Below, in pieces: positions 1-64,000 of a stretch of DNA of 64,000 nucleotides; the first letter of the stretch is position 1; each line of letters starts with the position of its first letter. The stretch is taken from assembly GCF_007991655.1 (NCBI RefSeq), contig NZ_BJYT01000001.1, positions 372,001-436,000 of the forward strand, read 5' to 3'. A program made the position numbers and the translations under genes. Origin of the DNA: Segetibacter aerophilus. GTDB taxonomy: Bacteria; Bacteroidota; Bacteroidia; Chitinophagales; Chitinophagaceae. The notes under the pieces were generated by a model. The model searched no databases. It saw nothing but the letters and a program-made list of their open reading frames with translations, and was not told the origin of the DNA.

Positions 1-201
1 GCCTTGTAGTTTTAATATAATTGAAATGATGGTAAGCAGCGCCAGTCTTAGAACCATTGCTAACATAATCCCAAGACGCCTTGCCTTCTTCTGTTGATGT
101 GCCGGAAGCTTTGCGGCAATAATCGAAATGAAAATGATGTTATCAAGACCTAGAACTACTTCCAATAATATCAATGTTACTAAAGCAATTATCTGTTCCA
201 T
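1..201 (-). CDS. TerC-family integral membrane protein (N-terminal part, cut by window edge)
   Basis: The reverse strand reads from an ATG at 199-201 to the window edge without a stop, giving 67 residues. It opens MEQIIALVTLILLEVVLGLD and continues NIIFISIIAAKLP. The GLDNIIF motif in the first membrane helix, followed by a short basic loop (HQQKKARR) and a second hydrophobic helix, is the signature of TerC/YjbE-like membrane proteins. Members have been linked to metal-ion handling, including manganese export, and to tellurium resistance; which applies here cannot be told from this piece. It is the last of three minus-strand genes starting at 1091, only about 50 bp after the previous stop, so co-transcription is plausible. 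Confidence 0.85.
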   Translation of the reverse strand, partial: MEQIIALVTLILLEVVLGLDNIIFISIIAAKLPAHQQKKARRLGIMLAMVLRLALLTIISIILKLQG

Positions 202-250
202 ATTGATTGATTTGTTATCAAAGAAATAGTTGATTCTATTCTTTGTGACG

Positions 251-526
251 TTATGCTTCTATAGTTGTAAAAGGTTTACCGCCAGCCGCAGTGTCCCATT
301 CTACTTCTTTACTTTGATCTAAAACAACTCGTTTTTTTTGTTTACGGAATAAGGAAGTAACCACAAGCAGCGGTAGTGTTATGAATAAAACGGGATACAA
401 TTTTGGATTATGAACAAATGCTGTTTTTAAAATGATAGCATTTATAAAAACCAGCACTAAAAGAAATGATTTAGTGAAAACAGACGTTTTTTTGTCCTGG
501 CTATTTCTTTTTGAATTATGTGACAT
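251..526 (-). CDS. Small two-helix membrane protein, unknown function
   Basis: This 91-residue protein has a basic, polar N-terminus (MSHNSKRNSQDKK), two hydrophobic segments at about residues 18-38 and 43-60, a basic cluster (FRKQKKR) and a short acidic C-terminal tail. The pattern suggests two membrane helices with a cytoplasmic tail. I recognise no family. It lies between the TerC-like gene and the 154-residue gene on the same strand, and may share their transcript. No catalytic motif is visible. Confidence 0.6.
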   Translation of the reverse strand: MSHNSKRNSQDKKTSVFTKSFLLVLVFINAIILKTAFVHNPKLYPVLFITLPLLVVTSLFRKQKKRVVLDQSKEVEWDTAAGGKPFTTIEA

Positions 527-626
527 GATAATTTATTTTGAGTTTTTTAAAAAAGAGGCTGCACAATCTTCAAAGTAATTTTCGGCCTTTGAAGTGGCAG
601 CCTTCGATTGGGGGATATCACCTACT

Positions 627-1091
627 TCAGGCCCTTTCTTTCATGTGGACCGGCAATAATTTCGAAAGATCTCTTTGCCACTTTTTTGCTTGTGTCTCCA
701 GTTGCTCTACACCGCCTTGTTGTTGCTTCTTCGCGTCGTACAAGCGAAGTGAAACTGTACGGTTCTTAAAAACAAGGTTTAAAAAAATACTCTTTAAAAA
801 GTGATGAAGTTTCTTTGACTTCAGTTCTCCCGGTGCAATTCCGCTATATTCTTTTTTTACGCTGCAAGCTTGCAAATCATTCAAGTCTATAATTAAACAA
901 GAAGTAGTGCCAGGTGTTTTTGCCGCGTACAAAAGCTTTCTTTTTAAGACATCCAAAGCCATAATATTAGCACCAACTTCGTCGTGGCTTGAAAAGTGAA
1001 GACTTCTTTTTTTTGCGAATTTTGTTAAGTTCCAAAGCTTCTTTATCCTGCTATTCAAATACCCGTATAGAGGTACTATAATCGTTCTCAT
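627..1091 (-). CDS. Unknown basic protein, 154 aa
   Basis: The protein starts MRTIIVPLYGYLNSRIKKLW. It is rich in lysine and arginine, has no signal peptide, and carries a region that looks like a small alpha/beta fold (residues about 65-85, SCLIIDLNDLQACSV) followed by an amphipathic C-terminal helix (RLYDAKKQQQGGVEQLETQ). An opposite-strand reading frame at 538-804 overlaps it, but this frame has the better amino-acid composition and fits the local minus-strand direction. No family was recognised. Confidence 0.55.
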   Translation of the reverse strand: MRTIIVPLYGYLNSRIKKLWNLTKFAKKRSLHFSSHDEVGANIMALDVLKRKLLYAAKTPGTTSCLIIDLNDLQACSVKKEYSGIAPGELKSKKLHHFLKSIFLNLVFKNRTVSLRLYDAKKQQQGGVEQLETQAKKWQRDLSKLLPVHMKERA

Positions 1092-1705
1092 TTTGAATGT
1101 TTTATTACAATAACAACTATGAATTATTTCCGCTCTCGAAATGAACAGTAACCATTAATCGAATAGAACGCAATACGATATAACAAGAAATATTGCGGCA
1201 AGCCTTAAGAAAATGGCTTTATAAAATCCTTATGAGTTGTGTTATTGAGAAACGAAACCCTATTTTGATTTCGAGACATAGTATTTCAATTTCAATGTAA
1301 AAACTGAAAAGAAAGTTACTTCCCCACGCCCGGAAGAATATGTTTAGGCGGGGGTAATAGTTTTAAAGGCTTTGAAGCTGGAGTAGTAATACATTCCGGA
1401 ATTAAAAGGAAGGAACTCTGTAAACGAACAGGTAAAACAATCGCGCATATCAAGTACAGTATGGTACTTGTTGAACGTTGAAGAAATCATATTTAGCGTC
1501 TTACCCGACATGAAACAAACTTAAGCAATTATAATTAATCAAATGGTTAAAAAAGACAGTGATAGCAATGCATTTCATCTTTTGTGAATCTGTAAAAATT
1601 GCTGGTGCTGCAACCATTTAACGCTTTAAAGCTTTTGACGACAATAATACCCAAACGTAGAAAGTTTATACTCCGATCGCTCTACAAAAGCCTATCTTCC
1701 CAAGA
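1092..1705. other. 614-bp intergenic region, divergent
   Basis: No open frame of note. It lies between two divergently read genes, so it should hold promoters for both directions; I found no convincing TTG/TAnnTTTG pair. One clear small dyad is present at 1451-1470: CAAGTAC, 6-nt loop, GTACTTG, with perfect 7-bp arms. The rest is AT-rich and unremarkable. Confidence 0.5.
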
Positions 1706-3343
1706 ATGACGAATAAAATACCAGAAGGTACCAGTAACAAACGATCCGGTATTTCAAGAAAAAGAACGACGGCCACAAAAGATTCTCTTCATCACCTTGC
1801 TTTCGACCATTCTTTGCAGCCAAATATTATCTTTTTAGTAAGTAGCGGGAAGGTAATAACAGCCAATGCTGCTGCGTGCAAACTATTGGGATACTCAAAT
1901 TTGGAACTCGTAAATAAAAGCAGAAGTGCTATTTTTTCGGCCGGCGAAAACAGCTTCAAAAAGATGCTAAAGCAAAGAACCGCCAATGGGCATTCTACCG
2001 CCTTTGTTACGGCAATAAATAAAGAGGGTCGCAGCCTGCCGTGTCAAATCACTTCTGCCGTATTTATGGATAATGGCGCTGAAAAAGCAATTACTACAAT
2101 TGTTGACTTGAGCCAAAGCATTCTTAAGCAAAAAAATATTGATGTAAAAAAGGACGAAATCGTTGCTGCTAACATTGTTATAGCTCAAACCAAATCAGAC
2201 GTAAGGCTGGCTGAGAATAACGAATGGATAAAGTATATAGCAAAGAACTCGTACGATGTAATGTGGGACTGGGATATTGAGTCAGGTGAAATTTATGTAG
2301 GAGATAGTGTTGTAGAAGTGTTTGGGTATAAAGTGGAAAACAATCTCGTGAAATTTGAAGATTTAAGACGGTGTCTTTTGCCAAGGGAAAAAGATGTTGT
2401 TGAGAAAAAGTTGCAACAAATCCTCGCTTCAGATAGCAAAAGTTGGAAAGACTCATTCACAATGAAACGACTGGATGGTTCTATAGCATTAACCACGTGC
2501 AGAGCCAGCATTGTGAGAGATGAAGACCATAAAGCTGTACGCATGATCGGTGCTTTACACGACGTAAGCAGGCTGCAGGAACTCGAGAATAAATTAGAAG
2601 AGCAGAAAGATATTCTTCACGAAGCTAAGGCTGGCCTGGATGTACTCTGGGACTGGAATATTGTGACCGATGAAATATGCATAGGTGAAGGTTTTAATGA
2701 ATTATTAGGTTATTTAGACGAAAGCAATAATGTCAATAGAACTGACTGGCGTAACTATTTACATCCCGATGATAGAAGATCCGTTGAACTAGGATTGCAA
2801 AATGTAGTTGTTTCATCTTACGGGCATTGGGAACATACATTTCGGCTTATACGTTCTGATGGCTCCACTGCAAAAGTATTTAATAGGGGAAGTATCTTCA
2901 GAAGGGCTAATGAAACAGCCTATCGTATGGTTGGAGTTATAAGAGATATCAGTCCCTATAATGAAAGAAAGAGTATAGACTCCGGATTGGGTGAAGACAA
3001 GAAAAGCAAACTGGTGGAAAAAATAAAAGGCATTGTTTTTAAACTGGTGCATTATTCCCACGACAAGCTTGTAACAAATCTCTCAAACTATCTGAGTACT
3101 AAACTCCAATACGATTATACTTATTTGGCAAACGTATTTTCAGAAGTGGAAGGACTTTCTATACAGCAGTATATTATCAATCAAAAGATTGAGCGGGTTA
3201 AAGATTTGCTTCAAGCTGATGAATTTTCACTAACTGAAATTGCCTCAAAACTTCAGTATAGCAGCGTAGCCCACTTATCAAATCAATTTAAAAAAGTTAC
3301 TGCTACTACTCCCACTGAATATAAAAGACTGAAGGGGAAGTAG
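1706..3343 (+). CDS. PAS-PAS-PAS-AraC sensor/transcription regulator
   Basis: This 545-residue soluble protein has three PAS-like domains (about residues 34-135, 178-295 and 310-415). The second and third share the PAS_3-type opening MWDWDIESGEIY / LWDWNIVTDEIC, so they look like an internal duplication. A C-terminal AraC-type helix-turn-helix pair follows (about 447-545; TEIASKLQYSSVAHLSNQFK and the ending TPTEYKRLKGK). There is no histidine kinase, receiver or membrane segment, so an intracellular signal is probably sensed by PAS and passed straight to DNA binding, a one-component design. It is a single gene about 120 bp upstream of the DUF3494 lipoprotein gene in the same direction, which makes that gene a natural candidate target. 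The ligand is unknown. Confidence 0.85.
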   Translation: MTNKIPEGTSNKRSGISRKRTTATKDSLHHLAFDHSLQPNIIFLVSSGKVITANAAACKLLGYSNLELVNKSRSAIFSAGENSFKKMLKQRTANGHSTAFVTAINKEGRSLPCQITSAVFMDNGAEKAITTIVDLSQSILKQKNIDVKKDEIVAANIVIAQTKSDVRLAENNEWIKYIAKNSYDVMWDWDIESGEIYVGDSVVEVFGYKVENNLVKFEDLRRCLLPREKDVVEKKLQQILASDSKSWKDSFTMKRLDGSIALTTCRASIVRDEDHKAVRMIGALHDVSRLQELENKLEEQKDILHEAKAGLDVLWDWNIVTDEICIGEGFNELLGYLDESNNVNRTDWRNYLHPDDRRSVELGLQNVVVSSYGHWEHTFRLIRSDGSTAKVFNRGSIFRRANETAYRMVGVIRDISPYNERKSIDSGLGEDKKSKLVEKIKGIVFKLVHYSHDKLVTNLSNYLSTKLQYDYTYLANVFSEVEGLSIQQYIINQKIERVKDLLQADEFSLTEIASKLQYSSVAHLSNQFKKVTATTPTEYKRLKGK

Positions 3344-3425
3344 TAGAAATTGAATTGTTTTAACATGTGTGAATGTTGTAACCTTTTGATACTACAGTGT
3401 AACAATCGAAGTTGATGCCTCCTCG

Positions 3426-3464
3426 TTTAATTGTTATGTCTAATACTCGGACATGACAATTAAA
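3426..3464 (+). promoter_or_regulatory. 15-bp dyad ending on the start codon of the ice-binding-domain gene
   Basis: Left arm TTTAATTGTTATGTC at 3426-3440, 9-nt loop, right arm GACATGACAATTAAA at 3450-3464. Fourteen of 15 positions pair as DNA and the fifteenth is a G-U pair as RNA. The last base of the right arm is the A of the first ATG (3464). It could be a regulator operator, an mRNA hairpin that masks the start region, or both. The arms are certain; the role is inferred. Confidence 0.6.
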
Positions 3465-5647
3465 TGAAATTTATGAAAAAACAAACGCTCGCTATTACGA
3501 GTAATCTTTTACAGCTAATTAAAGGTTATTCTAACATCTACAACAAATCGTTTCTGATATTATTACTCCTGGTTGTTGTTGCAGGATGTAAAAAAGTTAT
3601 GGAGGAAGCAGGAACTTCGGGCGTATGCCCTATAGTTATTTCTGCAAGCCCTAAAGATCTTTCAGAAGGTACAATTCTTAGCAGTAAGGTAAGTGCTACG
3701 TTTAATGAGGGTATGAATCCTTCAACTATTAATGCTAAAACTTTCACATTAACACAAGGCACTACCCCTATTGCAGGTGTCATTACCTACACAGGTACAA
3801 CTGCAACATTTTCTCCGACAAGTAATCTTACACCGGCTACAACTTACACCGGCACTATCACTGCAGGTGTAGAGGATGTCGCAGGCAATGCAATGATCAG
3901 TAATTATGTATGGAGTTTTACCACAGGCTCAGGTCCTGATATTATAGCACCTACTGTTACTGCTACCGACCCCATTAATGCAGCAACCGGCGTTGCACTT
4001 AACAAAAACATTTCAGCTACTTTCAGCGAAGCGATGGACTCTTTGTCTGCAACCTCAGCCTTTAGCCTTACAAATACAACTGGCGGTGGCACAGCGGTAA
4101 ACGGAGCGGTTACTTATACAGGAACAACTGCTGTTTTTTCTCCTTTAGGTAACCTTTTGCCTAATACCACTTACACGGCTACTATTACTACAATTGCAAA
4201 AGATATTGCTGGCAATAGCCTTGTAGGCAGTTATGTATGGAGCTTTACAACAGGTATTTTAGCAGACGTTATTGCACCAACTGTAATTTCAACAGTTCCG
4301 GCAAATGCAGCTACAGGTGTAGCCTTCAATACAAAAGTTTCAGCCACCTTCAGTGAAGCTATGGACCCTTCTACTTTAAATGCCACAACCTTTACGGTAC
4401 AGCAGGGAACAACAGCGATCACAGGCTTTGTAACATATGTAGGAACAACCGCAACTTTCTCACCATCGGCTAACCTGTTACCTAATTCAGTGTACACTGG
4501 TACAATCACTACAGGCGCAAAAGACCTTGCAGGAAATTCTCTTGCAACAAATTATACTTGGAGCTTTACAACAGGTGCTGCAGCTGATATAGTAAGACCA
4601 ACAGTAATCTCTACAGACCCTGCTAATAATGCTACGAATGTATTAATTGATAAAAAAGTTGCTGCAAACTTTAGTGAAGCAATGGATCCTTTATCAATCA
4701 ACACGGCAACGTTTATATTAAAAAATGGCGCTGCAATTGTACCGGGAACGGTTACTTACTCAGGTATAAAAGCTTCTTTTTCACCTGTCGCTAATTTAAA
4801 CCCCAACACTATTTATACAGCGACAATAACCGCGGGCGCAAAAGACCTCGCAGGAAATACATTATTATCTAACCATGTGTGGAGTTTCACTACACAGGCT
4901 CCGGTATTAGTGACTCCCTCAATAGGTAGTGCTTCTCTTTTCGGAATATTTGGTGGCAGTGCAGGTATAACGAACCAGGGATTAAATACGGTGATTAACA
5001 ACGGAAGTATTGGTACAACTGGTGCATCTACTTTAATAACCGGCTTCCATGATGGAACAACAGGTGATATCTATACTGAAACGCCTTTAAACGTAGGAGA
5101 TGTAAAAGGTAGAATTTATACAGCTCCTCCAACTCCTGGTAACGCCACTTCGTTTGCAGTAGCAACTAAGGGTCTTTCTGATGCGACCATCGCTTACCTT
5201 AGTATTTCGCCTGCTTCTAAGCCAGGCGGTACTGATCCAGGCGCCGGTGAATTGGGGGGATTAACCCTTGCACCCGGAATTTATAAATCTGCAAGCGGCA
5301 CTTTCAAAATCACAAACGGAAACCTTACACTTGATGCTAAAGGCGATCCTAACGCTGTCTGGGTATTCCAAACTGCGGCAGGCTTAACAGTAGGTGTTGC
5401 CGGACCACAAGGTGCACGAAGTGTAAACCTGATCAACGGTGCCTTACCTCAAAATGTATTCTGGTACGTCGGCAGCGCGGCTACCATTAACGGTGCAGGC
5501 GGCGGTGTTATGGTCGGAACCATCATTGCTTCTGCAGGCGTTACATTCTCTACCGCTGGCAATGCTGTTCAAACAGTATTAAACGGCAGGGCACTTTCTC
5601 TGAACGCTTCAGTTACACTGGTAAACACAACTATCAATGTTCCTTAG
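3464..5647 (+). CDS. Lipoprotein with four Ig-like (Big_5) repeats and C-terminal DUF3494 ice-binding-like domain
   Basis: The protein has 727 residues. A hydrophobic segment ends in lipobox VAGC, so the mature lipid-modified cysteine is about residue 42; a second possible start (ATG at 3473, MKKQTLAI) keeps this signal. Four Big_5/SbsA-like repeats follow (about 55-155, 160-263, 268-370, 375-477), each opening like VSATFSEAMDP and closing YVWSFTTG. Residues about 482-727 match the DUF3494 domain of ice-binding proteins (FGIFGGSAGITNQGLNTVI, GTTGAST, and the ending GRALSLNASVTLVNTTI). Such domains bind ice in some bacteria, but many members are untested and could be adhesins. The layout, lipid anchor then Ig stalk then binding tip, fits a surface-displayed adhesin. 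The preceding PAS-AraC gene and the dyad at 3426-3464 are likely control elements. Confidence 0.88.
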   Translation: MKFMKKQTLAITSNLLQLIKGYSNIYNKSFLILLLLVVVAGCKKVMEEAGTSGVCPIVISASPKDLSEGTILSSKVSATFNEGMNPSTINAKTFTLTQGTTPIAGVITYTGTTATFSPTSNLTPATTYTGTITAGVEDVAGNAMISNYVWSFTTGSGPDIIAPTVTATDPINAATGVALNKNISATFSEAMDSLSATSAFSLTNTTGGGTAVNGAVTYTGTTAVFSPLGNLLPNTTYTATITTIAKDIAGNSLVGSYVWSFTTGILADVIAPTVISTVPANAATGVAFNTKVSATFSEAMDPSTLNATTFTVQQGTTAITGFVTYVGTTATFSPSANLLPNSVYTGTITTGAKDLAGNSLATNYTWSFTTGAAADIVRPTVISTDPANNATNVLIDKKVAANFSEAMDPLSINTATFILKNGAAIVPGTVTYSGIKASFSPVANLNPNTIYTATITAGAKDLAGNTLLSNHVWSFTTQAPVLVTPSIGSASLFGIFGGSAGITNQGLNTVINNGSIGTTGASTLITGFHDGTTGDIYTETPLNVGDVKGRIYTAPPTPGNATSFAVATKGLSDATIAYLSISPASKPGGTDPGAGELGGLTLAPGIYKSASGTFKITNGNLTLDAKGDPNAVWVFQTAAGLTVGVAGPQGARSVNLINGALPQNVFWYVGSAATINGAGGGVMVGTIIASAGVTFSTAGNAVQTVLNGRALSLNASVTLVNTTINVP

Positions 5648-5659
5648 ATAAAAATTACC

Positions 5660-5783
5660 TGTTGTTTGCTTAAGATGAACTCTGGTTACAAACATCTGTT
5701 TTTCAATCAAGCATCGTTGTGTCACTCACTGGTACACTTGTACTGAGAGGCAACAATCAAAGCGAATTCTTAAGCAAACAACA
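5660..5783. repeat. 124-bp nested inverted repeat containing a dispersed-repeat copy
   Basis: Outer arms TGTTGTTTGCTTAAGA (5660-5675) and TCTTAAGCAAACAACA (5768-5783) are perfect 16-bp reverse complements. Nested inside are CATCGTTGTGTCACTCACTGG starting at 5712 and CTTGTACTGAGAGGCAACAA ending at 5756, which are imperfect reverse complements of each other and belong to the dispersed intergenic repeat family seen elsewhere in the window. The element fills the gap between the DUF3494 lipoprotein and the OmpA gene. It could act as a terminator or RNA-processing hairpin, or be a small non-autonomous mobile element. Confidence 0.75.
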
Positions 5784-5875
5784 TTTCAAAAACAACCTGT
5801 AGGGGATCGAAAAAGTTATCCCAACCCTTGTTTTGGCTTCACAACAAAAATAAAATATTTAATAAAAAACATTCT

Positions 5876-7849
5876 ATGACACATTATACAGCAAATAAGA
5901 AATTTGCTTTCCTGTTCCTCTCTCTAATGATTGCCGGCGTGGCTGGTAATGCGCAAAAAACAAAGCGGGTACAACCAAAATGGTGGTTTGGCGAATCAGG
6001 GGCTGCAAACTTTAATACTTACCGTGGTACCACACAAATGCTAAACAGTAACCTAACGGTTCCTACTGCATTTCATAAAGGAGATGGCATTAAACCTTAC
6101 GCATCTTTACTAACTGAATACCGTCCAAATAAAGTACTGGGAGGTATGCTAAACATAGCATACGACAACCGGGGCGGAAGCTTCGACAGTGTGATGGCCC
6201 CTTGTAATTGCGGAGCAAATTTATCAACAGATCTTAGTTACATCTCTATTGAGCCAAGTATTCGTATAGCACCGTTTTCATCTGCATTTTATATATTTGG
6301 CGGACCAACTATAGGCATCAATATAAGCAAGGGCTTTTCTTATATCCAAGCCAAACAAACGGATAAAAGAGGCGATTGGAGCGATGTCCGTAAAACAGTC
6401 CTCTCAGCCCAGGCAGGTGCCGGTATTGATATTCCAATTTCAGCAAGAGCAAGTGCAACCCAGTGGACCCTTTCACCATTTGCATCTTTTCAAACAAATT
6501 TTGGCCAGGCGCCTCGTGCTATAGGATCATGGTGTTTATACACCGTTCGTACCGGAATCGCACTTAAATTTGGAACAGCCAAAAAAGCAGCCGCTGCAAA
6601 AACTACATCAGAACCAGTAAACGTTCCTGTAGTCGCTCCGGAAAAAGAAATACAGTTCTCGGTTAGAGCGCCTAAAGTGGTTCCCTTAAATCGTCGAGTG
6701 AAAGAAACTTTTGCGCTTCGTAACTCAGTATTTTTTAACCAGGGTTCTTCTGAAATACCTGCGCGTTATACCGCATTAAGCCGCACCCAGGCAAATGCAT
6801 TTCACGAAGACCAATTGCAGCAAGACCAGCCAAATAATTTAAACAATGGCCGTTCGGTAAGGCAGTTAGAAGTCTATCATAACATTCTAAATATAATAGG
6901 TGATCGCCTTCGGGCAAATCCCGGTACTACAATAGCATTAAGCGGAGCATCAGATAAAAATCCTAAAGAAGGAAAATTGATGGCTGACAATGTGAAACAA
7001 TACTTAGTATCAACTTTTGGTATCGATGCTTCGAGAATAAGTACAGAAGGAAGAGACAAGCCGGTTATTCCTTCAGAACAACCAGGTGCAACAAAAGAAC
7101 TTGGTTTATTACGTGAAGGAGATCGCAGGGTAGATATTGTAAGTACCTCACCTGAATTATTATTGCAGGTTGGCGGGGTTGCTTCACCATTTTTAAAGCC
7201 TGTACAAATTACAGCAGTACAACAAGATCCACTTGATAGCTATGTTCTTTTCAATGCAACAGGAGCTGATGAATTATTGAAATCATGGAATGTGGAAGTT
7301 ACAGATGAGCAAGGAACAGTTCAGCATTATGGACCTTTTACAAAAGACCAGGGATCTGTTTCAGGCAAAACGATTTTAGGAAACAATTCTCAAGGCAACT
7401 ACAAAATAGTAATGCTTGGAGAAACCAAAAGCGGCCGTGCTGTAAAGAAAGAAAGCTCAGTTAGCCTGGTGAAAATGGATGATCCTAAACAAGAAGGTTT
7501 GCGTTACAGCATCCTGTTTGATTTTGATAAATCAAAAACAATTGCTTCTTATGCGAAGTTTCTTACTGATATTGTAACACCTCTTATTCCTGAAAACGGA
7601 ACGGTTATTATTCATGGTCATACAGATATTATTGGCGACGAGAAATACAACAATGCGCTTTCTTCTGAAAGAGCCAATAGTGCACAGAAAATCATTGAAA
7701 GTGCTTTGTCGAAAGCTGGTAAGAAAGGTGTAAGTTTTCAAACCTTAGGCTTTGGTGAGGATGCAGCAAATGCACCTTTCGAAAACAATCTTCCTGAAGA
7801 GCGTTTCTATAACAGAACAGTCATTATTGATATTGTTCCTTTTAAGTAA
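5876..7849 (+). CDS. OmpA-family outer-membrane protein with beta-barrel and peptidoglycan-binding domain
   Basis: I chose the ATG at 5876 because it begins a normal signal peptide (MTHYTANKKFAFLFLSLMIA, cleavage near GNAQ); an upstream in-frame ATG at 5828 would add 16 residues in front of it. Residues about 30-230 look like a beta-barrel with alternating hydrophobic strands. A degenerate OmpA-like segment lies at about 336-400 (NPGTTIALSGASDKN...GIDASRISTEGRDKP). A full OmpA C-terminal domain occupies about 543-657 (ILFDFDKSKTIA, IIHGHTDIIGDEKYN, LSSERANSAQKI, NRTVIIDI), which would hold peptidoglycan. It probably links the outer membrane to the wall. A strong terminator follows at 7869. 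It sits directly downstream of the DUF3494 lipoprotein, separated by the nested inverted repeat. Confidence 0.87.
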   Translation: MTHYTANKKFAFLFLSLMIAGVAGNAQKTKRVQPKWWFGESGAANFNTYRGTTQMLNSNLTVPTAFHKGDGIKPYASLLTEYRPNKVLGGMLNIAYDNRGGSFDSVMAPCNCGANLSTDLSYISIEPSIRIAPFSSAFYIFGGPTIGINISKGFSYIQAKQTDKRGDWSDVRKTVLSAQAGAGIDIPISARASATQWTLSPFASFQTNFGQAPRAIGSWCLYTVRTGIALKFGTAKKAAAAKTTSEPVNVPVVAPEKEIQFSVRAPKVVPLNRRVKETFALRNSVFFNQGSSEIPARYTALSRTQANAFHEDQLQQDQPNNLNNGRSVRQLEVYHNILNIIGDRLRANPGTTIALSGASDKNPKEGKLMADNVKQYLVSTFGIDASRISTEGRDKPVIPSEQPGATKELGLLREGDRRVDIVSTSPELLLQVGGVASPFLKPVQITAVQQDPLDSYVLFNATGADELLKSWNVEVTDEQGTVQHYGPFTKDQGSVSGKTILGNNSQGNYKIVMLGETKSGRAVKKESSVSLVKMDDPKQEGLRYSILFDFDKSKTIASYAKFLTDIVTPLIPENGTVIIHGHTDIIGDEKYNNALSSERANSAQKIIESALSKAGKKGVSFQTLGFGEDAANAPFENNLPEERFYNRTVIIDIVPFK

Positions 7850-7868
7850 AAAGCTTACAAAATCAATC

Positions 7869-7913
7869 AAACTAAAGGAGACAGGCATTGACGCCTGTCT
7901 CTTTTAGTTTTTT
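7869..7913 (+). terminator. Rho-independent terminator after the OmpA gene
   Basis: The stem AAACTAAAGGAGACAGGC (7869-7886) pairs with GCCTGTCTCTTTTAGTTT (7893-7910) with a single mismatch and a 6-nt loop ATTGAC. A T tract follows. It lies 20 bp past the stop codon. Confidence 0.9.
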
Positions 7914-8059
7914 CAGTATGTACGTGCTGTGATAAAGCTGTCTTTAGTTTAACTGTTTAAAAATTCTTTCTCATCTGAAGCCTGATCCAGCAGGGCCAGA
8001 TCTTTTGGCTACAGCATTCTTTGCCGCACCTGCTATTTGTACATCCTTATTTTTGTGCA

Positions 8060-9658
8060 ATGGAAAATGTGAGCATTATATTGATACTATTGTTCGGTAT
8101 CACTTTTTTAGGGTTATTGAGTAAACGCTACAACTTCCCGTTTCCTATTGTGCTGGTTTTGTCGGGCGTTTGCATCAGCCTGATTCCCGGACTACCCGTG
8201 GTTTTGCTGGATCCTACTATTGTATTTATTCTTTTTCTGCCACCGCTACTATATGCTGCTGCCTGGAATACCAGCTGGCACAACTTCAAAGCTTCTGTAA
8301 GACCTATCACTTTTGCCGCCGTTGGACTGGTATTTTTTACGACCGCATTAGTTGCATTGACCGCACACTTGCTAATACCGGGCGTAACCTGGCCACTTGC
8401 TTTTCTAATTGGCGCCATAGTTTCCCCGCCCGATGCAGTTGCTGCCACATCACTTACCAAAGGTTTAGGGCTGCACCCGAAGTTGATCACGATACTCGAA
8501 GGTGAAAGCCTCGTAAATGATGCGAGCGGTTTGATCGCTTATAAGTATGCCCTCGCTGCTATTGCTGCAGGAAACTTTTTCTTTTGGCAAGCGGGGCTGA
8601 ACTTTATAATTGTAGTGGGTGCAGGTATAGGCATCGGCTTGTTGATTGGCTACCTTTTATACGTGATCCATAAAAAATTTGTTTGTGACTCTGTTATCGA
8701 AGTAACACTTACCATTCTTGCTCCCTTTGCCTCATACCTACTTGCCGAACACTTTCATTTTTCAGGTGTGCTTGCTGTCGTTACTACAGGGCTATACCTG
8801 TCTTTCCGTTCAGGACAAATATTTACAAATGAGAGTAGGATAATGACTTACTCTGTTTGGGAAGTGGTCGTATTTATATTAAACAGCCTTATTTTCATTT
8901 TACTTGGCCTGCAGCTACGAAGCGTAATGGAAGGTATAAAGGAATATCCTTCGGGGGCGTTGGCACTCTATGGAATCGTATTAAGTGCGGTAGTGATCCT
9001 GGTAAGATTTATATGGGTTTTGCCAGCTGCAATGCACCGTTTGTATATCACTAAAAACACCGTAAAGAAGGAGCAGTTTGACCGCCGTAATATGGTTGTC
9101 TTTGGTTGGGCAGGAATGCGGGGAGTAGTGTCTATGGCGGCAGCTTTGGCATTACCACTTACCATTCAGAACAACGTACTCTTCCCCCATAGGAACCTGG
9201 TCATTTATCTTACCTTCTGCGTTATCTTATCTACCCTTATACTGCTCGGTTTTACCCTGCCATGGATTATTAAAAAATTAAAAATCCCCCAGTATTCTAT
9301 TGCTGCAGAGGAATATGAAGTAAGAACCAATGTAGTAGCCGAAACAATATCGCATATAGAAGAGAACCTTTCCTTATTACCTGATGAACTGCTCAATAAC
9401 ATTAAAAGTAAGTACGAAGTAAAATACAACCGGCTGCAAAAAACAGACTTACCCTCCAATTATTTCGGGCAAGGAAAAACGCTTGCAGGAAACATTTTTA
9501 ATGAATTTACCAAATTACAATTAGACCTGATAGGTGTCGAACGACAGGTGATTGAGCGCCTACATTTGCAGGGAAAGACAAGTGATGAAATACTGAGAAA
9601 GCTTGAGAAAGAACTTGACCTGGAAGAAACGCGGTTACAGTTAGAAATGTATCATTAA
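8060..9658 (+). CDS. Na+/H+ antiporter, CPA1 family
   Basis: The ATG at 8060 places the first membrane helix (VSIILILLFGITFLGLLS) right at the N-terminus; a longer frame from 8021 adds 13 residues that do not look membrane-inserted. The protein then has 532 residues with about 12 hydrophobic segments. Motifs typical of CPA1 exchangers are visible: SPPDAVAATSL, and GESLVNDASGLIAYKYA with the Asn-Asp pair of the ion site. A cytoplasmic helical tail of about 130 charged residues follows (residues about 405-532). The likely role is proton-driven Na+ (or K+) export at the inner membrane for pH and salt balance. It appears monocistronic after the terminator at 7869-7913. Confidence 0.9.
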   Translation: MENVSIILILLFGITFLGLLSKRYNFPFPIVLVLSGVCISLIPGLPVVLLDPTIVFILFLPPLLYAAAWNTSWHNFKASVRPITFAAVGLVFFTTALVALTAHLLIPGVTWPLAFLIGAIVSPPDAVAATSLTKGLGLHPKLITILEGESLVNDASGLIAYKYALAAIAAGNFFFWQAGLNFIIVVGAGIGIGLLIGYLLYVIHKKFVCDSVIEVTLTILAPFASYLLAEHFHFSGVLAVVTTGLYLSFRSGQIFTNESRIMTYSVWEVVVFILNSLIFILLGLQLRSVMEGIKEYPSGALALYGIVLSAVVILVRFIWVLPAAMHRLYITKNTVKKEQFDRRNMVVFGWAGMRGVVSMAAALALPLTIQNNVLFPHRNLVIYLTFCVILSTLILLGFTLPWIIKKLKIPQYSIAAEEYEVRTNVVAETISHIEENLSLLPDELLNNIKSKYEVKYNRLQKTDLPSNYFGQGKTLAGNIFNEFTKLQLDLIGVERQVIERLHLQGKTSDEILRKLEKELDLEETRLQLEMYH

Positions 9659-9842
9659 TTGCAAGGTCATCCACAAAGGCAGTCTTAGGTACGATCAATT
9701 CAAACCCCCTTAATTTAGCTTGCGTTATAAAGGCAATTGGCTGTTTTTGTTGATCAAGTACGATATTGTTTAAAACAGTTAATTTTCCGCTTCAAAAATT
9801 CTTACCCTTAATTTTTTGATACTCAAATCTTAATATCGCCAA

Positions 9843-12302
9843 ATGAGAAAGGTAGCCTTCATCTTTTTATTGTTCCTTGATTCCGTAATCTATTCGCAAA
9901 ACAATCAAACCTTGAAGCTTTGGTATAACAAGCCTGCAGGCAAAACATGGGAGAACGCTTTACCTATTGGAAACGGCAGATTAGGTGCCATGATTTATGG
10001 TAATGTTGAAAAAGAAACGATACAGTTAAACGAGCATACCGTTTGGAGCGGCAGTCCAAACCGTAACGATAATCTGTTGGCCATTGACTCTTTAGCTGCT
10101 ATCCGCCAGCTGATATTTGAAGGCAAACAAAAAGATGCTGAAAGATTGGCCAACAGAGTCATCATTACTAAGAAATCGCACGGACAAAAATTTGAACCGG
10201 TTGGTAGCCTGCAACTTACTTTTAGCGGCCATGATAATTTCTCAAACTATGGTCGGGAACTAGATATAAAAAGAGCGGTAACGAAAACTTCGTATACCGT
10301 GGGAGACGTGACCTACACCAGGGAAGCACTCGCTTCATTTCCCGACCGGGTCATTGCCATGCGGTTGACGGCAAGCAAACCTGGGAGCATTTCATTTACT
10401 GCTTCTTTTACTACGCCTCAAAAAAGAGCAACAATCAAAACAACAGCATCTAAAGAACTCACCATTTTTGGTACTACTTCTGATCACGAAACGGTGAAAG
10501 GAATGTTGAATTACAAGGGTATTGTACGAATGAAGCCGGAAGGAGGTGCGCTTACAGCAAATGATACCTCTGTTACAATCAGCAATGCGAATGCAGTAAC
10601 GGTGTATATTTCTATAGCAACCAACTTTAATAATTATCATGATATTACCGGTGATGAAAATGTAAGAGCAGCAGGCTATCTCGATAAAGCATTTCCGAAA
10701 TCTTTCGCTACTATTTTACCGGCTCACGTGGCAGCTTATCAAAAATATTTTAACAGGGTACGATTAGATCTTGGAACTGCTGCAACCACTAATCTTCCTA
10801 CAGACGAAAGGTTGAAAGCCTTTAATTCAACGAACGATCCACAGTTTGTAAGTCTCTATTACCAGTATGGCCGCTACCTGCTGATTTCTTCATCTCAACC
10901 TGGTGGCCAGGCGGCGAACCTCCAGGGGATATGGAATGATAAACTCAATGCGCCATGGGATAGCAAATACACCATCAACATCAATGCAGAGATGAACTAT
11001 TGGCCCGCCGAAAAAACGAACCTTGCAGAGTTGCACGAACCGTTTCTTACAATGGTAAAAGAAATGTCTGAGACGGGGCAACAGACAGCAAAAGAAATGT
11101 ATGGCGCAAGAGGTTGGATGGCACATCACAACACGGATATGTGGCGGGCAACAGGGGCTGTAGATGGAGCTACTTATGGCGTCTGGAATAACGGCGGTGG
11201 CTGGACAAGTCAACATCTTTGGGAACATTACCTTTACGGCGGCGACAAATCTTACCTCGCTTCAGTTTACCCCACATTGAAAGGCGCTGCCCGGTTTTAT
11301 GCTGATTTCCTGGTAGAACATCCCAAGTATCATTGGCTGGTGCTTTGCCCGGACGAGTCGCCTGAAAATGCACCGAAAGCACACCAGAATTCTGCTTTAG
11401 ATGCGGGAGTAACCATGTCAAACCAAATCGTTTTTGATGTGTTCAGTACTGCAATTAATGCCGCTCAAATTTTAAATAAAGACAAGACTTTTGTTGATAC
11501 TCTAAAGAATATGCGTAGCCGTTTGGCGCCTATGCATGTTGGACAGTACAGCCAGTTACAGGAATGGTTGGATGATGTGGACGATCCAAAAGATAATCAC
11601 CGCCATATCTCTCATCTATACGGGTTGTTTCCTTCAAATCAAATTTCTCCGTATCGCACGCCCGAATTATACAATGCATCGAGGAATACTTTGATCCAAA
11701 GAGGCGATGTATCCACCGGCTGGAGTATGGGTTGGAAGGTAAATTGGTGGGCTAGAATGCTAGATGGTAACCATGCATATAAGCTTATTCAAAATCAGCT
11801 TTCCCCTGTCGGTACTAACCCGGGTGGAGGCGGAACCTATAACAACCTTTTTGATGCCCATGCGCCTTTCCAGATTGATGGCAATTTCGGCTGTACGTCG
11901 GGAATCACGGAAATGCTGATGCAAAGTGCCGACGGTGCGCTGCATTTGCTTCCGGCGCTTCCGGACGTTTGGCAAAAAGGTAACATTAGCGGAATAAGGG
12001 CAAGGGGCGGCTTTGAAGTGGTGAGGCTTGAATGGCGCGACGCCAAATTGGTAAAGGTGGTTGTGCGCTCAAATCTTGGAGGAAACCTGCGTTTGCGCGT
12101 TCCAAATGCATTAAAAGTAAGCGGGGCAGGTTCATTAAAAAAAGCAACCGGCACAAATGCAAATCCTTTTTACAAGACAGAAGAAACAGCCACGCCAATT
12201 GTATCACCTAATGCTACCAATACACCTTTGCAATTAAAAGAAACGTTATTGTACGACCTGCCAACGCAAAGTGGAAAAGTATATACGCTGGTCGCAGGAT
12301 AA
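9843..12302 (+). CDS. Secreted glycoside hydrolase family 95 (alpha-L-fucosidase / alpha-L-galactosidase type)
   Basis: The product has 819 residues with a signal peptide ([19 protein letters not shown]). The opening [20 protein letters not shown], then [19 protein letters not shown], is the standard GH95 N-terminus. Catalytic landmarks are kept: [13 protein letters not shown] (two Asn near residues 380-382), CPDESPEN with the acid Glu near 504, and QIDGNFG with the Asp near 678. GH95 enzymes are inverting and release alpha-1,2-linked fucose or L-galactose from glycans such as xyloglucan. It is the first gene of a same-direction run with two GH43 and two CE1 genes. The exact substrate cannot be read from sequence. 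Confidence 0.93.
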
Positions 12303-12607
12303 TAGGGTTGTTAAAGGGAATGGACGTTTTTAATAGGAAAAAGATTTTTGACGAATATTTGAAGTGTTGTTTTTATACAAGTCGACTAGGTAACAAGCTT
12401 TTAAAAAAGCCGCTATAAAAAGATACAGCACAAGTGAGTGACACAACCGCACCCCGGCTAAAGAACAAATGCTGGTTTCCAAAAAATAACCATCTTATGG
12501 CAGCAGCCTTCAAAATGAACATTTGTTTCTATAATTTGAGCAAGTGAGTGACTAAAAGAAAATACATTGCTATAGTTTTACTTGCTTATAACAAATATGC
12601 TGTAGAA
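12303..12607. other. 305-bp gap between the GH95 and GH43 genes
   Basis: It holds one copy of the dispersed intergenic repeat (12431-12447, minus orientation) and a second partial echo, CAAGTGAGTGAC, at 12541-12552 that overlaps a possible but unlikely longer start of the GH43 gene. A short hairpin GCTTTT/AAAAGC lies near 12400. No strong terminator was seen, so read-through from GH95 into GH43 is possible. Confidence 0.5.
12431..12447 (-). repeat. Dispersed intergenic repeat copy
   Basis: CAAGTGAGTGACACAAC is the reverse complement of GTTGTGTCACTCACTTG, the core shared with 5712, 26601, 42619 and others. No facing partner arm was recognised near this copy. Confidence 0.6.
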
Positions 12608-15914
<3,307 letters not shown>

Positions 15915-15949
15915 CAAGGTGAGGTTCGAAAGGGATTTGTCAAAAATAG

Positions 15950-17920
<1,971 letters not shown>

Positions 17921-18031
17921 ACCCTCTTTCCAAGACCCCGTTATCTATAACTGATCGTACTTTAAATGTTTTTTATTGCAAAAGCAATTTTCAAGAAAAA
18001 AGGCATTAGAAACACAAGCCACAAAAAAGGA

Positions 18032-19603
18032 ATGATAAGAAAATTAATCTTCGTCTTCGCAGTATTCTTTGTGCAAGCTTTAGATGCTCAGCAAAATCTA
18101 GCACGTAACCCGATCCTCTATGCTGACGTTCCTGACATGTCGATGGTGCGTGTTGGCGATACTTATTACATGAGCAGTACCACAATGCATATGAGCCCCG
18201 GTTTGCCCATCATGAAATCGAACGACTTGGTAAACTGGAAGTTGGTAAGCTATGCTTATGATACGTTGGTTAGTAATGATGAAATGAACCTTAATAACGG
18301 TAAGTCCACTTATGGAAGAGGCTCATGGGCTAGCAGTTTACGCTATCATAATGGCACCTATTATGTTTCCACGTTTGCAGCAACAAGTGGTAAAACACAT
18401 ATTTATTCAACAAAAGATATCGAAAAAGGTCCCTGGAAGGCTCAGTCGTTTAAACCATCTTATCATGACCATTCCTTGTTTTTCGATGATGATGGTAAAG
18501 TGTACCTAATATGGGGCGCTGGTAAATTGAGTATCGTTGAATTAAAGGATGATTTCTCTGGCGTAAAAACTGGGACGGAACAAGTGCTGATTGAGAATGC
18601 AAGTGCGCCATCAGGCAACGGAGGTCTGGCCGCAGAAGGCTCGCAATTATTTAAGGTAAATGGAAAATATTATCTCTTTAATATCACCTGGCCAAGAGGA
18701 GGGATGCGTACTGTTGTTATCCATCGTGCTGATAAAATTACCGGTCCCTGGGAGGGGAGAATTGGGCTTCAGGATTTGGGTGTAGCACAAGGTGGTTTGA
18801 TTAACACGCCTAAGGGTGAATGGTATGCCTACCTGTTTCGTGATAATGGTGCTGTTGGTCGTATTCCTTATCTAGTTCCAGTGAAATGGGAAGACGGATG
18901 GCCTGTATTGGGAGTGAATGGAAAAGTGCCTGAAACACTTGATCTTCCTGCAAACAAGTCCTTGATACCAGGCATTATCGCATCTGACGAATTCACCCTA
19001 AAAAAAGGCCAAACTACACTACCCCAAGTTTGGCAGTGGAACCATAATCCGGATAACAGGCTTTGGTCACTTTCACAACGAAAAGGTTTTCTCCGACTCA
19101 CAACCGGAAGACTTGATACCTCTTTTCTACTAGCAAGAAATACTCTAACGCAACGGACTATTGGACCTGTTTGTTCCGGTTCTACCATGCTCGACATATC
19201 AAATATGAAAGATGGTGATTTCGCAGGCTTGTGTTTGTTGCAAAAAAATTATGGGCTTGTTGGGGTAAGAGTGGAGGGAGATAAAAAATCAGTTGTTATG
19301 ATCAATGCAACTGCTGGAAAGCCCATAGAAGCAGCGGTTGTCCCGTTCATCGAAAAGGCCATTTATTTCAAAGCCGAATGTGACTTCACTAATAAAAAAG
19401 ATGTTGCGGACTTCTTCTACAGCTTCGACGGAAAAGATTGGAAAACGATAGGCACCCAGTTAAAGATGTCGTATACACTCCCTCACTTTATGGGTTACCG
19501 TTTTGGCCTGTTTAACTACGCCACCAAAAACACTGGCGGTTTTGCCGATTTTGATTTCTTTCGTATCAGTGACCAGATTATCAATAAAAGTCCAGGTTTA
19601 TAA
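18032..19603 (+). CDS. Secreted GH43 enzyme (beta-xylosidase / arabinofuranosidase type)
   Basis: The ATG at 18032 starts a good signal peptide (MIRKLIFVFAVFFVQALDAQ); the frame extends to 17966 but those residues are basic and unlikely to be used. The catalytic domain shows YADVPDMSMVRVGDTYYMSS (general base Asp), HDHSLFFDDDGKVYLIWG (pKa-modulating Asp near residue 145) and AAEGSQLF (acid Glu near 202). A C-terminal beta-sandwich (about 320-520) ending in FADFDFFRIS resembles the accessory domain of GH43 xylosidases. It differs clearly from the other GH43 here and lacks a CBM6. It is the last of the five plus-strand carbohydrate genes; a convergent gene follows. Confidence 0.92.
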   Translation: MIRKLIFVFAVFFVQALDAQQNLARNPILYADVPDMSMVRVGDTYYMSSTTMHMSPGLPIMKSNDLVNWKLVSYAYDTLVSNDEMNLNNGKSTYGRGSWASSLRYHNGTYYVSTFAATSGKTHIYSTKDIEKGPWKAQSFKPSYHDHSLFFDDDGKVYLIWGAGKLSIVELKDDFSGVKTGTEQVLIENASAPSGNGGLAAEGSQLFKVNGKYYLFNITWPRGGMRTVVIHRADKITGPWEGRIGLQDLGVAQGGLINTPKGEWYAYLFRDNGAVGRIPYLVPVKWEDGWPVLGVNGKVPETLDLPANKSLIPGIIASDEFTLKKGQTTLPQVWQWNHNPDNRLWSLSQRKGFLRLTTGRLDTSFLLARNTLTQRTIGPVCSGSTMLDISNMKDGDFAGLCLLQKNYGLVGVRVEGDKKSVVMINATAGKPIEAAVVPFIEKAIYFKAECDFTNKKDVADFFYSFDGKDWKTIGTQLKMSYTLPHFMGYRFGLFNYATKNTGGFADFDFFRISDQIINKSPGL

Positions 19604-19694
19604 TAGACCGCTTGAGACTTTTAAGTGTAACCCTATTCCAATTTAAAGGAGTAAGATATTATCGACTCTGTTGTACTGCTATTTGCCTTGCAGT

Positions 19695-21002
19695 TTAATC
19701 TCTTATCAATAAACCCGCTGGTATTTTGCTTTCAGCAGAAGGAAAGGAGAAACCCAATAATTTAGAAACAGCCGGTGCTATATCCCTTACATTCATAACC
19801 GGTATCACACCGCCTTTTTTTATGCCAGGACCGAACGCCACAAAACCTGTTTGTATTTCATGAAAATCAGGGAAATAACCGTGAGCACCACCTTTACCTC
19901 GCTTTGTTGCATCACCGGTAGCCGCATTGCCAAATGAGGCTCCGTTTTCACCTGTTAAAGCTAAAGCCACTTCAGGATTTGCCCCTGCTGCATCTAACTG
20001 CCTACGGTCGATAATCTTAAATAATTTTTTCTCTTCTTCCGGTAATTTTGAAAGCATTTCCTTTACCTGGTCGAGCGTTTTCGAATCGTTTTTATCTTTC
20101 AGATACAAGTATGCAGAACCGCCTACTGTATAGAACTGAGCTTTCCAGTCATCTTTTTTAATATCGGTCAAAAGGCCTGCCTTCGCGAGCCAAACATTCG
20201 GACTTACATTTGTTTTTACATCCACAAACCCATGGTCTCCTGTCACGATCAAAACCGTATTGTTCCAGATGCCCTCCTCTTTTAAAGCGTTTATAACAAT
20301 CCCAACAGCCTGGTCTGCGTCTTTAACGGCTGCCTTCAACACATCCCCTTCACGTCCTTCCTGGTGTTCTATGTGGTCCACCCAAAAAAAGTGAATCGTC
20401 ATCAGGTTCGGTTTATCTTTCTTAATCACATACGCTGCTATTTTAGCTACATTTTCATCTTTTCCCCATTCAACTTTTTCGGCACCATTAAACACTTCCT
20501 TTTTTATTGTATTTACAAAGCCTTCAGGTTTGCTGTATTGTTCGCGAACTCCTTCTCCCATACTGCCGATGTCAGGAATGTTATACGAAACGGGTGCGTC
20601 AGCAGAAACAGGCCAGAACAGTGCTGTAGCTTTCAAGCCCTTGGCCTGTGCCGCTCCCCACAGAGTGGGCGTCTTTATTTGACTTGTATTCCAGTATATC
20701 TTCCCGGTTGAACCAGTAGGTTCAAACATGTTGTTGTAATAGATACTATGTTTTACCGGTTGAACCCCTGTTACAATGGTGGTATGCGAAGGATACGTCA
20801 TTGATGGAAAAACACTATTCATGCCTTTAGTATGGGCACCATCTTTCATCAAACCACGAATATTTGGCGCATCCCACTTTTCATCGAGGTAAAAATCCGG
20901 GCGGAAGCCATCGATGGTTATCAGGATAACATGTTTCACCTGCTGCGAACGCAACTGCAAAACAAGAAAGGAAACAAGAAATAAAAGAGAAGCCTTTTTC
21001 AT
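19695..21002 (-). CDS. Secreted NPP-type alkaline phosphatase superfamily phosphodiesterase
   Basis: The protein has 435 residues with a signal peptide (MKKASLLFLVSFLVLQLRSQ). The alkaline phosphatase/nucleotide pyrophosphatase fold is marked by HVILITIDGFRPDF (metal Asp), the nucleophile region SVFPSMTYPSHTTIVTG (Thr), WVDHIEHQ (metal Asp/His), VTGDHGF (Asp-His) and a later GGAHGYFPD (His). Members cleave phosphodiester or pyrophosphate bonds in nucleotides or lipids with two zinc ions, here in the periplasm or outside. It is transcribed convergently to the carbohydrate cluster and divergently from the VOC gene, so it is probably a stand-alone gene. The substrate is not predictable. Confidence 0.9.
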   Translation of the reverse strand: MKKASLLFLVSFLVLQLRSQQVKHVILITIDGFRPDFYLDEKWDAPNIRGLMKDGAHTKGMNSVFPSMTYPSHTTIVTGVQPVKHSIYYNNMFEPTGSTGKIYWNTSQIKTPTLWGAAQAKGLKATALFWPVSADAPVSYNIPDIGSMGEGVREQYSKPEGFVNTIKKEVFNGAEKVEWGKDENVAKIAAYVIKKDKPNLMTIHFFWVDHIEHQEGREGDVLKAAVKDADQAVGIVINALKEEGIWNNTVLIVTGDHGFVDVKTNVSPNVWLAKAGLLTDIKKDDWKAQFYTVGGSAYLYLKDKNDSKTLDQVKEMLSKLPEEEKKLFKIIDRRQLDAAGANPEVALALTGENGASFGNAATGDATKRGKGGAHGYFPDFHEIQTGFVAFGPGIKKGGVIPVMNVRDIAPAVSKLLGFSFPSAESKIPAGLLIRD

Positions 21003-21139
21003 TGTTGTTGGGTTATAGATTATGTTTTATACAAATGGCAGAAAGACAATTTAGTACTTTAATCCATTACCTAAAAAAGCTGATGGTGTGTTCTGCGGAA
21101 CGCTTAAATATTTTTTGGGATAAGAGTAAAAAATGCGTC

Positions 21140-21166
21140 TTGAAGATACTTCATAAATTTACTTTG
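21140..21166 (+). promoter_or_regulatory. Possible Bacteroidota promoter for the VOC gene
   Basis: TTG at 21140-21142 and TTACTTTG at 21159-21166, one mismatch from TAnnTTTG, with a 16-bp gap that is slightly short. It is the best candidate in the divergent gap 21003-21246, but weak. Confidence 0.3.
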
Positions 21167-21246
21167 GGTTCGTCGATCTAGTAAATACTTTAATAGTTGC
21201 AGTAAACGTAAATATCAATACCTTATAAGCCTTAATCATAATCAAA

Positions 21247-21774
21247 ATGAAAATAAGAATATTATTAAGTCTCGCATTTGTGGTGACATTTGGACTTGGT
21301 TTCGCGTTCAAGTCGTTCATGACAAAAGAAGACCCAGAACAGCCTTCCATAAGAAAAGCAACGGGTATCGGAGGGATCTTCTTTAAGTGTAAGGATCCTA
21401 AAAAAATGAGAGAATGGTATCAAACTCATCTTGGTTTAAGCACCAATCAATACGGGGCTGTTTTTGAGTGGAGGCAAGGTGAAGACACTACAAAAAAAGG
21501 TTTCAGCCAATGGAGCCCGTTTTCTGAAAAAACGAAATACTTCGAACCTTCAACAAAAGACTTTATGATCAACTATAGAGTGGAAAATTTGGAAGGGCTC
21601 GTTGAACAGCTTAGAAAAGACAGTGTATTAGTAGTGGATAAAATTGAAACGGTTGAGTACGGAAAGTTTGTTCATGTGATGGATATAGAAGGTAACAAGA
21701 TCGAACTATGGGAGCCAAATGATTTAGAATTTGAAAAGCTCGGTAAAAAAATAGGCGCCAGGACTACCAAATAA
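21247..21774 (+). CDS. Glyoxalase/bleomycin-resistance (VOC) superfamily protein with N-terminal signal or anchor
   Basis: The protein has 175 residues. A hydrophobic N-terminus (MKIRILLSLAFVVTFGLGFA) suggests export or an N-terminal membrane anchor, which is less common in this superfamily. The VOC domain (about 38-160) shows GGIFFKCKDPKKMREWYQTH, LGLSTNQYG and a closing FVHVMDIEGNKIELWEPND with the typical metal-binding Glu. VOC proteins include glyoxalases, dioxygenases and resistance proteins; no specific reaction can be assigned. It is followed 42 bp later by the small RNAP-alpha-CTD-like gene in the same direction. Confidence 0.8.
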   Translation: MKIRILLSLAFVVTFGLGFAFKSFMTKEDPEQPSIRKATGIGGIFFKCKDPKKMREWYQTHLGLSTNQYGAVFEWRQGEDTTKKGFSQWSPFSEKTKYFEPSTKDFMINYRVENLEGLVEQLRKDSVLVVDKIETVEYGKFVHVMDIEGNKIELWEPNDLEFEKLGKKIGARTTK

Positions 21775-21816
21775 CTTAGGATAAGATTAAGGCTAAGCCG
21801 CTTTGAAAACAAAAAA

Positions 21817-22119
21817 ATGGCATCTTCAAAGAAACTATTAAGAACTTGTCCCACAGGACACAAATATTATAAAAGTAGCGATTGCCCTAGCTGCCCGGTT
21901 TGTGAAGAGGAACGCAAGCCCGAAGAGAGTTTTCTTTCTCTACTTGTAGCACCCGCAAGACGAGCACTAGAAAATAAAGGGATAACAACGTTGCAGCAGC
22001 TTTGCAAATTCACCGAAAAAGAAATCTTACAGCTACATGGAATGGGACCAAGCACAATTCCAAAATTGAAAAAAGTTTTAAGCGAAAATGGATTAGACTT
22101 TAAAACGAAAAAATCATGA
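21817..22119 (+). CDS. Small zinc-ribbon plus RNAP alpha C-terminal-domain-like (helix-hairpin-helix) protein
   Basis: The protein has 100 residues. The N-terminal part has a likely zinc-binding set, CPTGHKYYKSSDCPSCPVC. The C-terminal part (about 45-98) reads LVAPARRALENKGITTLQQL then TEKEILQLHGMGPSTIPKLK, the helix-hairpin-helix fold of the RNA polymerase alpha-subunit C-terminal domain. Similar stand-alone proteins are common in Bacteroidota and other bacteria and may bind DNA or a protein partner; no defined function is known to me. It is not the real rpoA, which encodes a much longer protein. Confidence 0.75.
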   Translation: MASSKKLLRTCPTGHKYYKSSDCPSCPVCEEERKPEESFLSLLVAPARRALENKGITTLQQLCKFTEKEILQLHGMGPSTIPKLKKVLSENGLDFKTKKS

Positions 22120-22435
22120 AAATGTCTGGCTGTTTGAATACAAACTTTTACAGCTGCCCTAGGTCGGACCTTAAATCAACGGAGCTTCCTTTAGGCTAAA
22201 TACAATTATTGCATGAAAAACATTTATACTAAAGCATGTACAAATTGTTCCTGCACTACTCGTCATTTTACTGATTGCATTGCTTGTATTTGTTTTTAAA
22301 AAAACTTCTTTCTTCTTGTGTTCCCTGGCAGTTACATCTTAACGGCTTATCAATTGTTCTCTATCGTTGAGCAACTTTTATTAACTACGCCAGACATTCT
22401 TCTCCGTTAAATCTCTTTAATCACAAGAAAGAAAA

Positions 22436-22467
22436 TTTTGACATTAAAATATTTTCCTCTTTCTTTG
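22436..22467 (+). promoter_or_regulatory. Bacteroidota-type promoter of the TetR gene
   Basis: TTTTG at 22436-22440, a 19-bp gap, then TTTCTTTG at 22460-22467. The first element matches the -33 box and the second is one mismatch from the TAnnTTTG -7 box. The expected RNA start is near 22474, about 40 bp before the ATG, and falls within the operator sites. Confidence 0.55.
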
Positions 22468-22503
22468 GGGCCTTGGAAAATATTTTTTATAAATTATTTT
22501 CCA
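22448..22503 (+). promoter_or_regulatory. Likely TetR operator: three TATTTTCC half-sites
   Basis: AATATTTTCC (22448-22457) faces GGAAAATATT (22475-22484), a perfect 10-bp inverted repeat. TGGAAAATA (22474-22482) also faces TATTTTCCA (22495-22503), a perfect 9-bp inverted repeat. The sites overlap the spacer of the predicted promoter and the start of its transcript and end 10 bp before the TetR start codon. This arrangement fits autorepression. Confidence 0.6.
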
Positions 22504-22513
22504 GACAGAGCAG

Positions 22514-23158
22514 ATGAAGCAACAGATTTTACAGACATCACTTAACCAGTTCTTGAAATATGGCATTCGTAAAATGTCTATTCAAAAGCTGGTTGAGCCG
22601 TTAGGTATATCAACAAAAACAGTTTACAAGTACTTCAAAAACAAGGAGGACCTATTAGAAGAAGCGCTGCATCTTTATTATGCTCAGCAATACCAGCTGT
22701 TAGAGAATTATGCTGCTGCCCAAAACCCGGCTCACCTTCTTTTTGATGTATGGTTTACAGCGATAGAACAATCTAGTAATGTCAACACTGTTTTTTTTCG
22801 GGACTTGCATTACTACTATCCCGATCTGGAAAAAAAAATAGAAGTAATTATCGGTAAAAAATTCGACAAACAATTCATCGGAATAATAGGGAAGGGGATA
22901 CAGGAAGATATTTTTAGAGGCGACGTAGAACCGCAAATTGCGATGGAAGGGGTTTATGTTTTATACAATGCGATTGCTAAGAATGAACAATTTAAAGTTA
23001 AGGGGCATTCTACCCTTGATATATTATCAAACACCATTGGATTAACTATCAGGGGTATGTGCACAGCAAAAGGGTTGGAAGATCTAGATAGTCATATCCA
23101 AAGCGTTATAGAGTCAGGAGGCGTCAAGGTATTCCAGGAAACAATGGTGTTGTCATAA
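22514..23158 (+). CDS. TetR/AcrR-family transcription regulator
   Basis: The protein has 214 residues. The N-terminal TetR helix-turn-helix is clear: QILQTSLNQFLKYGIRKMSI followed by QKLVEPLGISTKTVYKYFKN and KEDLLEEAL. The remaining all-helical part is the effector-binding and dimer domain, which does not reveal its ligand. Inverted TATTTTCC sites overlap its own promoter, so autoregulation is likely. The next plus-strand gene, a small secreted protein 90 bp downstream, may be in the same transcript and a target. Confidence 0.9.
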   Translation: MKQQILQTSLNQFLKYGIRKMSIQKLVEPLGISTKTVYKYFKNKEDLLEEALHLYYAQQYQLLENYAAAQNPAHLLFDVWFTAIEQSSNVNTVFFRDLHYYYPDLEKKIEVIIGKKFDKQFIGIIGKGIQEDIFRGDVEPQIAMEGVYVLYNAIAKNEQFKVKGHSTLDILSNTIGLTIRGMCTAKGLEDLDSHIQSVIESGGVKVFQETMVLS

Positions 23159-23247
23159 TCGAATAACCGTCCAGCCTTATGTATTAGCTATATTTTATTT
23201 AATTAGAAATTTTCAATTTTTAAACATTCAGAAATACAAACAAGATC

Positions 23248-23631
23248 ATGAAAAAGTTAAGTGCATTATTCGCAGGTTTATTTTTCCTACTTCTATCATT
23301 TAATGCTAAGGCACAAACACCAGCTGCAAAAGATTATTACGCTGGCAAATGGGATATAGTATTAGAGGGATTACCTCAGGGAGATCCCAGGATGATTGTA
23401 AGTCTCGAACGTAAAGATGGTAAGCTAACAGGTTCTATTATGGACTCTACAAAAAAAGAAATTGCGAAGATTAGTAAAGTAGAAGAAACAGATAAATCAG
23501 TGACAGTTTACTTTACTGCCCAAGAGTACGACGTCAACCTTCAGATAAATAAGAAAGATGAAGACAACGTAACAGTAAGTCTCCTTGGAATGTTTGAGGG
23601 GAAAGGTGTGCGTGTTAAGGAAACAAAATAA
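23248..23631 (+). CDS. Small secreted beta-rich protein, unknown function
   Basis: The protein has 127 residues with a signal peptide (MKKLSALFAGLFFLLLSFNA, then KAQ). The mature part (about 105 residues) has alternating beta pattern: GKWDIVLEGLPQGDPRMIVS, LERKDGKLTGSIMDS, KSVTVYFTAQEYDVNL, NVTVSLLGMFEGKGVRV. This resembles small lipocalin-like or avidin-like barrels often seen in Bacteroidota periplasmic proteins. No active-site motif is evident. It follows the TetR gene and is closed by a strong terminator at 23703. Confidence 0.75.
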   Translation: MKKLSALFAGLFFLLLSFNAKAQTPAAKDYYAGKWDIVLEGLPQGDPRMIVSLERKDGKLTGSIMDSTKKEIAKISKVEETDKSVTVYFTAQEYDVNLQINKKDEDNVTVSLLGMFEGKGVRVKETK

Positions 23632-23702
23632 GCGAGCCATAAGGTATTGCAATAAGAAAGGTCTTTGCTCCCTGATGCTTTGCAAAAATCTCTTTCAACA
23701 TT

Positions 23703-23734
23703 AAGTCCACTGAATCTCAGTGGACTTTTATTTT
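23703..23734 (+). terminator. Rho-independent terminator
   Basis: AAGTCCACTGA (23703-23713) pairs perfectly with TCAGTGGACTT (23717-23727) around the loop ATC, followed by TTTATTTT. It ends the TetR/small secreted protein unit. Confidence 0.93.
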
Positions 23735-23937
23735 GCCTTGAAGTACTGCGTGAGATCAAGAGCTACTTACTTGCACATGTATACTAAAGTGCCACACGAA
23801 AAGATTCTACATCAGTAGAATTATTAGGTAGCCGTGTAGCGCCAATACTTAGAAAATAAGAAATTGCATTCGTGATCTAAAAGCCGTTCAACAACCGGTC
23901 GACAGGTTCAATCAATTCAATAATAAAATAGTGGGTG

Positions 23938-24477
23938 ATGAGAATGAAAGACAATGCAGCAAGCACAAGAAGAAATTTTCGGTGGTACATGAGGTATCTG
24001 CACAATAAAGTCGGGTTTTTTATTGTTGGCCTTGTAATCATTTACGGCTTGACGGGTCTTTTACAAACCTATCGATATACTAACTTACTGAAGCATGATG
24101 TGGTTCATGAAAAGCAACTGGAAACCGGTTTAGCAGCCTCTGGTATAGGTGCGGGTTTAAGGATGCCAAACTTTAAGGTTGATAGGATAGAGGGAAAGAT
24201 CATGTATTTCAAAGATGGCTCTTACAATGTTGAGACGGGAATGGCAAAATATGTTACCAAAGAATGGTACTCCTGGTTAATTCCTTTTGTGCAACTACAT
24301 ACAACGTCAACGGAAACCCGCGTACATTATTTCACTGTACTCTTTGGCGTTGCCTTGCTTTTTATGTCAGTCTCCGCTTTTTGGATGTTTAAGCCCGGAA
24401 CAAAACCTTTTAGTTCAGGTGTTTGGCTAACTGTTGCTGGCATAATAGCATCAATCATTTTGTTGCTTATGAAATGA
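23938..24477 (+). CDS. PepSY-associated-type membrane protein
   Basis: The protein has about 179 residues from the ATG at 23938 (a GTG lies one codon upstream and another ATG at 23944). The N-terminus RRNFRWYMRYLHNKVGFFIV, then GLVIIYGLTGLLQTYRYT, is the basic run plus first helix typical of PepSY-associated membrane proteins. A periplasmic segment (about 55-120) is followed by two more helices (about 127-147 and 158-177). Proteins of this type often sit with iron-uptake systems or act as small redox partners, but no such neighbour is present. It is monocistronic. Confidence 0.75.
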   Translation: MRMKDNAASTRRNFRWYMRYLHNKVGFFIVGLVIIYGLTGLLQTYRYTNLLKHDVVHEKQLETGLAASGIGAGLRMPNFKVDRIEGKIMYFKDGSYNVETGMAKYVTKEWYSWLIPFVQLHTTSTETRVHYFTVLFGVALLFMSVSAFWMFKPGTKPFSSGVWLTVAGIIASIILLLMK

Positions 24478-24665
24478 AGGTGGTTAGCGTAAAACTTTAA
24501 GAAGAGCTTTAAATGTTTTTGAGGCAAAAAAAGGATTAGTCTAAAATGCGTCTTTACCTCTACTTTGTTGCAACGTAATTATCAACTTGCTTAAAGCTTC
24601 CTTCCGTACCGTAAAATTTATTACTAAAGTTTACGAACCCATGTCTGTTATGACTATAAATAAAA

Positions 24666-24694
24666 AATATCCTTTAATCTTCTTAAAGGATATT
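24666..24694. terminator. Hairpin between convergent genes, likely bidirectional terminator
   Basis: AATATCCTTTAA (24666-24677) and TTAAAGGATATT (24683-24694) are perfect 12-bp arms with a 5-nt loop, with A-rich sequence before and T-rich sequence after. It lies between the converging PepSY-type and DUF2911 genes. Confidence 0.7.
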
Positions 24695-24727
24695 CTTCGT
24701 GTTATTCTTATTATTTAAAATACCTGT

Positions 24728-25267
24728 CTATTTTATTGAAACAGGCACTTCGAGTTTCTCCCACTTTAAAACAATGCCCTTGCCGTTTACCTGGTACAAC
24801 AAACTTTCTTCCATAGAAGAAGTTACCTGGGGTTTAACGTTCACAACTAATACGTCTTTATCTGCTTTGCGGGTAGTTTCTCCTGACCTCTCTATTCCCC
24901 ATTGCCCCGTTTGAGAGTTGAAGATAAACTGCCATTCTTTTTCACCTGGCAGTGCGTACAAGCTGTATTTTCCTGCAGCAAGTTTTTTTCCTTCGACCAT
25001 TACATCTTTGTCAGTTTCAAATATTGTTGCCTCATTAGCACCTGCGCGCCAGACTTTGCCGTAGGGTACGAGTCCGCCCCAAATGTTTCTTCCTTTAACT
25101 GCGGGGCTGCTGTAGGTGATTGTTATGTTTGCTTCACCAATTTTACCTGTTGCTGTCATCTTTGGACTTTGCCTCGCTCCGCCCTGCGCGTTCGAGCTTA
25201 AAAATCCAGCTGTAAGAAGAAATGCGGTAAGCAATAAGCAGGGAAATAATTTTAGTTTCATAATCAT
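24728..25267 (-). CDS. Secreted DUF2911 protein
   Basis: The protein has 179 residues; the signal peptide may start at the second or third codon (MKLKLFPCLLLTAFLLTAGF, then LSSNAQ). The DUF2911 family is recognised by ITITYSSPAVKGRNIWGGL, VPYGKVWRAGANEATIFETD, KKLAAGKYSLYALPGEKEW and IFNSQTGQWG. The family is common in Bacteroidota and has no established function; it is beta-rich and periplasmic. It is the last of three minus-strand genes (DinB, SRPBCC, DUF2911) with gaps of 58 and 85 bp, so a shared transcript is possible. Confidence 0.88.
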   Translation of the reverse strand: MIMKLKLFPCLLLTAFLLTAGFLSSNAQGGARQSPKMTATGKIGEANITITYSSPAVKGRNIWGGLVPYGKVWRAGANEATIFETDKDVMVEGKKLAAGKYSLYALPGEKEWQFIFNSQTGQWGIERSGETTRKADKDVLVVNVKPQVTSSMEESLLYQVNGKGIVLKWEKLEVPVSIK

Positions 25268-25352
25268 TTTTATTTAATGATTAAATATAACAGCTTTTAC
25301 CAAAACTTTCTAGCTAGAGCTTTTATTTATAAGAGCGACAACTTTGCGGCAT

Positions 25353-25790
25353 TTAACCTGGAGTTCCTTTTCCTTCGACTAATAGCGGCAACAAACTTCC
25401 TTTGATATAACGGTCCCACGCTTTAGTGCAATTATTAAAACATTCAATTTCGGGCACGAGGCCGATGTGCCTAAAGTCAATCCTGGTTTTGTCGTTCTCA
25501 CGGGAAATTTCAAAACTAATTTTAGTGTTCGTCCATTCCTGCTTGTCTTTAATAAAATTGAGCTTGCTATCAGTTACCAGCCACACAACTTTTTCGCCGG
25601 GAACCACTTCAACTAACTTTTGTTTTGAGTAGTGAACGTCGCCGAACCGAACGGTGAATTCATCGCCCGTTTTTTGCGAGCTGCCTTCCAGGTTTTTAGT
25701 CCACCATTCCGTTACATTGTTGATACATTCAAAGGCTTCATGAGCAGTAGCATCAACGGTTATGCTTGTATGAAAATCTTGTTCTTGCAT
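25353..25790 (-). CDS. SRPBCC/AHSA1-like domain protein
   Basis: The protein has 145 residues and no signal peptide. It opens DFHTSITVDATAHEAFECIN, then NVTEWWTKNLEG, followed by FTVRFGDVHYSKQKLVEVVP and a closing helix NCTKAWDRYIKGSLLPLL. This is the START-like SRPBCC fold, with a ligand cavity covered by a long C-terminal helix. Related Bacteroidota proteins are annotated as AHSA1-like or polyketide-cyclase-like without known ligands. The neighbouring DinB-like gene on the same strand is a common companion of such small stress or detoxification proteins. Confidence 0.82.
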   Translation of the reverse strand: MQEQDFHTSITVDATAHEAFECINNVTEWWTKNLEGSSQKTGDEFTVRFGDVHYSKQKLVEVVPGEKVVWLVTDSKLNFIKDKQEWTNTKISFEISRENDKTRIDFRHIGLVPEIECFNNCTKAWDRYIKGSLLPLLVEGKGTPG

Positions 25791-25848
25791 AATTTTATTT
25801 TTTGAAAGGTGAACCTATTTATAGTGATTAATAGATACCTCGTAGTCC

Positions 25849-26538
25849 TTATCGCTTTGGGAAAGATGGATTTGCTTTTACCTCTTCGATCTGTTGTGTA
25901 TGCCTGTTGCTATGACCGGCAATTAATAAAATAAGTTGATAAGCATCGTAGGTGCCAATGGGTAACGCGGATATATGCGCCCGCAAGTCTTCGTTGCTCG
26001 TTTTTACAAAAGCTACCAGTTTCTCTCGGTTCTCTTTGAATGACGCGACTGCTTCAGCAGCAGTTTTGTAAGGAGCATTCGCCGGCTCCAGTGCCTCAAA
26101 AGTTTTTGATTTGTGCGCTCTGTCTTTTACCGCACCCACCAGTTGTTCGTCTGTCATTTTAACCTCTGCTCTTTTTTCACTGTTAGCCGGCTGCTTTAGC
26201 GACTCTGTTACCATTGCCCAAAGATTTGTTTCCGCTACCGCAATGTGCTCTAAGCATTCTTCAATGCTCCATTTTTCCGGCGCAGGTTTAAATTTCAACT
26301 GCGCTTCACTCAAATTTTTCACTGCGTCAAAAACACCTTGCTCGGTCTCGTTTAAAAACTTTGTCGCGTAGTTCCTTTCCTGCTGTGTTAATCTGCCTTT
26401 TTCAACTTCGGAAACCGCTGTGGCATTTGCTGTTGTCATGGTTATAATTTTTAGTTGTCTTGCAGTTTTTTGCTGAGCATGGCTTGCATGAGAGGCAAGG
26501 CTTAGCGCTGCTACAAATAAGGAGGTTACTCTTCTCAT
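25849..26538 (-). CDS. DinB-like (YfiT/DinB superfamily) protein with N-terminal signal peptide
   Basis: The protein has 229 residues. The N-terminus MRRVTSLFVAALSLASHASH, then AQ, looks like an export signal; a second possible start (MTTANATAVSEV, residue 33) would give the usual cytoplasmic protein. The DinB four-helix bundle shows EKWSIEECLEHIAVAE (His) and LLIAGHSNRHTQQIEE (two His), matching the three-His metal site of the family. DinB-like proteins include thiol-dependent transferases, but most are uncharacterised. It heads a minus-strand trio with SRPBCC and DUF2911 genes. Confidence 0.82.
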   Translation of the reverse strand: MRRVTSLFVAALSLASHASHAQQKTARQLKIITMTTANATAVSEVEKGRLTQQERNYATKFLNETEQGVFDAVKNLSEAQLKFKPAPEKWSIEECLEHIAVAETNLWAMVTESLKQPANSEKRAEVKMTDEQLVGAVKDRAHKSKTFEALEPANAPYKTAAEAVASFKENREKLVAFVKTSNEDLRAHISALPIGTYDAYQLILLIAGHSNRHTQQIEEVKANPSFPKR

Positions 26539-26600
26539 AATTGATTATCGATTTTTAGGAAAACGGTGTTTTTTTGTCCATACTGTAATGCTACTATCAT

Positions 26601-26877
26601 CATCGATGTGTCACTCACTTTTACTACCTGTTCTTTTTTCAGCTAGCTCTATTCGGAGAGCGCAATTAAAAAACGAGGCACTGTTTCCAGGGATTGAAAT
26701 TCTTTGTCAGACAAAACTATTGTCTAAATGTTTCTTTGCCGGGGTGTTAAATGGACTTTCTAACGGGTTGATTTGGACAAAGGTTGTATCTATCTTTGTA
26801 GGACCGGAGGCTAGAATAATCGCTGTGGTAAAAGTTGCCTGACGTTATGCAGATGAAGTGATTGCGACGCAACAATG
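26601..26877. repeat. Facing pair of dispersed-repeat arms, 277 bp (MITE-like)
   Basis: The left arm CATCGATGTGTCACTCACTT begins at 26601; the right arm GTGATTGCGACGCAACAATG ends at 26877. They are imperfect reverse complements with CAT/ATG at the outer ends, the same layout as at 42619-42852. The 84-codon open frame at 26588-26842 inside shows no recognisable protein, so I do not call it a gene. The surrounding 26539-26956 gap holds nothing else apart from the presumed promoters of the divergent DinB and DJ-1/AraC genes. Confidence 0.55.
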
Positions 26878-26956
26878 ACTCCACGGAGCTGTAGGGCTGG
26901 AAAACAAATATTCAACATATTACAAAGAGTGCCCCGAAACGTTCAAAACAATTCTA

Positions 26957-27943
26957 ATGAAACATCTTACCATAGTAGTCCCCGACGGAGAAGGCAACAA
27001 CCTAAGCAGCATAGTAGGAGCTTACAAAATATTTTCAAGGGCTAATTCGTATCGAAAGGAATCGGGCAAAAGAGAATTGTTTACAATTGAACTGGCAGGT
27101 ATTTCAGAGCAAGTGGAATATTATGATGGCCTGTTTTCCGTGAAGCCTCATAGAAATATTTCAGAGATAAATAAGACAGACCTGGTTATTATTCCTTCTT
27201 TAAACCATAACTATGAGCAAGCCGTAAAGGAAAATCAATTGCTGATTGACTGGATTGAAAAACAATATAAACACGGCGCTGAAATCGCAAGTATATGTAC
27301 CGGTGCATTCATGCTGGCAGCAGCAGGTTTGGTTGACGGAAAAAGTTGTTCTACACATTGGGCCGTCGCTGAAAGTTTTAGAAGCATGTTTCCAAAAGTG
27401 AATTTGCAAACTGATAAATTAATTACCGACGAAAATGGAATTTATACGAATGGGGGCGCTTACTCTTTCCTGAATCTAATCATCTACTTAGTCGAAAAAT
27501 ATTATGACAGGCAAACGGCAATCTTTTGTTCCAAGGTTTTCCAAATTGAAATGGACAGGCAAAGCCAGTCGACATTTATAATATTTAAAGGGCAAAAATT
27601 GCATGGGGATGAAATGGTGAAAGATGCGCAGGCGTACATTGAAAGTAAGCTGCATGAAAAAATATCTGTAGAAGATTTATCAGCAAAATTTTCGGTAGGC
27701 AGGAGAAATTTTGATAGAAGGTTTATTAAGGCTACAGGAAATACACCTGGTGAATATTCGCAAAGGGTAAAAATTGAATCAGCTAAAAAAGCATTTGAAA
27801 CGAGTCGCAAAACGGTTAACGAAGTAATGTACGAAGTTGGGTATTCGGATGTGAAAGCGTTTCGCGAAGTATTTAGAAAGATAACAGGAATGTCGCCCTT
27901 AGACTATAGAAGCAAATACAATAAGGAGGCGATGGCAGGATAG
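26957..27943 (+). CDS. GlxA-type regulator: DJ-1/PfpI domain plus AraC DNA-binding domain
   Basis: The protein has 328 residues. The N-terminal DJ-1/PfpI (class I glutamine amidotransferase-like) domain spans about 1-190. The nucleophile-elbow motif is present as IASICTGAFMLAAAGLVDGK, followed by STHWAVAESF. The C-terminal AraC domain spans about 220-325 (VEDLSAKFSVGRRNFDRRFI, then GNTPGEYSQRVKIESAKKAF and YEVGYSDVKAFREVFRKITG). Regulators of this type control small-molecule catabolism or stress genes; the ligand is unknown. A likely target is not evident, as genes on both sides are on the minus strand. Confidence 0.9.
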   Translation: MKHLTIVVPDGEGNNLSSIVGAYKIFSRANSYRKESGKRELFTIELAGISEQVEYYDGLFSVKPHRNISEINKTDLVIIPSLNHNYEQAVKENQLLIDWIEKQYKHGAEIASICTGAFMLAAAGLVDGKSCSTHWAVAESFRSMFPKVNLQTDKLITDENGIYTNGGAYSFLNLIIYLVEKYYDRQTAIFCSKVFQIEMDRQSQSTFIIFKGQKLHGDEMVKDAQAYIESKLHEKISVEDLSAKFSVGRRNFDRRFIKATGNTPGEYSQRVKIESAKKAFETSRKTVNEVMYEVGYSDVKAFREVFRKITGMSPLDYRSKYNKEAMAG

Positions 27944-27957
27944 AGGAGTAGACGATT

Positions 27958-28188
27958 TCAGCTTATGTCTGTTAATTGGATGACCTTGTCATCTAAAAAA
28001 GTAAAGACTGATTTTCCTTTTAGATGTAATTCTTGAACGCCTTTCAGTCCGTTAAGAAAGTCCATGTCGAATTTGTTGTAGGCCTCATGTAGTTCTTGAT
28101 TGTACTTTCTCTGCCTCCATGTAAAACTTCTTTTAGACTTTTTACAAATTCGTTGGTAGAAAGGTGCGTTCTGTCTATTGTTTTTCAA
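27958..28188 (-). CDS. Doubtful small ORF, 76 aa
   Basis: It overlaps the last 14 bp of the upstream HU-CCDC81 gene on the same strand, in a different frame. It encodes a basic, polar protein (ends FLDDKVIQLTDIS) without signal peptide or known motif. Position and direction allow translation coupling, but nothing in the residues supports a real protein strongly. It could be non-coding sequence between two convergent genes. Confidence 0.25.
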   Translation of the reverse strand: MKNNRQNAPFYQRICKKSKRSFTWRQRKYNQELHEAYNKFDMDFLNGLKGVQELHLKGKSVFTFLDDKVIQLTDIS

Positions 28189-29164
28189 TCATTACTCTTG
28201 ATCCAAGAAAAATGCTGAGGGAGTCTTTTACACGGGTCGAATCAGAAGGTCTTATTCTTACGGGTAAGAACAACCGGTACCGCACTACATCTCCAATATG
28301 TGTAGTATCGTATTTACTGTTGTGGTTGTAGGAATGCAATTGAACCGTTCTTCTATGAGCCCTTTCTTTTGAGGTAGTTATTTCAAAAATCATTTTATAG
28401 TTAGCAGAATCGGTGGCAGAAGTTGCGTTATTAATACCTGAAGCGGTAGGTGTATTTGATGAAGAGATTGCTGTTGTGATGGGTGTTGAAGTGTCAATTC
28501 CTGTCTGTGGTATTGTATCAATGGATCCCTGCTGCTGCTCGTTGTTGTTTGACACTTGCCTTTTTGAGAGCAGGTTCGATACTCCCCAACCGATACCTCC
28601 TAATGCTGCCAGTGCCGCTATTACGATAAGTATAACAGCAACTACTCTTCCTGCATTTGATTGAGATCGCACCGGGTAATTGTGATCAGCATTTTCTCTT
28701 TTAGGATTTAGTTCTTCTTTTACCGGTAAAAAATTACCTGGTGTAAATTCAAACGTACCCTGGTTATTTTTGCTGAGTGTGCCTACGCCTTCAATTGTAT
28801 AGGGCTTACCTAAATTAATAAACTGCCTGATGTTGGATAAATAAGACTCAAGGTCGGAGCGGATTAAAGGCTGTATTTTATGAAGCTTTCTTACCAAATA
28901 AGTAATTACATCTTCATCTGTTTCGCACTTTGGATTATAAGTAAATGAAAGTCCTTCTATCGGGTAATAAATCTCTTTTTCCAGCTCACTCGGTACGCTC
29001 ACTTTGCTATCTAAAGTGAAAGTTCCTATTCCTTCAAGCCTCAATGTTTTGTTTTCATAGAGAAATGCGGCCAGTTGGTCATCAAATTTCACTAGTATTA
29101 ATTTAGGGTTTGCAAACTTAATAATTTTGGAAAGGAAAGCCTGATCCTTTCCAAAAGACGGCAT
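28175..29164 (-). CDS. HU-CCDC81-type membrane protein with degenerate SPOR-like C-terminus
   Basis: The protein has 329 residues. The first 140 form two HU-like modules of the bacterial HU-CCDC81 type (LAAFLYENKTLRLEGIGTFT and RQFINLGKPYTIEGVGTLSK). One transmembrane helix lies at about 170-192 (VVAVILIVIAALAALGGIGW), then a Ser/Thr/Asn-rich linker and a C-terminal domain of about 70 residues (YKMIFEITTSKERAHRRTVQ ... RYRLFLPVRIRPSDSTRVKD). That domain has the length and pattern of a SPOR domain, which binds denuded peptidoglycan at division sites. Bacteroidota often carry such HU-TM-SPOR proteins; they are thought to join a cytoplasmic HU part to the cell wall. It is divergent from the 29210 gene. 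Confidence 0.75.
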   Translation of the reverse strand: MPSFGKDQAFLSKIIKFANPKLILVKFDDQLAAFLYENKTLRLEGIGTFTLDSKVSVPSELEKEIYYPIEGLSFTYNPKCETDEDVITYLVRKLHKIQPLIRSDLESYLSNIRQFINLGKPYTIEGVGTLSKNNQGTFEFTPGNFLPVKEELNPKRENADHNYPVRSQSNAGRVVAVILIVIAALAALGGIGWGVSNLLSKRQVSNNNEQQQGSIDTIPQTGIDTSTPITTAISSSNTPTASGINNATSATDSANYKMIFEITTSKERAHRRTVQLHSYNHNSKYDTTHIGDVVRYRLFLPVRIRPSDSTRVKDSLSIFLGSRVMIEKQ

Positions 29165-29209
29165 TTAAAAGCACCTGCAATGTACCTTTTTTGATGTTAC
29201 CTTTACCGC

Positions 29210-29575
29210 ATGCTCACTGAAGAGGAAGAAAAATTTTTAAGCTATTGGGAAAAGAACCGGGAAAAAGATAAGAGCCCTTTAAAGCATTTATGGATTGGGT
29301 TACCCCTGGCTCTTTTAATATGCATTGGCGTAATCCTCAATTATATTTCGGGATGGTATACGAGGGCAATGATGGTTGCGAATGGTCGCTCCACTCCGCT
29401 GGTATTAATTTTTGCTTTCATTCTTATCATCGTTTTCTGTACCGTCTTTTTCAAACAACACCGGTGGGAAATGAATGAGCAGCGATACACGGAATTGTCT
29501 TACAAGAAGAAATCCCAAAATTCTTCGACGACTATGCAGCAAGACGATCAAATAAACAGTCAAGTAAGCAACTAA
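29210..29575 (+). CDS. Small two-helix membrane protein, unknown
   Basis: The protein has 121 residues. It has an acidic/basic N-terminal stretch (MLTEEEEKFLSYWEKNREKD), two membrane helices (about 28-48 and 62-82), and a polar Q/N/S-rich tail. No family was recognised beyond general similarity in layout to small conserved Bacteroidota membrane proteins. It is 24 bp upstream of the FKBP lipoprotein gene and likely co-transcribed. Confidence 0.7.
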   Translation: MLTEEEEKFLSYWEKNREKDKSPLKHLWIGLPLALLICIGVILNYISGWYTRAMMVANGRSTPLVLIFAFILIIVFCTVFFKQHRWEMNEQRYTELSYKKKSQNSSTTMQQDDQINSQVSN

Positions 29576-29599
29576 GAAAGTATTTAATCAAAAGATTTA

Positions 29600-30058
29600 A
29601 TGAAGAAGTTACTGTTGACTGTTTGGATTACTGCTTTGTTTTTTTCCGGCTGTACAAAAAAAGAAGGATGTATGCCCGTATCTCCGCAATCTGAAGAATT
29701 GCAAATAACAAGCTATGCAAGCACAAATGGAATGGATGTAGTAAAGCATGGTACAGGCATGTATTATCAAATTCTCGATGGTGGTATGGGTGTAACGCCC
29801 ACAGCAAATTCTACTGTAACTGCTACTTATACTGGAAAGCTTCTCAACGGCACTGTCTTCGATTCTCGAACCGCAAGCTTCCCGTTGTCAGGAGTGATCG
29901 AAGGATGGCAAATTGGAATCCCTCTAATTAAAAAAGGCGGTAAAATTAAACTCATCATTCCCTCGTCTTATGCGTATGGTTGCAATGGCAGTCCGGGAGC
30001 AAATATTCCTCCTAACGCTGTTTTGTTTTTTGATATTAATCTTGTAGACGTTAAGTGA
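29600..30058 (+). CDS. FKBP-type peptidyl-prolyl cis-trans isomerase lipoprotein
   Basis: The protein has 152 residues. The signal peptide ends in lipobox FSGC (MKKLLLTVWITALFFSGC), so it should be a lipid-anchored protein facing the periplasm or surface. The FKBP fold spans about 60-152: VTATYTGKLLNGTVFDSRTA, FPLSGVIEGWQIGIPLIKKG, GKIKLIIPSSYAYG and IPPNAVLFFDINLVDV. Most residues of the proline-binding pocket are present. It is likely to speed folding of envelope proteins. A 22-bp perfect hairpin follows. Confidence 0.92.
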   Translation: MKKLLLTVWITALFFSGCTKKEGCMPVSPQSEELQITSYASTNGMDVVKHGTGMYYQILDGGMGVTPTANSTVTATYTGKLLNGTVFDSRTASFPLSGVIEGWQIGIPLIKKGGKIKLIIPSSYAYGCNGSPGANIPPNAVLFFDINLVDVK

Positions 30059-30067
30059 TAAAATACT

Positions 30068-30113
30068 TATAAACACAAATAGCGAAGGACCTCCTTCGCT
30101 ATTTGTGTTTATA
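30068..30113. terminator. Perfect 22-bp hairpin, bidirectional terminator
   Basis: The arms 30068-30089 (begins TATAAACACAAATAGC) and 30092-30113 (ends GCTATTTGTGTTTATA) are perfect reverse complements with only 2 nt between them. It lies between the convergent FKBP and NagB/PIG-L genes. The outer A/T parts supply the U tract in both directions. Confidence 0.9.
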
Positions 30114-30131
30114 TTATCTAATAAACTTTTT

Positions 30132-32057
30132 CTAATAATGCCATCTTACAAAAGCTTCCATGGCAGAGTATTGGGTCATGCCCAACTGGGCGTATAAGTT
30201 TGCGGTGTTTTTGTTTCGTTCTTCAGCTCGTTGCCAAAATTCGCGGCTGTCACTTCCCTGAAATGGCACCATGTCTTTTTGGGATTGATGAATAAAAATG
30301 CCAAACCTTTTCTTCATCAACTGATCGGGACTCATTGGGATCGCCATTTCAATTTCAGAAATCCCCCATTCCTGCCAGGCGCCTTTGTACAACCAGATCC
30401 AACAATCACTAACCCACTCTTCACCTTTTTCCTTTAGTCGACGCATACTTTCAAATATTATGTCGAGGCAAACTTTATGTGTGCCATGAGGATCGGCAAG
30501 ATCTCCAGCACAAAATACCTGGTGCGGCTTTATTTTCTGTAAGAGTGCAATTGTTATTTGCACATCTTCTTCAGCCATCGGCTTTTTTTCTATTGTGCCT
30601 GTCTCATAAAAAGGGAGGTTGAGAAAGTGCGCCCGGTCATCAGTAAGACCTGCATATCGACACGTAGCTTTTGCTTCACATCTCCTGATCAAACCTTTAA
30701 TTGCCCTGATCTCGGGAGTATCTCTTTCATTTTTCCTTTTATGTGCCAAAAACATTTGTGCTGAAGACAATAACTCTTTGCTGGTCTTGTTGTCGATGCC
30801 AAACATATCTTCGAAGCCCACGGCGAAGTCGAGAAAGCGAGTTACAAACTCATCCGTCACTGCAATGTTTCCACTGGTTTGATAGCCCACGTGCACCTCG
30901 TGACCCTGATCCACCAGGCGCATAAATGTGCCGCCCATGCTGATAATGTCATCATCAGGATGGGGAGAAAAAATAAGGCAACGCTTGGGCTGAATATCAC
31001 TTCTTTCCGGGTGCCCGGGAATTACTGAGTTTGGCTTACCACCTGGCCACCCAGTGATAGTGTCGCGAAGCATATAAAATACCTGTAGGTTTATTTCATA
31101 AGCATCGCCTTTTTCTACCAGCAAATCGCCAAGGCCGTTTTCGTTATAGTCGTGGCTGGTGAGACTTAGCACCGGTTTTTTCGTTTTAAGAGCAAGGTTG
31201 ACTACAGCTTTTTTAATGCTTGCTGGTGTCCATTCTATTTCACCAGTAAGCCATGGAGATTTGAATCTTGTCAGTTCTGTAGCAGCAGTTTCATCGATCA
31301 CGAAAGTGCAGTCGTTGTGCTGTTGCAGAAAACTTGCCGGCACATGTTCAGTCACATCCCCTTCGACGGTTTGAGCAATTATCGGTGCTTTCATTCCCCA
31401 GGCCATAAGAAATATTTTCTTTGCCTTTAGGATTGTGCTTAGTCCCATCGTGATAGCAAGCCGTGGCACCTGTGAGATGTTTTGAAAATCTCTTGCATTT
31501 GCTATCCGCGTACTGTTATCAAGTGTAATTAATCTTGTTCTTGAAAAAATACTTGATCCTGGCTCATTAAAACCTATGTGACCGTTATTACCAATACCCA
31601 ATATTTGTACATCAATTCCACCTTTTGAATCTATTAGTTGTTCGTATGCCTGGCAGTGCTTTTTTATTTCTTCTTTAGGCAATTCTCCGTCAGGTATAAA
31701 GATGTTTGAGTGATCAATGTCTATGTGATCAAACAACTGCCGATGCATGAAGCTGAAGTAGCTTTGAAATGCCTCTTTCTCTATGGGGTAGTATTCATCG
31801 AGGTTAAAGGTTATGACGTTTTTAAAGCTTAAACCCTCTTCCCGGTGAAGACGTACCAATTCTTTGTAGAGGCTGATAGGAGTAGAACCTGTAGCAAGCC
31901 CGATGACTATTGACTTTCCGTTTTGTTGAGATTCCCTGATTTTTTCTGCGATCTCGTACGCTACATATGCAGAACCTTCTTTGGGGGTTGAAAAAATCTT
32001 AACCGGTATCTTCTCAAAGCTATCTGTCAGATCGACGTTCAATCTTGGATTGGGCAT
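30132..32057 (-). CDS. NagB-like glucosamine-6-phosphate deaminase fused to PIG-L-type deacetylase domain
   Basis: The protein has 641 residues. Residues about 1-275 are a NagB-type isomerase/deaminase: IVIGLATGSTPISLYKELVR, VITFNLDEYYPI and GIGNNGHIGFNEPGSS (catalytic Asp, His and Glu area). Residues about 365-641 form a PIG-L/LmbE-type domain: CLIFSPHPDDDIISMGGTFM and ADPHGTHKVCLDI, which hold the zinc ligands. NagB turns glucosamine-6-phosphate into fructose-6-phosphate and ammonia; the PIG-L part suggests removal of an acetyl group from an N-acetylglucosamine derivative. The same fusion is common in Bacteroidota. No transporter or nagA is next to it. Confidence 0.9.
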   Translation of the reverse strand: MPNPRLNVDLTDSFEKIPVKIFSTPKEGSAYVAYEIAEKIRESQQNGKSIVIGLATGSTPISLYKELVRLHREEGLSFKNVITFNLDEYYPIEKEAFQSYFSFMHRQLFDHIDIDHSNIFIPDGELPKEEIKKHCQAYEQLIDSKGGIDVQILGIGNNGHIGFNEPGSSIFSRTRLITLDNSTRIANARDFQNISQVPRLAITMGLSTILKAKKIFLMAWGMKAPIIAQTVEGDVTEHVPASFLQQHNDCTFVIDETAATELTRFKSPWLTGEIEWTPASIKKAVVNLALKTKKPVLSLTSHDYNENGLGDLLVEKGDAYEINLQVFYMLRDTITGWPGGKPNSVIPGHPERSDIQPKRCLIFSPHPDDDIISMGGTFMRLVDQGHEVHVGYQTSGNIAVTDEFVTRFLDFAVGFEDMFGIDNKTSKELLSSAQMFLAHKRKNERDTPEIRAIKGLIRRCEAKATCRYAGLTDDRAHFLNLPFYETGTIEKKPMAEEDVQITIALLQKIKPHQVFCAGDLADPHGTHKVCLDIIFESMRRLKEKGEEWVSDCWIWLYKGAWQEWGISEIEMAIPMSPDQLMKKRFGIFIHQSQKDMVPFQGSDSREFWQRAEERNKNTANLYAQLGMTQYSAMEAFVRWHY

Positions 32058-32218
32058 GCAAGGTTAGTTTTAATGGTAATAGTTGTAATCGTTATGTGGG
32101 CGAAAGGGAAGCACGAATGTATAAAAAAATAGAGACGAAAACCGGGACGAATAACAAATGAACATGCTATACATTAGAAAATTATTAGAAGCACGAGTAG
32201 ATCATAAAAAATCTACAG

Positions 32219-32242
32219 GTACAAGAGTGTGACACAACGATG
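32219..32242 (-). repeat. Dispersed intergenic repeat copy
   Basis: The 24 bases include GAGTGTGACACAACGATG, the reverse complement of CATCGTTGTGTCACACTC. With the copy at 34175-34197 in the opposite orientation it flanks the M61 peptidase gene, with the CATCG ends facing the gene. Confidence 0.6.
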
Positions 32243-32283
32243 ATTCAAAAAGAAACAAAAGGCGGGTCAACATTACACTTCAG

Positions 32284-34086
32284 TTAGCTGCCTTTCATCC
32301 ATCGAGTACTTAGCTGTTCTTGCTTATCGCTGGTACCCTTAGCGATTTTTTCAATTTTTATCCATGGATCTTCTGTAAGTGTAATAGTCGTTTTAATCGG
32401 ATTATTGCGGTGCAGGTAGGTTAGGACTATTTTATCACCAATTTTGTGTTTGGCGATAATTTCATTAACAGTGGTTATTCCTTTCAATCTTTTTCCATCG
32501 ACGTCAACTAGAATGTCATCCACATCTAAACCTGCGTTGTACAAAGGAGTATTTCGGATAGTATTTCTCGAAATGGTTAAACCGTTTTCTGTACTATCAA
32601 AATTTACCCGGCCAAGGGAAGCTTTGCCCGCATTTGCAGGGTTAATAGAATAACCGGCAGCAGCAAACAATTTTTTATAATCAATCGCTTCATGACCATA
32701 GACATACTTTTTAAAAAAGTCATTTGCGTAACTGACGTTGGTAACTGCAGCAAGCGCATTTTGAACATCAGGTATGGTATAAGGAACTTCAGTTTTGCCA
32801 TGCTTCTTCCAAAGTTCCTTCATCACATCGTCCTGCGATTTATTGAAGCGGTTGCGGAGTTCGAGGTCAAGCGCTAATGCAATTGCACCGCCGTATGAAT
32901 AGTAGGAGGTGAACATGTTAGGATAATTGGTGCGATCTATTGAGACACCGGCATCTACAAAAACAGCTCGCTGGCTATTTTCAATGGGGGTATATAACTG
33001 ACCACCTGGAGTATTGGTTTTTGCGTTTACCAAACCACTCATGTTGCTAATGAAATCCGAGTCGTGCATCACTCCAGCGCGTACTTGTAAAAGGCTTCCA
33101 TAATACTGCGTAAACCCTTCTGCCACCCATAGCGCCCCACTCATATTGCTTTTTTCGAAGTTGAAAGGTTCAAGACTTTTAGGCCTGATACGCTCCACGT
33201 TCCAGCAATGAAAGAATTCATGTGCGAAGACACCTAACAGGTCGTCACTTCCATCGAAATCCGCAGGGATAGTTATCATTGTAGAGTTGCGATGCTCCAT
33301 CCCGTCGCCATGCACAAAGGGATTGATGCTGGCAATAAAAGTATACGTCCCATAATCATACGCAGGTAATTCTCCGAATACGTTTTTTGCAGCAATTACA
33401 ATTTGCTTCACTTTTTCAGTGAAACTATCAATAGATGCTTCAGTTCCTTCGGCCTCAAGCGCAAGTCTAAATTTATAGGGCTTATTATCGGTGTTGGTTA
33501 CCGTCCACTCGCGCCAGTGCAGGTTGCCAACCTTCGTTGGAGCATCCATAAAATATTGAAGATTTGGCGCAGTAAAAGTCAGCGGATCAGATGTTGATTT
33601 TAGCTGCGTCGCAATTTTCCAACTCGCTACCGGTACTGCAAACTGTATGGTTATTGGTGCCGCTTCAAGTCCTTTGACCCACATAAAAGATGCAGGCATA
33701 TTTAGGTGATATCCCGAAATGTCTATACTTGCATAAGTACCATCAGCATAGTTGCCAAACAGGGTATAGGTAAGCTTTACGGTTCCTTTGTGGCCAGTTA
33801 CCCTATACACGTCCGCGTCGTCTTTATCTACCTTCAGAGGTTTGCCCGCTGCACTGTACGCCATCACGTTGTACACGTTTTTCCCAAACTCATGTTTCGC
33901 ATAACGGCCCGGGGAGGAGCGACTCATTCTGAAAATTGCAGAAGACCCCGTAAGTCCGTCGGCCACTATAGTGATCTCTGCCTCATGGTGTACTGCGTTA
34001 GGAGCGGAGAACTGGTAGCGGAGGTGTTGAGAAATAGCGGACAATGAAATAAAACAGCATAGAAACCAGCAAAATAATTTTCTCAT
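32284..34086 (-). CDS. M61-family metallopeptidase (glycyl aminopeptidase type) with PDZ domain
   Basis: The protein has 600 residues with a signal peptide (MRKLFCWFLCCFISLSAISQ). The gluzincin motif FAHEFFHCWNVERIRP gives HExxH, and ALWVAEGFTQYYGSL supplies the third metal ligand Glu. The N-terminal beta domain is followed by the catalytic thermolysin-like part (about 200-440). A PDZ-like domain lies at about 490-570 (NTPLYNAGLDVDDILVDVDG). M61 enzymes act on peptides with N-terminal Gly or Ala, here probably in the periplasm. It is monocistronic and flanked on both sides by dispersed-repeat copies. Confidence 0.92.
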   Translation of the reverse strand: MRKLFCWFLCCFISLSAISQHLRYQFSAPNAVHHEAEITIVADGLTGSSAIFRMSRSSPGRYAKHEFGKNVYNVMAYSAAGKPLKVDKDDADVYRVTGHKGTVKLTYTLFGNYADGTYASIDISGYHLNMPASFMWVKGLEAAPITIQFAVPVASWKIATQLKSTSDPLTFTAPNLQYFMDAPTKVGNLHWREWTVTNTDNKPYKFRLALEAEGTEASIDSFTEKVKQIVIAAKNVFGELPAYDYGTYTFIASINPFVHGDGMEHRNSTMITIPADFDGSDDLLGVFAHEFFHCWNVERIRPKSLEPFNFEKSNMSGALWVAEGFTQYYGSLLQVRAGVMHDSDFISNMSGLVNAKTNTPGGQLYTPIENSQRAVFVDAGVSIDRTNYPNMFTSYYSYGGAIALALDLELRNRFNKSQDDVMKELWKKHGKTEVPYTIPDVQNALAAVTNVSYANDFFKKYVYGHEAIDYKKLFAAAGYSINPANAGKASLGRVNFDSTENGLTISRNTIRNTPLYNAGLDVDDILVDVDGKRLKGITTVNEIIAKHKIGDKIVLTYLHRNNPIKTTITLTEDPWIKIEKIAKGTSDKQEQLSTRWMKGS

Positions 34087-34174
34087 TATTATTTTAATAA
34101 GCGCGAAAATTACTGCTTTTGACTGATTTGTTATTTGGGCTTTTTATGGTACCGGCAATTTTGCTTCGATCGAA

Positions 34175-34197
34175 CATCGTTGCGTCGCATTTCGTTC
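34175..34197 (+). repeat. Dispersed intergenic repeat copy
   Basis: CATCGTTGCGTCGCATTTCG begins at 34175. It shares CATCGTTGYGTCRC with the other copies and a following TTCATCTGTAG that is mirrored by ATGCAGATGAA at the right arm near 26848. It lies between the MscS gene and the M61 gene. Confidence 0.6.
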
Positions 34198-34293
34198 ATC
34201 TGTAGTTTCTCCTTTCAACTTTTTTCAAAGTTTGTAGGAACAACCACGCTGAGGTAGCTACTAAAAACCTATTAGCCAGCAAAATGACAGGAG

Positions 34294-35196
34294 TTATAAT
34301 TCCTTTCCACCCTTCGATTGCTTCAATGCATCAGCCAAATTTTCTCCTCCTTTTATGGCAAAATCCAATGTTCTTATCGGGTATGGAATACTTATGCCAT
34401 TTTCATCGAAAGCTTTTTTTATCAGCATGATCGCTTCGCTTGTTCCCTGCCAAAAAATGGGTTGTTCTGTTGAATTGATCCAAACCTGTAAAGTGAAGTT
34501 GATAGAGCTTTCTGCAAACTCAGTGTAAAAGAGCGTGGCCGGCGTTTCCGGATCAAGCACGGTCATATTTTTTACTGCCTGTAACGCCACCTGTTTTACT
34601 TTATCCAGGTTATCTCCGTAAGAAACTCCTACAGTAAGATCGATCCTTCTTTTACCGGAGCGTGTAAAATTTTCAAGGCTGTTTTGAAAGATTTCTTTAT
34701 TCGGTACGATCACCAGCTGACCCTGAAATGTTTGTATGATCGTATCTCTCATATTGATGGTAATTACTTTACCCATGATGTCCTTGGACTTTACAAGGTC
34801 ACCAATTACCAGCGGTCTTCTGATAGATAGTAAAATGCCGGCCATAAAGTTCGCCGCGATATCCTGGAAGGCAAAGGCAAGGGCAATACCGGCGATACCT
34901 GCACCGGCTAAAATGGAGGTGACTGCCTTATCAAGATGTAAAACGCTTAAGGCAACAAAAAGGGTTATACCGATTACAACAATATAAACAAAAGACGAAA
35001 ACAGGTTTGTAATTGTATCATGTTGGGTAAACCTGTGGAAGATCTTTTGAGCCAGTTTCCTGATAAGCTTTGCTACGTAAAATCCCAATACGATTAATAA
35101 GGAGGCAATAATAATATTGGGTAAAAGTCTTACAAGCTCGCGTAGCCAGATGAGCAGCTTTGTTTCTATTAGGTGATATGCTTTGTTAATATCCAT
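34294..35196 (-). CDS. MscS-family mechanosensitive channel
   Basis: The protein has 300 residues. Three N-terminal membrane helices (about 15-120) end in the pore-lining TM3, with the Gly/Ala-rich SILAGAGIAGIALAFAFQDI. The soluble beta and alpha/beta domains follow (VIGDLVKSKDIMGKVITINM, QLVIVPNKEIFQNSLENFTR and the ending IPYPIRTLDFAIKGG). It opens under membrane tension and lets ions out on sudden fall of outside salt. The length matches the small MscS class. It is on the minus strand like the DsbA-like and Mn-catalase genes, but 70 bp separate it from them. Confidence 0.93.
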   Translation of the reverse strand: MDINKAYHLIETKLLIWLRELVRLLPNIIIASLLIVLGFYVAKLIRKLAQKIFHRFTQHDTITNLFSSFVYIVVIGITLFVALSVLHLDKAVTSILAGAGIAGIALAFAFQDIAANFMAGILLSIRRPLVIGDLVKSKDIMGKVITINMRDTIIQTFQGQLVIVPNKEIFQNSLENFTRSGKRRIDLTVGVSYGDNLDKVKQVALQAVKNMTVLDPETPATLFYTEFAESSINFTLQVWINSTEQPIFWQGTSEAIMLIKKAFDENGISIPYPIRTLDFAIKGGENLADALKQSKGGKEL

Positions 35197-35266
35197 ACAA
35201 CTATTTTGTCTATCTCCTTTTGCGTTGGCGGGTATCGGCTAACTAGTTCTTGTTGAACAAATAGTT

Positions 35267-36067
35267 TTATTGTATTTCCTCTATTTCCCTTTTTGTCAAA
35301 TTGCCCCAAAAATGCTTGTAACCTTCCACGTCAATTTTTTCAACTGTAGATTGCATGGTAGGAGCTACTTGTTTAAGTGCCTCTAATAATACCGGGTAAG
35401 GCCGATAGCCCGTAAGCATGATCGCAGACTTGCCGCTAGTTCGTATAATTAAGGTTGGGGTGCGGGTTATATTCCGGTTTTGCGATTCCCGCCAGTCGGG
35501 ACGAAATGCTTCAAGGCCGTTATCATTAGTCAAATTATTGGCGAACTTGTCGAGATCGATACTGCCCCGGAAGTTATTTGAAAGAGTTTTTGCAACCTGC
35601 AGCAGAACATCTTGTTTTGCTATGTTCTGACCTTGTAGCATTACCGCTTCCCTCAACAGTCTCAAATATTTAACGGCTGCATCTTGCGATTGCAGTTCTA
35701 CAGCTTTAACTGCAATGCATGCAGGATAAGAAGATGCAGGCGGGTCTTCAACCCAAATTCTACTATTCATCGGCATGCCTGAAGTCTCGCTTGCTTCCAT
35801 CCAGACGGGTCCCATTTGCTGCGGCCTGGTGACAGAATAAACAGAATCAGAATAGTTTTTCCAACTTGGCAAAAGACCAGTCATCACGTTCCTAAAAACT
35901 ATTTGATTCCGAAACTGATATTGCAATTTGCGCCACTGCGGCTCAAAAGCCCAACTCCAACAACAAAGCGGATCAGTGTAAAAAATTATTTCTACACGAT
36001 CCGCTTTGTTTTCTTCACCCTGCACTATGTTTCTTACCTCTTGTTCTTGTTGTTGTAAATTCATCAA
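35267..36067 (-). CDS. DsbA-like (FrnE/SpxH-type) thioredoxin-fold protein with CCWS active site
   Basis: The protein has 266 residues and no signal peptide. The thioredoxin-fold opening EIIFYTDPLCCWSWAFEPQW corresponds to the active-site loop of FrnE or SpxH (YjbH)-type proteins; here it reads CCWS, two adjacent Cys, instead of CxxC. A helical insertion (about 90-190) and the cis-Pro segment NITRTPTLIIRTSGKSAIML follow. Its start overlaps the stop of the Mn-catalase gene by 4 bp, so the two are translationally coupled and probably serve oxidative-stress defence together. It could act in thiol repair or as a protease adaptor; the sequence does not decide this. Confidence 0.8.
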   Translation of the reverse strand: MMNLQQQEQEVRNIVQGEENKADRVEIIFYTDPLCCWSWAFEPQWRKLQYQFRNQIVFRNVMTGLLPSWKNYSDSVYSVTRPQQMGPVWMEASETSGMPMNSRIWVEDPPASSYPACIAVKAVELQSQDAAVKYLRLLREAVMLQGQNIAKQDVLLQVAKTLSNNFRGSIDLDKFANNLTNDNGLEAFRPDWRESQNRNITRTPTLIIRTSGKSAIMLTGYRPYPVLLEALKQVAPTMQSTVEKIDVEGYKHFWGNLTKREIEEIQ

Positions 36068-37050
36068 ATTTCTAAGTTCGCTTTTTCCATACTAACACCA
36101 AGGTCATCTTCGCCCAAAGGTTTGTTCCATTGTTGTGGACCGATAGGGGCAGCAGTATTGACAATTTCGCTGCGCATTTTGCCCAGGTCAATCTCCAGCT
36201 GGTTGTTTTGATCTACAGTGCTGCTGGCACCCACGGGAGACTGATCGAGCAGGCTATTTGTTTGCAGTACATGCTTTATCGGGTCTTCAATATATTGCCA
36301 TGTTTCACCTAATTGCGTGCTTTCTCCCTGGTTCCATGGACCGCGAATAGCATTGCCGCTTGACATGTTGAAGTATAGGTTGCTGTATCTTGGATCAGCT
36401 TGCAAAACTCCCATTGGAAAGTTTGGTTTAATAGTCGCCAAAGCAGCCTCGAACATTTGGTAGTGCGCTACTTCTCTTGTCATAAGGAAGCGTAAAGTTT
36501 CTTGCACGTAGGGATCGTCAGTAAACTGCAGCAGGTATTCGTACACCATTTTTGCACGCGTTTCGGCTGCAATGTCCGAGCGCAAATCAGAGGTTAGATC
36601 ACCTTGCGCATCACCATTGATATATGCAGCAGTCCATGGAACGCCCTGGCTGTTTGTATATGCCGGTCCGCCGCCTGTTGCTACAAAAAATTGAGGTGCT
36701 ACCATCGCCTGGTGAATCATATTTTCTTTAGCAGCCTTGCCATCAAGCAACTGCATAATCTCTGAAGTCTCTGCTGCTTTTTTCAAATCTCCATTTACAC
36801 CCGTTAATAGCATTTGTATAGTTGCGCCCACTATTTCGAGGTGACTAAACTCTTCAGTAGCAATATCCATTAGTAAATCATATTTGTCAGGATAAGGATT
36901 CTTAGCTCCAAAAGCCTGGACAAAATATCGTAGTGCGGCAGCAAGTTCTCCGTTCGCTCCACCAAATTGTTCTAATAGCAATGTAGCAAACGCAGGATCG
37001 GGTTTCGAGACCCTAGCATTGAATTGTAAATCTTTTACGTGGTAAAACAT
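36064..37050 (-). CDS. Manganese (di-Mn) catalase
   Basis: I chose the ATG at 37048-37050 (MFYHVKDLQFNARVSKPDPA), the usual beginning of this family; the frame extends 10 codons further. The protein has 328 residues. It contains the ferritin-like four-helix core with ligand motifs GGANGELAAALRYFVQ, MDIATEEFSHLEIVGA, AAETRAKMVYEYLLQF and MTREVAHYQMFEAAL (Glu and His ligands of two Mn ions). It splits hydrogen peroxide to water and oxygen without heme. It is the first gene of a two-gene unit with the DsbA-like protein (4-bp overlap). Confidence 0.93.
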   Translation of the reverse strand: MFYHVKDLQFNARVSKPDPAFATLLLEQFGGANGELAAALRYFVQAFGAKNPYPDKYDLLMDIATEEFSHLEIVGATIQMLLTGVNGDLKKAAETSEIMQLLDGKAAKENMIHQAMVAPQFFVATGGGPAYTNSQGVPWTAAYINGDAQGDLTSDLRSDIAAETRAKMVYEYLLQFTDDPYVQETLRFLMTREVAHYQMFEAALATIKPNFPMGVLQADPRYSNLYFNMSSGNAIRGPWNQGESTQLGETWQYIEDPIKHVLQTNSLLDQSPVGASSTVDQNNQLEIDLGKMRSEIVNTAAPIGPQQWNKPLGEDDLGVSMEKANLEI

Positions 37051-37255
37051 AAGAATAAAATTTATAGTATAAAAGTTCAAGAGTCAGCAAAACCATGCCA
37101 TTGCATAGGTTAGAGATTTGGGGAAAGGTTTCCTTTGTAGAGGAATGTAACCCAACGTTCGTCCGACAAAAATTCTAAGAATTGAGCCATTTTTTGCGGT
37201 CAATATGCATTGCATTAATGTTGCATCCATTTATTTTCACAAAACTTAGGCGATA

Positions 37256-38455
37256 ATGCAAGAGACAAAAGAAAAAGCTGGATTAACTAGTTTGCATTTA
37301 TGGGTAATGACAATTGCAACGGGCTTAGTTGTAGCCAATATTTATTATAATCAGCCTTTGCTAGCCGACATTTCGAAAGACTTTAATGTTTCAGAAGCAG
37401 AAGGTGGAATACTAGCCATGCTTACACAAGTTGGGTACGCAGCAGGAATGCTTTTCTGCGTACCGTTAGGAGATATGCTTAAAAGAAAGCAATTAATAAT
37501 GGCAGTTTTTGTGATTGATATTATCGCGCTTTTGTTAGCAGCCTGGTCGCCTACAATACACATTTTAATGTTGGCTAGTTTTTTAATTGGGGCGTTTTCT
37601 ATCATTCCCCAATTAATTATCCCAATGGCCGCTCATCTTTCGTTGCCGGAACGGAGAGGCAAGACGATCGGTTTTGTTATGAGTGGATTATTAATAGGTA
37701 TTTTGTTATCACGTACCGTAAGCGGCTATGTCGGTGCACACCTCGGATGGAGAGCAATGTTTTGGATTGCTGCTGGTTTGATGGTTATTCTGGCAGCAAG
37801 TCTTTACTTCCTATTGCCAGAAGTTTACCCCGAATACAAAGGAAACTATAAGCAGTTGATGACATCTTTAATTTCAATCACGAAAGAAGAGCCAATACTT
37901 AGAATTGCTGCAATACGGGGGGCGTTGTGTTTTGCAGGTTTCGCCGGCTTTTGGAGTACATTAGCATTTCTGCTACGTCAACCACAGTTTAATGCAGGAA
38001 GTGAGGTTGCCGGTGCATTTGGTTTAGTGGGTGCATTTGGAGCGTTGGCCGCATCACAAATGGGCAAATTTAGTGATCGGGGAAACGGGCATCAACTGAT
38101 CGCTATCAGTATCGGAATCGTGATCGTTTCATTTATAATTTTTGGTTTTTCAGGTAGTAGTATAGCGGGGTTGATAATCGGTGTCATTCTAATGGATATG
38201 GGGGTACAAGGTGCACATATCTCCAACCAGGCTGCTATTTTTTCAATTCGACCAGAAGCGCGAAACCGAATGAATACAGTGTATATGGTTACTTATTTTA
38301 TTGGCGGTGCCCTCGGTACATTGCTTGCAACACAAGCATGGGAAATCTATCACTGGAAAGGTGTTGTCGCCATGGGCTTAGTAGTATCAGTTATAGCACT
38401 GTTAATTCATTGGTATTATAGACCTGCAGTTGTGGTAAGCGAACCCGTTGTTTAA
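37256..38455 (+). CDS. Major facilitator superfamily transporter
   Basis: The protein has 399 residues and 12 predicted membrane helices. The first helices read LWVMTIATGLVVANIYYNQP and GGILAMLTQVGYAAGMLFCV, with a motif-A loop PLGDMLKRKQLI after helix 2. NIYYNQPLL near the N-terminus and the layout match a common group of MFS exporters in Bacteroidota and proteobacteria, but the substrate is unknown. It is divergent from the Mn-catalase unit and ends at a strong terminator (38558). Confidence 0.9.
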   Translation: MQETKEKAGLTSLHLWVMTIATGLVVANIYYNQPLLADISKDFNVSEAEGGILAMLTQVGYAAGMLFCVPLGDMLKRKQLIMAVFVIDIIALLLAAWSPTIHILMLASFLIGAFSIIPQLIIPMAAHLSLPERRGKTIGFVMSGLLIGILLSRTVSGYVGAHLGWRAMFWIAAGLMVILAASLYFLLPEVYPEYKGNYKQLMTSLISITKEEPILRIAAIRGALCFAGFAGFWSTLAFLLRQPQFNAGSEVAGAFGLVGAFGALAASQMGKFSDRGNGHQLIAISIGIVIVSFIIFGFSGSSIAGLIIGVILMDMGVQGAHISNQAAIFSIRPEARNRMNTVYMVTYFIGGALGTLLATQAWEIYHWKGVVAMGLVVSVIALLIHWYYRPAVVVSEPVV

Positions 38456-38841
38456 ACCTTTTTACTGCTTAAAAGTCAGAAGAGATAATCCTACTGATCA
38501 ACTAGTTTTTAAATATCCTATCAGCCCCCCCCCACCAATATCTACGAATGCTAATTGTCTGCGTACTGTTTTAAACACTACGCAGATTTTTTTTGCAACC
38601 CATCGTCTCTTTCAAGCTTTTAATCTTTTCAACAGGCATTTACAATAAAGCCATTTTTGTTGCCGTCGTTAATTTCGATAATGGAATGGCATATAATCTG
38701 TGGCACTATTTATTCATGAAATAAAAAAATTAAAAAGGCAAGTAATGAAGTTGGGTATTCAATGAATGGGAGAGTAGTTCCTTTCAAACTTTATTAACTT
38801 CCTTTGTAGTCTTTAATTGTTAATCACAAAAAATACTTTTT
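38456..38841. other. 386-bp intergenic region with C9 tract and terminator
   Basis: It contains a run of nine C (38525-38533) just upstream of the terminator at 38558-38594. The open frame at 38448-38648 runs through the C tract and the terminator and is not credible as a gene. The right half precedes the small acidic-protein gene; TTCCTTTG near 38800 is one mismatch from a -7 box. Confidence 0.5.
38558..38594 (+). terminator. Rho-independent terminator after the MFS gene
   Basis: TCTGCGTA (38558-38565) pairs with TACGCAGA (38579-38586), followed by eight T. The loop itself has GTTT/AAAC complementarity. Confidence 0.92.
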
Positions 38842-39099
38842 ATGTTGGTAGAAAATAATGCAATCGATGCGACTGAAGAATTTGTAGCCGATGAAAGGTT
38901 TGCTTCCGCAGAATCAATAGAACCCGAAACAGATCCAAAGCAGAAACCTGAAGTTGAGCCAGAGCAGTTACCTAAAGAAGATCCCGGACAAGCAGATCCA
39001 GATACAGAAGAAGATGACGACGATGATGAAGATCCTTTTACAGAAACAGAAATTGGTGACGATCCCGATGAAATAGAAAAGAAGACGACCATCTTTTAA
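38842..39099 (+). CDS. Small highly acidic, proline-rich protein, unknown
   Basis: The protein has 85 residues. After about 25 ordinary residues it becomes extremely acidic: DPKQKPEVEPEQLPKEDPG, then DTEEDDDDDEDPFTETEIGD, and it ends in a short basic KKTTIF. The run of P-E-D repeats predicts a disordered chain. No family was recognised; similar acidic tails bind cations or basic proteins. The start codon is well placed after an AT-rich leader and the frame is clean, and the composition on the complementary strand (Ser-rich frame) is a shadow. Confidence 0.6.
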   Translation: MLVENNAIDATEEFVADERFASAESIEPETDPKQKPEVEPEQLPKEDPGQADPDTEEDDDDDEDPFTETEIGDDPDEIEKKTTIF

Positions 39100-39217
39100 A
39101 GCGGAAAAAATAATTTGTAAACTTTTACAAGATGGTTTTCAGATCATAGAACTCGCTTTTTCGGGTATGCTGGTTCCTTTTAAATTCATCAAATAACTTC
39201 CATAGTTTAAAACTCAA

Positions 39218-40291
39218 ATGTTAGTGGATTTTTTGCAGCGGTTCATAAAATCTAAACTTGCTGTTTATTGTATAGTTACATTTTTTCTTGTAACGAGCGC
39301 CAGTTCATCCTATTCACAGAGCGGCTGTACCGATCCATACGCTAATAATTACAATGCTGCAGCTACCACTAATAACGGTAGCTGCACTTATAATACGACA
39401 AACTATAGGCCGTCTGTAAAACTTCGCCAACTCAGCAAAATCTTAAATGAAAGCAGTGGGTTACAGATGGCAGGTAATTCTCTTTGGAGTTGTAATGACG
39501 GAGGAGGGGCGGCTGCCATTTATAGGATCGATACTGCATCTGGTAATGTACTGCAAACTGTTAATCTGGAAGATGCAACAAATGTGGATTGGGAAGAACT
39601 TTCTTTCGACGGCACTTTTTTTTATGTCGGAGATTTTGGCAATAACGTAAATGGAGCAAGAACCGACTTGAAGATTTATAAATTTGCTTTCAGTGATATA
39701 CCTGACTATTCAACCAAGCCGCTTGCAACTATTCCTAAAGAAAAGATTGAGATTATCTCTTTTCGATATTCTGATCAATTAATGCCCAAAGCTTCAGCTA
39801 CAAATAATACAAGATACGATTGTGAAGCAATGGTTGTAGATAGCGGTAAAATTCATTTGTTTAGCAAGAATTGGGTTGACTTAAGTACAACCCACTACAT
39901 ACTCAATAGCACTGCAGCGGGCTCGTATGTAGCCGATTCTGTAGAGACGATGCCAACGGGTTATGTTGTAACGGGGGCAAGCAAATCACCCGGGCAGGAT
40001 ATAATAGTTTTGTTAGGATATTTTCCCAAAGCTCCCGGAAAACACTTTATGCATATACTGAGCGGGTATAGCGGTGGTACTTATTTCAATGGAAACAAAA
40101 GAAAACTTAATCTACCTGACGCATTACAAATGGGCCAGGCAGAAGGTATCACATTCACGAACGGTAGCTACGGGTATATTAGCAATGAAAGGTTAAGTGC
40201 TGGTCCGTTTACTATTCAACAAAAATTACGTTCTTTCGATATTAGCAATTTTGTCACTATTTCCTCTAAAGCTTCAGCGTCTGCTCGCTGA
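39218..40291 (+). CDS. Secreted protein with GCTDPxAxNYNxxA module and beta-propeller-like body
   Basis: The protein has 357 residues; a hydrophobic N-terminal segment (about 15-35, VYCIVTFFLVTSASSSYSQ) suggests export. Right after it comes GCTDPYANNYNAAATTNNGS, then CTY, a short Cys-paired module widespread in secreted Bacteroidota proteins. The rest (about 65-350) reads like a repeated beta structure tracking a value (SGLQMAGNSLWSCNDGGGAA, VDWEELSFDGTFFYVGDFGN), reminiscent of SdiA-regulated or propeller-like proteins. No type IX sorting domain is visible at the C-terminus. Function unknown. Confidence 0.72.
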   Translation: MLVDFLQRFIKSKLAVYCIVTFFLVTSASSSYSQSGCTDPYANNYNAAATTNNGSCTYNTTNYRPSVKLRQLSKILNESSGLQMAGNSLWSCNDGGGAAAIYRIDTASGNVLQTVNLEDATNVDWEELSFDGTFFYVGDFGNNVNGARTDLKIYKFAFSDIPDYSTKPLATIPKEKIEIISFRYSDQLMPKASATNNTRYDCEAMVVDSGKIHLFSKNWVDLSTTHYILNSTAAGSYVADSVETMPTGYVVTGASKSPGQDIIVLLGYFPKAPGKHFMHILSGYSGGTYFNGNKRKLNLPDALQMGQAEGITFTNGSYGYISNERLSAGPFTIQQKLRSFDISNFVTISSKASASAR

Positions 40292-40305
40292 ATTTCTACA
40301 TTGTT

Positions 40306-41358
40306 TTACCTTACCGTTATCGAATAACTAGAAGCAGCGGCCATCTTTCCAATTGATTTACTAAATGCTTCATATCGGTTTTGAATGAGTAGCTCTTCAA
40401 CTTCTTTTACAGAATTTTCGCTTACTGAAATTAATAAACCTCCATTGGTTTGAGGATCGGCTAGCAGGTGAATAGCCTGCTGTTGATTGATGGAATCTGC
40501 AAACGTTACCTTGTTACTTATGCTATTCCAGTTTCGGTTTGTTGCGCCGGGTACGACTTTCTTTTCCAGGTATTCTAAAGCCCCATCTATAATTGGTAAT
40601 CTGGCATATTCGATTTCAGCCATCAGCTTGCTTCCCTCCGCCATCTCTGTTAAATGCCCGAGTAAGCCAAAGCCCGTTATATCGGTCATCGCATTTACAC
40701 CTTCTATCTTACCCAATTTTTCACCAAGAGAGTTTAATTGAGTTAGTTGCTTCAACAGTTGGGTAAAGTGCGCTTCAGATATCAATTCTCTTTTTTGAGC
40801 GGTGGATAAAATGCCTACACCTAACTTCTTAGTGACAAAGAGCAAGTCACCTTCTTTGGCTGTATTGTTTTGCTTAAGGTTTTCAAGATTAACCATGCCC
40901 GTTACCGCCAAACCAAAGATCGGTTCGGGAGCATCAATACTATGACCGCCCGCGAGCGGTATTCCTGCCTCAGCACAAACAGCCCGGCTTCCTTCAAGCA
41001 CCTTCTGGGCGACTGATGCCGGTAATTTATCTATCGGCCAACCCAATATCGCTATAGCCATAATTGGTTTGCCACCCATCGCGTACACATCACTAATAGC
41101 GTTGGCTGAGGCGATCCTCCCAAAATCGAACGGATCGTTTACAATGGGCATAAAAAAGTCGGTAGTGCTTATCACCGCAGTGCCATTGCCAAGATCATAT
41201 ACGGCAGCATCGTCTTTACTATGATTACCAACTAGCAAATTTTTATTATCGGGAAAGGCAAATTGGCTGTTTAGTATTTCCTCTAAAACACCTGGAGCTA
41301 TTTTGCAGCCGCATCCACCGCCATGAGAGTATTGAGTAAGTTTTATATTGTCAGGCAT
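40306..41358 (-). CDS. selD: Selenide, water dikinase
   Basis: The protein has 350 residues. The N-terminal active-site segment LTQYSHGGGCGCKIAPGVLE contains Cys16 and Lys19, equivalent to the catalytic Cys17 and Lys20 of E. coli SelD. It uses Cys, not selenocysteine. ATP-binding motifs follow (DDAAVYDLGNGTAVISTTDF, GGHSIDAPEPIFGLAVTGMV). It makes selenophosphate from selenide and ATP. Its start overlaps the mnmH stop region by 8 bp, so the pair is coupled; here the selenium donor evidently serves tRNA selenation. No selA or selB lies in the window. Confidence 0.95.
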   Translation of the reverse strand: MPDNIKLTQYSHGGGCGCKIAPGVLEEILNSQFAFPDNKNLLVGNHSKDDAAVYDLGNGTAVISTTDFFMPIVNDPFDFGRIASANAISDVYAMGGKPIMAIAILGWPIDKLPASVAQKVLEGSRAVCAEAGIPLAGGHSIDAPEPIFGLAVTGMVNLENLKQNNTAKEGDLLFVTKKLGVGILSTAQKRELISEAHFTQLLKQLTQLNSLGEKLGKIEGVNAMTDITGFGLLGHLTEMAEGSKLMAEIEYARLPIIDGALEYLEKKVVPGATNRNWNSISNKVTFADSINQQQAIHLLADPQTNGGLLISVSENSVKEVEELLIQNRYEAFSKSIGKMAAASSYSITVR

Positions 41359-42475
41359 TAACTTTTTCTATTTGATGCGCAAAAATAAGCTTTGCATTTT
41401 TTACGGCATCTACCGTTTCACAATCAATGTTATTTAAGAGGTCGTTTAGATTTTCGCGGCTATGCAAACCTTTCAGGTATTGCTTATCGTAGTATTTCAG
41501 AAGAATTCTAAAACATTCAACGAGGTTGTCTTCAACCAGGTAATTAAGCGCTGTTTTTGTTTCGAGGCCGCCCAGCCTTTTTTGAATTCGAATAATAGCA
41601 CCTGCAATTTCCTGTTTATCGCCTTTACCATAACCAGAGACGATGTGTTTCAATCTTTCCTCAAATGGAATATCTAAAAAGTAGACGGGCTTGTTTCTCA
41701 TCTTTTTAAAGAAGGTGGATGGAATATTCACCAAACCAATTCGTTGACTTTCATCCTCGAGCCAGATGGAAGATGAAACGTTGTTTGTTCCAGCTTCATG
41801 AACTTCATCAATACTCCCCGCGTTCATTATTCTGCAATTATCAACAGCGTTCTTAAGTTCGAGTGCCAATAAGTTTTCGAACATCTCCTGGCTCGGTTGG
41901 GTAGGCATTCCAATATTTCCAAAAGCAGAACCCTTATGCTTTGCCAAATCTTCAAGATCGATGATTGTTGCGTTCTGTTGTTTCAATTCCTGCAAAGCGT
42001 AGGTCTTGCCGCTACCTGTATATCCGCCCAAAATCTTTATCGGATAATCATTCTCAAATTGTTGTAAGCCCCAAAGCCGGAAAGCCTTATAACCTCCGAT
42101 AATGGTGTACACTTTAAAACCATACATATCTAATAACCAACTCACGCCGCCACTTCTCATACCGCCGCGCCAGCAATGAACAACAACTGTTTTAGATGAT
42201 GTACCTCTTTGTTCGCCAACTAGTCTTTCGACAAATTCGACCATTTCCACCATCTTTTTTCCAAAAATGGCAAGACCCAATTTAATAGCTTGTTGCTTAC
42301 TTTGTTGTTTGTAAGCCGTGCCTACAACCTTTCGTTCTTCGTTATTAAACAATGGCATCGAAACCGCGCCCGGAATATGAGCATGCGCAAATTCTCCCTC
42401 TGACCTTACGTCGATTATGGGGTGTTGAAAATCTAAGGACAAAAAAGTTTCGATGTCAATTCGAGTAACAGCCAT
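41351..42475 (-). CDS. mnmH: tRNA 2-selenouridine synthase
   Basis: I chose the ATG at 42473-42475 (MAVTRIDIETFLSLDFQHPI), which fits the family's start; the frame extends 29 codons upstream through a Cys-containing stretch (MSTCSNCKENLIPYEW) that could be a longer start. The protein has 374 residues. The rhodanese domain (about 1-130) has the active Cys in VVHCWRGGMRSGGV. A P-loop domain follows with ILGGYTGSGKTYALQEL. The enzyme swaps 2-thiouridine for 2-selenouridine at the wobble position of some tRNAs, using selenophosphate and a geranylated intermediate. It is coupled to selD by an 8-bp overlap. Confidence 0.94.
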   Translation of the reverse strand: MAVTRIDIETFLSLDFQHPIIDVRSEGEFAHAHIPGAVSMPLFNNEERKVVGTAYKQQSKQQAIKLGLAIFGKKMVEMVEFVERLVGEQRGTSSKTVVVHCWRGGMRSGGVSWLLDMYGFKVYTIIGGYKAFRLWGLQQFENDYPIKILGGYTGSGKTYALQELKQQNATIIDLEDLAKHKGSAFGNIGMPTQPSQEMFENLLALELKNAVDNCRIMNAGSIDEVHEAGTNNVSSSIWLEDESQRIGLVNIPSTFFKKMRNKPVYFLDIPFEERLKHIVSGYGKGDKQEIAGAIIRIQKRLGGLETKTALNYLVEDNLVECFRILLKYYDKQYLKGLHSRENLNDLLNNIDCETVDAVKNAKLIFAHQIEKVNA

Positions 42476-42618
42476 TTCTACATATTGAGGTGTAATATTA
42501 GTACTTCTTACAAACCACTCATAAGGAATAAGGTTTTCTTTACAATTAGAACAGGTAGACAAACGCCTCTTTAAATCTGATTACCTTTTGGTGTTGCCAA
42601 CAGCAAACATCTAATCAA

Positions 42619-42852
42619 CATTGTTGTGTCACTCACTTGTACTGGTAAATTTACTTGCACCTTTTTAACTGCGACTGCATTCTCTTCTTTATAAAATTAT
42701 AGTTGCAATTATTTAAAGTATTCCCCAATTTTATTCTTAGTTGAATAAGCACTTCTTTTGCCATATTTATTTGTAATTAGGTTTTTGGTCTTAGAAAGAG
42801 TTAAACTAAGCCGAATAGTAAAATGAAAGTTTAAGAGTGCGACGCAACAATG
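42619..42852. repeat. Facing pair of dispersed-repeat arms, 234 bp (MITE-like)
   Basis: The left arm CATTGTTGTGTCACTCACTT begins at 42619 and the right arm AAGAGTGCGACGCAACAATG ends at 42852. They are reverse complements with a few mismatches and have CATTGTTG/CAACAATG at the outer ends. The inside is AT-rich without a gene. It occupies most of the 42476-42939 gap between the divergent mnmH and lipoprotein genes, so it must also contain or abut their promoters. Confidence 0.6.
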
Positions 42853-42939
42853 TTCAATAGAATCATTAGCTGAATTCAAAAAAATACCTACCCGAACATG
42901 GCTATTACAAAGTGATCGGAGACGGTTAACTAGAAATTT

Positions 42940-43770
42940 ATGTATAGAAAAATACACTTTGCCATACTTGTTGCCTTTCCTTTTTTCTTTGGTTGTGTTC
43001 CCTTAACTGAGGTACATAATTATGCCGCTTCTTCGGTAGAGGCACTGAATAAATACAACAGCATTGATTATACTTATAAAGATTATTGTCACCAGGACTG
43101 CGAACTGCAGCAATTGAGAATTGGGGAGATTAGACCAAACTTCGTATGCAACTGCCAGGAGGCGGCAGCGAGCGCAGATGACGCGATGCAAAAAATACGA
43201 CTTACAATTACGGCATACCTGGAAGCAGTAGCTCAGCTGAGCAATAACAGCGAGTTTTCTTACGACGTTTCAGGGTTAACCGGCGCGCTGCAAAAAAGTC
43301 CACTATTACGACTAACTGATGAACAAGTTTCGATTTCAACAAAGGCCGGAAACTTTATTGCGACGGCAGCAACGAGCTTTTATCGCAAGAAGAAATTGAA
43401 GCAGTATTTGACTGAGGCAGACAGTATCTTCCAGCAATTGACTGAGACGTTTATTTATCTCATTGACAACAGACTACGGGCTCAACTAAAGTTCGAATAC
43501 GATGCGCGCCTTCCTAATATCAAACAAATGCTTGACAACGCGACGGACCGCGGGTTGAAACAAATTTTGGTAAAGCAATACCTGGATGAAAAAGCTTACT
43601 TCGACAAACACAACGGCTTAATCGATAATTATGTAGCCCTACTAAAATCGGTGCAAAAAGGTTATCGTGATTTGTACATCCATCGTTATAATCTTAAAGA
43701 TGTAAACACAAAAGAAGTGTTACAGAAGCATCTCCAGGACCTGCAATATTTAGCCTCTAGTCTCCGATAA
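42940..43770 (+). CDS. Helical lipoprotein, unknown function
   Basis: The protein has 276 residues. The signal ends in FFFGC (MYRKIHFAILVAFPFFFGC), a plausible lipobox with Cys at residue 19. The mature part is nearly all alpha-helical, with an early Cys-rich patch (DYCHQDCELQ, FVCNCQEA) that could form disulfides or bind metal. Several long amphipathic helices follow. No family was recognised. It lies 20 bp before another unknown helical protein, so the two are likely one operon. Confidence 0.7.
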   Translation: MYRKIHFAILVAFPFFFGCVPLTEVHNYAASSVEALNKYNSIDYTYKDYCHQDCELQQLRIGEIRPNFVCNCQEAAASADDAMQKIRLTITAYLEAVAQLSNNSEFSYDVSGLTGALQKSPLLRLTDEQVSISTKAGNFIATAATSFYRKKKLKQYLTEADSIFQQLTETFIYLIDNRLRAQLKFEYDARLPNIKQMLDNATDRGLKQILVKQYLDEKAYFDKHNGLIDNYVALLKSVQKGYRDLYIHRYNLKDVNTKEVLQKHLQDLQYLASSLR

Positions 43771-43790
43771 AAAATTATTAAACGGTAATT

Positions 43791-44189
43791 ATGGTTAATC
43801 CAAATACACAACAGGTATTTATGCTGGCCGATTATTTTGGAAGCCTGGCTAATGCTGTTGGAGAATACATAGATTTCAATAAGGGAAACATGAGTGTTTC
43901 GGAGAGAAACAGCTTATACGACATAGAGATAGACCTGGCACGAGTAGGCGGTGAGATAAATATGATTGGCGTTAACCTTGTTTTCGAGGACGTTAAAGAG
44001 ATGCTAGATCAACTGGAAATTATAACTCATGGAGTAAAAAAAGCAGTAAAAAAAGCGTTAGCTGTACAAGATGCTATCAACATTGCATCTAAGCTGGTAA
44101 CTATAGGAACGGCGATCATTTCTAAGAACCCGAAAGCGATTGTACAAAGCACAATTGATTTTGGAAAAAGCCTAAATATAAAAATGTAG
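43791..44189 (+). CDS. Helical protein, unknown, partner of the preceding lipoprotein
   Basis: The protein has 132 residues, no signal peptide, and is predicted all-helical: YFGSLANAVGEYIDFNKGNM, GVKKAVKKALAVQDAINIAS, and a mildly hydrophobic C-terminal part (KLVTIGTAIISKNPKAIVQS). There is no recognisable domain. It starts 20 bp after the lipoprotein stop, in the same direction. The pair has no known counterpart that I can name. Confidence 0.65.
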   Translation: MVNPNTQQVFMLADYFGSLANAVGEYIDFNKGNMSVSERNSLYDIEIDLARVGGEINMIGVNLVFEDVKEMLDQLEIITHGVKKAVKKALAVQDAINIASKLVTIGTAIISKNPKAIVQSTIDFGKSLNIKM

Positions 44190-44267
44190 ATATAGGGGGC
44201 GGCGAAACTCTCTGCTGTAACAGTTCTTAATTGGAGTGAAAAATAGAGTAGGAGGGGTTAAATATGT

Positions 44268-44642
44268 CTAGATAAATTTCTCTTTTTTTTTAAAATTTAC
44301 GCTAGTTGGCTGTATAGGAGCTATGTCTTTCGCAAAACGAACAATGGGCATTTTTAAAACTTCACCCGCATAATCAACCGGTAAATCTTTCAGTGTATAA
44401 GTTTTTATACTCCGCTTGAATTTTCCTTCTAGACTTGTTTTCGTTTCGACATAAAAATTATCAATCTGAAAAAGTTGGTAATTTGAGTCCTGGTCAATTT
44501 TCTCAGAAATCTTTTTTGCATCAAAAATCATTTGAACCTTTTGGCGGTCTTCTAATATTTTGAAATCATCAACAGTCATGCTTTCCCTTTTCTTACCAGT
44601 AGGAAGAATAATGCCATTTTTTATCAAGTGATAATTATCCAA
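44268..44642 (-). CDS. Unknown protein, 124 aa
   Basis: The protein starts MDNYHLIKNGIILPTGKKRE, has no signal peptide, and ends in a lysine-rich tail (NFKKKEKFI). It has an alternating polar/hydrophobic pattern consistent with a small alpha/beta fold. No family was recognised. It is convergent to the helical pair and 270 bp from the next plus-strand gene. Confidence 0.55.
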   Translation of the reverse strand: MDNYHLIKNGIILPTGKKRESMTVDDFKILEDRQKVQMIFDAKKISEKIDQDSNYQLFQIDNFYVETKTSLEGKFKRSIKTYTLKDLPVDYAGEVLKMPIVRFAKDIAPIQPTSVNFKKKEKFI

Positions 44643-44945
44643 ATTTTTTTGGAGAAGTGGGGAAATAAGTTTACGAAAGGATGATTTCTTTAGATAAAAT
44701 CCTCAAAAAAGTATCATATATGTTTAAATTTTTATGTATATTTTAGCGCTCTTACGTGTTCGCAACTGTACCTGTTTGAGCCCATTTAACTAGAAGTAAA
44801 ATGATCACCATTTAAGATGATGGAATCGATAAGAAGAAAATTTTTTATAGTTTTTAAAAATTCCTGTTTTTAAAGGCCCGCGGAAATAGCAGTTGTAGAA
44901 TTTCTGGATGGAATGAAAATAGCAAAGGGATACAAAAATGATAAA
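44643..44945. other. 303-bp intergenic region
   Basis: AT-rich and divergent, so it should hold promoters for both neighbours. A short open stretch near 44818 (MMESIRRKFF) is too small to support. No repeat copy or hairpin of note was seen. Confidence 0.4.
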
Positions 44946-45284
44946 ATGGAATTTAAGCCTTTGGAAAATACATCTCAACTAGAGAAGATTGGAGAAGCAA
45001 CGGGAACAAATATTATTTTCAAGCATAATACAACTTGCCCAATTAGCAAAAGTGTAAAGCAGAAGTTAGAACAGGAGGGAGATTTACTACCACCAAACAC
45101 ACCGGTCTTTATACTTGACTTGCTTTCGCATCGCGATATCTCTAACGAGGTTGCTGAAAGATTTGATGTACCTCATCAATCTCCCCAGCTATTGTTGATT
45201 AAGGACGGGAAGTCGATATACGACGAAGCCCTCTATGATATTTCCGCTAAAGGAGTGGCCGACGCATTGGAAACAAGTCGGTAA
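44946..45284 (+). CDS. YtxJ-like thioredoxin-fold protein (bacillithiol-system type)
   Basis: I chose the ATG at 44946 (MEFKPLENTSQLEKIGEATG), which matches the family's start; the frame opens 11 codons earlier. The protein has 112 residues. The monothiol active site is HNTTCPISKSV; the cis-Pro segment is HQSPQLLLIKDGKSIYD. YtxJ proteins are putative monothiol bacilliredoxins that reduce mixed disulfides of bacillithiol, a thiol also made by many Bacteroidota. The single Cys fits that role. It lies 76 bp upstream of a small membrane protein gene. Confidence 0.85.
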   Translation: MEFKPLENTSQLEKIGEATGTNIIFKHNTTCPISKSVKQKLEQEGDLLPPNTPVFILDLLSHRDISNEVAERFDVPHQSPQLLLIKDGKSIYDEALYDISAKGVADALETSR

Positions 45285-45360
45285 AACATTAACTAAAAAA
45301 GAGAGGTATAATTTTTTTAGAATAGTTAGAAAGTAACATTAGTTAATAAATAAAAATTTT

Positions 45361-45558
45361 ATGTCACAAAAAGTAAAAGTTTCAGAAGTTGTAGTTCTAG
45401 CCGGACTGGCCGCATTTGCTTATTGGAGATATTCAAAAATGACAGTCCACGAAAAAGAAAAAGTCTATTCTGACATAAAAGAAATTGGAGAGAAAGTAAT
45501 TAAGGAATTGTTGCCTGAGGGTATCAAAGGTCTTTTGCCATCTTTTGCAAAAAGCTAG
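45361..45558 (+). CDS. Small membrane-anchored protein, unknown
   Basis: The protein has 65 residues: a short polar start (MSQKVKVSE), one hydrophobic segment (VVVLAGLAAFAYWRYSKM) and an amphipathic basic/acidic helix (HEKEKVYSDIKEIGEKVIKE). The layout resembles small stress-linked YtxH-like proteins, but the similarity is too low to name it. A terminator follows at 45624. Confidence 0.6.
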   Translation: MSQKVKVSEVVVLAGLAAFAYWRYSKMTVHEKEKVYSDIKEIGEKVIKELLPEGIKGLLPSFAKS

Positions 45559-45623
45559 GCTAATTCATTTCAACTCAAGAAAAAAATATTTGCTGCAGTA
45601 GCAGTTGTATTCCTATTACATAG

Positions 45624-45651
45624 AAAGATGGTTTAACTACCATCTTTTTGT
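45624..45651 (+). terminator. Terminator hairpin overlapping the convergent gene end
   Basis: AAAGATGGT (45624-45632) pairs with ACCATCTTT (45639-45647), with a 6-nt loop and T-rich sequence beyond. The loop holds the stop codon of the minus-strand hydrolase (45633-45635), so the hairpin ends the plus-strand transcript within the end of the opposing gene. Confidence 0.75.
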
Positions 45652-46307
45652 TGTTTTAAGAATTGTTTAATTGGGGTATACACTGAGTCCGGAAATGTGT
45701 ATAAGCCAAAATGATCCCCTTTCATTATAGCAAAAGGCTCGTCGGGAGCATTGACAATAATATCTGTTTTTGAATGAATTCTTAAATCCGGAATGACTGA
45801 CGGAGGTTGACTAATTGGATTATAAACAACCATTAACTGTTTTGCTACAATTGATTTATCACTTCTTTCAAGCTTGTCAAAAATAGTAAGCAATACGTGT
45901 TTGGAAGGTTGTTTGTAATACAGCAGCGATAAAAGAAATCGAACGAAGCGGTTAAAACCCCATCCCTTCTTAGCAAACCAGTAAAGTAGATTGAGATTCG
46001 GTAACACTTTTATTACCTTTTTCCTGTCTGTCCACCCTGCAATTTGTACAATTTTGCACCCAACAACTTCTTTAATCCACAGAGCAACCCAGGCACCCAA
46101 AGAATGTCCTATAACAACATCTTCTGCTTTGATGCCAAATCTTTTAACCAGGTGAGTTGCGTACACCAACGTTGTTAAGTCTTTTTCCGGTACTTCACTC
46201 AATAAAGTCCAATTATCTAAAAAGATTTTTTCTCCGGCAATCACGTTTTCTATCTTGTCGAAAATGAATTTCTCTTCGCCTAACCCGGGAATAAAAAATA
46301 CACGCAT
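45633..46307 (-). CDS. Alpha/beta hydrolase
   Basis: The protein has 224 residues. It starts MRVFFIPGLGEEKFIFDKIE (oxyanion-hole strand), has the nucleophile elbow VVIGHSLGAWVALW (Ser near residue 68) and a late KGDHFGLYTFPDSV with the likely catalytic His. It lacks a signal peptide. The fold covers esterases, lipases and other hydrolases; no substrate can be named. It is convergent with the small membrane protein gene and divergent from the GH20-like gene. Confidence 0.82.
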   Translation of the reverse strand: MRVFFIPGLGEEKFIFDKIENVIAGEKIFLDNWTLLSEVPEKDLTTLVYATHLVKRFGIKAEDVVIGHSLGAWVALWIKEVVGCKIVQIAGWTDRKKVIKVLPNLNLLYWFAKKGWGFNRFVRFLLSLLYYKQPSKHVLLTIFDKLERSDKSIVAKQLMVVYNPISQPPSVIPDLRIHSKTDIIVNAPDEPFAIMKGDHFGLYTFPDSVYTPIKQFLKQQKDGS

Positions 46308-46589
46308 GTAACTGGTTTAAAAAGGAGTAATTCTACTTTGTAATTTTTAAGAACACTTTCGTTCTTTCATTATAAAGGTAGAGACTGAAGATAAAAGCGT
46401 GCCCACATAATCCGCCACCTTCTTCACCGTTACTTCGCTCCAAAATATCAGCAGTCTTACTAAGCAACATTTTCAGGCGTTTTTGGTATTTGGCCTATAT
46501 TTATTTTTTCGTTGTCATCAAGAACTTTTCTTGAAAAATTAGTTCCGTTATATCCAAAAGACTAATTATTCTTATCAATAAATAATAAT

Positions 46590-47672
46590 ATGAGAAAAGC
46601 AATAGTTCTACTGCTTTTTGTTTTTATTCAGTTAGCCTTGTTCTCACAAACGCACCTTGACAGCATTTTACCTGTCAGAGGTTTCTGTATTGCTGCGCCA
46701 AAGCCGAGGGGAGTCGATTCATTTACAAAATTCATCGTTGAAGAACTCGCTCCCCGAAAGGTGAATACCCTTATTCTTCGTATCGATTTCAATTACGAGT
46801 ATAAAAGCCACGCTGAACTAGTAGACACATTAGCACTTAGTAAAAGTGAGATAAGAAAGCTGGTGAATGCCTGCAAGAAAAATAACATAACACTTATTCC
46901 ACAACTCAATCTTTTAGGGCATCAATTGTGGGCAAGCCATACCAACAAACTGCTTCAGGTTTACCCTCAATTTGATGAAACACCACATGTAAAGATGCCG
47001 GAAAAGTACGAATGGCCAAATCCTGACAATTTGTATTGCAAGAGCTATTGTCCCCTTCATCCCGGTATCCACCAGATTGTATTTGATTTAGTCGATGAGA
47101 TTTGCGAGGTATTTGAAACCAATGCTTTTCATGCCGGCATGGACGAGGTGTTTTACATCGGGGACGACAGGTGTGTAAGGTGCCAGGGAAAAGACAAAGC
47201 CGAATTATTTGCAGGGGAAGTGCGTGTTTTGAACGATCATTTAGCACAGAAAAAACGGCAGCTTTGGATTTGGGGAGATAGACTTTTGGATGGTAAAACG
47301 ACCGGAATTGGAATGTGGGAAGGTAGCTTTAATAATACTCACAGAGCAATAGATATGATTCCGAAAGATGTAGTAATCTGTGACTGGCATTATGAGCGGG
47401 CTGACAAAACGCCTGTCCATTTTTCTATGAAAGGGCTTAATGTAATTACTTGTCCGTGGCGAACGCCTGCTCTCGCTATCGAGCAAACGGAGGATATGGT
47501 ACGTTTTAGAAAACAATCTTCGAAAGCAATGCAGGAAAAATTCAATGGGCTAATGCAAACCGTTTGGTCAGATGCAGCAACATTTTTAGATGGTTTTTAT
47601 CAGTTTAAGAAAGATGAAAAAGTGGTGATAATACGCCATGGAGCTGCTTTAGGAGGATGTATGAAAAAATAA
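46590..47672 (+). CDS. Secreted GH20-like glycoside hydrolase
   Basis: The protein has 360 residues with a signal peptide (MRKAIVLLLFVFIQLALFSQ). The TIM-barrel core resembles family 20: NTLILRIDFNYEYKSH, ITLIPQLNLLGHQLW, and NAFHAGMDEVFYIGDDRC, in which the Asp-Glu pair (near residues 184-185) matches the GH20 catalytic site. GH20 enzymes release terminal N-acetylhexosamines by substrate-assisted catalysis. It is shorter than classical beta-hexosaminidases because the N-terminal GH20b domain is absent, so activity on the usual substrate is uncertain. It appears to be a stand-alone gene. Confidence 0.8.
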   Translation: MRKAIVLLLFVFIQLALFSQTHLDSILPVRGFCIAAPKPRGVDSFTKFIVEELAPRKVNTLILRIDFNYEYKSHAELVDTLALSKSEIRKLVNACKKNNITLIPQLNLLGHQLWASHTNKLLQVYPQFDETPHVKMPEKYEWPNPDNLYCKSYCPLHPGIHQIVFDLVDEICEVFETNAFHAGMDEVFYIGDDRCVRCQGKDKAELFAGEVRVLNDHLAQKKRQLWIWGDRLLDGKTTGIGMWEGSFNNTHRAIDMIPKDVVICDWHYERADKTPVHFSMKGLNVITCPWRTPALAIEQTEDMVRFRKQSSKAMQEKFNGLMQTVWSDAATFLDGFYQFKKDEKVVIIRHGAALGGCMKK

Positions 47673-47962
47673 ATAGCTTATAGAATATTACTGTTATAGT
47701 TAAAAACCGTATTGAAAGGTGGGAAGAACTATAGAAATAATCGAATCAAAAATTAAGTATGTCAAATTTTAAATATTTATTGTTTTGCTTGCACCTCTTT
47801 AAGTTTTTTTATAATAATTTCAGCAAATAATACTGATAAAGGTATTTTTGCGTTTAGTACAGACCCGAACCATTAAAATTATTAGCGAAAGAAAATTATA
47901 CGAAATGTTGCATTTATTAAAGGTTATCGACTTGTCTTATTCCGTGTAATTACTGTCCAATT

Positions 47963-49339
47963 ATGAATAGCCGGTCAACCAACCTTTTCAGGTTTTCATT
48001 TGCTGTTTTCGATTTATTGTGCCTCAACATAATACATTTTGTACTTATGTTGTTGATGCAGAATGTACCTGTTCAAAAAGAATACATCACGTTATTTTTA
48101 ATTAACAATGGCGCATGGGTTCTATGCGCTTATATTACTGCACTCTACATAGGCAAACAGAATAGTACCGATAATTTCTTTAAACGTTCTGTCGTTTCAT
48201 TTTTCCTTTTTTCAGGGATCTCCTTATTTAGCATTTTTCTTTACAACTTTAGTTTTTCGAGGCTATTTGTAGTACTTGTATTTATAGGTTTCGGAACGAC
48301 AGTTCTTATAAGCCGCACCCTCTATGTCGGCGCGGCGTATTACTTAAGAAAGCAATACCCTCTGAATAAGAAGGTGATTGTAATAGGACATAACGAGTTG
48401 TCAAAAAGGTTGGTTGAAAATTTTACGCGCTACTACAAGTCCATCTCTGTAGCCGGATTTTTTGAGGATGACGAGTATGAACCTGCAAGCGCTAGCATTC
48501 CGATGCTTGGAAGAATAAACGATAGTGTTCAGTACGCGATCGAAAACAATATCTCTGAAATTTATTCAACTGTTTCTCCCGAGCGGAATTTTTATATCTA
48601 TGAATTGGCGCAATTAGCAGAAACTAATTTTATTCGTTTTAAGTTTGTTCCAGACTTTCGGATGTTTATCAACCGAAAGGTTCACATAGACTTCGCAAGA
48701 AATATTCCTGTTCTTTCTCTCCGCACAGAGCCATTAGAAAACGTCGACAGTCAGATCAAGAAAAGAAGCTTCGACATCATTTTCAGCACATTTGTTATTT
48801 TCTTCCTTTTATCCTGGTTGGTTCCGTTTATTGCAATACTTATTAAATTAGAGTCAAGAGGCCCCGTTTTCTTTACTCAGCTTCGGTCGGGAAAAAATAA
48901 TAATCCTTTTTTGTGTTATAAGTTTAGAAGTCTAAAGGTGAACCACGAAGCGCATCACAAACAGGTAACTCGAAACGACGATAGATTTACCAGAATTGGA
49001 AGCTTTTTACGTAAATCGAACATTGATGAATTGCCACAGTTCTTCAATGTTTTTAGAGGAGAGATGTCAGTAGTAGGTCCTCGCCCTCATATGTTGAAGC
49101 ATACTGAAGAATATTCACAAATGTTAAATCACTACATGATTAGGCACTATGTGAAACCAGGAGTAACCGGCTGGGCTCAAATTAATGGCTATAGGGGCGA
49201 GATAAAAAAGAAGAAAGATCTTCGGGGTAGAATAGAACACGATATATGGTACATGGAGAATTGGACAATGTGGCTTGACTTAAGGATAATCGTATTAACA
49301 GTTTACAAAAGTATACGCGGAGATAAAAATGCTTTCTAA
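47963..49339 (+). CDS. Polyprenyl-phosphate sugar-1-phosphate transferase (WcaJ/WbaP type)
   Basis: The protein has 458 residues. Four N-terminal membrane helices (about 8-125) are followed by a Rossmann-like CoA-binding domain (KKVIVIGHNELSKRLVENFT). The C-terminal bacterial sugar transferase domain starts near residue 264 (KRSFDIIFSTFVIFFLLSWL), with LESRGPVFFTQLRSG, LCYKFRSLK, KSNIDELPQFFNVFRGEMSV and VGPRP. It adds the first sugar phosphate to undecaprenyl phosphate for exopolysaccharide or O-antigen synthesis. It is followed by ugd-like and uxs-like genes in the same direction. Confidence 0.92.
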   Translation: MNSRSTNLFRFSFAVFDLLCLNIIHFVLMLLMQNVPVQKEYITLFLINNGAWVLCAYITALYIGKQNSTDNFFKRSVVSFFLFSGISLFSIFLYNFSFSRLFVVLVFIGFGTTVLISRTLYVGAAYYLRKQYPLNKKVIVIGHNELSKRLVENFTRYYKSISVAGFFEDDEYEPASASIPMLGRINDSVQYAIENNISEIYSTVSPERNFYIYELAQLAETNFIRFKFVPDFRMFINRKVHIDFARNIPVLSLRTEPLENVDSQIKKRSFDIIFSTFVIFFLLSWLVPFIAILIKLESRGPVFFTQLRSGKNNNPFLCYKFRSLKVNHEAHHKQVTRNDDRFTRIGSFLRKSNIDELPQFFNVFRGEMSVVGPRPHMLKHTEEYSQMLNHYMIRHYVKPGVTGWAQINGYRGEIKKKKDLRGRIEHDIWYMENWTMWLDLRIIVLTVYKSIRGDKNAF

Positions 49340-49429
49340 AATAATAGCCCGATTGCAACAGTAGTATTGTTGTAGTCGTCTAATACACACCGATTTGCCA
49401 TTTAAATTAAAATGTAAAGAAACAATTCT

Positions 49430-50758
49430 ATGAAAATTGTTATTGTTGGAACTGGTTACGTTGGACTTGTAACTGGAGCCTGTCTTTCAGAGGTGGGCGT
49501 CGATGTAGTTTGCGTTGATGTAAATCAGGAAAAAATCGATAACCTTAAAAAGGGCATACTCCCGATCTTTGAGCCGGGTTTAGATACCATTGTAAAAAGC
49601 AACTACAGTAAGGGCCGTCTAAGTTTCAGCACAAATTTATCTGAGGCTGTGAAGGACGCACAAGTAGCTTTTATCGCCGTTGGTACCCCCCCGGGCGAAG
49701 ATGGAAGCGCCGATTTGAAATACGTGTTGCAGGTCGCTAATACAATAGGAAGTTGTATTGACGATTATATCATCGTTGTAACTAAAAGTACTGTTCCGGT
49801 CGGCACCGCGAAAAAAGTTAAATCTGGAATTGCGTCAGCTTTAGAAAAAAGAGGCGTCCAAATAGATTTTGATGTTGCATCTAATCCCGAATTTTTAAAA
49901 GAAGGAGCTGCGGTCGAAGATTTTCTGAAGCCTGACCGGATTGTCATCGGCGTAGAATCCGACCGGGCAAAAGAAGTACTTAGCAGGTTGTACCACCCAT
50001 TCTTATTGAACTCTCACCCGGTTCTGTTTATGGATATTCCTTCGGCAGAAATGACCAAATATGCAGCAAATGCAATGTTAGCGACCAAAATATCTTTTAT
50101 GAATGACATTGCTAATTTATGTGAACTAGTAGGTGCAAACGTAAATGAAGTACGAAAAGGGATTGGCTCAGATCCTCGTATAGGAAATCGTTTTATTTAT
50201 CCGGGAATAGGGTATGGTGGTTCTTGCTTTCCAAAGGACGTAAAAGCATTATTTCACACTTCTGATGATTACGGCTATAATATGCGAATATTAAAAGCAG
50301 TAGACGCAGTAAATGATGATCAAAAGCATATAATTTTTAGAAAGATTGAGCAACATTTTCAGGGTAATTTAAAGGGGAAAGTTTTTGCCTTATGGGGCCT
50401 GTCTTTCAAGCCTAACACAGACGATATGCGTGAAGCTCCGTCATTAGTACTTATCCAATCCCTACTTCAGGCGGGAGCAAAAGTTCATGCATATGATCCG
50501 GTAGCCATGGATGAAGCTGCGCACATGGTTGATGACCAGGTAATTTTCACCAGGGGCGCTATAGATGCTGTAAAAGGAGCGGATGCACTTGTTTTAGTAA
50601 CTGAGTGGGCTGAATTCCGTTTACCCGACTGGACCAAAGTAAAATCAATTATGAATGGGCAAGTGATTTTTGACGGTCGTAATATTTATGATTCTTCACA
50701 AGTTACAGAAGCGGGTTTCTCTTATTATGGAATTGGTGTACAGCCGTCAAAATTATAA
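49430..50758 (+). CDS. ugd: UDP-glucose 6-dehydrogenase
   Basis: The protein has 442 residues. The N-terminal Rossmann NAD site is MKIVIVGTGYVGLVTGACLS; the catalytic Cys lies in GYGGSCFPKD (near residue 266). The C-terminal UDP-binding domain shows LWGLSFKPNTDDMREAPS. It oxidises UDP-glucose to UDP-glucuronate with two NAD+. Only 3 bp separate it from the next gene, UDP-glucuronate decarboxylase, which takes the product on to UDP-xylose. The length and motifs are complete. Confidence 0.96.
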   Translation: MKIVIVGTGYVGLVTGACLSEVGVDVVCVDVNQEKIDNLKKGILPIFEPGLDTIVKSNYSKGRLSFSTNLSEAVKDAQVAFIAVGTPPGEDGSADLKYVLQVANTIGSCIDDYIIVVTKSTVPVGTAKKVKSGIASALEKRGVQIDFDVASNPEFLKEGAAVEDFLKPDRIVIGVESDRAKEVLSRLYHPFLLNSHPVLFMDIPSAEMTKYAANAMLATKISFMNDIANLCELVGANVNEVRKGIGSDPRIGNRFIYPGIGYGGSCFPKDVKALFHTSDDYGYNMRILKAVDAVNDDQKHIIFRKIEQHFQGNLKGKVFALWGLSFKPNTDDMREAPSLVLIQSLLQAGAKVHAYDPVAMDEAAHMVDDQVIFTRGAIDAVKGADALVLVTEWAEFRLPDWTKVKSIMNGQVIFDGRNIYDSSQVTEAGFSYYGIGVQPSKL

Positions 50759-50761
50759 GAT

Positions 50762-51739
50762 ATGAAGAAAAGAATACTAATAACGGGAGCAGCAGGATTT
50801 TTAGGCTCCCACTTATGTGATCGTTTTATAAAAGAAGGGTTTCACGTAATAGCAATGGATAACCTTATTACGGGAGACTTGAAAAATATTGAGCATCTTT
50901 TCCCTTTAGAGAACTTTGAATTTCATCACCATGATGTATCTAAATTCATTCATGTTCCAGGAAAATTAGATTACATATTACATTTTGCTTCGCCGGCGAG
51001 CCCGATAGATTATCTAAAAATTCCTATCCAAACACTAAAGGTCGGTTCATTGGGTACCCATAATTGCATGGGTTTGGCAAAAGATAAAAAGGCGAGGATA
51101 CTAGTGGCTTCTACTAGCGAAGTCTATGGAGATCCACTTGTACATCCTCAAACTGAAGATTATTGGGGTAATGTAAACCCTGTCGGACCAAGAGGTGTAT
51201 ACGACGAAGCAAAGCGTTTTCAGGAAGCAATTACAATGGCCTATCACACCTTTCATCAGGTAGAAACACGGATAATTCGCATCTTTAATACATATGGGCC
51301 CCGAATGAGATTAAACGATGGCCGTGCTTTGCCTGCGTTTATTGGCCAGGCGCTGAGAGGAGAGAATTTAACAGTATTTGGTGACGGCTCACAGACGAGG
51401 TCTTTTTGTTATGTGGATGATCTGGTAGAAGGCATCTATCGATTACTTATGAGTGATTACGCAAGCCCTGTAAATATTGGAAATCCTGATGAAATTACTC
51501 TAAAGGAATTTGCAGAAGAAGTTCTCAAGTTGACTGAGTCTAATGTCGAAATTGTATTTAAACCACTGCCAGTCGACGATCCAAAGCAAAGACGTCCTGA
51601 TATCACAAGGGCAAAGGAAATCCTTGGGTGGCAACCAAGAGTTTCGAGGTCAGAAGGATTGAAAATGACATATGACTATTTTAAAAACTTGTCAAACGAA
51701 GAACTATACAAGACTCCGAAAGAATTTGTAAGTAAATAA
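50762..51739 (+). CDS. UDP-glucuronate decarboxylase (UDP-xylose synthase), SDR family
   Basis: The protein has 325 residues. The extended SDR NAD motif is [16 protein letters not shown]; the catalytic Ser/Thr is in [11 protein letters not shown] and the YxxxK in [12 protein letters not shown]. The SEVYGDP...GVYDEAKR pattern and the close ugd gene favour UDP-xylose synthase over other epimerases. The reaction is UDP-glucuronate to UDP-xylose plus CO2. It ends the three-gene exopolysaccharide unit; a 19-bp perfect palindrome terminator follows at 51781. Confidence 0.92.
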
Positions 51740-51780
51740 ATTAGGTATAATAGGATAAATAAGAGATAATCATTGAAAGT

Positions 51781-51818
51781 AAAAAGCAAAAGAAGCGAAT
51801 TCGCTTCTTTTGCTTTTT
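51781..51818. terminator. Perfect 19-bp palindrome, terminator
   Basis: The left arm 51781-51799 (AAAAAGCAAAAGAAGCGAA) and the right arm 51800-51818 are exact reverse complements with no loop base, ending TTTTT. It separates the exopolysaccharide genes from the ribosomal operon and could stop transcription from either side. Confidence 0.9.
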
Positions 51819-52147
51819 GCACCTGCCCTCTTACTACGGGTAATGCTATTTTATGTGGTTGGAGGTTTTAGGTTTTAAGATACAAATTATCAAAATTTTT
51901 AAAACAAGATTTTGCTGGCTGAGCAGTTATAGATATTATGATTAGAGAAAAGTAGTCTTTAACGAAAAAGAAGAAATTGTTTAATATCACGGCGAATTTG
52001 CAAATCTTTTACAACTTTCAGCAATAATTCTTTTTAAAATGTTGGATGATAATATGTAACCTCTTACCTTTGCGCTCCCAAATCAGATTAACGAAGGCAA
52101 TAAAAACTATTTTTGAACCTATTAATTGGAAAAACTGGGGATAGATT
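51819..52147. other. 329-bp region upstream of the ribosomal operon
   Basis: It is AT-rich and contains the predicted rpsJ promoter (52042-52072). No open frame, repeat copy or other hairpin was seen. The predicted transcript has about 70 nt before the rpsJ ATG. Confidence 0.5.
52042..52072 (+). promoter_or_regulatory. Bacteroidota-type promoter of the ribosomal operon
   Basis: TTG at 52042-52044, a 20-bp gap, then TACCTTTG at 52065-52072, which matches TAnnTTTG exactly. It lies about 75 bp before the rpsJ start and after the upstream terminator, as expected for the start of the S10-spc operon. Confidence 0.7.
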
Positions 52148-52453
52148 ATGTCTCAAAGAATCAGAATCAAACTACAATCTTACGATCACAACCTGGTAGA
52201 CAAATCTGCCGAGAAAATTGTGAAGACAGTTCGGAGCACTGGAGCAGTGGTTACAGGTCCTATTCCTTTACCAACGCAAAAGAAAATTTTCACCGTACTA
52301 CGTTCACCACACGTTAACAAAAAAGCAAGAGAGCAGTTTCAACTGTGTACACACAAAAGATTGCTTGACATCTATACTTCTTCTTCTAGAACTGTTGATG
52401 CTCTAAGTAAGCTTGACTTGCCTTCAGGCGTTGAAGTTGAAATCAAGGCATAA
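52148..52453 (+). CDS. rpsJ: 30S ribosomal protein S10
   Basis: The protein has 101 residues, the usual length. It begins [20 protein letters not shown] and contains [20 protein letters not shown] and [15 protein letters not shown], which are diagnostic of S10. S10 sits in the head of the small subunit and also acts in antitermination with NusB. It is the first gene of the operon; 271 bp separate it from rplC, far more than usual, and that gap holds the structured RNA at 52550-52693. Confidence 0.98.
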
Positions 52454-52549
52454 GTTGCCTTCCTAATAGGAAAAAACTAAGTTCTTAAAATATCATCTCT
52501 CAATTGTAGGATTACAAAAAAAGAGCGCTGATAAAATAAACAAAAAAAT

Positions 52550-52693
52550 CCTCATCTCTTTTAAAGAGATGAGGGGACATATGAACAAGCCCTTCGAGGT
52601 TTGTTTACCATCGGTACTTCCTCTCTCGCAAGTGAGACACATTGGAAAAGGTCGATGGCAAACGGGGATTGAATTACGCACAGCGTAATGTCC
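52550..52693 (+). ncRNA. Predicted structured RNA between rpsJ and rplC (possible ribosomal-protein leader)
   Basis: Five helices can be drawn by hand. P0: CCTCATCTCTT (52550-52560) with 52564-52574. P1: GGAC (52575-52578) with GTCC (52690-52693), closing the rest. P2: AACAAGCC (52584-52591) with GGTTTGTT (52598-52605). P3: CCATCG (52608-52613) with CGATGG (52653-52658), capped by TCTCG/TGAGA (52624-52637). P4: ATTACGC (52673-52679) with GCGTAAT (52683-52689). P2, P3 and P4 branch from P1. A GGAGG lies 17 bases before the rplC ATG. I know of no named family for it; control of rplC/rplD translation by a ribosomal protein is the likeliest role. Confidence 0.5.
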
Positions 52694-52724
52694 TTGCAAC
52701 ATCGGAGGCTAAAACAAAATAACA

Positions 52725-53342
52725 ATGAAAGGTATTATTGGCAAAAAGATTGGGATGACCAGTATCTTCGGCACCGATGGAAAGCAAACAGCTTGTACCA
52801 TTATCGAAGCTGGTCCCTGCACAGTAACCCAGGTTAAAACTGCGGATACTGATGGTTACACTTCCACTCAGATCGCTTATGGCGACAAAAAAGAAAAGAA
52901 CTCCACTAAGGCCGAGATCAATCACTTCGCAAAGGCCAACACTACAGCTAAACGTGTAGTAAAAGAATTCAGAGATTACTCATTAAACAAATCATTAGGA
53001 GATACTATTACCGTTGATATTTTCACTGAAGGTGAAAGTGTTGAAGTAGTTGGTACTACCAAGGGTAAAGGTTTCCAGGGTGTTGTCAAGCGTCATGGTT
53101 TCCATGGTGTGGGTGAAGCTTCTCACGGTCAACACGATCGCCAGAGAGCTCCCGGTTCTGTTGGTGGATCATCTTATCCTTCACGTGTATTTAAAGGTAT
53201 GCGCATGGCCGGCCGCATGGGTCAGGACAGAGTAAAAGTGAAGGGTTTGAAAATTGTGAAAATTTTCCCTGAAAAGAATTATTTATTAATCAGTGGTTCT
53301 GTTCCCGGCCACAATGGTTCCATCGTTTTAATACAGAAATAA
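52725..53342 (+). CDS. rplC: 50S ribosomal protein L3
   Basis: The protein has 205 residues. It begins [20 protein letters not shown] and includes [17 protein letters not shown] and a [20 protein letters not shown] segment close to the peptidyl-transferase centre. L3 is an early assembly protein of the large subunit. Its start lies downstream of the structured spacer, so translation of this and later genes could be tuned separately from rpsJ. Confidence 0.98.
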
Positions 53343-53344
53343 TC

Positions 53345-53986
53345 ATGCAAATAGACGTTTTAAATATACAAGGTCAACCAACCGGCCGTTCTGTAGAATT
53401 ACCGGAAGAAATTTTTGGTGCAGAACCTAATAACCACGTGATCTACCTGGCCGTTAAACAATATTTAGCAGCTCAGCGTCAAGGTACTCACAAAGTTAAA
53501 ACACGTGCTGAGGTGCAAGGTGCAAGCCGCAAACTTCACAAACAAAAAGGTACTGGTGGAGCTCGTAAAGGTAACATCCGTAACCCTTTATATAAAGGTG
53601 GTGGTACCATCTTTGGACCAAAACCACATAGCTACGATATTAAGCTGAACCGTAAGGTGAAAGATCTTGCTAAGATCAGCGCACTTTCTCATAAAGCGAA
53701 AGACAATGCAATTGTTGTTGTTGAGGATATCAATATGGATACTCCTAAAACAAAACAATTTCTAAATATCATGGGTACACTAAATGTGTCCGATAAGAAG
53801 ACTTTGTTTGTTGTTCCTGAATATAATGAGACGTTGCATTTAAGCAGCCGTAATATTCCAAATGCAGCAGCAGTTTTATTAAGCGATGTAAACACTTATG
53901 AAATTGTAAATGCAGACGTGCTAGTACTTACCGAAAGCGCTGCTAAGATTTTTGTTGATGACGAAGCTGCAGTAGCTGAAGCATAA
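53345..53986 (+). CDS. rplD: 50S ribosomal protein L4
   Basis: The protein has 213 residues. The signature loop RKLHKQKGTGGARKGNIRNP that reaches into the exit tunnel is present, followed by FGPKPHSYDIKLNRKVK. It starts 2 bp after the rplC stop. In E. coli L4 represses its own operon; here the structured rpsJ-rplC spacer would be the natural place to look for such control. Confidence 0.98.
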   Translation: MQIDVLNIQGQPTGRSVELPEEIFGAEPNNHVIYLAVKQYLAAQRQGTHKVKTRAEVQGASRKLHKQKGTGGARKGNIRNPLYKGGGTIFGPKPHSYDIKLNRKVKDLAKISALSHKAKDNAIVVVEDINMDTPKTKQFLNIMGTLNVSDKKTLFVVPEYNETLHLSSRNIPNAAAVLLSDVNTYEIVNADVLVLTESAAKIFVDDEAAVAEA

Positions 53987-54024
53987 TTAAAGATGCTAAT
54001 TAAGAAATTTTCAAATTAAGAATA

Positions 54025-54324
54025 ATGAAACTCACAGAAGTTTTAGTTAAGCCGATACTTACAGAAAAAGCAAATCTTCAGCAAGATAAGCTGAGAAGAT
54101 ATGCTTTCAGAGTTGGTCGTAAGGCAAACAAGCTGGAAATTAAGAAAGCGGTTGAAGAGTTTTACGGTGTTACAGTTATCAATGTAAATACTGCTGTAGT
54201 ACCGGGCAAAAATAAAACTCGTTATACAAAAGCTGGTTTTGTAAAAGGTCAAAAACCTGCTTACAAAAAAGCACTTGTTACCGTAGCAGATGGTGAAACG
54301 ATAGACTTATACGGAAACATCTAG
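54025..54324 (+). CDS. rplW: 50S ribosomal protein L23
   Basis: The protein has 99 residues and begins MKLTEVLVKPILTEKANLQQ, with FRVGRKANKLEIKKAVEEFY and a TKAGFVKGQKPAYKKALV tail. L23 lies at the tunnel exit and docks trigger factor and SRP. The gap to rplD is 38 bp and to rplB 51 bp. Confidence 0.98.
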   Translation: MKLTEVLVKPILTEKANLQQDKLRRYAFRVGRKANKLEIKKAVEEFYGVTVINVNTAVVPGKNKTRYTKAGFVKGQKPAYKKALVTVADGETIDLYGNI

Positions 54325-54375
54325 TCATAATAATTAATAGTTGGCGACGCTGATAAGTTCGCAAAAACAGATAAG

Positions 54376-55215
54376 ATGGCACTAAGAAAATACAAACCGA
54401 CGACAGCAGGTACCAGATGGAGAATTGGTAATGCCTATGCTGAAATTACAACTGACACACCTGAAAAGAGTTTGTTGGATGTTAAGACCCGTACTGGTGG
54501 TAGAAACTTCCAGGGTAGAAGAGCAATGCGTTACATTGGGGGCGGTCACAAAAAGATGTATCGTATCATTGACTTCAAGAGAGATAAGAAAAACATTCCT
54601 GCTACTGTTGCAAGCATTGAGTACGATCCAAACCGTACAGCATTCATCGCTTTGCTTAACTACGTAGATGGAGAAAAAAGATATATAATAGCTCCACAAG
54701 GATTACAGGTTGGTGCAACTGTTTTAAGTGGCGATACTGTAGCTCCTGATTTAGGAAATGCACTTCAAATGAAAAACATGCCGCTAGGTACTGTTGTTCA
54801 CAATATTGAAATGCAACCTGGACAAGGTGGTAAGCTGGTAAGAAGTGCTGGTGGATCTGCACAGTTAAGTAACAAGGAAGAAAGATATGCTGTACTTAAA
54901 ATGCCAAGTGGTGAGTTACGAAAAGTATTGATCAATTGTTACGCTACTGTAGGTGTTGTTAGTAACAGTGACCATAGTTTGCAAAGCATGGGTAAAGCTG
55001 GTCGTAATGTATGGAAAGGTATCAGGCCACGTACAAGAGGTGTAGCTATGAACCCGGTAGATCACCCAATGGGTGGCGGTGAAGGTAGAGCATCTGGTGG
55101 ACAACCTCGTAGCAGAACCGGTCAATACTCAAGAGGTTTGAAAACAAGAACTAAGGGTAAAGCAAGCGATAAACTGATTATTCAGAGAAGCAACGGTAAG
55201 AAACTAGCAAAATAA
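54376..55215 (+). CDS. rplB: 50S ribosomal protein L2
   Basis: The protein has 279 residues, full length. It begins [20 protein letters not shown], and contains [17 protein letters not shown] and the conserved [20 protein letters not shown] near the C-terminus, including the His close to the peptidyl-transferase centre. L2 is needed for subunit joining and peptide bond formation. Confidence 0.98.
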
Positions 55216-55250
55216 GATTTTCACAATAATAATTTAACTCATTAACTAAT

Positions 55251-55520
55251 ATGGGTCGTTCAATTAAAAAAGGTCCTTACGTAGCAGCTAAACTGGAAGG
55301 TAAAGTGCTTGCTATAAATGATGGTACCGCTAAGAAATCTGTTATTAAAACATGGTCTCGCCGCTCTACCATCACCCCGGATTTTGTGGGACATACATTC
55401 GCTGTACACAACGGTAACAAATTTATTCCTGTTTATGTAACGGAATTTATGGTAGGCCATAAATTAGGTGAATTTGCCCCAACCCGCAACTTCAAAGGAC
55501 ACTCTAACAAGAAGCAATAA
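55251..55520 (+). CDS. rpsS: 30S ribosomal protein S19
   Basis: The protein has 89 residues and begins [20 protein letters not shown], with [20 protein letters not shown] and FVPVYVTE-like [20 protein letters not shown]. It binds 16S rRNA in the head with S13. The spacer to rplV contains an imperfect 12-bp dyad (55526-55580). Confidence 0.98.
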
Positions 55521-55525
55521 AACAT

Positions 55526-55580
55526 AGTTACCAGTTACGGTTTCCGGTTAACGGCGACTAGTAACGGGAAACTGGAAACT
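55526..55580. repeat. Dyad in the rpsS-rplV spacer
   Basis: AGTTACCAGTTA (55526-55537) and AAACTGGAAACT (55569-55580) pair at 10 of 12 positions. The spacer is built almost only of GTTACC/GTTTCC-like words and ends 8 bp before the rplV start codon. Confidence 0.55.
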
Positions 55581-55588
55581 TATAAAAA

Positions 55589-55993
55589 ATGGAAGCAGTA
55601 GCAAAATTGATGAATTATCCGACTTCTCCCCGCAAAATGCGTTTGCTGGCAGATCTTATCCGTGGAATGGCGGTTGAAAATGCCATAGCTACTTTGGAGC
55701 ATCATCCAAAGCATCCGGCTACACCACTGGGGAAGTTGTTGAAAAGTGCAATTAATAACTGGGAGCAGAAGAATGAAGGCACAAGTGCTGCAGATGCTAA
55801 CCTGGTTGTAAAAACAATTTTTGTTGATGGAGCCCGTACTTTACGTCGTATGCGTCCTGCACCACAGGGCCGTGGATACAGAATTCGTAAGCGCAGTAAC
55901 CACGTAACGATTATTGTCGATACTAAAACAAATGAAGTGTCAAAGAACGTTTATGGTTCTAATGACAGGGCTTCTAAAAACAATCATTCGTAA
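55589..55993 (+). CDS. rplV: 50S ribosomal protein L22
   Basis: The protein has 134 residues. It shows [20 protein letters not shown] and the beta-hairpin end [20 protein letters not shown], which lines the exit tunnel. A short polar C-terminal extension ([15 protein letters not shown]) goes beyond the canonical fold. It is followed by rpsC after 18 bp. Confidence 0.98.
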
Positions 55994-56011
55994 AACTTAT
56001 ATAACCAAAAT

Positions 56012-56857
56012 ATGGGTCAGAAAACAAATCCTATTGGTCTAAGGTTAGGTATCATCAAAGGTTGGGAAAGTAACTGGTATGGTAATCACAGAGATTACGC
56101 AGGTAAACTTATCGAGGACCATAAGATCAGAACATACCTTACTGCACGTATCAATAAAGGTGGTATAGCCAAAATTGTGATCGAGCGTACTTTAGGAAAG
56201 TTGATTATAACTATTCATACATCTAAACCAGGTATCATCATTGGTAAAGGTGGTGGAGAAGTTGATAGAATTAAAGAAGAGCTTAAAAAGCTTACTAATA
56301 AAGAAGACGTTCAAATTAATATTCTTGAGATCCGTCGTCCTGAGTTGGATGCAAATATTGTAGGAGATACAATTGCACGCCAAATCGAGAACCGTATCAA
56401 TTTTAAAAGAGCTATTAAAATGTCTATCGCTTCTGCACTTCGTATGGGTGCCGAAGGCATCAAGGTAAAAGTAAGCGGCCGTTTAGGTGGTGCTGAAATT
56501 GCCCGTAGCGAGGAAATCAAGCAGGGCCGTACTCCATTACATACTTTACGTATGGATATTGACTACGCAAGTGTTTTCGCTCAAACAGTTTATGGAAAGA
56601 TCGGTATTAAAGTATGGATCTGTAAAGGTGAAGTATTAGGTAAGAGAGAGTTGAATCCGAACTTCGTTGGTGGTAAAGATGGTGGCGAAAGAAGAGATGG
56701 CGGTGGAGATAACAGGAGAGGAGATGACAGAGGTGGATTTAGAGGTGGAGACAGAAGAGACAACCGTGGCGGTGGTGGAGATAACCGTGGTGGCGGTGGA
56801 AGAGATAACCGTGGCGGCGGTGGCGGATACCAGGGCCAGGGCGGTGGAAGAAGATAA
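56012..56857 (+). CDS. rpsC: 30S ribosomal protein S3 with long RGG-rich C-terminal tail
   Basis: The protein has 281 residues. The canonical part (about 1-220) starts [20 protein letters not shown], has the KH motif [20 protein letters not shown] and ends near [17 protein letters not shown]. It is followed by about 60 residues made of Gly, Arg, Asp and Asn with RGG-like units ([20 protein letters not shown]). That tail is disordered and should bind RNA non-specifically. S3 forms part of the mRNA entry helicase. Codon use stays in frame to the stop at 56857, so this is not a frameshift. Confidence 0.97.
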
Positions 56858-56916
56858 TCTCTTTAATGCAAGGGAGGCATAAAAAACAATTTATTGAAAC
56901 ATTCGGGTTCAGGCTA

Positions 56917-56949
56917 AAACTTGAAACCTGAAACTTGAAACTTGAAACT
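56917..56949 (+). repeat. Heptamer tandem repeat in the rpsC-rplP spacer
   Basis: AAACTTG, AAACCTG, AAACTTG, AAACTTG and a final AAACT: four and a half copies of a 7-bp word with one change, ending 9 bp before the rplP start codon. Confidence 0.85.
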
Positions 56950-56958
56950 ATATAAAAG

Positions 56959-57378
56959 ATGTTACAGCCGAAAAGAACGAAGCACAGAAAAATGCAGAAA
57001 GGCCGGATGAAAGGTGACACGAAGCGTGGAGCTACTTTATCTTTTGGCTCTTTTGGTTTGAAAGCATTAGACTCTGTTTGGTTAACTAACCGCCAGATCG
57101 AATCTGCACGTCAGGCAATGACCCGTTCAATGAAACGTGAAGGTAATGTTTGGATACGCATTTTCCCTGACAAGGTAATTACTCATAAGCCTGCTGAGGT
57201 AAGGATGGGTAAAGGTAAAGGTAACCCTGAATATTGGGCTGCTGTGGTACAACCAGGACGTATTATTTTTGAAGCCGATGGTGTATCTGAAGAAGTGGCT
57301 AAAGCAGCATTTGCTCTTGCCGCACAAAAGCTTCCTATTCAAACTAAGTTCGTAGTTCGTCGAGAATTACAAGCTTAA
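56959..57378 (+). CDS. rplP: 50S ribosomal protein L16
   Basis: The protein has 139 residues and begins [20 protein letters not shown]. It includes [34 protein letters not shown]-like [20 protein letters not shown] and the terminal [13 protein letters not shown]16 organises the A site of the large subunit. Confidence 0.98.
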
Positions 57379-57401
57379 TCACAACAAAAAAAGTTTTAGC
57401 A

Positions 57402-57614
57402 ATGGCTAATAAGAAATTCGAATTTAATAAAGGTCTGAAAGATTTGAACGAAAATGATCTTAAGGCCCGCATCCAGGAAGATGAGCTTCGATTGAAGAAG
57501 CTTGAATTTGCCCACGCAATTTCTCCGCTGGAAAACCCTATGAGTATTCGTGCCTTAAGAAGGGACGTTGCCCGTTTGAAAACAGAATTAAAGAATAGAG
57601 CGTTAGGCGTCTAA
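57402..57614 (+). CDS. rpmC: 50S ribosomal protein L29
   Basis: The protein has 70 residues, two long helices: NEKDLKARI-like LNENDLKARIQEDELRLKKL and ISPLENPMSIRALRRDVARL with KTELKNRALGV at the end. Length and place between rplP and rpsQ are standard. L29 sits next to L23 at the tunnel exit. Confidence 0.97.
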   Translation: MANKKFEFNKGLKDLNENDLKARIQEDELRLKKLEFAHAISPLENPMSIRALRRDVARLKTELKNRALGV

Positions 57615-57632
57615 CCCATAATAAACATTACA

Positions 57633-57890
57633 ATGTTAGAAAGAAATTTGCGTAAAATCAGGATCGGGGTGGTTAGTAGTAACAAGATGGATAAGACCAT
57701 TGTAGTTGCCGCTGAAAGAAAAGTAAAGCACCCCATTTACGGTAAATTCGTAAAGAAAACTACGAAGTTCCATGCCCACGATGAGAAGAACGAATGCAGC
57801 ATTGGAGATACTGTAAAGATCATGGAAACTCGTCCTCTTAGCAAAACTAAGCGTTGGAGACTAGTTGAGGTTGTTGAAAAAGTGAAGTAA
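57633..57890 (+). CDS. rpsQ: 30S ribosomal protein S17
   Basis: The protein has 85 residues. It has [40 protein letters not shown] and [20 protein letters not shown], the S17 signature. It is an early 16S rRNA-binding OB-fold protein. The 157-bp spacer after it is dominated by TAGC words and hairpins. Confidence 0.98.
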
Positions 57891-57909
57891 GAACAATAAG
57901 CCGCAGGCT

Positions 57910-58046
57910 GTTAGCTTCAAGCTATAAGCAATATTAGCGGATCAAGCTTTTAGCTAAATAGCTACAAGCCTCTGAAAAAGATTAAGTCAAAAATTTGTTT
58001 ATTGGCTATTAGCAGCAGCTAATAGCTTAAAGCTAAAAGCTAATAA
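57910..58046. repeat. AGCT/TAGC word array with hairpin in the rpsQ-rplN spacer
   Basis: Nearly the whole spacer is made of variants of TTAGCT/AAGCT in both directions. The clearest hairpin is GCTATTAGC (58005-58013), loop AGCA, GCTAATAGC (58018-58026), a perfect 9-bp stem, followed by AAAGCTAAAAGCTAATAA. It ends directly at the rplN start codon (58048). Confidence 0.75.
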
Positions 58047-58047
58047 A

Positions 58048-58416
58048 ATGATTCAGCAGGAAAGTAGATTGAACGTAGCTGATAACAGCGGTGCAAAAGA
58101 AGTTTTGTGTATTCGTGTGTTAGGTAACTCCGGTCAGGACTACGCAAGAATTGGTGACAAGATTGTTGTTACTGTTAAAGATGCAATGCCGGCTGCCGGC
58201 GTTAAAAAAGGAACTGTTTCAAAAGCGGTTATTGTTCGTACAAAAAATAAATTGCGTCGCAAAGATGGTTCATACATCCGTTTTGATGATAACGCAGTCG
58301 TATTGTTGAACAACTCCGATGAGCCAAGAGGTACCCGGATTTTCGGGCCTGTTGCTAGAGAATTGAGAGATAAGGGATATATGAAAATTATCTCCTTGGC
58401 TCCGGAAGTTTTATAA
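58048..58416 (+). CDS. rplN: 50S ribosomal protein L14
   Basis: The protein has 122 residues and begins [20 protein letters not shown]. It contains [20 protein letters not shown] and [20 protein letters not shown], the L14 signature. It contacts 16S rRNA across the subunit interface. The 211-bp spacer to rplX holds a dyad and a dispersed-repeat copy. Confidence 0.98.
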
Positions 58417-58423
58417 TAAGTAT

Positions 58424-58485
58424 AACGAGAAATTAGAGACCGGCTTGATTGCTAATGATTACTTTCGCGCCTCGTTTTTCTCGTT
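58424..58485 (+). repeat. 9-bp dyad with 44-nt loop after rplN, possibly terminator-like
   Basis: AACGAGAAA (58424-58432) pairs with TTTCTCGTT (58477-58485), followed by TTATAG. The stem is perfect but the loop is long, so termination would be partial at most. Confidence 0.5.
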
Positions 58486-58510
58486 TTATAGTGTAGAAGG
58501 GTGTTTTAGG

Positions 58511-58530
58511 GTACAAATGAGTGACACAAC
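58511..58530 (-). repeat. Dispersed intergenic repeat copy inside the ribosomal operon
   Basis: GTACAAATGAGTGACACAAC is the reverse complement of GTTGTGTCACTCATTTGTAC, closely matching the copies at 5712 and 42619. It lies between rplN and rplX, about 100 bp before the rplX start. Confidence 0.65.
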
Positions 58531-58627
58531 AGGAGCAGAAAAAAGAAACAAAGCAGGCTGACAAATAGAAATAGTTGCGGAGCCGGAAATTTCGCAAATA
58601 AGCAATAAGCATAAAAAAACAAACAAA

Positions 58628-58966
58628 GTGAACAACAGATTTAAACCTAAATACAACATCAAAAAGGGCGACCAAGTGGTGATAATCGCCGGTGATGACA
58701 AAGACCTGAAAAAACCACGTACGGTTTTAGAGGTAATTCTTGAAAAAGGTCGTGTTGTAGTTGAGGGAGCAAATATCATTACTAAGCACACTAAGCCTAG
58801 TGCGCAAAACACTAAGGGTGGTTTGGTAAAAAGAGAAGCTTCTATAAACATCAGTAATGTGATGTTGTGGGATGCTAAAGCTGGCGCTGCTACTAAAGTT
58901 AAGCGTGATCGCCAAGAGGGTAAATTAGTTCGTATTGCAAAAAAATCAGGGGAGGTAATTAAATAA
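58628..58966 (+). CDS. rplX: 50S ribosomal protein L24
   Basis: The protein has 112 residues. It starts with GTG at 58628 ([20 protein letters not shown]). It has the KOW motif and the [13 protein letters not shown]-like segment [21 protein letters not shown]24 is an early assembly initiator of the large subunit. Its TAA shares the A with the ATG of rplE (TAATG), so the two are translationally coupled. Confidence 0.97.
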
Positions 58967-59541
58967 TGGCTACCACTACTTATAAACCGAGATTGGCAGA
59001 CAAGTACACGGCTGAAGTTGTACCTGCTTTAATGAAAAAATTTGGATACACGTCTATCATGCAGGCTCCTAAGCTGCTGAAGATTTGCCTTAACCGTGGT
59101 GTTAACGGCGCTGTATCTGACAAGAAACTAGTTGATGTTGCTGTGGATGAGCTTACTACCATTTCTGGTCAGAAGGCTGTTGCCACAATGTCAAAAAAGG
59201 ACATCTCTAATTTCAAGTTAAGAAAGAACATGCCTATCGGCGCAAGGGTTACTCTGCGTGGAGTTAAGATGTATGAATTTCTTGACAGGTTTGTTTCTGT
59301 ATCACTACCTCGCGTTCGTGACTTTAAAGGTGTTAACGACAAGGCTTTTGATGGTCGTGGGAACTACACACTTGGAATTACCGAGCAAATCATTTTCCCT
59401 GAAATCGATATTGATAAAGTAAACAGGATCACCGGTATGGATATCACTTTTGTGACATCAGCTCATACTAATGAGGAAGCTTACGAATTATTGAAAGAAT
59501 TGGGGATGCCATTTAAAAACGCAAAAAAAGAAAATCAATAA
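58966..59541 (+). CDS. rplE: 50S ribosomal protein L5
   Basis: The protein has 191 residues. It contains [60 protein letters not shown] and [20 protein letters not shown], all typical of L5. It binds 5S rRNA. The start codon overlaps the rplX stop by one base; the stop is 8 bp before rpsN. Confidence 0.98.
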
Positions 59542-59549
59542 TATAGATT

Positions 59550-59819
59550 ATGGCAAAAGAATCTGTAAAAGCTAGGCAAAGAAAGAGGGAGAAAATGGTG
59601 GCCAAGTTTGCTGAAAAAAGAACCGCTCTTAAAGCAGCTGGTGATTATGCAGGACTGGACTTACTTCCAAAAAATGCTTCTCCGGTTCGTTTGAAAAACC
59701 GTTGCCAGCTGACAGGCCGTCCAAGAGGTTACGTAGGCTACTTCGGACTATCAAGAAACGTGTTTCGAGATATGGCTTTAGGTGGCAAAATTCCCGGCGT
59801 AACTAAAGCAAGCTGGTAA
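59550..59819 (+). CDS. rpsN: 30S ribosomal protein S14 (zinc-free type)
   Basis: The protein has 89 residues and begins [20 protein letters not shown]. It includes [20 protein letters not shown] and [20 protein letters not shown]. The two CxxC pairs of the zinc form are missing, so this is the C-minus type. It follows rplE closely. Confidence 0.97.
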
Positions 59820-59829
59820 GATAGATAGT

Positions 59830-59855
59830 TGACAGTTGTCGCATGACAATTGGCA
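59830..59855 (+). repeat. Hairpin in the rpsN-rpsH spacer
   Basis: TGACAGTTGTC (59830-59840), loop GCAT, GACAATTGGCA (59845-59855): 9 of 11 positions pair. A smaller GATATC...GATATC repeat follows. It lies about 60 bp before rpsH. Confidence 0.55.
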
Positions 59856-59914
59856 GAGATATCAAGGATATCGCATTGTAACAACATTATAAATTTTTCA
59901 ATTACACATAAACA

Positions 59915-60313
59915 ATGGTAACTGATCCTATAGCAGATTTTCTAACCAGGGTTCGTAATGCTCAGATGGCAAATCACAGGATTGTTGAAATTCCTGCTAG
60001 CAATCTGAAGAAACGAATTACTGAGATTTTGTACGATAAAGGATATATTCTTAAGTATAAATTCGAAGATGATAACAAGCAAGGGGTTATTAAGATAGCC
60101 TTGAAATACGATGCTAACACTAAAGTACCTGCTATCCGCAGTCTTGAAAGAGTTAGTCGTCCGGGTCTACGTACATATTCAAAGCCAGCAGACTTCGAAA
60201 GAGTTCAGAACGGTTTAGGTATCGCAATCATTTCTACCTCAAAAGGTGTAATGACTGATAAAGAAGCTAAAGCACAAAATGTGGGTGGAGAAGTTCTTTG
60301 CCACATTTATTAA
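59915..60313 (+). CDS. rpsH: 30S ribosomal protein S8
   Basis: The protein has 132 residues. It begins MVTDPIADFLTRVRNAQMAN and ends GLGIAIISTSKGVMTDKEAK, then VGGEVLCHIY, the S8 signature. S8 binds the central domain of 16S rRNA, and in E. coli represses the spc part of this operon. Confidence 0.98.
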   Translation: MVTDPIADFLTRVRNAQMANHRIVEIPASNLKKRITEILYDKGYILKYKFEDDNKQGVIKIALKYDANTKVPAIRSLERVSRPGLRTYSKPADFERVQNGLGIAIISTSKGVMTDKEAKAQNVGGEVLCHIY

Positions 60314-60454
60314 TATAGTTGCATTTTGAAAGAACCGGAAATGGTCTTCAAATTTGTTTAAAGAAAGGTTGATGTGATAATTTAAGTTCTCTATACGGTA
60401 ACTGAACACTGTCAGCTTACATTTCCAAATTATTAATTCTCAAATTTTTAAATT

Positions 60455-61009
60455 ATGTCTCGTATAGGTAAACAACCAGTTGCTCTCGCAAGTGGTGTAA
60501 CGCTTACAGTTGGTGCGGATAATACCATCACTGTAAAAGGACCAAAAGGAACATTGACCCAAGCTATTGATAGAGATATCAAAGTTGAGGTGAATGGCAA
60601 CGACGTTTTGGTGACTCGTCCTACTGACCAGATCCGTCATCGTGCAATGCACGGTTTGTATCGCTCTTTAATCAGCAACATGGTTAAAGGTGTTAGTACA
60701 GGATTTACAAAACAACTTGAACTAGTTGGTGTCGGTTACAAAGCAACTAACACTGGAAATACACTTGACCTCTCCTTAGGTTATTCTCACAACATTATTT
60801 TTGATGTTCCTTCTGAAATTAAAGTTGCTACTGAAACTTTAAAAGGTCAAAATCCGAAGATCAATTTAGAGGGTAGTGATAACCAACTATTAGGTGCTGT
60901 CGCGGCTAAAATTCGCAGTCTTCGTAAGCCTGAACCTTACAAGGGAAAGGGTGTTAGATACTCTGATGAATTCATCCGTAGAAAAGCTGGTAAGGCGGCT
61001 GGTAAATAG
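60455..61009 (+). CDS. rplF: 50S ribosomal protein L6
   Basis: The protein has 184 residues and begins MSRIGKQPVALASGVTLTVG. It includes TVKGPKGTLTQAI, the L6 duplicate fold, and ends PEPYKGKGVRYSDEFIRRKA. It lies near the factor-binding site of the large subunit. The 122-bp gap to rplR is rich in CCCC/GGGG dyads. Confidence 0.98.
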   Translation: MSRIGKQPVALASGVTLTVGADNTITVKGPKGTLTQAIDRDIKVEVNGNDVLVTRPTDQIRHRAMHGLYRSLISNMVKGVSTGFTKQLELVGVGYKATNTGNTLDLSLGYSHNIIFDVPSEIKVATETLKGQNPKINLEGSDNQLLGAVAAKIRSLRKPEPYKGKGVRYSDEFIRRKAGKAAGK

Positions 61010-61018
61010 TAGTCCGCT

Positions 61019-61115
61019 AGCCCCAAAGGGGGAACTGAAAAAGCATTTAAATATATTGATAATACGCTCCCTGCTCCCCTTTAGGTGTCAGGGGCTTCTC
61101 CCGGCAGTATCGGGA
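61019..61115. repeat. CCCC/GGGG dyads in the rplF-rplR spacer
   Basis: AGCCCCAAAGGGG (61019-61031) is repeated in reverse as CCCCTTTAGG...CAGGGGCT near 61076-61096. A separate hairpin TCCCG (61099-61103)/CGGGA (61111-61115) follows. The rest of the gap shows nothing. Confidence 0.55.
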
Positions 61116-61131
61116 AATAAATAAAATAACA

Positions 61132-61482
61132 ATGGACAAATTAATAAAAAGGCAAAAGATCAGGTATCGCGTTCGTAAGAAGGTGTCTGGTACTGCAACA
61201 AAGCCACGTCTTTCTGTTTTCAGAAGTAATTCTGAGATTTATGCTCAGCTGATTGATGATACTACAGGAACCACGCTGGCTGCTGCTTCGTCAAGAGAAA
61301 AGGATATTGCTGCACAAACTGCTCCTAAAGTAGAGAAAAGCAAAATGGTTGGAGCTGCTATCGCCCGTAAAGCAACTGCACTTGGTCTTACCACATGCGT
61401 TTTCGATAGAGGTGGTAATCTTTATCATGGTAGGGTCAAAGCTGTAGCTGATGGTGCAAGAGAAGGTGGACTTCAATTCTAA
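61132..61482 (+). CDS. rplR: 50S ribosomal protein L18
   Basis: The protein has 116 residues. It includes [40 protein letters not shown] and the end [20 protein letters not shown], then AREGGLQF, typical of L18. It binds 5S rRNA with L5. Confidence 0.98.
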
Positions 61483-61489
61483 TTAAGAA

Positions 61490-61578
61490 AATGGCTCAAT
61501 GGCTAAATTGCTCAATGTAAAGCCAGGGAGTGAATTATAAAAGCAGATTGAGCAATTTTCGAATTTTCAAATTTTCAT
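61490..61578. repeat. Two period-8 word arrays and a 10-bp dyad in the rplR-rpsE spacer
   Basis: AATGGCTC AATGGCTA, then AATTGCTC AATG (61490-61517), and ATTTTCGA ATTTTCAA, then ATTTTCAT (61555-61578), are period-8 arrays. ATTGCTCAAT (61507-61516) and ATTGAGCAAT (61547-61556) are perfect reverse complements. The second array ends 6 bp before the rpsE ATG. Confidence 0.85.
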
Positions 61579-61584
61579 ATTAAA

Positions 61585-62103
61585 ATGTCAAAAGCAATCT
61601 TAAATAAAGTAAAAGGCGCTGACCTTGAACTTAAAGAAAAAGTAGTAGCCATCAATCGTGTGGTTAAAACTACCAAAGGTGGCCGTACTTTTAGTTTCTC
61701 TGCTCTTGTGGTAGTGGGTAACGGTGCTGGTGTTGTTGGTCATGGTTTGGGTAAGGCTAAAGAAGTACAGGAAGCTATTACAAAAGGTATTGAGGATGCT
61801 AAGAAGAATTTGATTAAAGTTCCAATTATGCATGGTACTATTCCTCATGAGCAACTTGCAAAAGAAGGTGCTGCATATGTATTGATTAAGCCTGCCGCCC
61901 ATGGTACTGGTGTACTTGCAGGTGGTAGCATGCGCGCTGTACTTGAAAGCGCTGGCCTCACAGACGTGTTGGCGAAAAGCCTTGGTTCTGCAAATCCGCA
62001 CAACGTGGTTAAAGCTACTTTTAAGGCTTTGGCTCTTTTAAGAGAACCGATCCAGGTGGCAAGAACAAGAAACATTAGTTTAAAGAAAGTATTTAGTGCA
62101 TAA
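61585..62103 (+). CDS. rpsE: 30S ribosomal protein S5
   Basis: The protein has 172 residues. It shows [60 protein letters not shown] and [20 protein letters not shown]5 affects decoding accuracy and mRNA entry. It is followed by a 91-bp spacer with a period-8 array. Confidence 0.98.
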
Positions 62104-62108
62104 AACAA

Positions 62109-62192
62109 GTCGCTAGTCATTAAACACTTAAACCAATACGTAGAGATACTCCTTGTTTAATTATTGGATGACTAAATGACCAAATGACTTTA
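62109..62192. repeat. Period-8 array and partner dyad in the rpsE-rpmD spacer
   Basis: ATGACTAA, ATGACCAA and ATGACTTT run at 62169-62192 and end 2 bp before the rpmD start codon. GTCGCTAGTCAT (62109-62120) is an approximate reverse complement of the array words. Confidence 0.8.
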
Positions 62193-62194
62193 TC

Positions 62195-62410
62195 ATGAAA
62201 AGAATTAAAATTACGCTTGTAAAAAGTGTTATCGACAGGCCAGAGACAGCTAAAAGAACTGTCGCTGCATTAGGTATCAAAAAGCTAAACGGAAGTGTAG
62301 AAGTAGAAGCAACTCCGCAAATTTTAGGAATGGTAAGAAGGGTTGCTCATCTTTTGAAAGTTGAAGATGTTCAGGCCACTGAAACTACTCCGGCGGTAGC
62401 AGCAGTATAG
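62195..62410 (+). CDS. rpmD: 50S ribosomal protein L30
   Basis: The protein has 71 residues. It begins MKRIKITLVKSVIDRPETAK and contains the L30 core to VRRVAHLLKVEDV near residue 60. About ten extra residues (QATETTPAVAAV) extend the C-terminus beyond the usual 59-60. It has standard order before rplO. Confidence 0.97.
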   Translation: MKRIKITLVKSVIDRPETAKRTVAALGIKKLNGSVEVEATPQILGMVRRVAHLLKVEDVQATETTPAVAAV

Positions 62411-62508
62411 TTTTCTAAAAGTATTAGGCACTCCTAATACTAGGATCAATATTAACAGTATTAAGGAAAAGCGAGGGGAATCAACCCCGTAAGTAAAAAT
62501 TAAATAAG

Positions 62509-62958
62509 ATGAAATTACATGAATTAAGGCCTGCTAAAGGTGCAACGCACAAAGAAAAAAGAATTGGCCGTGGTGAAGCGTCCGGTAAAGGTGGAACTTC
62601 TACAAAAGGTAACAAAGGTGGACAGAGCCGCGCAGGTTATAAAAGCAAAATGGCCCATGAAGGGGGCCAGATGCCAATTCAACGTCGTATACCTAAACGG
62701 GGCTTTAAAAATCCACATCGTGTCGAATACAAAGTTCTTAATCTTGGACAGATAGACCACATCGTTGAGAAGTACGGTTTCACTGAAATTAGTGCTGAAA
62801 ACTTATATGTAAATGGTCTAATAAACCAGACTGATCTTGTAAAAATATTAGGAAATGGTGAGCTTAAGAGTGTAGTAACTTTTAGAGTGAACGCAATAAG
62901 TGAGAAAGCTAAAGCAGCTGTAGAAGCCGCAGGCGGAACAGTTGAAATTGTTAAGTAA
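62509..62958 (+). CDS. rplO: 50S ribosomal protein L15
   Basis: The protein has 149 residues. It begins MKLHELRPAKGATHKEKRIG and has the Gly-rich RGEASGKGGTSTKGNKGGQS and PIQRRIPKRGFKNPHRVEYK, typical of L15. It is a late assembly protein of the large subunit. A strong terminator hairpin follows 17 bp after the stop. Confidence 0.98.
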   Translation: MKLHELRPAKGATHKEKRIGRGEASGKGGTSTKGNKGGQSRAGYKSKMAHEGGQMPIQRRIPKRGFKNPHRVEYKVLNLGQIDHIVEKYGFTEISAENLYVNGLINQTDLVKILGNGELKSVVTFRVNAISEKAKAAVEAAGGTVEIVK

Positions 62959-62975
62959 TTTTAGCGATATTTGCC

Positions 62976-63001
62976 AGACGCATCTGTGATGCGTCTTTTT
63001 T
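62976..63001 (+). terminator. Terminator hairpin between rplO and secY
   Basis: AGACGCATC (62976-62984) pairs perfectly with GATGCGTCT (62988-62996) around a TGT loop, followed by a run of six T ending at 63001. By form it is a strong rho-independent terminator, placed inside what is normally one operon. Confidence 0.85.
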
Positions 63002-63040
63002 GGCTTTAGAGAGATTAACACCTACAACTCAATTTAACAA

Positions 63041-64000
63041 GTGAAAAAATTCATTCAAACTCTTAAGAATATTTGGTCTATAGACGAACTACGTAGTAAA
63101 ATTGTTGTTACGCTTGCCTTACTGTTTACGTATCGTTTAGGAACTCATATAGTATTGCCTGGCATAAACCCTAACCTCTTGGCAAATGCGCAAGCAAATG
63201 CTTCTCAAAACGGATTATTGGGATTGTTCGATACTTTTGCTGGTGGTGCCTTTTCACAGGCATCTATTCTTGCCTTAGGTATTATGCCATACATCTCTGC
63301 TTCGATTTTTATGCAGCTGATGACTATTTTAGTTCCGCAGCTACAGAAGGTCCAGAAGGAAGGTGAAAGTGGCCAGAAGAAAATTAACCAGTGGACACGT
63401 TACCTGACTGTAATTGTTACAGCTTTCCAGGCAAGTGCTTATGTTGCTTACTTAAACGGTCCTGGTTATGCAGAAGCAATTATTCCCGCTTTCAAAGCAT
63501 ACTTCGCTATTTCAACTATTGTTACTCTAACTGCAGGTACTTTGTTTGTAATGTGGTTAGGTGAAAAAATACAGGATAAGGGGTTAGGTAACGGTACCTC
63601 TATCATCATCATGGTCGGTATCCTTTCTCGTTTTCCGCAAGCTCTTATCCAGGAATTTGGTGCTAAGCAAACCAGAGGTGGTGGCGGTTTATTGATCTTC
63701 TTGATTGAGATTGCCATTCTCATTGCGATCATTATGGGAATTATTATCCTTGTTCAAGGGGTTCGTAAAATACCTGTAAACTATGCGAAGCAAATTGTCG
63801 GAAACCGCCAGTTTGGAGGCGCAAGACAATTCTTACCTATGAAGGTTAATATGGCTGGTGTAATGCCAATCATCTTTGCCCAGGCTATTATGTTTTTGCC
63901 TACTTTATTCTCTTTTACCGAAAGCGGAAAAGGTATTGCGAAAGTCTTTGGAGACCACAGTAACTTTTGGTACATGGTAGTCTACGCTGTTATGGTAATT
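63041..64000 (+). CDS. secY: Protein translocase subunit SecY (cut by window edge)
   Basis: The frame starts with GTG at 63041 (KKFIQTLKNIWSIDELRSKI) and stays open for 320 codons to the window edge. TM1 is VVTLALLFTYRLGTHIVLPG. Then come the plug region (GLLGLFDTFAGGAFSQASIL), the GIMPYISASIFMQLM helix and QKEGESGQKKINQWTRYLT, diagnostic of SecY. It forms the channel for protein export with SecE and SecG. It follows rplO as usual but behind a terminator hairpin, so it may also have its own promoter or be lower expressed. Confidence 0.97.
   Translation, partial: MKKFIQTLKNIWSIDELRSKIVVTLALLFTYRLGTHIVLPGINPNLLANAQANASQNGLLGLFDTFAGGAFSQASILALGIMPYISASIFMQLMTILVPQLQKVQKEGESGQKKINQWTRYLTVIVTAFQASAYVAYLNGPGYAEAIIPAFKAYFAISTIVTLTAGTLFVMWLGEKIQDKGLGNGTSIIIMVGILSRFPQALIQEFGAKQTRGGGGLLIFLIEIAILIAIIMGIIILVQGVRKIPVNYAKQIVGNRQFGGARQFLPMKVNMAGVMPIIFAQAIMFLPTLFSFTESGKGIAKVFGDHSNFWYMVVYAVMVI

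Follow-up and report, generated by a model that had tools for sequence, protein, structure and literature searches.

A conserved structured RNA between rpsJ and rplC of Chitinophagaceae as a candidate ribosomal-protein leader with a putative boxA

The spacer between rpsJ and rplC of Segetibacter aerophilus holds, with near certainty, a real structured RNA, which in the samples examined is confined to Chitinophagaceae and to this site. Its modules are a boxA, a hairpin (here denoted H1) and a larger body, which adjoins the rplC start and is present in most members. Judged from sequence, a role in the cis-control of the rplC operon is very probable, and our best reading is that the element belongs to a known kind, the ribosomal-protein leaders, as a new family with an unusual combination of parts. 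For the more specific view of a modular cis-acting leader of the rplC-rplD-rplW-rplB... operon that is transcribed with rpsJ and has its boxA bound by NusB-S10, we consider the chances evenly balanced.

In the window, i.e., the whole stretch of 64,000 nt analysed here (contig NZ_BJYT01000001.1), the spacer is framed by the following features:

52042–52072, forward strand: promoter-like site of rpsJ (TTGG at 52042–52045, TACCTTTG at 52065–52072)
52148–52453, forward strand: rpsJ, ORF of 101 aa, ribosomal protein S10 (NusE)
52725–53342, forward strand: rplC, ORF, ribosomal protein L3, first gene 3′ of the element

The Bacteroidetes promoter consensus is TTTG / TAnnTTTG, and TATCTTTGCACTCCC-type promoter-like letters are also present upstream of the rRNA leader. 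S10 of relatives within the family is 91–100% identical to the product of the window's rpsJ. Downstream, rplC is followed by rplD, rplW, rplB and more genes, and tblastn found L3 downstream of the element in the relatives' loci as well. The spacer itself (52454–52724) measures 271 bp and is the longest among the operon spacers compared, the second being rplN-rplX with 211 bp if the listed GTG start is taken; the first-pass annotation had thus rightly called it unusually long. Its further judgement, that the fold is too good for random sequence, held as well, with −76.7 kcal/mol vs −50.5 ± 4.4 in 200 dinucleotide shuffles (z −5.93; 0/200 as good). The spacer was also the most extreme of ten stretches compared (z −5.35). 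rpsS-rplV (55521–55588) came second with z −2.99 and, like rpsQ-rplN (57891–58047; z −2.46), folds somewhat better than shuffles, while the stretch upstream of rpsJ has no advantage over its shuffles (z 1.64). The genome contains one full copy of the element, and a repeat or mobile origin was rejected on this ground.

The 3′ part of the spacer contains these features:

52548–52575, forward strand: variable hairpin ATCCTCATCTCTTTTAAAGAGATGAGGG, which folds in the window, outside the conserved element
52582–52607, forward strand: body helix P2, TGAACAAGCC / GGTTTGTTTA around the loop CTTCGA, sequence highly conserved
52608–52658, forward strand: body helices P3 (CCATCGG/TCGATGG) and P3b (TTCC 52618–52621 / GGAA 52644–52647)
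52665–52694, forward strand: body helices P4 (GGGAT/GTCCT) and P5 (ATTACGC 52673–52679 / GCGTAAT 52683–52689)
52704–52709, forward strand: 3′ tail GGAGGC, often GGGGC in relatives, with a tentative pairing to GCCC of the P2 side

Aligned spacers of relatives contain blocks of invariant letters, and GGTACTTC and GAAAAGGT in the P3/P3b region are invariant or nearly so. RNAalifold on 24 spacers yielded 44 pairs, 23 of them with a two-sided change in at least one sequence. In the 22 spacers from which we built a covariance model of the body (R1), 95.5% of the cells were paired, 15 of the 32 pairs changed on both sides, and covariation reached 0.342 vs 0.160 in shuffles (0/500). The 26 named loci outside this training set gave 96.4% paired cells, again 15/32 two-sided pairs and 0.349 vs 0.168 (0/500), in an alignment that was fitted to R1 and hence leans towards the model, and with related rows that are not independent. 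Support from compensatory changes is strong for P3 (two-sided change in 6/7 pairs of the training set and 5/7 of the other set) and P5 (6/6 and 5/6). It is thin for P2 (1/10 and 2/10), P3b (1/4 in both) and P4 (1/5 and 2/5), three helices with hardly any variation; their pairing is nearly complete where counted, with 97.3% and 99.2% of cells paired in P2 and 100% and 97.7% in P4.

Covariation and conservation in relatives bear out the proposal of the first-pass annotation that a structured element lies between the genes of S10 and L3. Its three arms (AACAAGCC/GGTTTGTT, CCATCG/CGATGG and ATTACGC/GCGTAAT) are real, have conserved positions and pass the check for compensatory changes. The closing helix GGAC/GTCC (P1) fails that check: GGACATAT was found in only 3 of the 24 aligned spacers, so this closure is not conserved, and GTCCT (52690–52694) pairs with GGGAT (52665–52669) instead. 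The hairpin at 52550–52574 folds in the window, but among relatives it varies in length and sequence or is missing, and the stretch with the inner TCTCG/TGAGA hairpin likewise differs in length and sequence from one relative to another. Perhaps the 3′ tail pairs with GCCC of the P2 side. Of 74 rows, 48 offer a perfect 4-base complement, vs a mean of 35.4 and at most 43 in 1000 permutations of the tails; the complement is absent in the window itself and in 15 of the 20 rows with a non-GCCC loop.

To map the distribution of the body, BLASTN was run over 59 genomes and 29 loci of relatives were taken. The best 24 (L005–L028) match rpsJ and rplC in their flanks and have spacers of 253–423 bp; the five weakest (L029–L033, E 0.0018–0.015) have neither gene beside the match. 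A search with R1, as the first-pass annotation had suggested for rpsJ-rplC spacers of other Chitinophagaceae, matched 191 of 294 family genomes at E ≤ 0.01, three of them weakly (G014, G033 and G111, E 0.0025–0.006), and seven listed genomes contained two matches each. All 33 loci checked lie at rpsJ-rplC (30 from the family search, 3 from the class sample, several from genomes already seen). In the class sample, R1 matched 22 of 395 genomes, six of the family and 16 others, and these 16 matches were weak (18.9–24.8 bits) with none near S10 or L3.

Twenty family genomes that lack a strong R1 match have rpsJ-rplC spacers of 70–249 nt, which mostly carry a boxA and a hairpin before rplC. With named genomes added and identical spacers counted once, the family set comprised 115 spacers. 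A letter pattern assigned the body to 74 of them and none to 41, or 75 and 40 after correction for L173, a ratio that is no estimate of frequency since L095 to L104 and other bodyless rows were drawn from genomes missed by R1. L173 counts as bodyless by letter pattern in the boxA and H1 figures; its body was found by R1, so it is body-containing in the tree, terminator and frame counts. Rows were left out as follows: L017 from A1, L017, L018 and L025 from A2 (long inserts), and L087, L153 and L135 from A6 (misaligned); L088, L092, L102, L103 and L157 were left unaligned, and L134 was dropped as a row that lacks rplC. Body-containing spacers are 208–496 nt long. In the other families of the order, the nine readable spacers measure 4–51 nt and have no boxA (seven further matching genomes were left out).

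Upstream of the body, two conserved features had been missed in the first-pass annotation:

52480–52487, forward strand: boxA AGTTCTTA, putative NusB-S10 binding site
52491–52533, forward strand: hairpin H1, outer TATCA/TGATA, internal loop U / CGC, inner CTCT/AGAG, variable tip

An exact copy of AGTTCTTA is located in the rRNA leader of the window's genome (L035, position 40). In the rRNA operon of the same genome, AGTTCTTTGA lies closer to the 16S gene, and the spacer separating 16S from 23S contains AGTTCTTTGACA. AGTTCTT[AT] was present in every rRNA leader that could be read within the family (6/6), compared with one of two outside the family. In the rpsJ-rplC spacers, the strict pattern NGYTCTTW was found in 68/74 body-containing and 27/41 other members; in the first spacer set, boxA was observed in 46/49 and 15/20, respectively, vs 2.4 and 0.3 in mononucleotide shuffles. 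As a bare word AGTTCTTA is not rare, with 5 copies in the 64-kb window vs 3.3 expected, and the evidence is therefore its place and not the word. The strict pattern is absent from 6/74 body-containing and 14/41 other spacers, including the Chitinophaga-type L139, L142, L145 and L149. H1 is present in these four, so boxA is not needed everywhere. They have GGTCGCGCCTTCTGGGCGGCC-like hairpins before H1 in place of boxA.

Binding of this boxA by NusB-S10 is probable, given its identity to the rRNA boxA and the work on E. coli excerpted from PMC5725501 and PMC10931766. The available parts of PMC5725501 report that NusB/E binds boxA and represses suhB translation in E. coli, and give putative boxA sites upstream of rpsJ in three gammaproteobacterial genera and a gammaproteobacterial consensus GYTCTTTAANA. 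Many of our rows fit the start of this consensus, and the link to the S10 gene and a translation-related target other than rRNA are further features in common with the E. coli NusB-NusE boxA/suhB case as excerpted there. As in a boxA site proper, the letters are those of the own rRNA leader and the place is conserved among relatives. In contrast to suhB, the putative boxA lies between rpsJ and rplC, is joined to a conserved folded RNA and belongs to another phylum.

H1 follows a common pattern, in which the outer helix ends with A-U, one base (mostly U) stands opposite C[GU]C, and the inner helix starts with C-G. RNAalifold shows two-sided changes in it. A pairing-maximising search found H1 in 73/74 body-containing and 36/41 other spacers, and with at least 7 pairs in 72/74 and 32/41 vs 6.05 and 0.95 in shuffled spacers. 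Among 11 bodyless spacers, 96.7% of the H1 cells were paired, a percentage partly built in because the finder maximises pairing; covariation was 0.393 vs 0.200 in shuffles (0/500), and 5/11 pairs changed on both sides, which was equalled in 11/500 shuffles. Where the body is missing, boxA precedes H1 in 21 of 36 spacers (with a gap of 15–21 nt in 20 of these 21), and H1 ends 12–20 nt upstream of rplC in 30/36. In body-containing spacers the end of H1 is 139–364 nt upstream of rplC, with the body in between. A covariance model of boxA plus H1 (R2) had matches in 18 family genomes out of 107, each of them at rpsJ-rplC, and in none of the 395 genomes of the class sample; this silence says little, as R2 suits a single clade and fails to detect the genome of the window itself.

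When presence and absence of the body were mapped on an L3 tree of 124 rows, built by a quick method with a single kind of support, two changes were needed vs 38.4 in shuffles. We read this as one gain and one loss, the loss having occurred in a clade of 11, though the change count alone is blind to direction. This bodyless clade includes Ferruginibacter-type rows (support 87, not starred). All its 11 members (L086, L087, L129, L130, L132, L135, L137, L138, L141, L144 and L153) have a boxA 11–13 nt before the rpsJ start, as does L134; no body-containing row has one within 20 nt (0/75), and the window's own rpsJ start lacks it. Because loss of the body and the boxA at the rpsJ start amount to a single event, their coincidence is only a hint. 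The position of this boxA resembles the rpsJ sites reported for Gammaproteobacteria.

Searches against Rfam 15 at gathering scores gave no match in the window, in agreement with the first-pass annotation, which named no family for it, and a relaxed threshold added five chance-level matches (E 0.33–7, far below gathering scores). No paper describing the element was found in open-licence PMC text, a collection outside which many journals, supplements and preprints fall. Like other r-leaders, the element is a conserved structured RNA in an untranslated stretch before a ribosomal-protein gene. Among the 20 r-leaders of 2020, rplC is named only in Archaeoglobi, under the archaeal L4 leader, in the portion of PMC7247131 available. 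For Peptostreptococcaceae, an rpsJ motif has been described (PMC11109978, in excerpt). This motif and the S10 r-leader of Firmicutes (PMC7247131) are S10-linked r-leader candidates as well, but according to the excerpts they belong to the rpsJ 5′ UTR and to other phyla; the element is set apart from them by descriptions, not alignments. Closer in lineage are the r-leader candidates for L13 and S4 in Bacteroidia excerpted from PMC7247131, which share the phylum and are likewise lineage-bound but belong to other genes. The E. coli S10-operon leader, as excerpted from PMC10931766, controls through L4 the same set of ribosomal-protein genes that the element would control. No likeness in sequence or structure between the two was established, and the E. 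coli-type leader precedes rpsJ, whereas the Chitinophagaceae element follows it. Simple comparisons of letters gave no convincing likeness to rRNA: apart from boxA, the blocks of the element match the genome's own rRNA operon no better than expected of blocks so short (judged without shuffles), and a search with the H1 loop returned one local 23S candidate, for which the Rfam LSU consensus has no helix.

How might such a leader work? We propose that boxA would bind the NusB-S10 complex as the rRNA boxA does; if so, S10 left over from rRNA would bind behind its own gene rpsJ. With H1 and the body acting as a clamp folded next to the start of rplC, NusB-S10 could lower rplC translation, and expression of the rest of the operon would fall with it, similar to the effect of NusB-S10 at E. 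coli suhB. The clearest hint at a ligand, boxA, would point to S10 (NusE) with NusB. That H1 or the body lies so near the start of rplC, together with the analogy to suhB, suggests a net effect of repression, a proposition that could go either way; antitermination or protection of RNA polymerase as the net effect is possible but distinctly less probable. For a ligand of the body itself, L4 or L3 would be the first choice, which we hold tentatively. More speculatively, and with more doubt than confidence, a single boxA signal employed twice, by the rRNA operons and again downstream of rpsJ, might let NusB-S10 gauge free S10 against nascent rRNA and set expression of the whole rplC operon accordingly. 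The body would then be a second sensor that the family acquired, and the one clade lacking it would be that with the boxA at the rpsJ start. If true, this would be a direct molecular tie between the synthesis of rRNA and of ribosomal proteins, and boxA control of a ribosomal-protein operon outside Gammaproteobacteria. The balance of rRNA and ribosomal proteins in Bacteroidota is little known, and a conserved leader with the rRNA boxA next to the S10 gene opens this question to experiment. Bacteroidota ribosomes mostly work without Shine-Dalgarno pairing, according to the excerpt of PMC9976891.

The strongest competing reading, which is possible though doubtful, takes L4 or L3, encoded by the first genes downstream, as the protein that binds the leader and boxA as a side feature for polymerase processivity. 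It would fit the constant position of H1 or the body before rplC in the checked loci, the persistence of H1 where boxA was lost, and a different conserved hairpin before rplC in 13/13 Sphingobacteriaceae-type genomes with an rplC-first operon; control of the E. coli S10 operon by L4 (PMC10931766, in excerpt) agrees with it. However, neither the block comparison nor the H1 loop search revealed a convincing likeness to rRNA, and the element stands behind rpsJ, not before it.

In the nut region of lambda, boxA comes first and a hairpin follows. The same order in the spacer, the identical boxA in the rRNA leader and 16S-23S spacer, and the length of the body-containing spacers would suit antitermination, in which boxA and hairpin load Nus factors and let the polymerase pass the spacer and operon without termination by Rho, in step with the rRNA operons. 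We regard this as rather unlikely. The rRNA leader has no H1 by eye, and the element ends beside the rplC start, as does H1 in bodyless spacers; this closeness suits control of translation better. Moreover, the terminators that we found precede boxA rather than follow it. Searching from rpsJ to boxA with a home-made rule, we detected them in 6/75 body-containing and 0/40 other spacers; four of these look strong (L017, L021, L133 and L140), with a terminator-like hairpin and a T run after the rpsJ stop and ahead of boxA, and the other two are weak. In these four spacers, rpsJ and boxA thus need not share a transcript.

Less probable still is that the body is a riboswitch for a small molecule or ion, inserted into a ribosomal-protein leader. 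Its multi-helix fold with many invariant unpaired letters and its occurrence in just a part of the family, which takes two changes on the tree of L3, would allow for this, but the checked loci occupy a single genomic place, always before the ribosomal-protein operon, and no known aptamer appeared at Rfam thresholds. A short translated upstream frame as the conserved feature, in place of RNA structure, has next to no probability: the window offers an ATG and 35 open codons from 52581, but an ATG stands at this site in just 22/74 rows, the frames range from 0 to 57 codons, the loop lengths do not preserve a reading frame and the pairs covary.

Neighbouring families of the class have other elements at these genes. 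In 13 Sphingobacteriaceae-type loci (L207–L219), all inspected by eye, a conserved hairpin GYCTTGARCGAAGCCCTACTGCTTCGATGGRC lies directly before rplC with a promoter-like stretch upstream, and it is a candidate L3 or L4 leader. The 17 Flavobacteriaceae-type rpsJ-rplC spacers (L177, L179, L181, L183, L184, L187, L188, L190, L192, L195–L197, L199, L201, L202, L205 and L206) contain, by eye, an ATGTCC hairpin, then GGAAAAACGG with small variations, and finally a hairpin with a T run that resembles a terminator, which makes this element a likely transcription attenuator. Since Sphingobacteriaceae- and Flavobacteriaceae-type genomes differ in this way, it seems that RNAs of different kinds serve as the rplC leader in different lineages of the class. 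In the same Sphingobacteriaceae-type genomes, none of the 13 rpsJ loci has rplC behind rpsJ within the flank examined, and the three that were read have a terminator-like hairpin behind rpsJ. These 13 and L182 (together L176, L178, L180, L182, L185, L186, L189, L191, L193, L194, L198, L200, L203 and L204) have, in 14/14 cases, a hairpin of 5–13 pairs with a ten-base loop ending in ATAGCTC, located 15–25 nt before rpsJ. It is a candidate S10 leader, and as its closing pair and 3′ CUC recall H1 and boxA, one might guess at a shared ligand.
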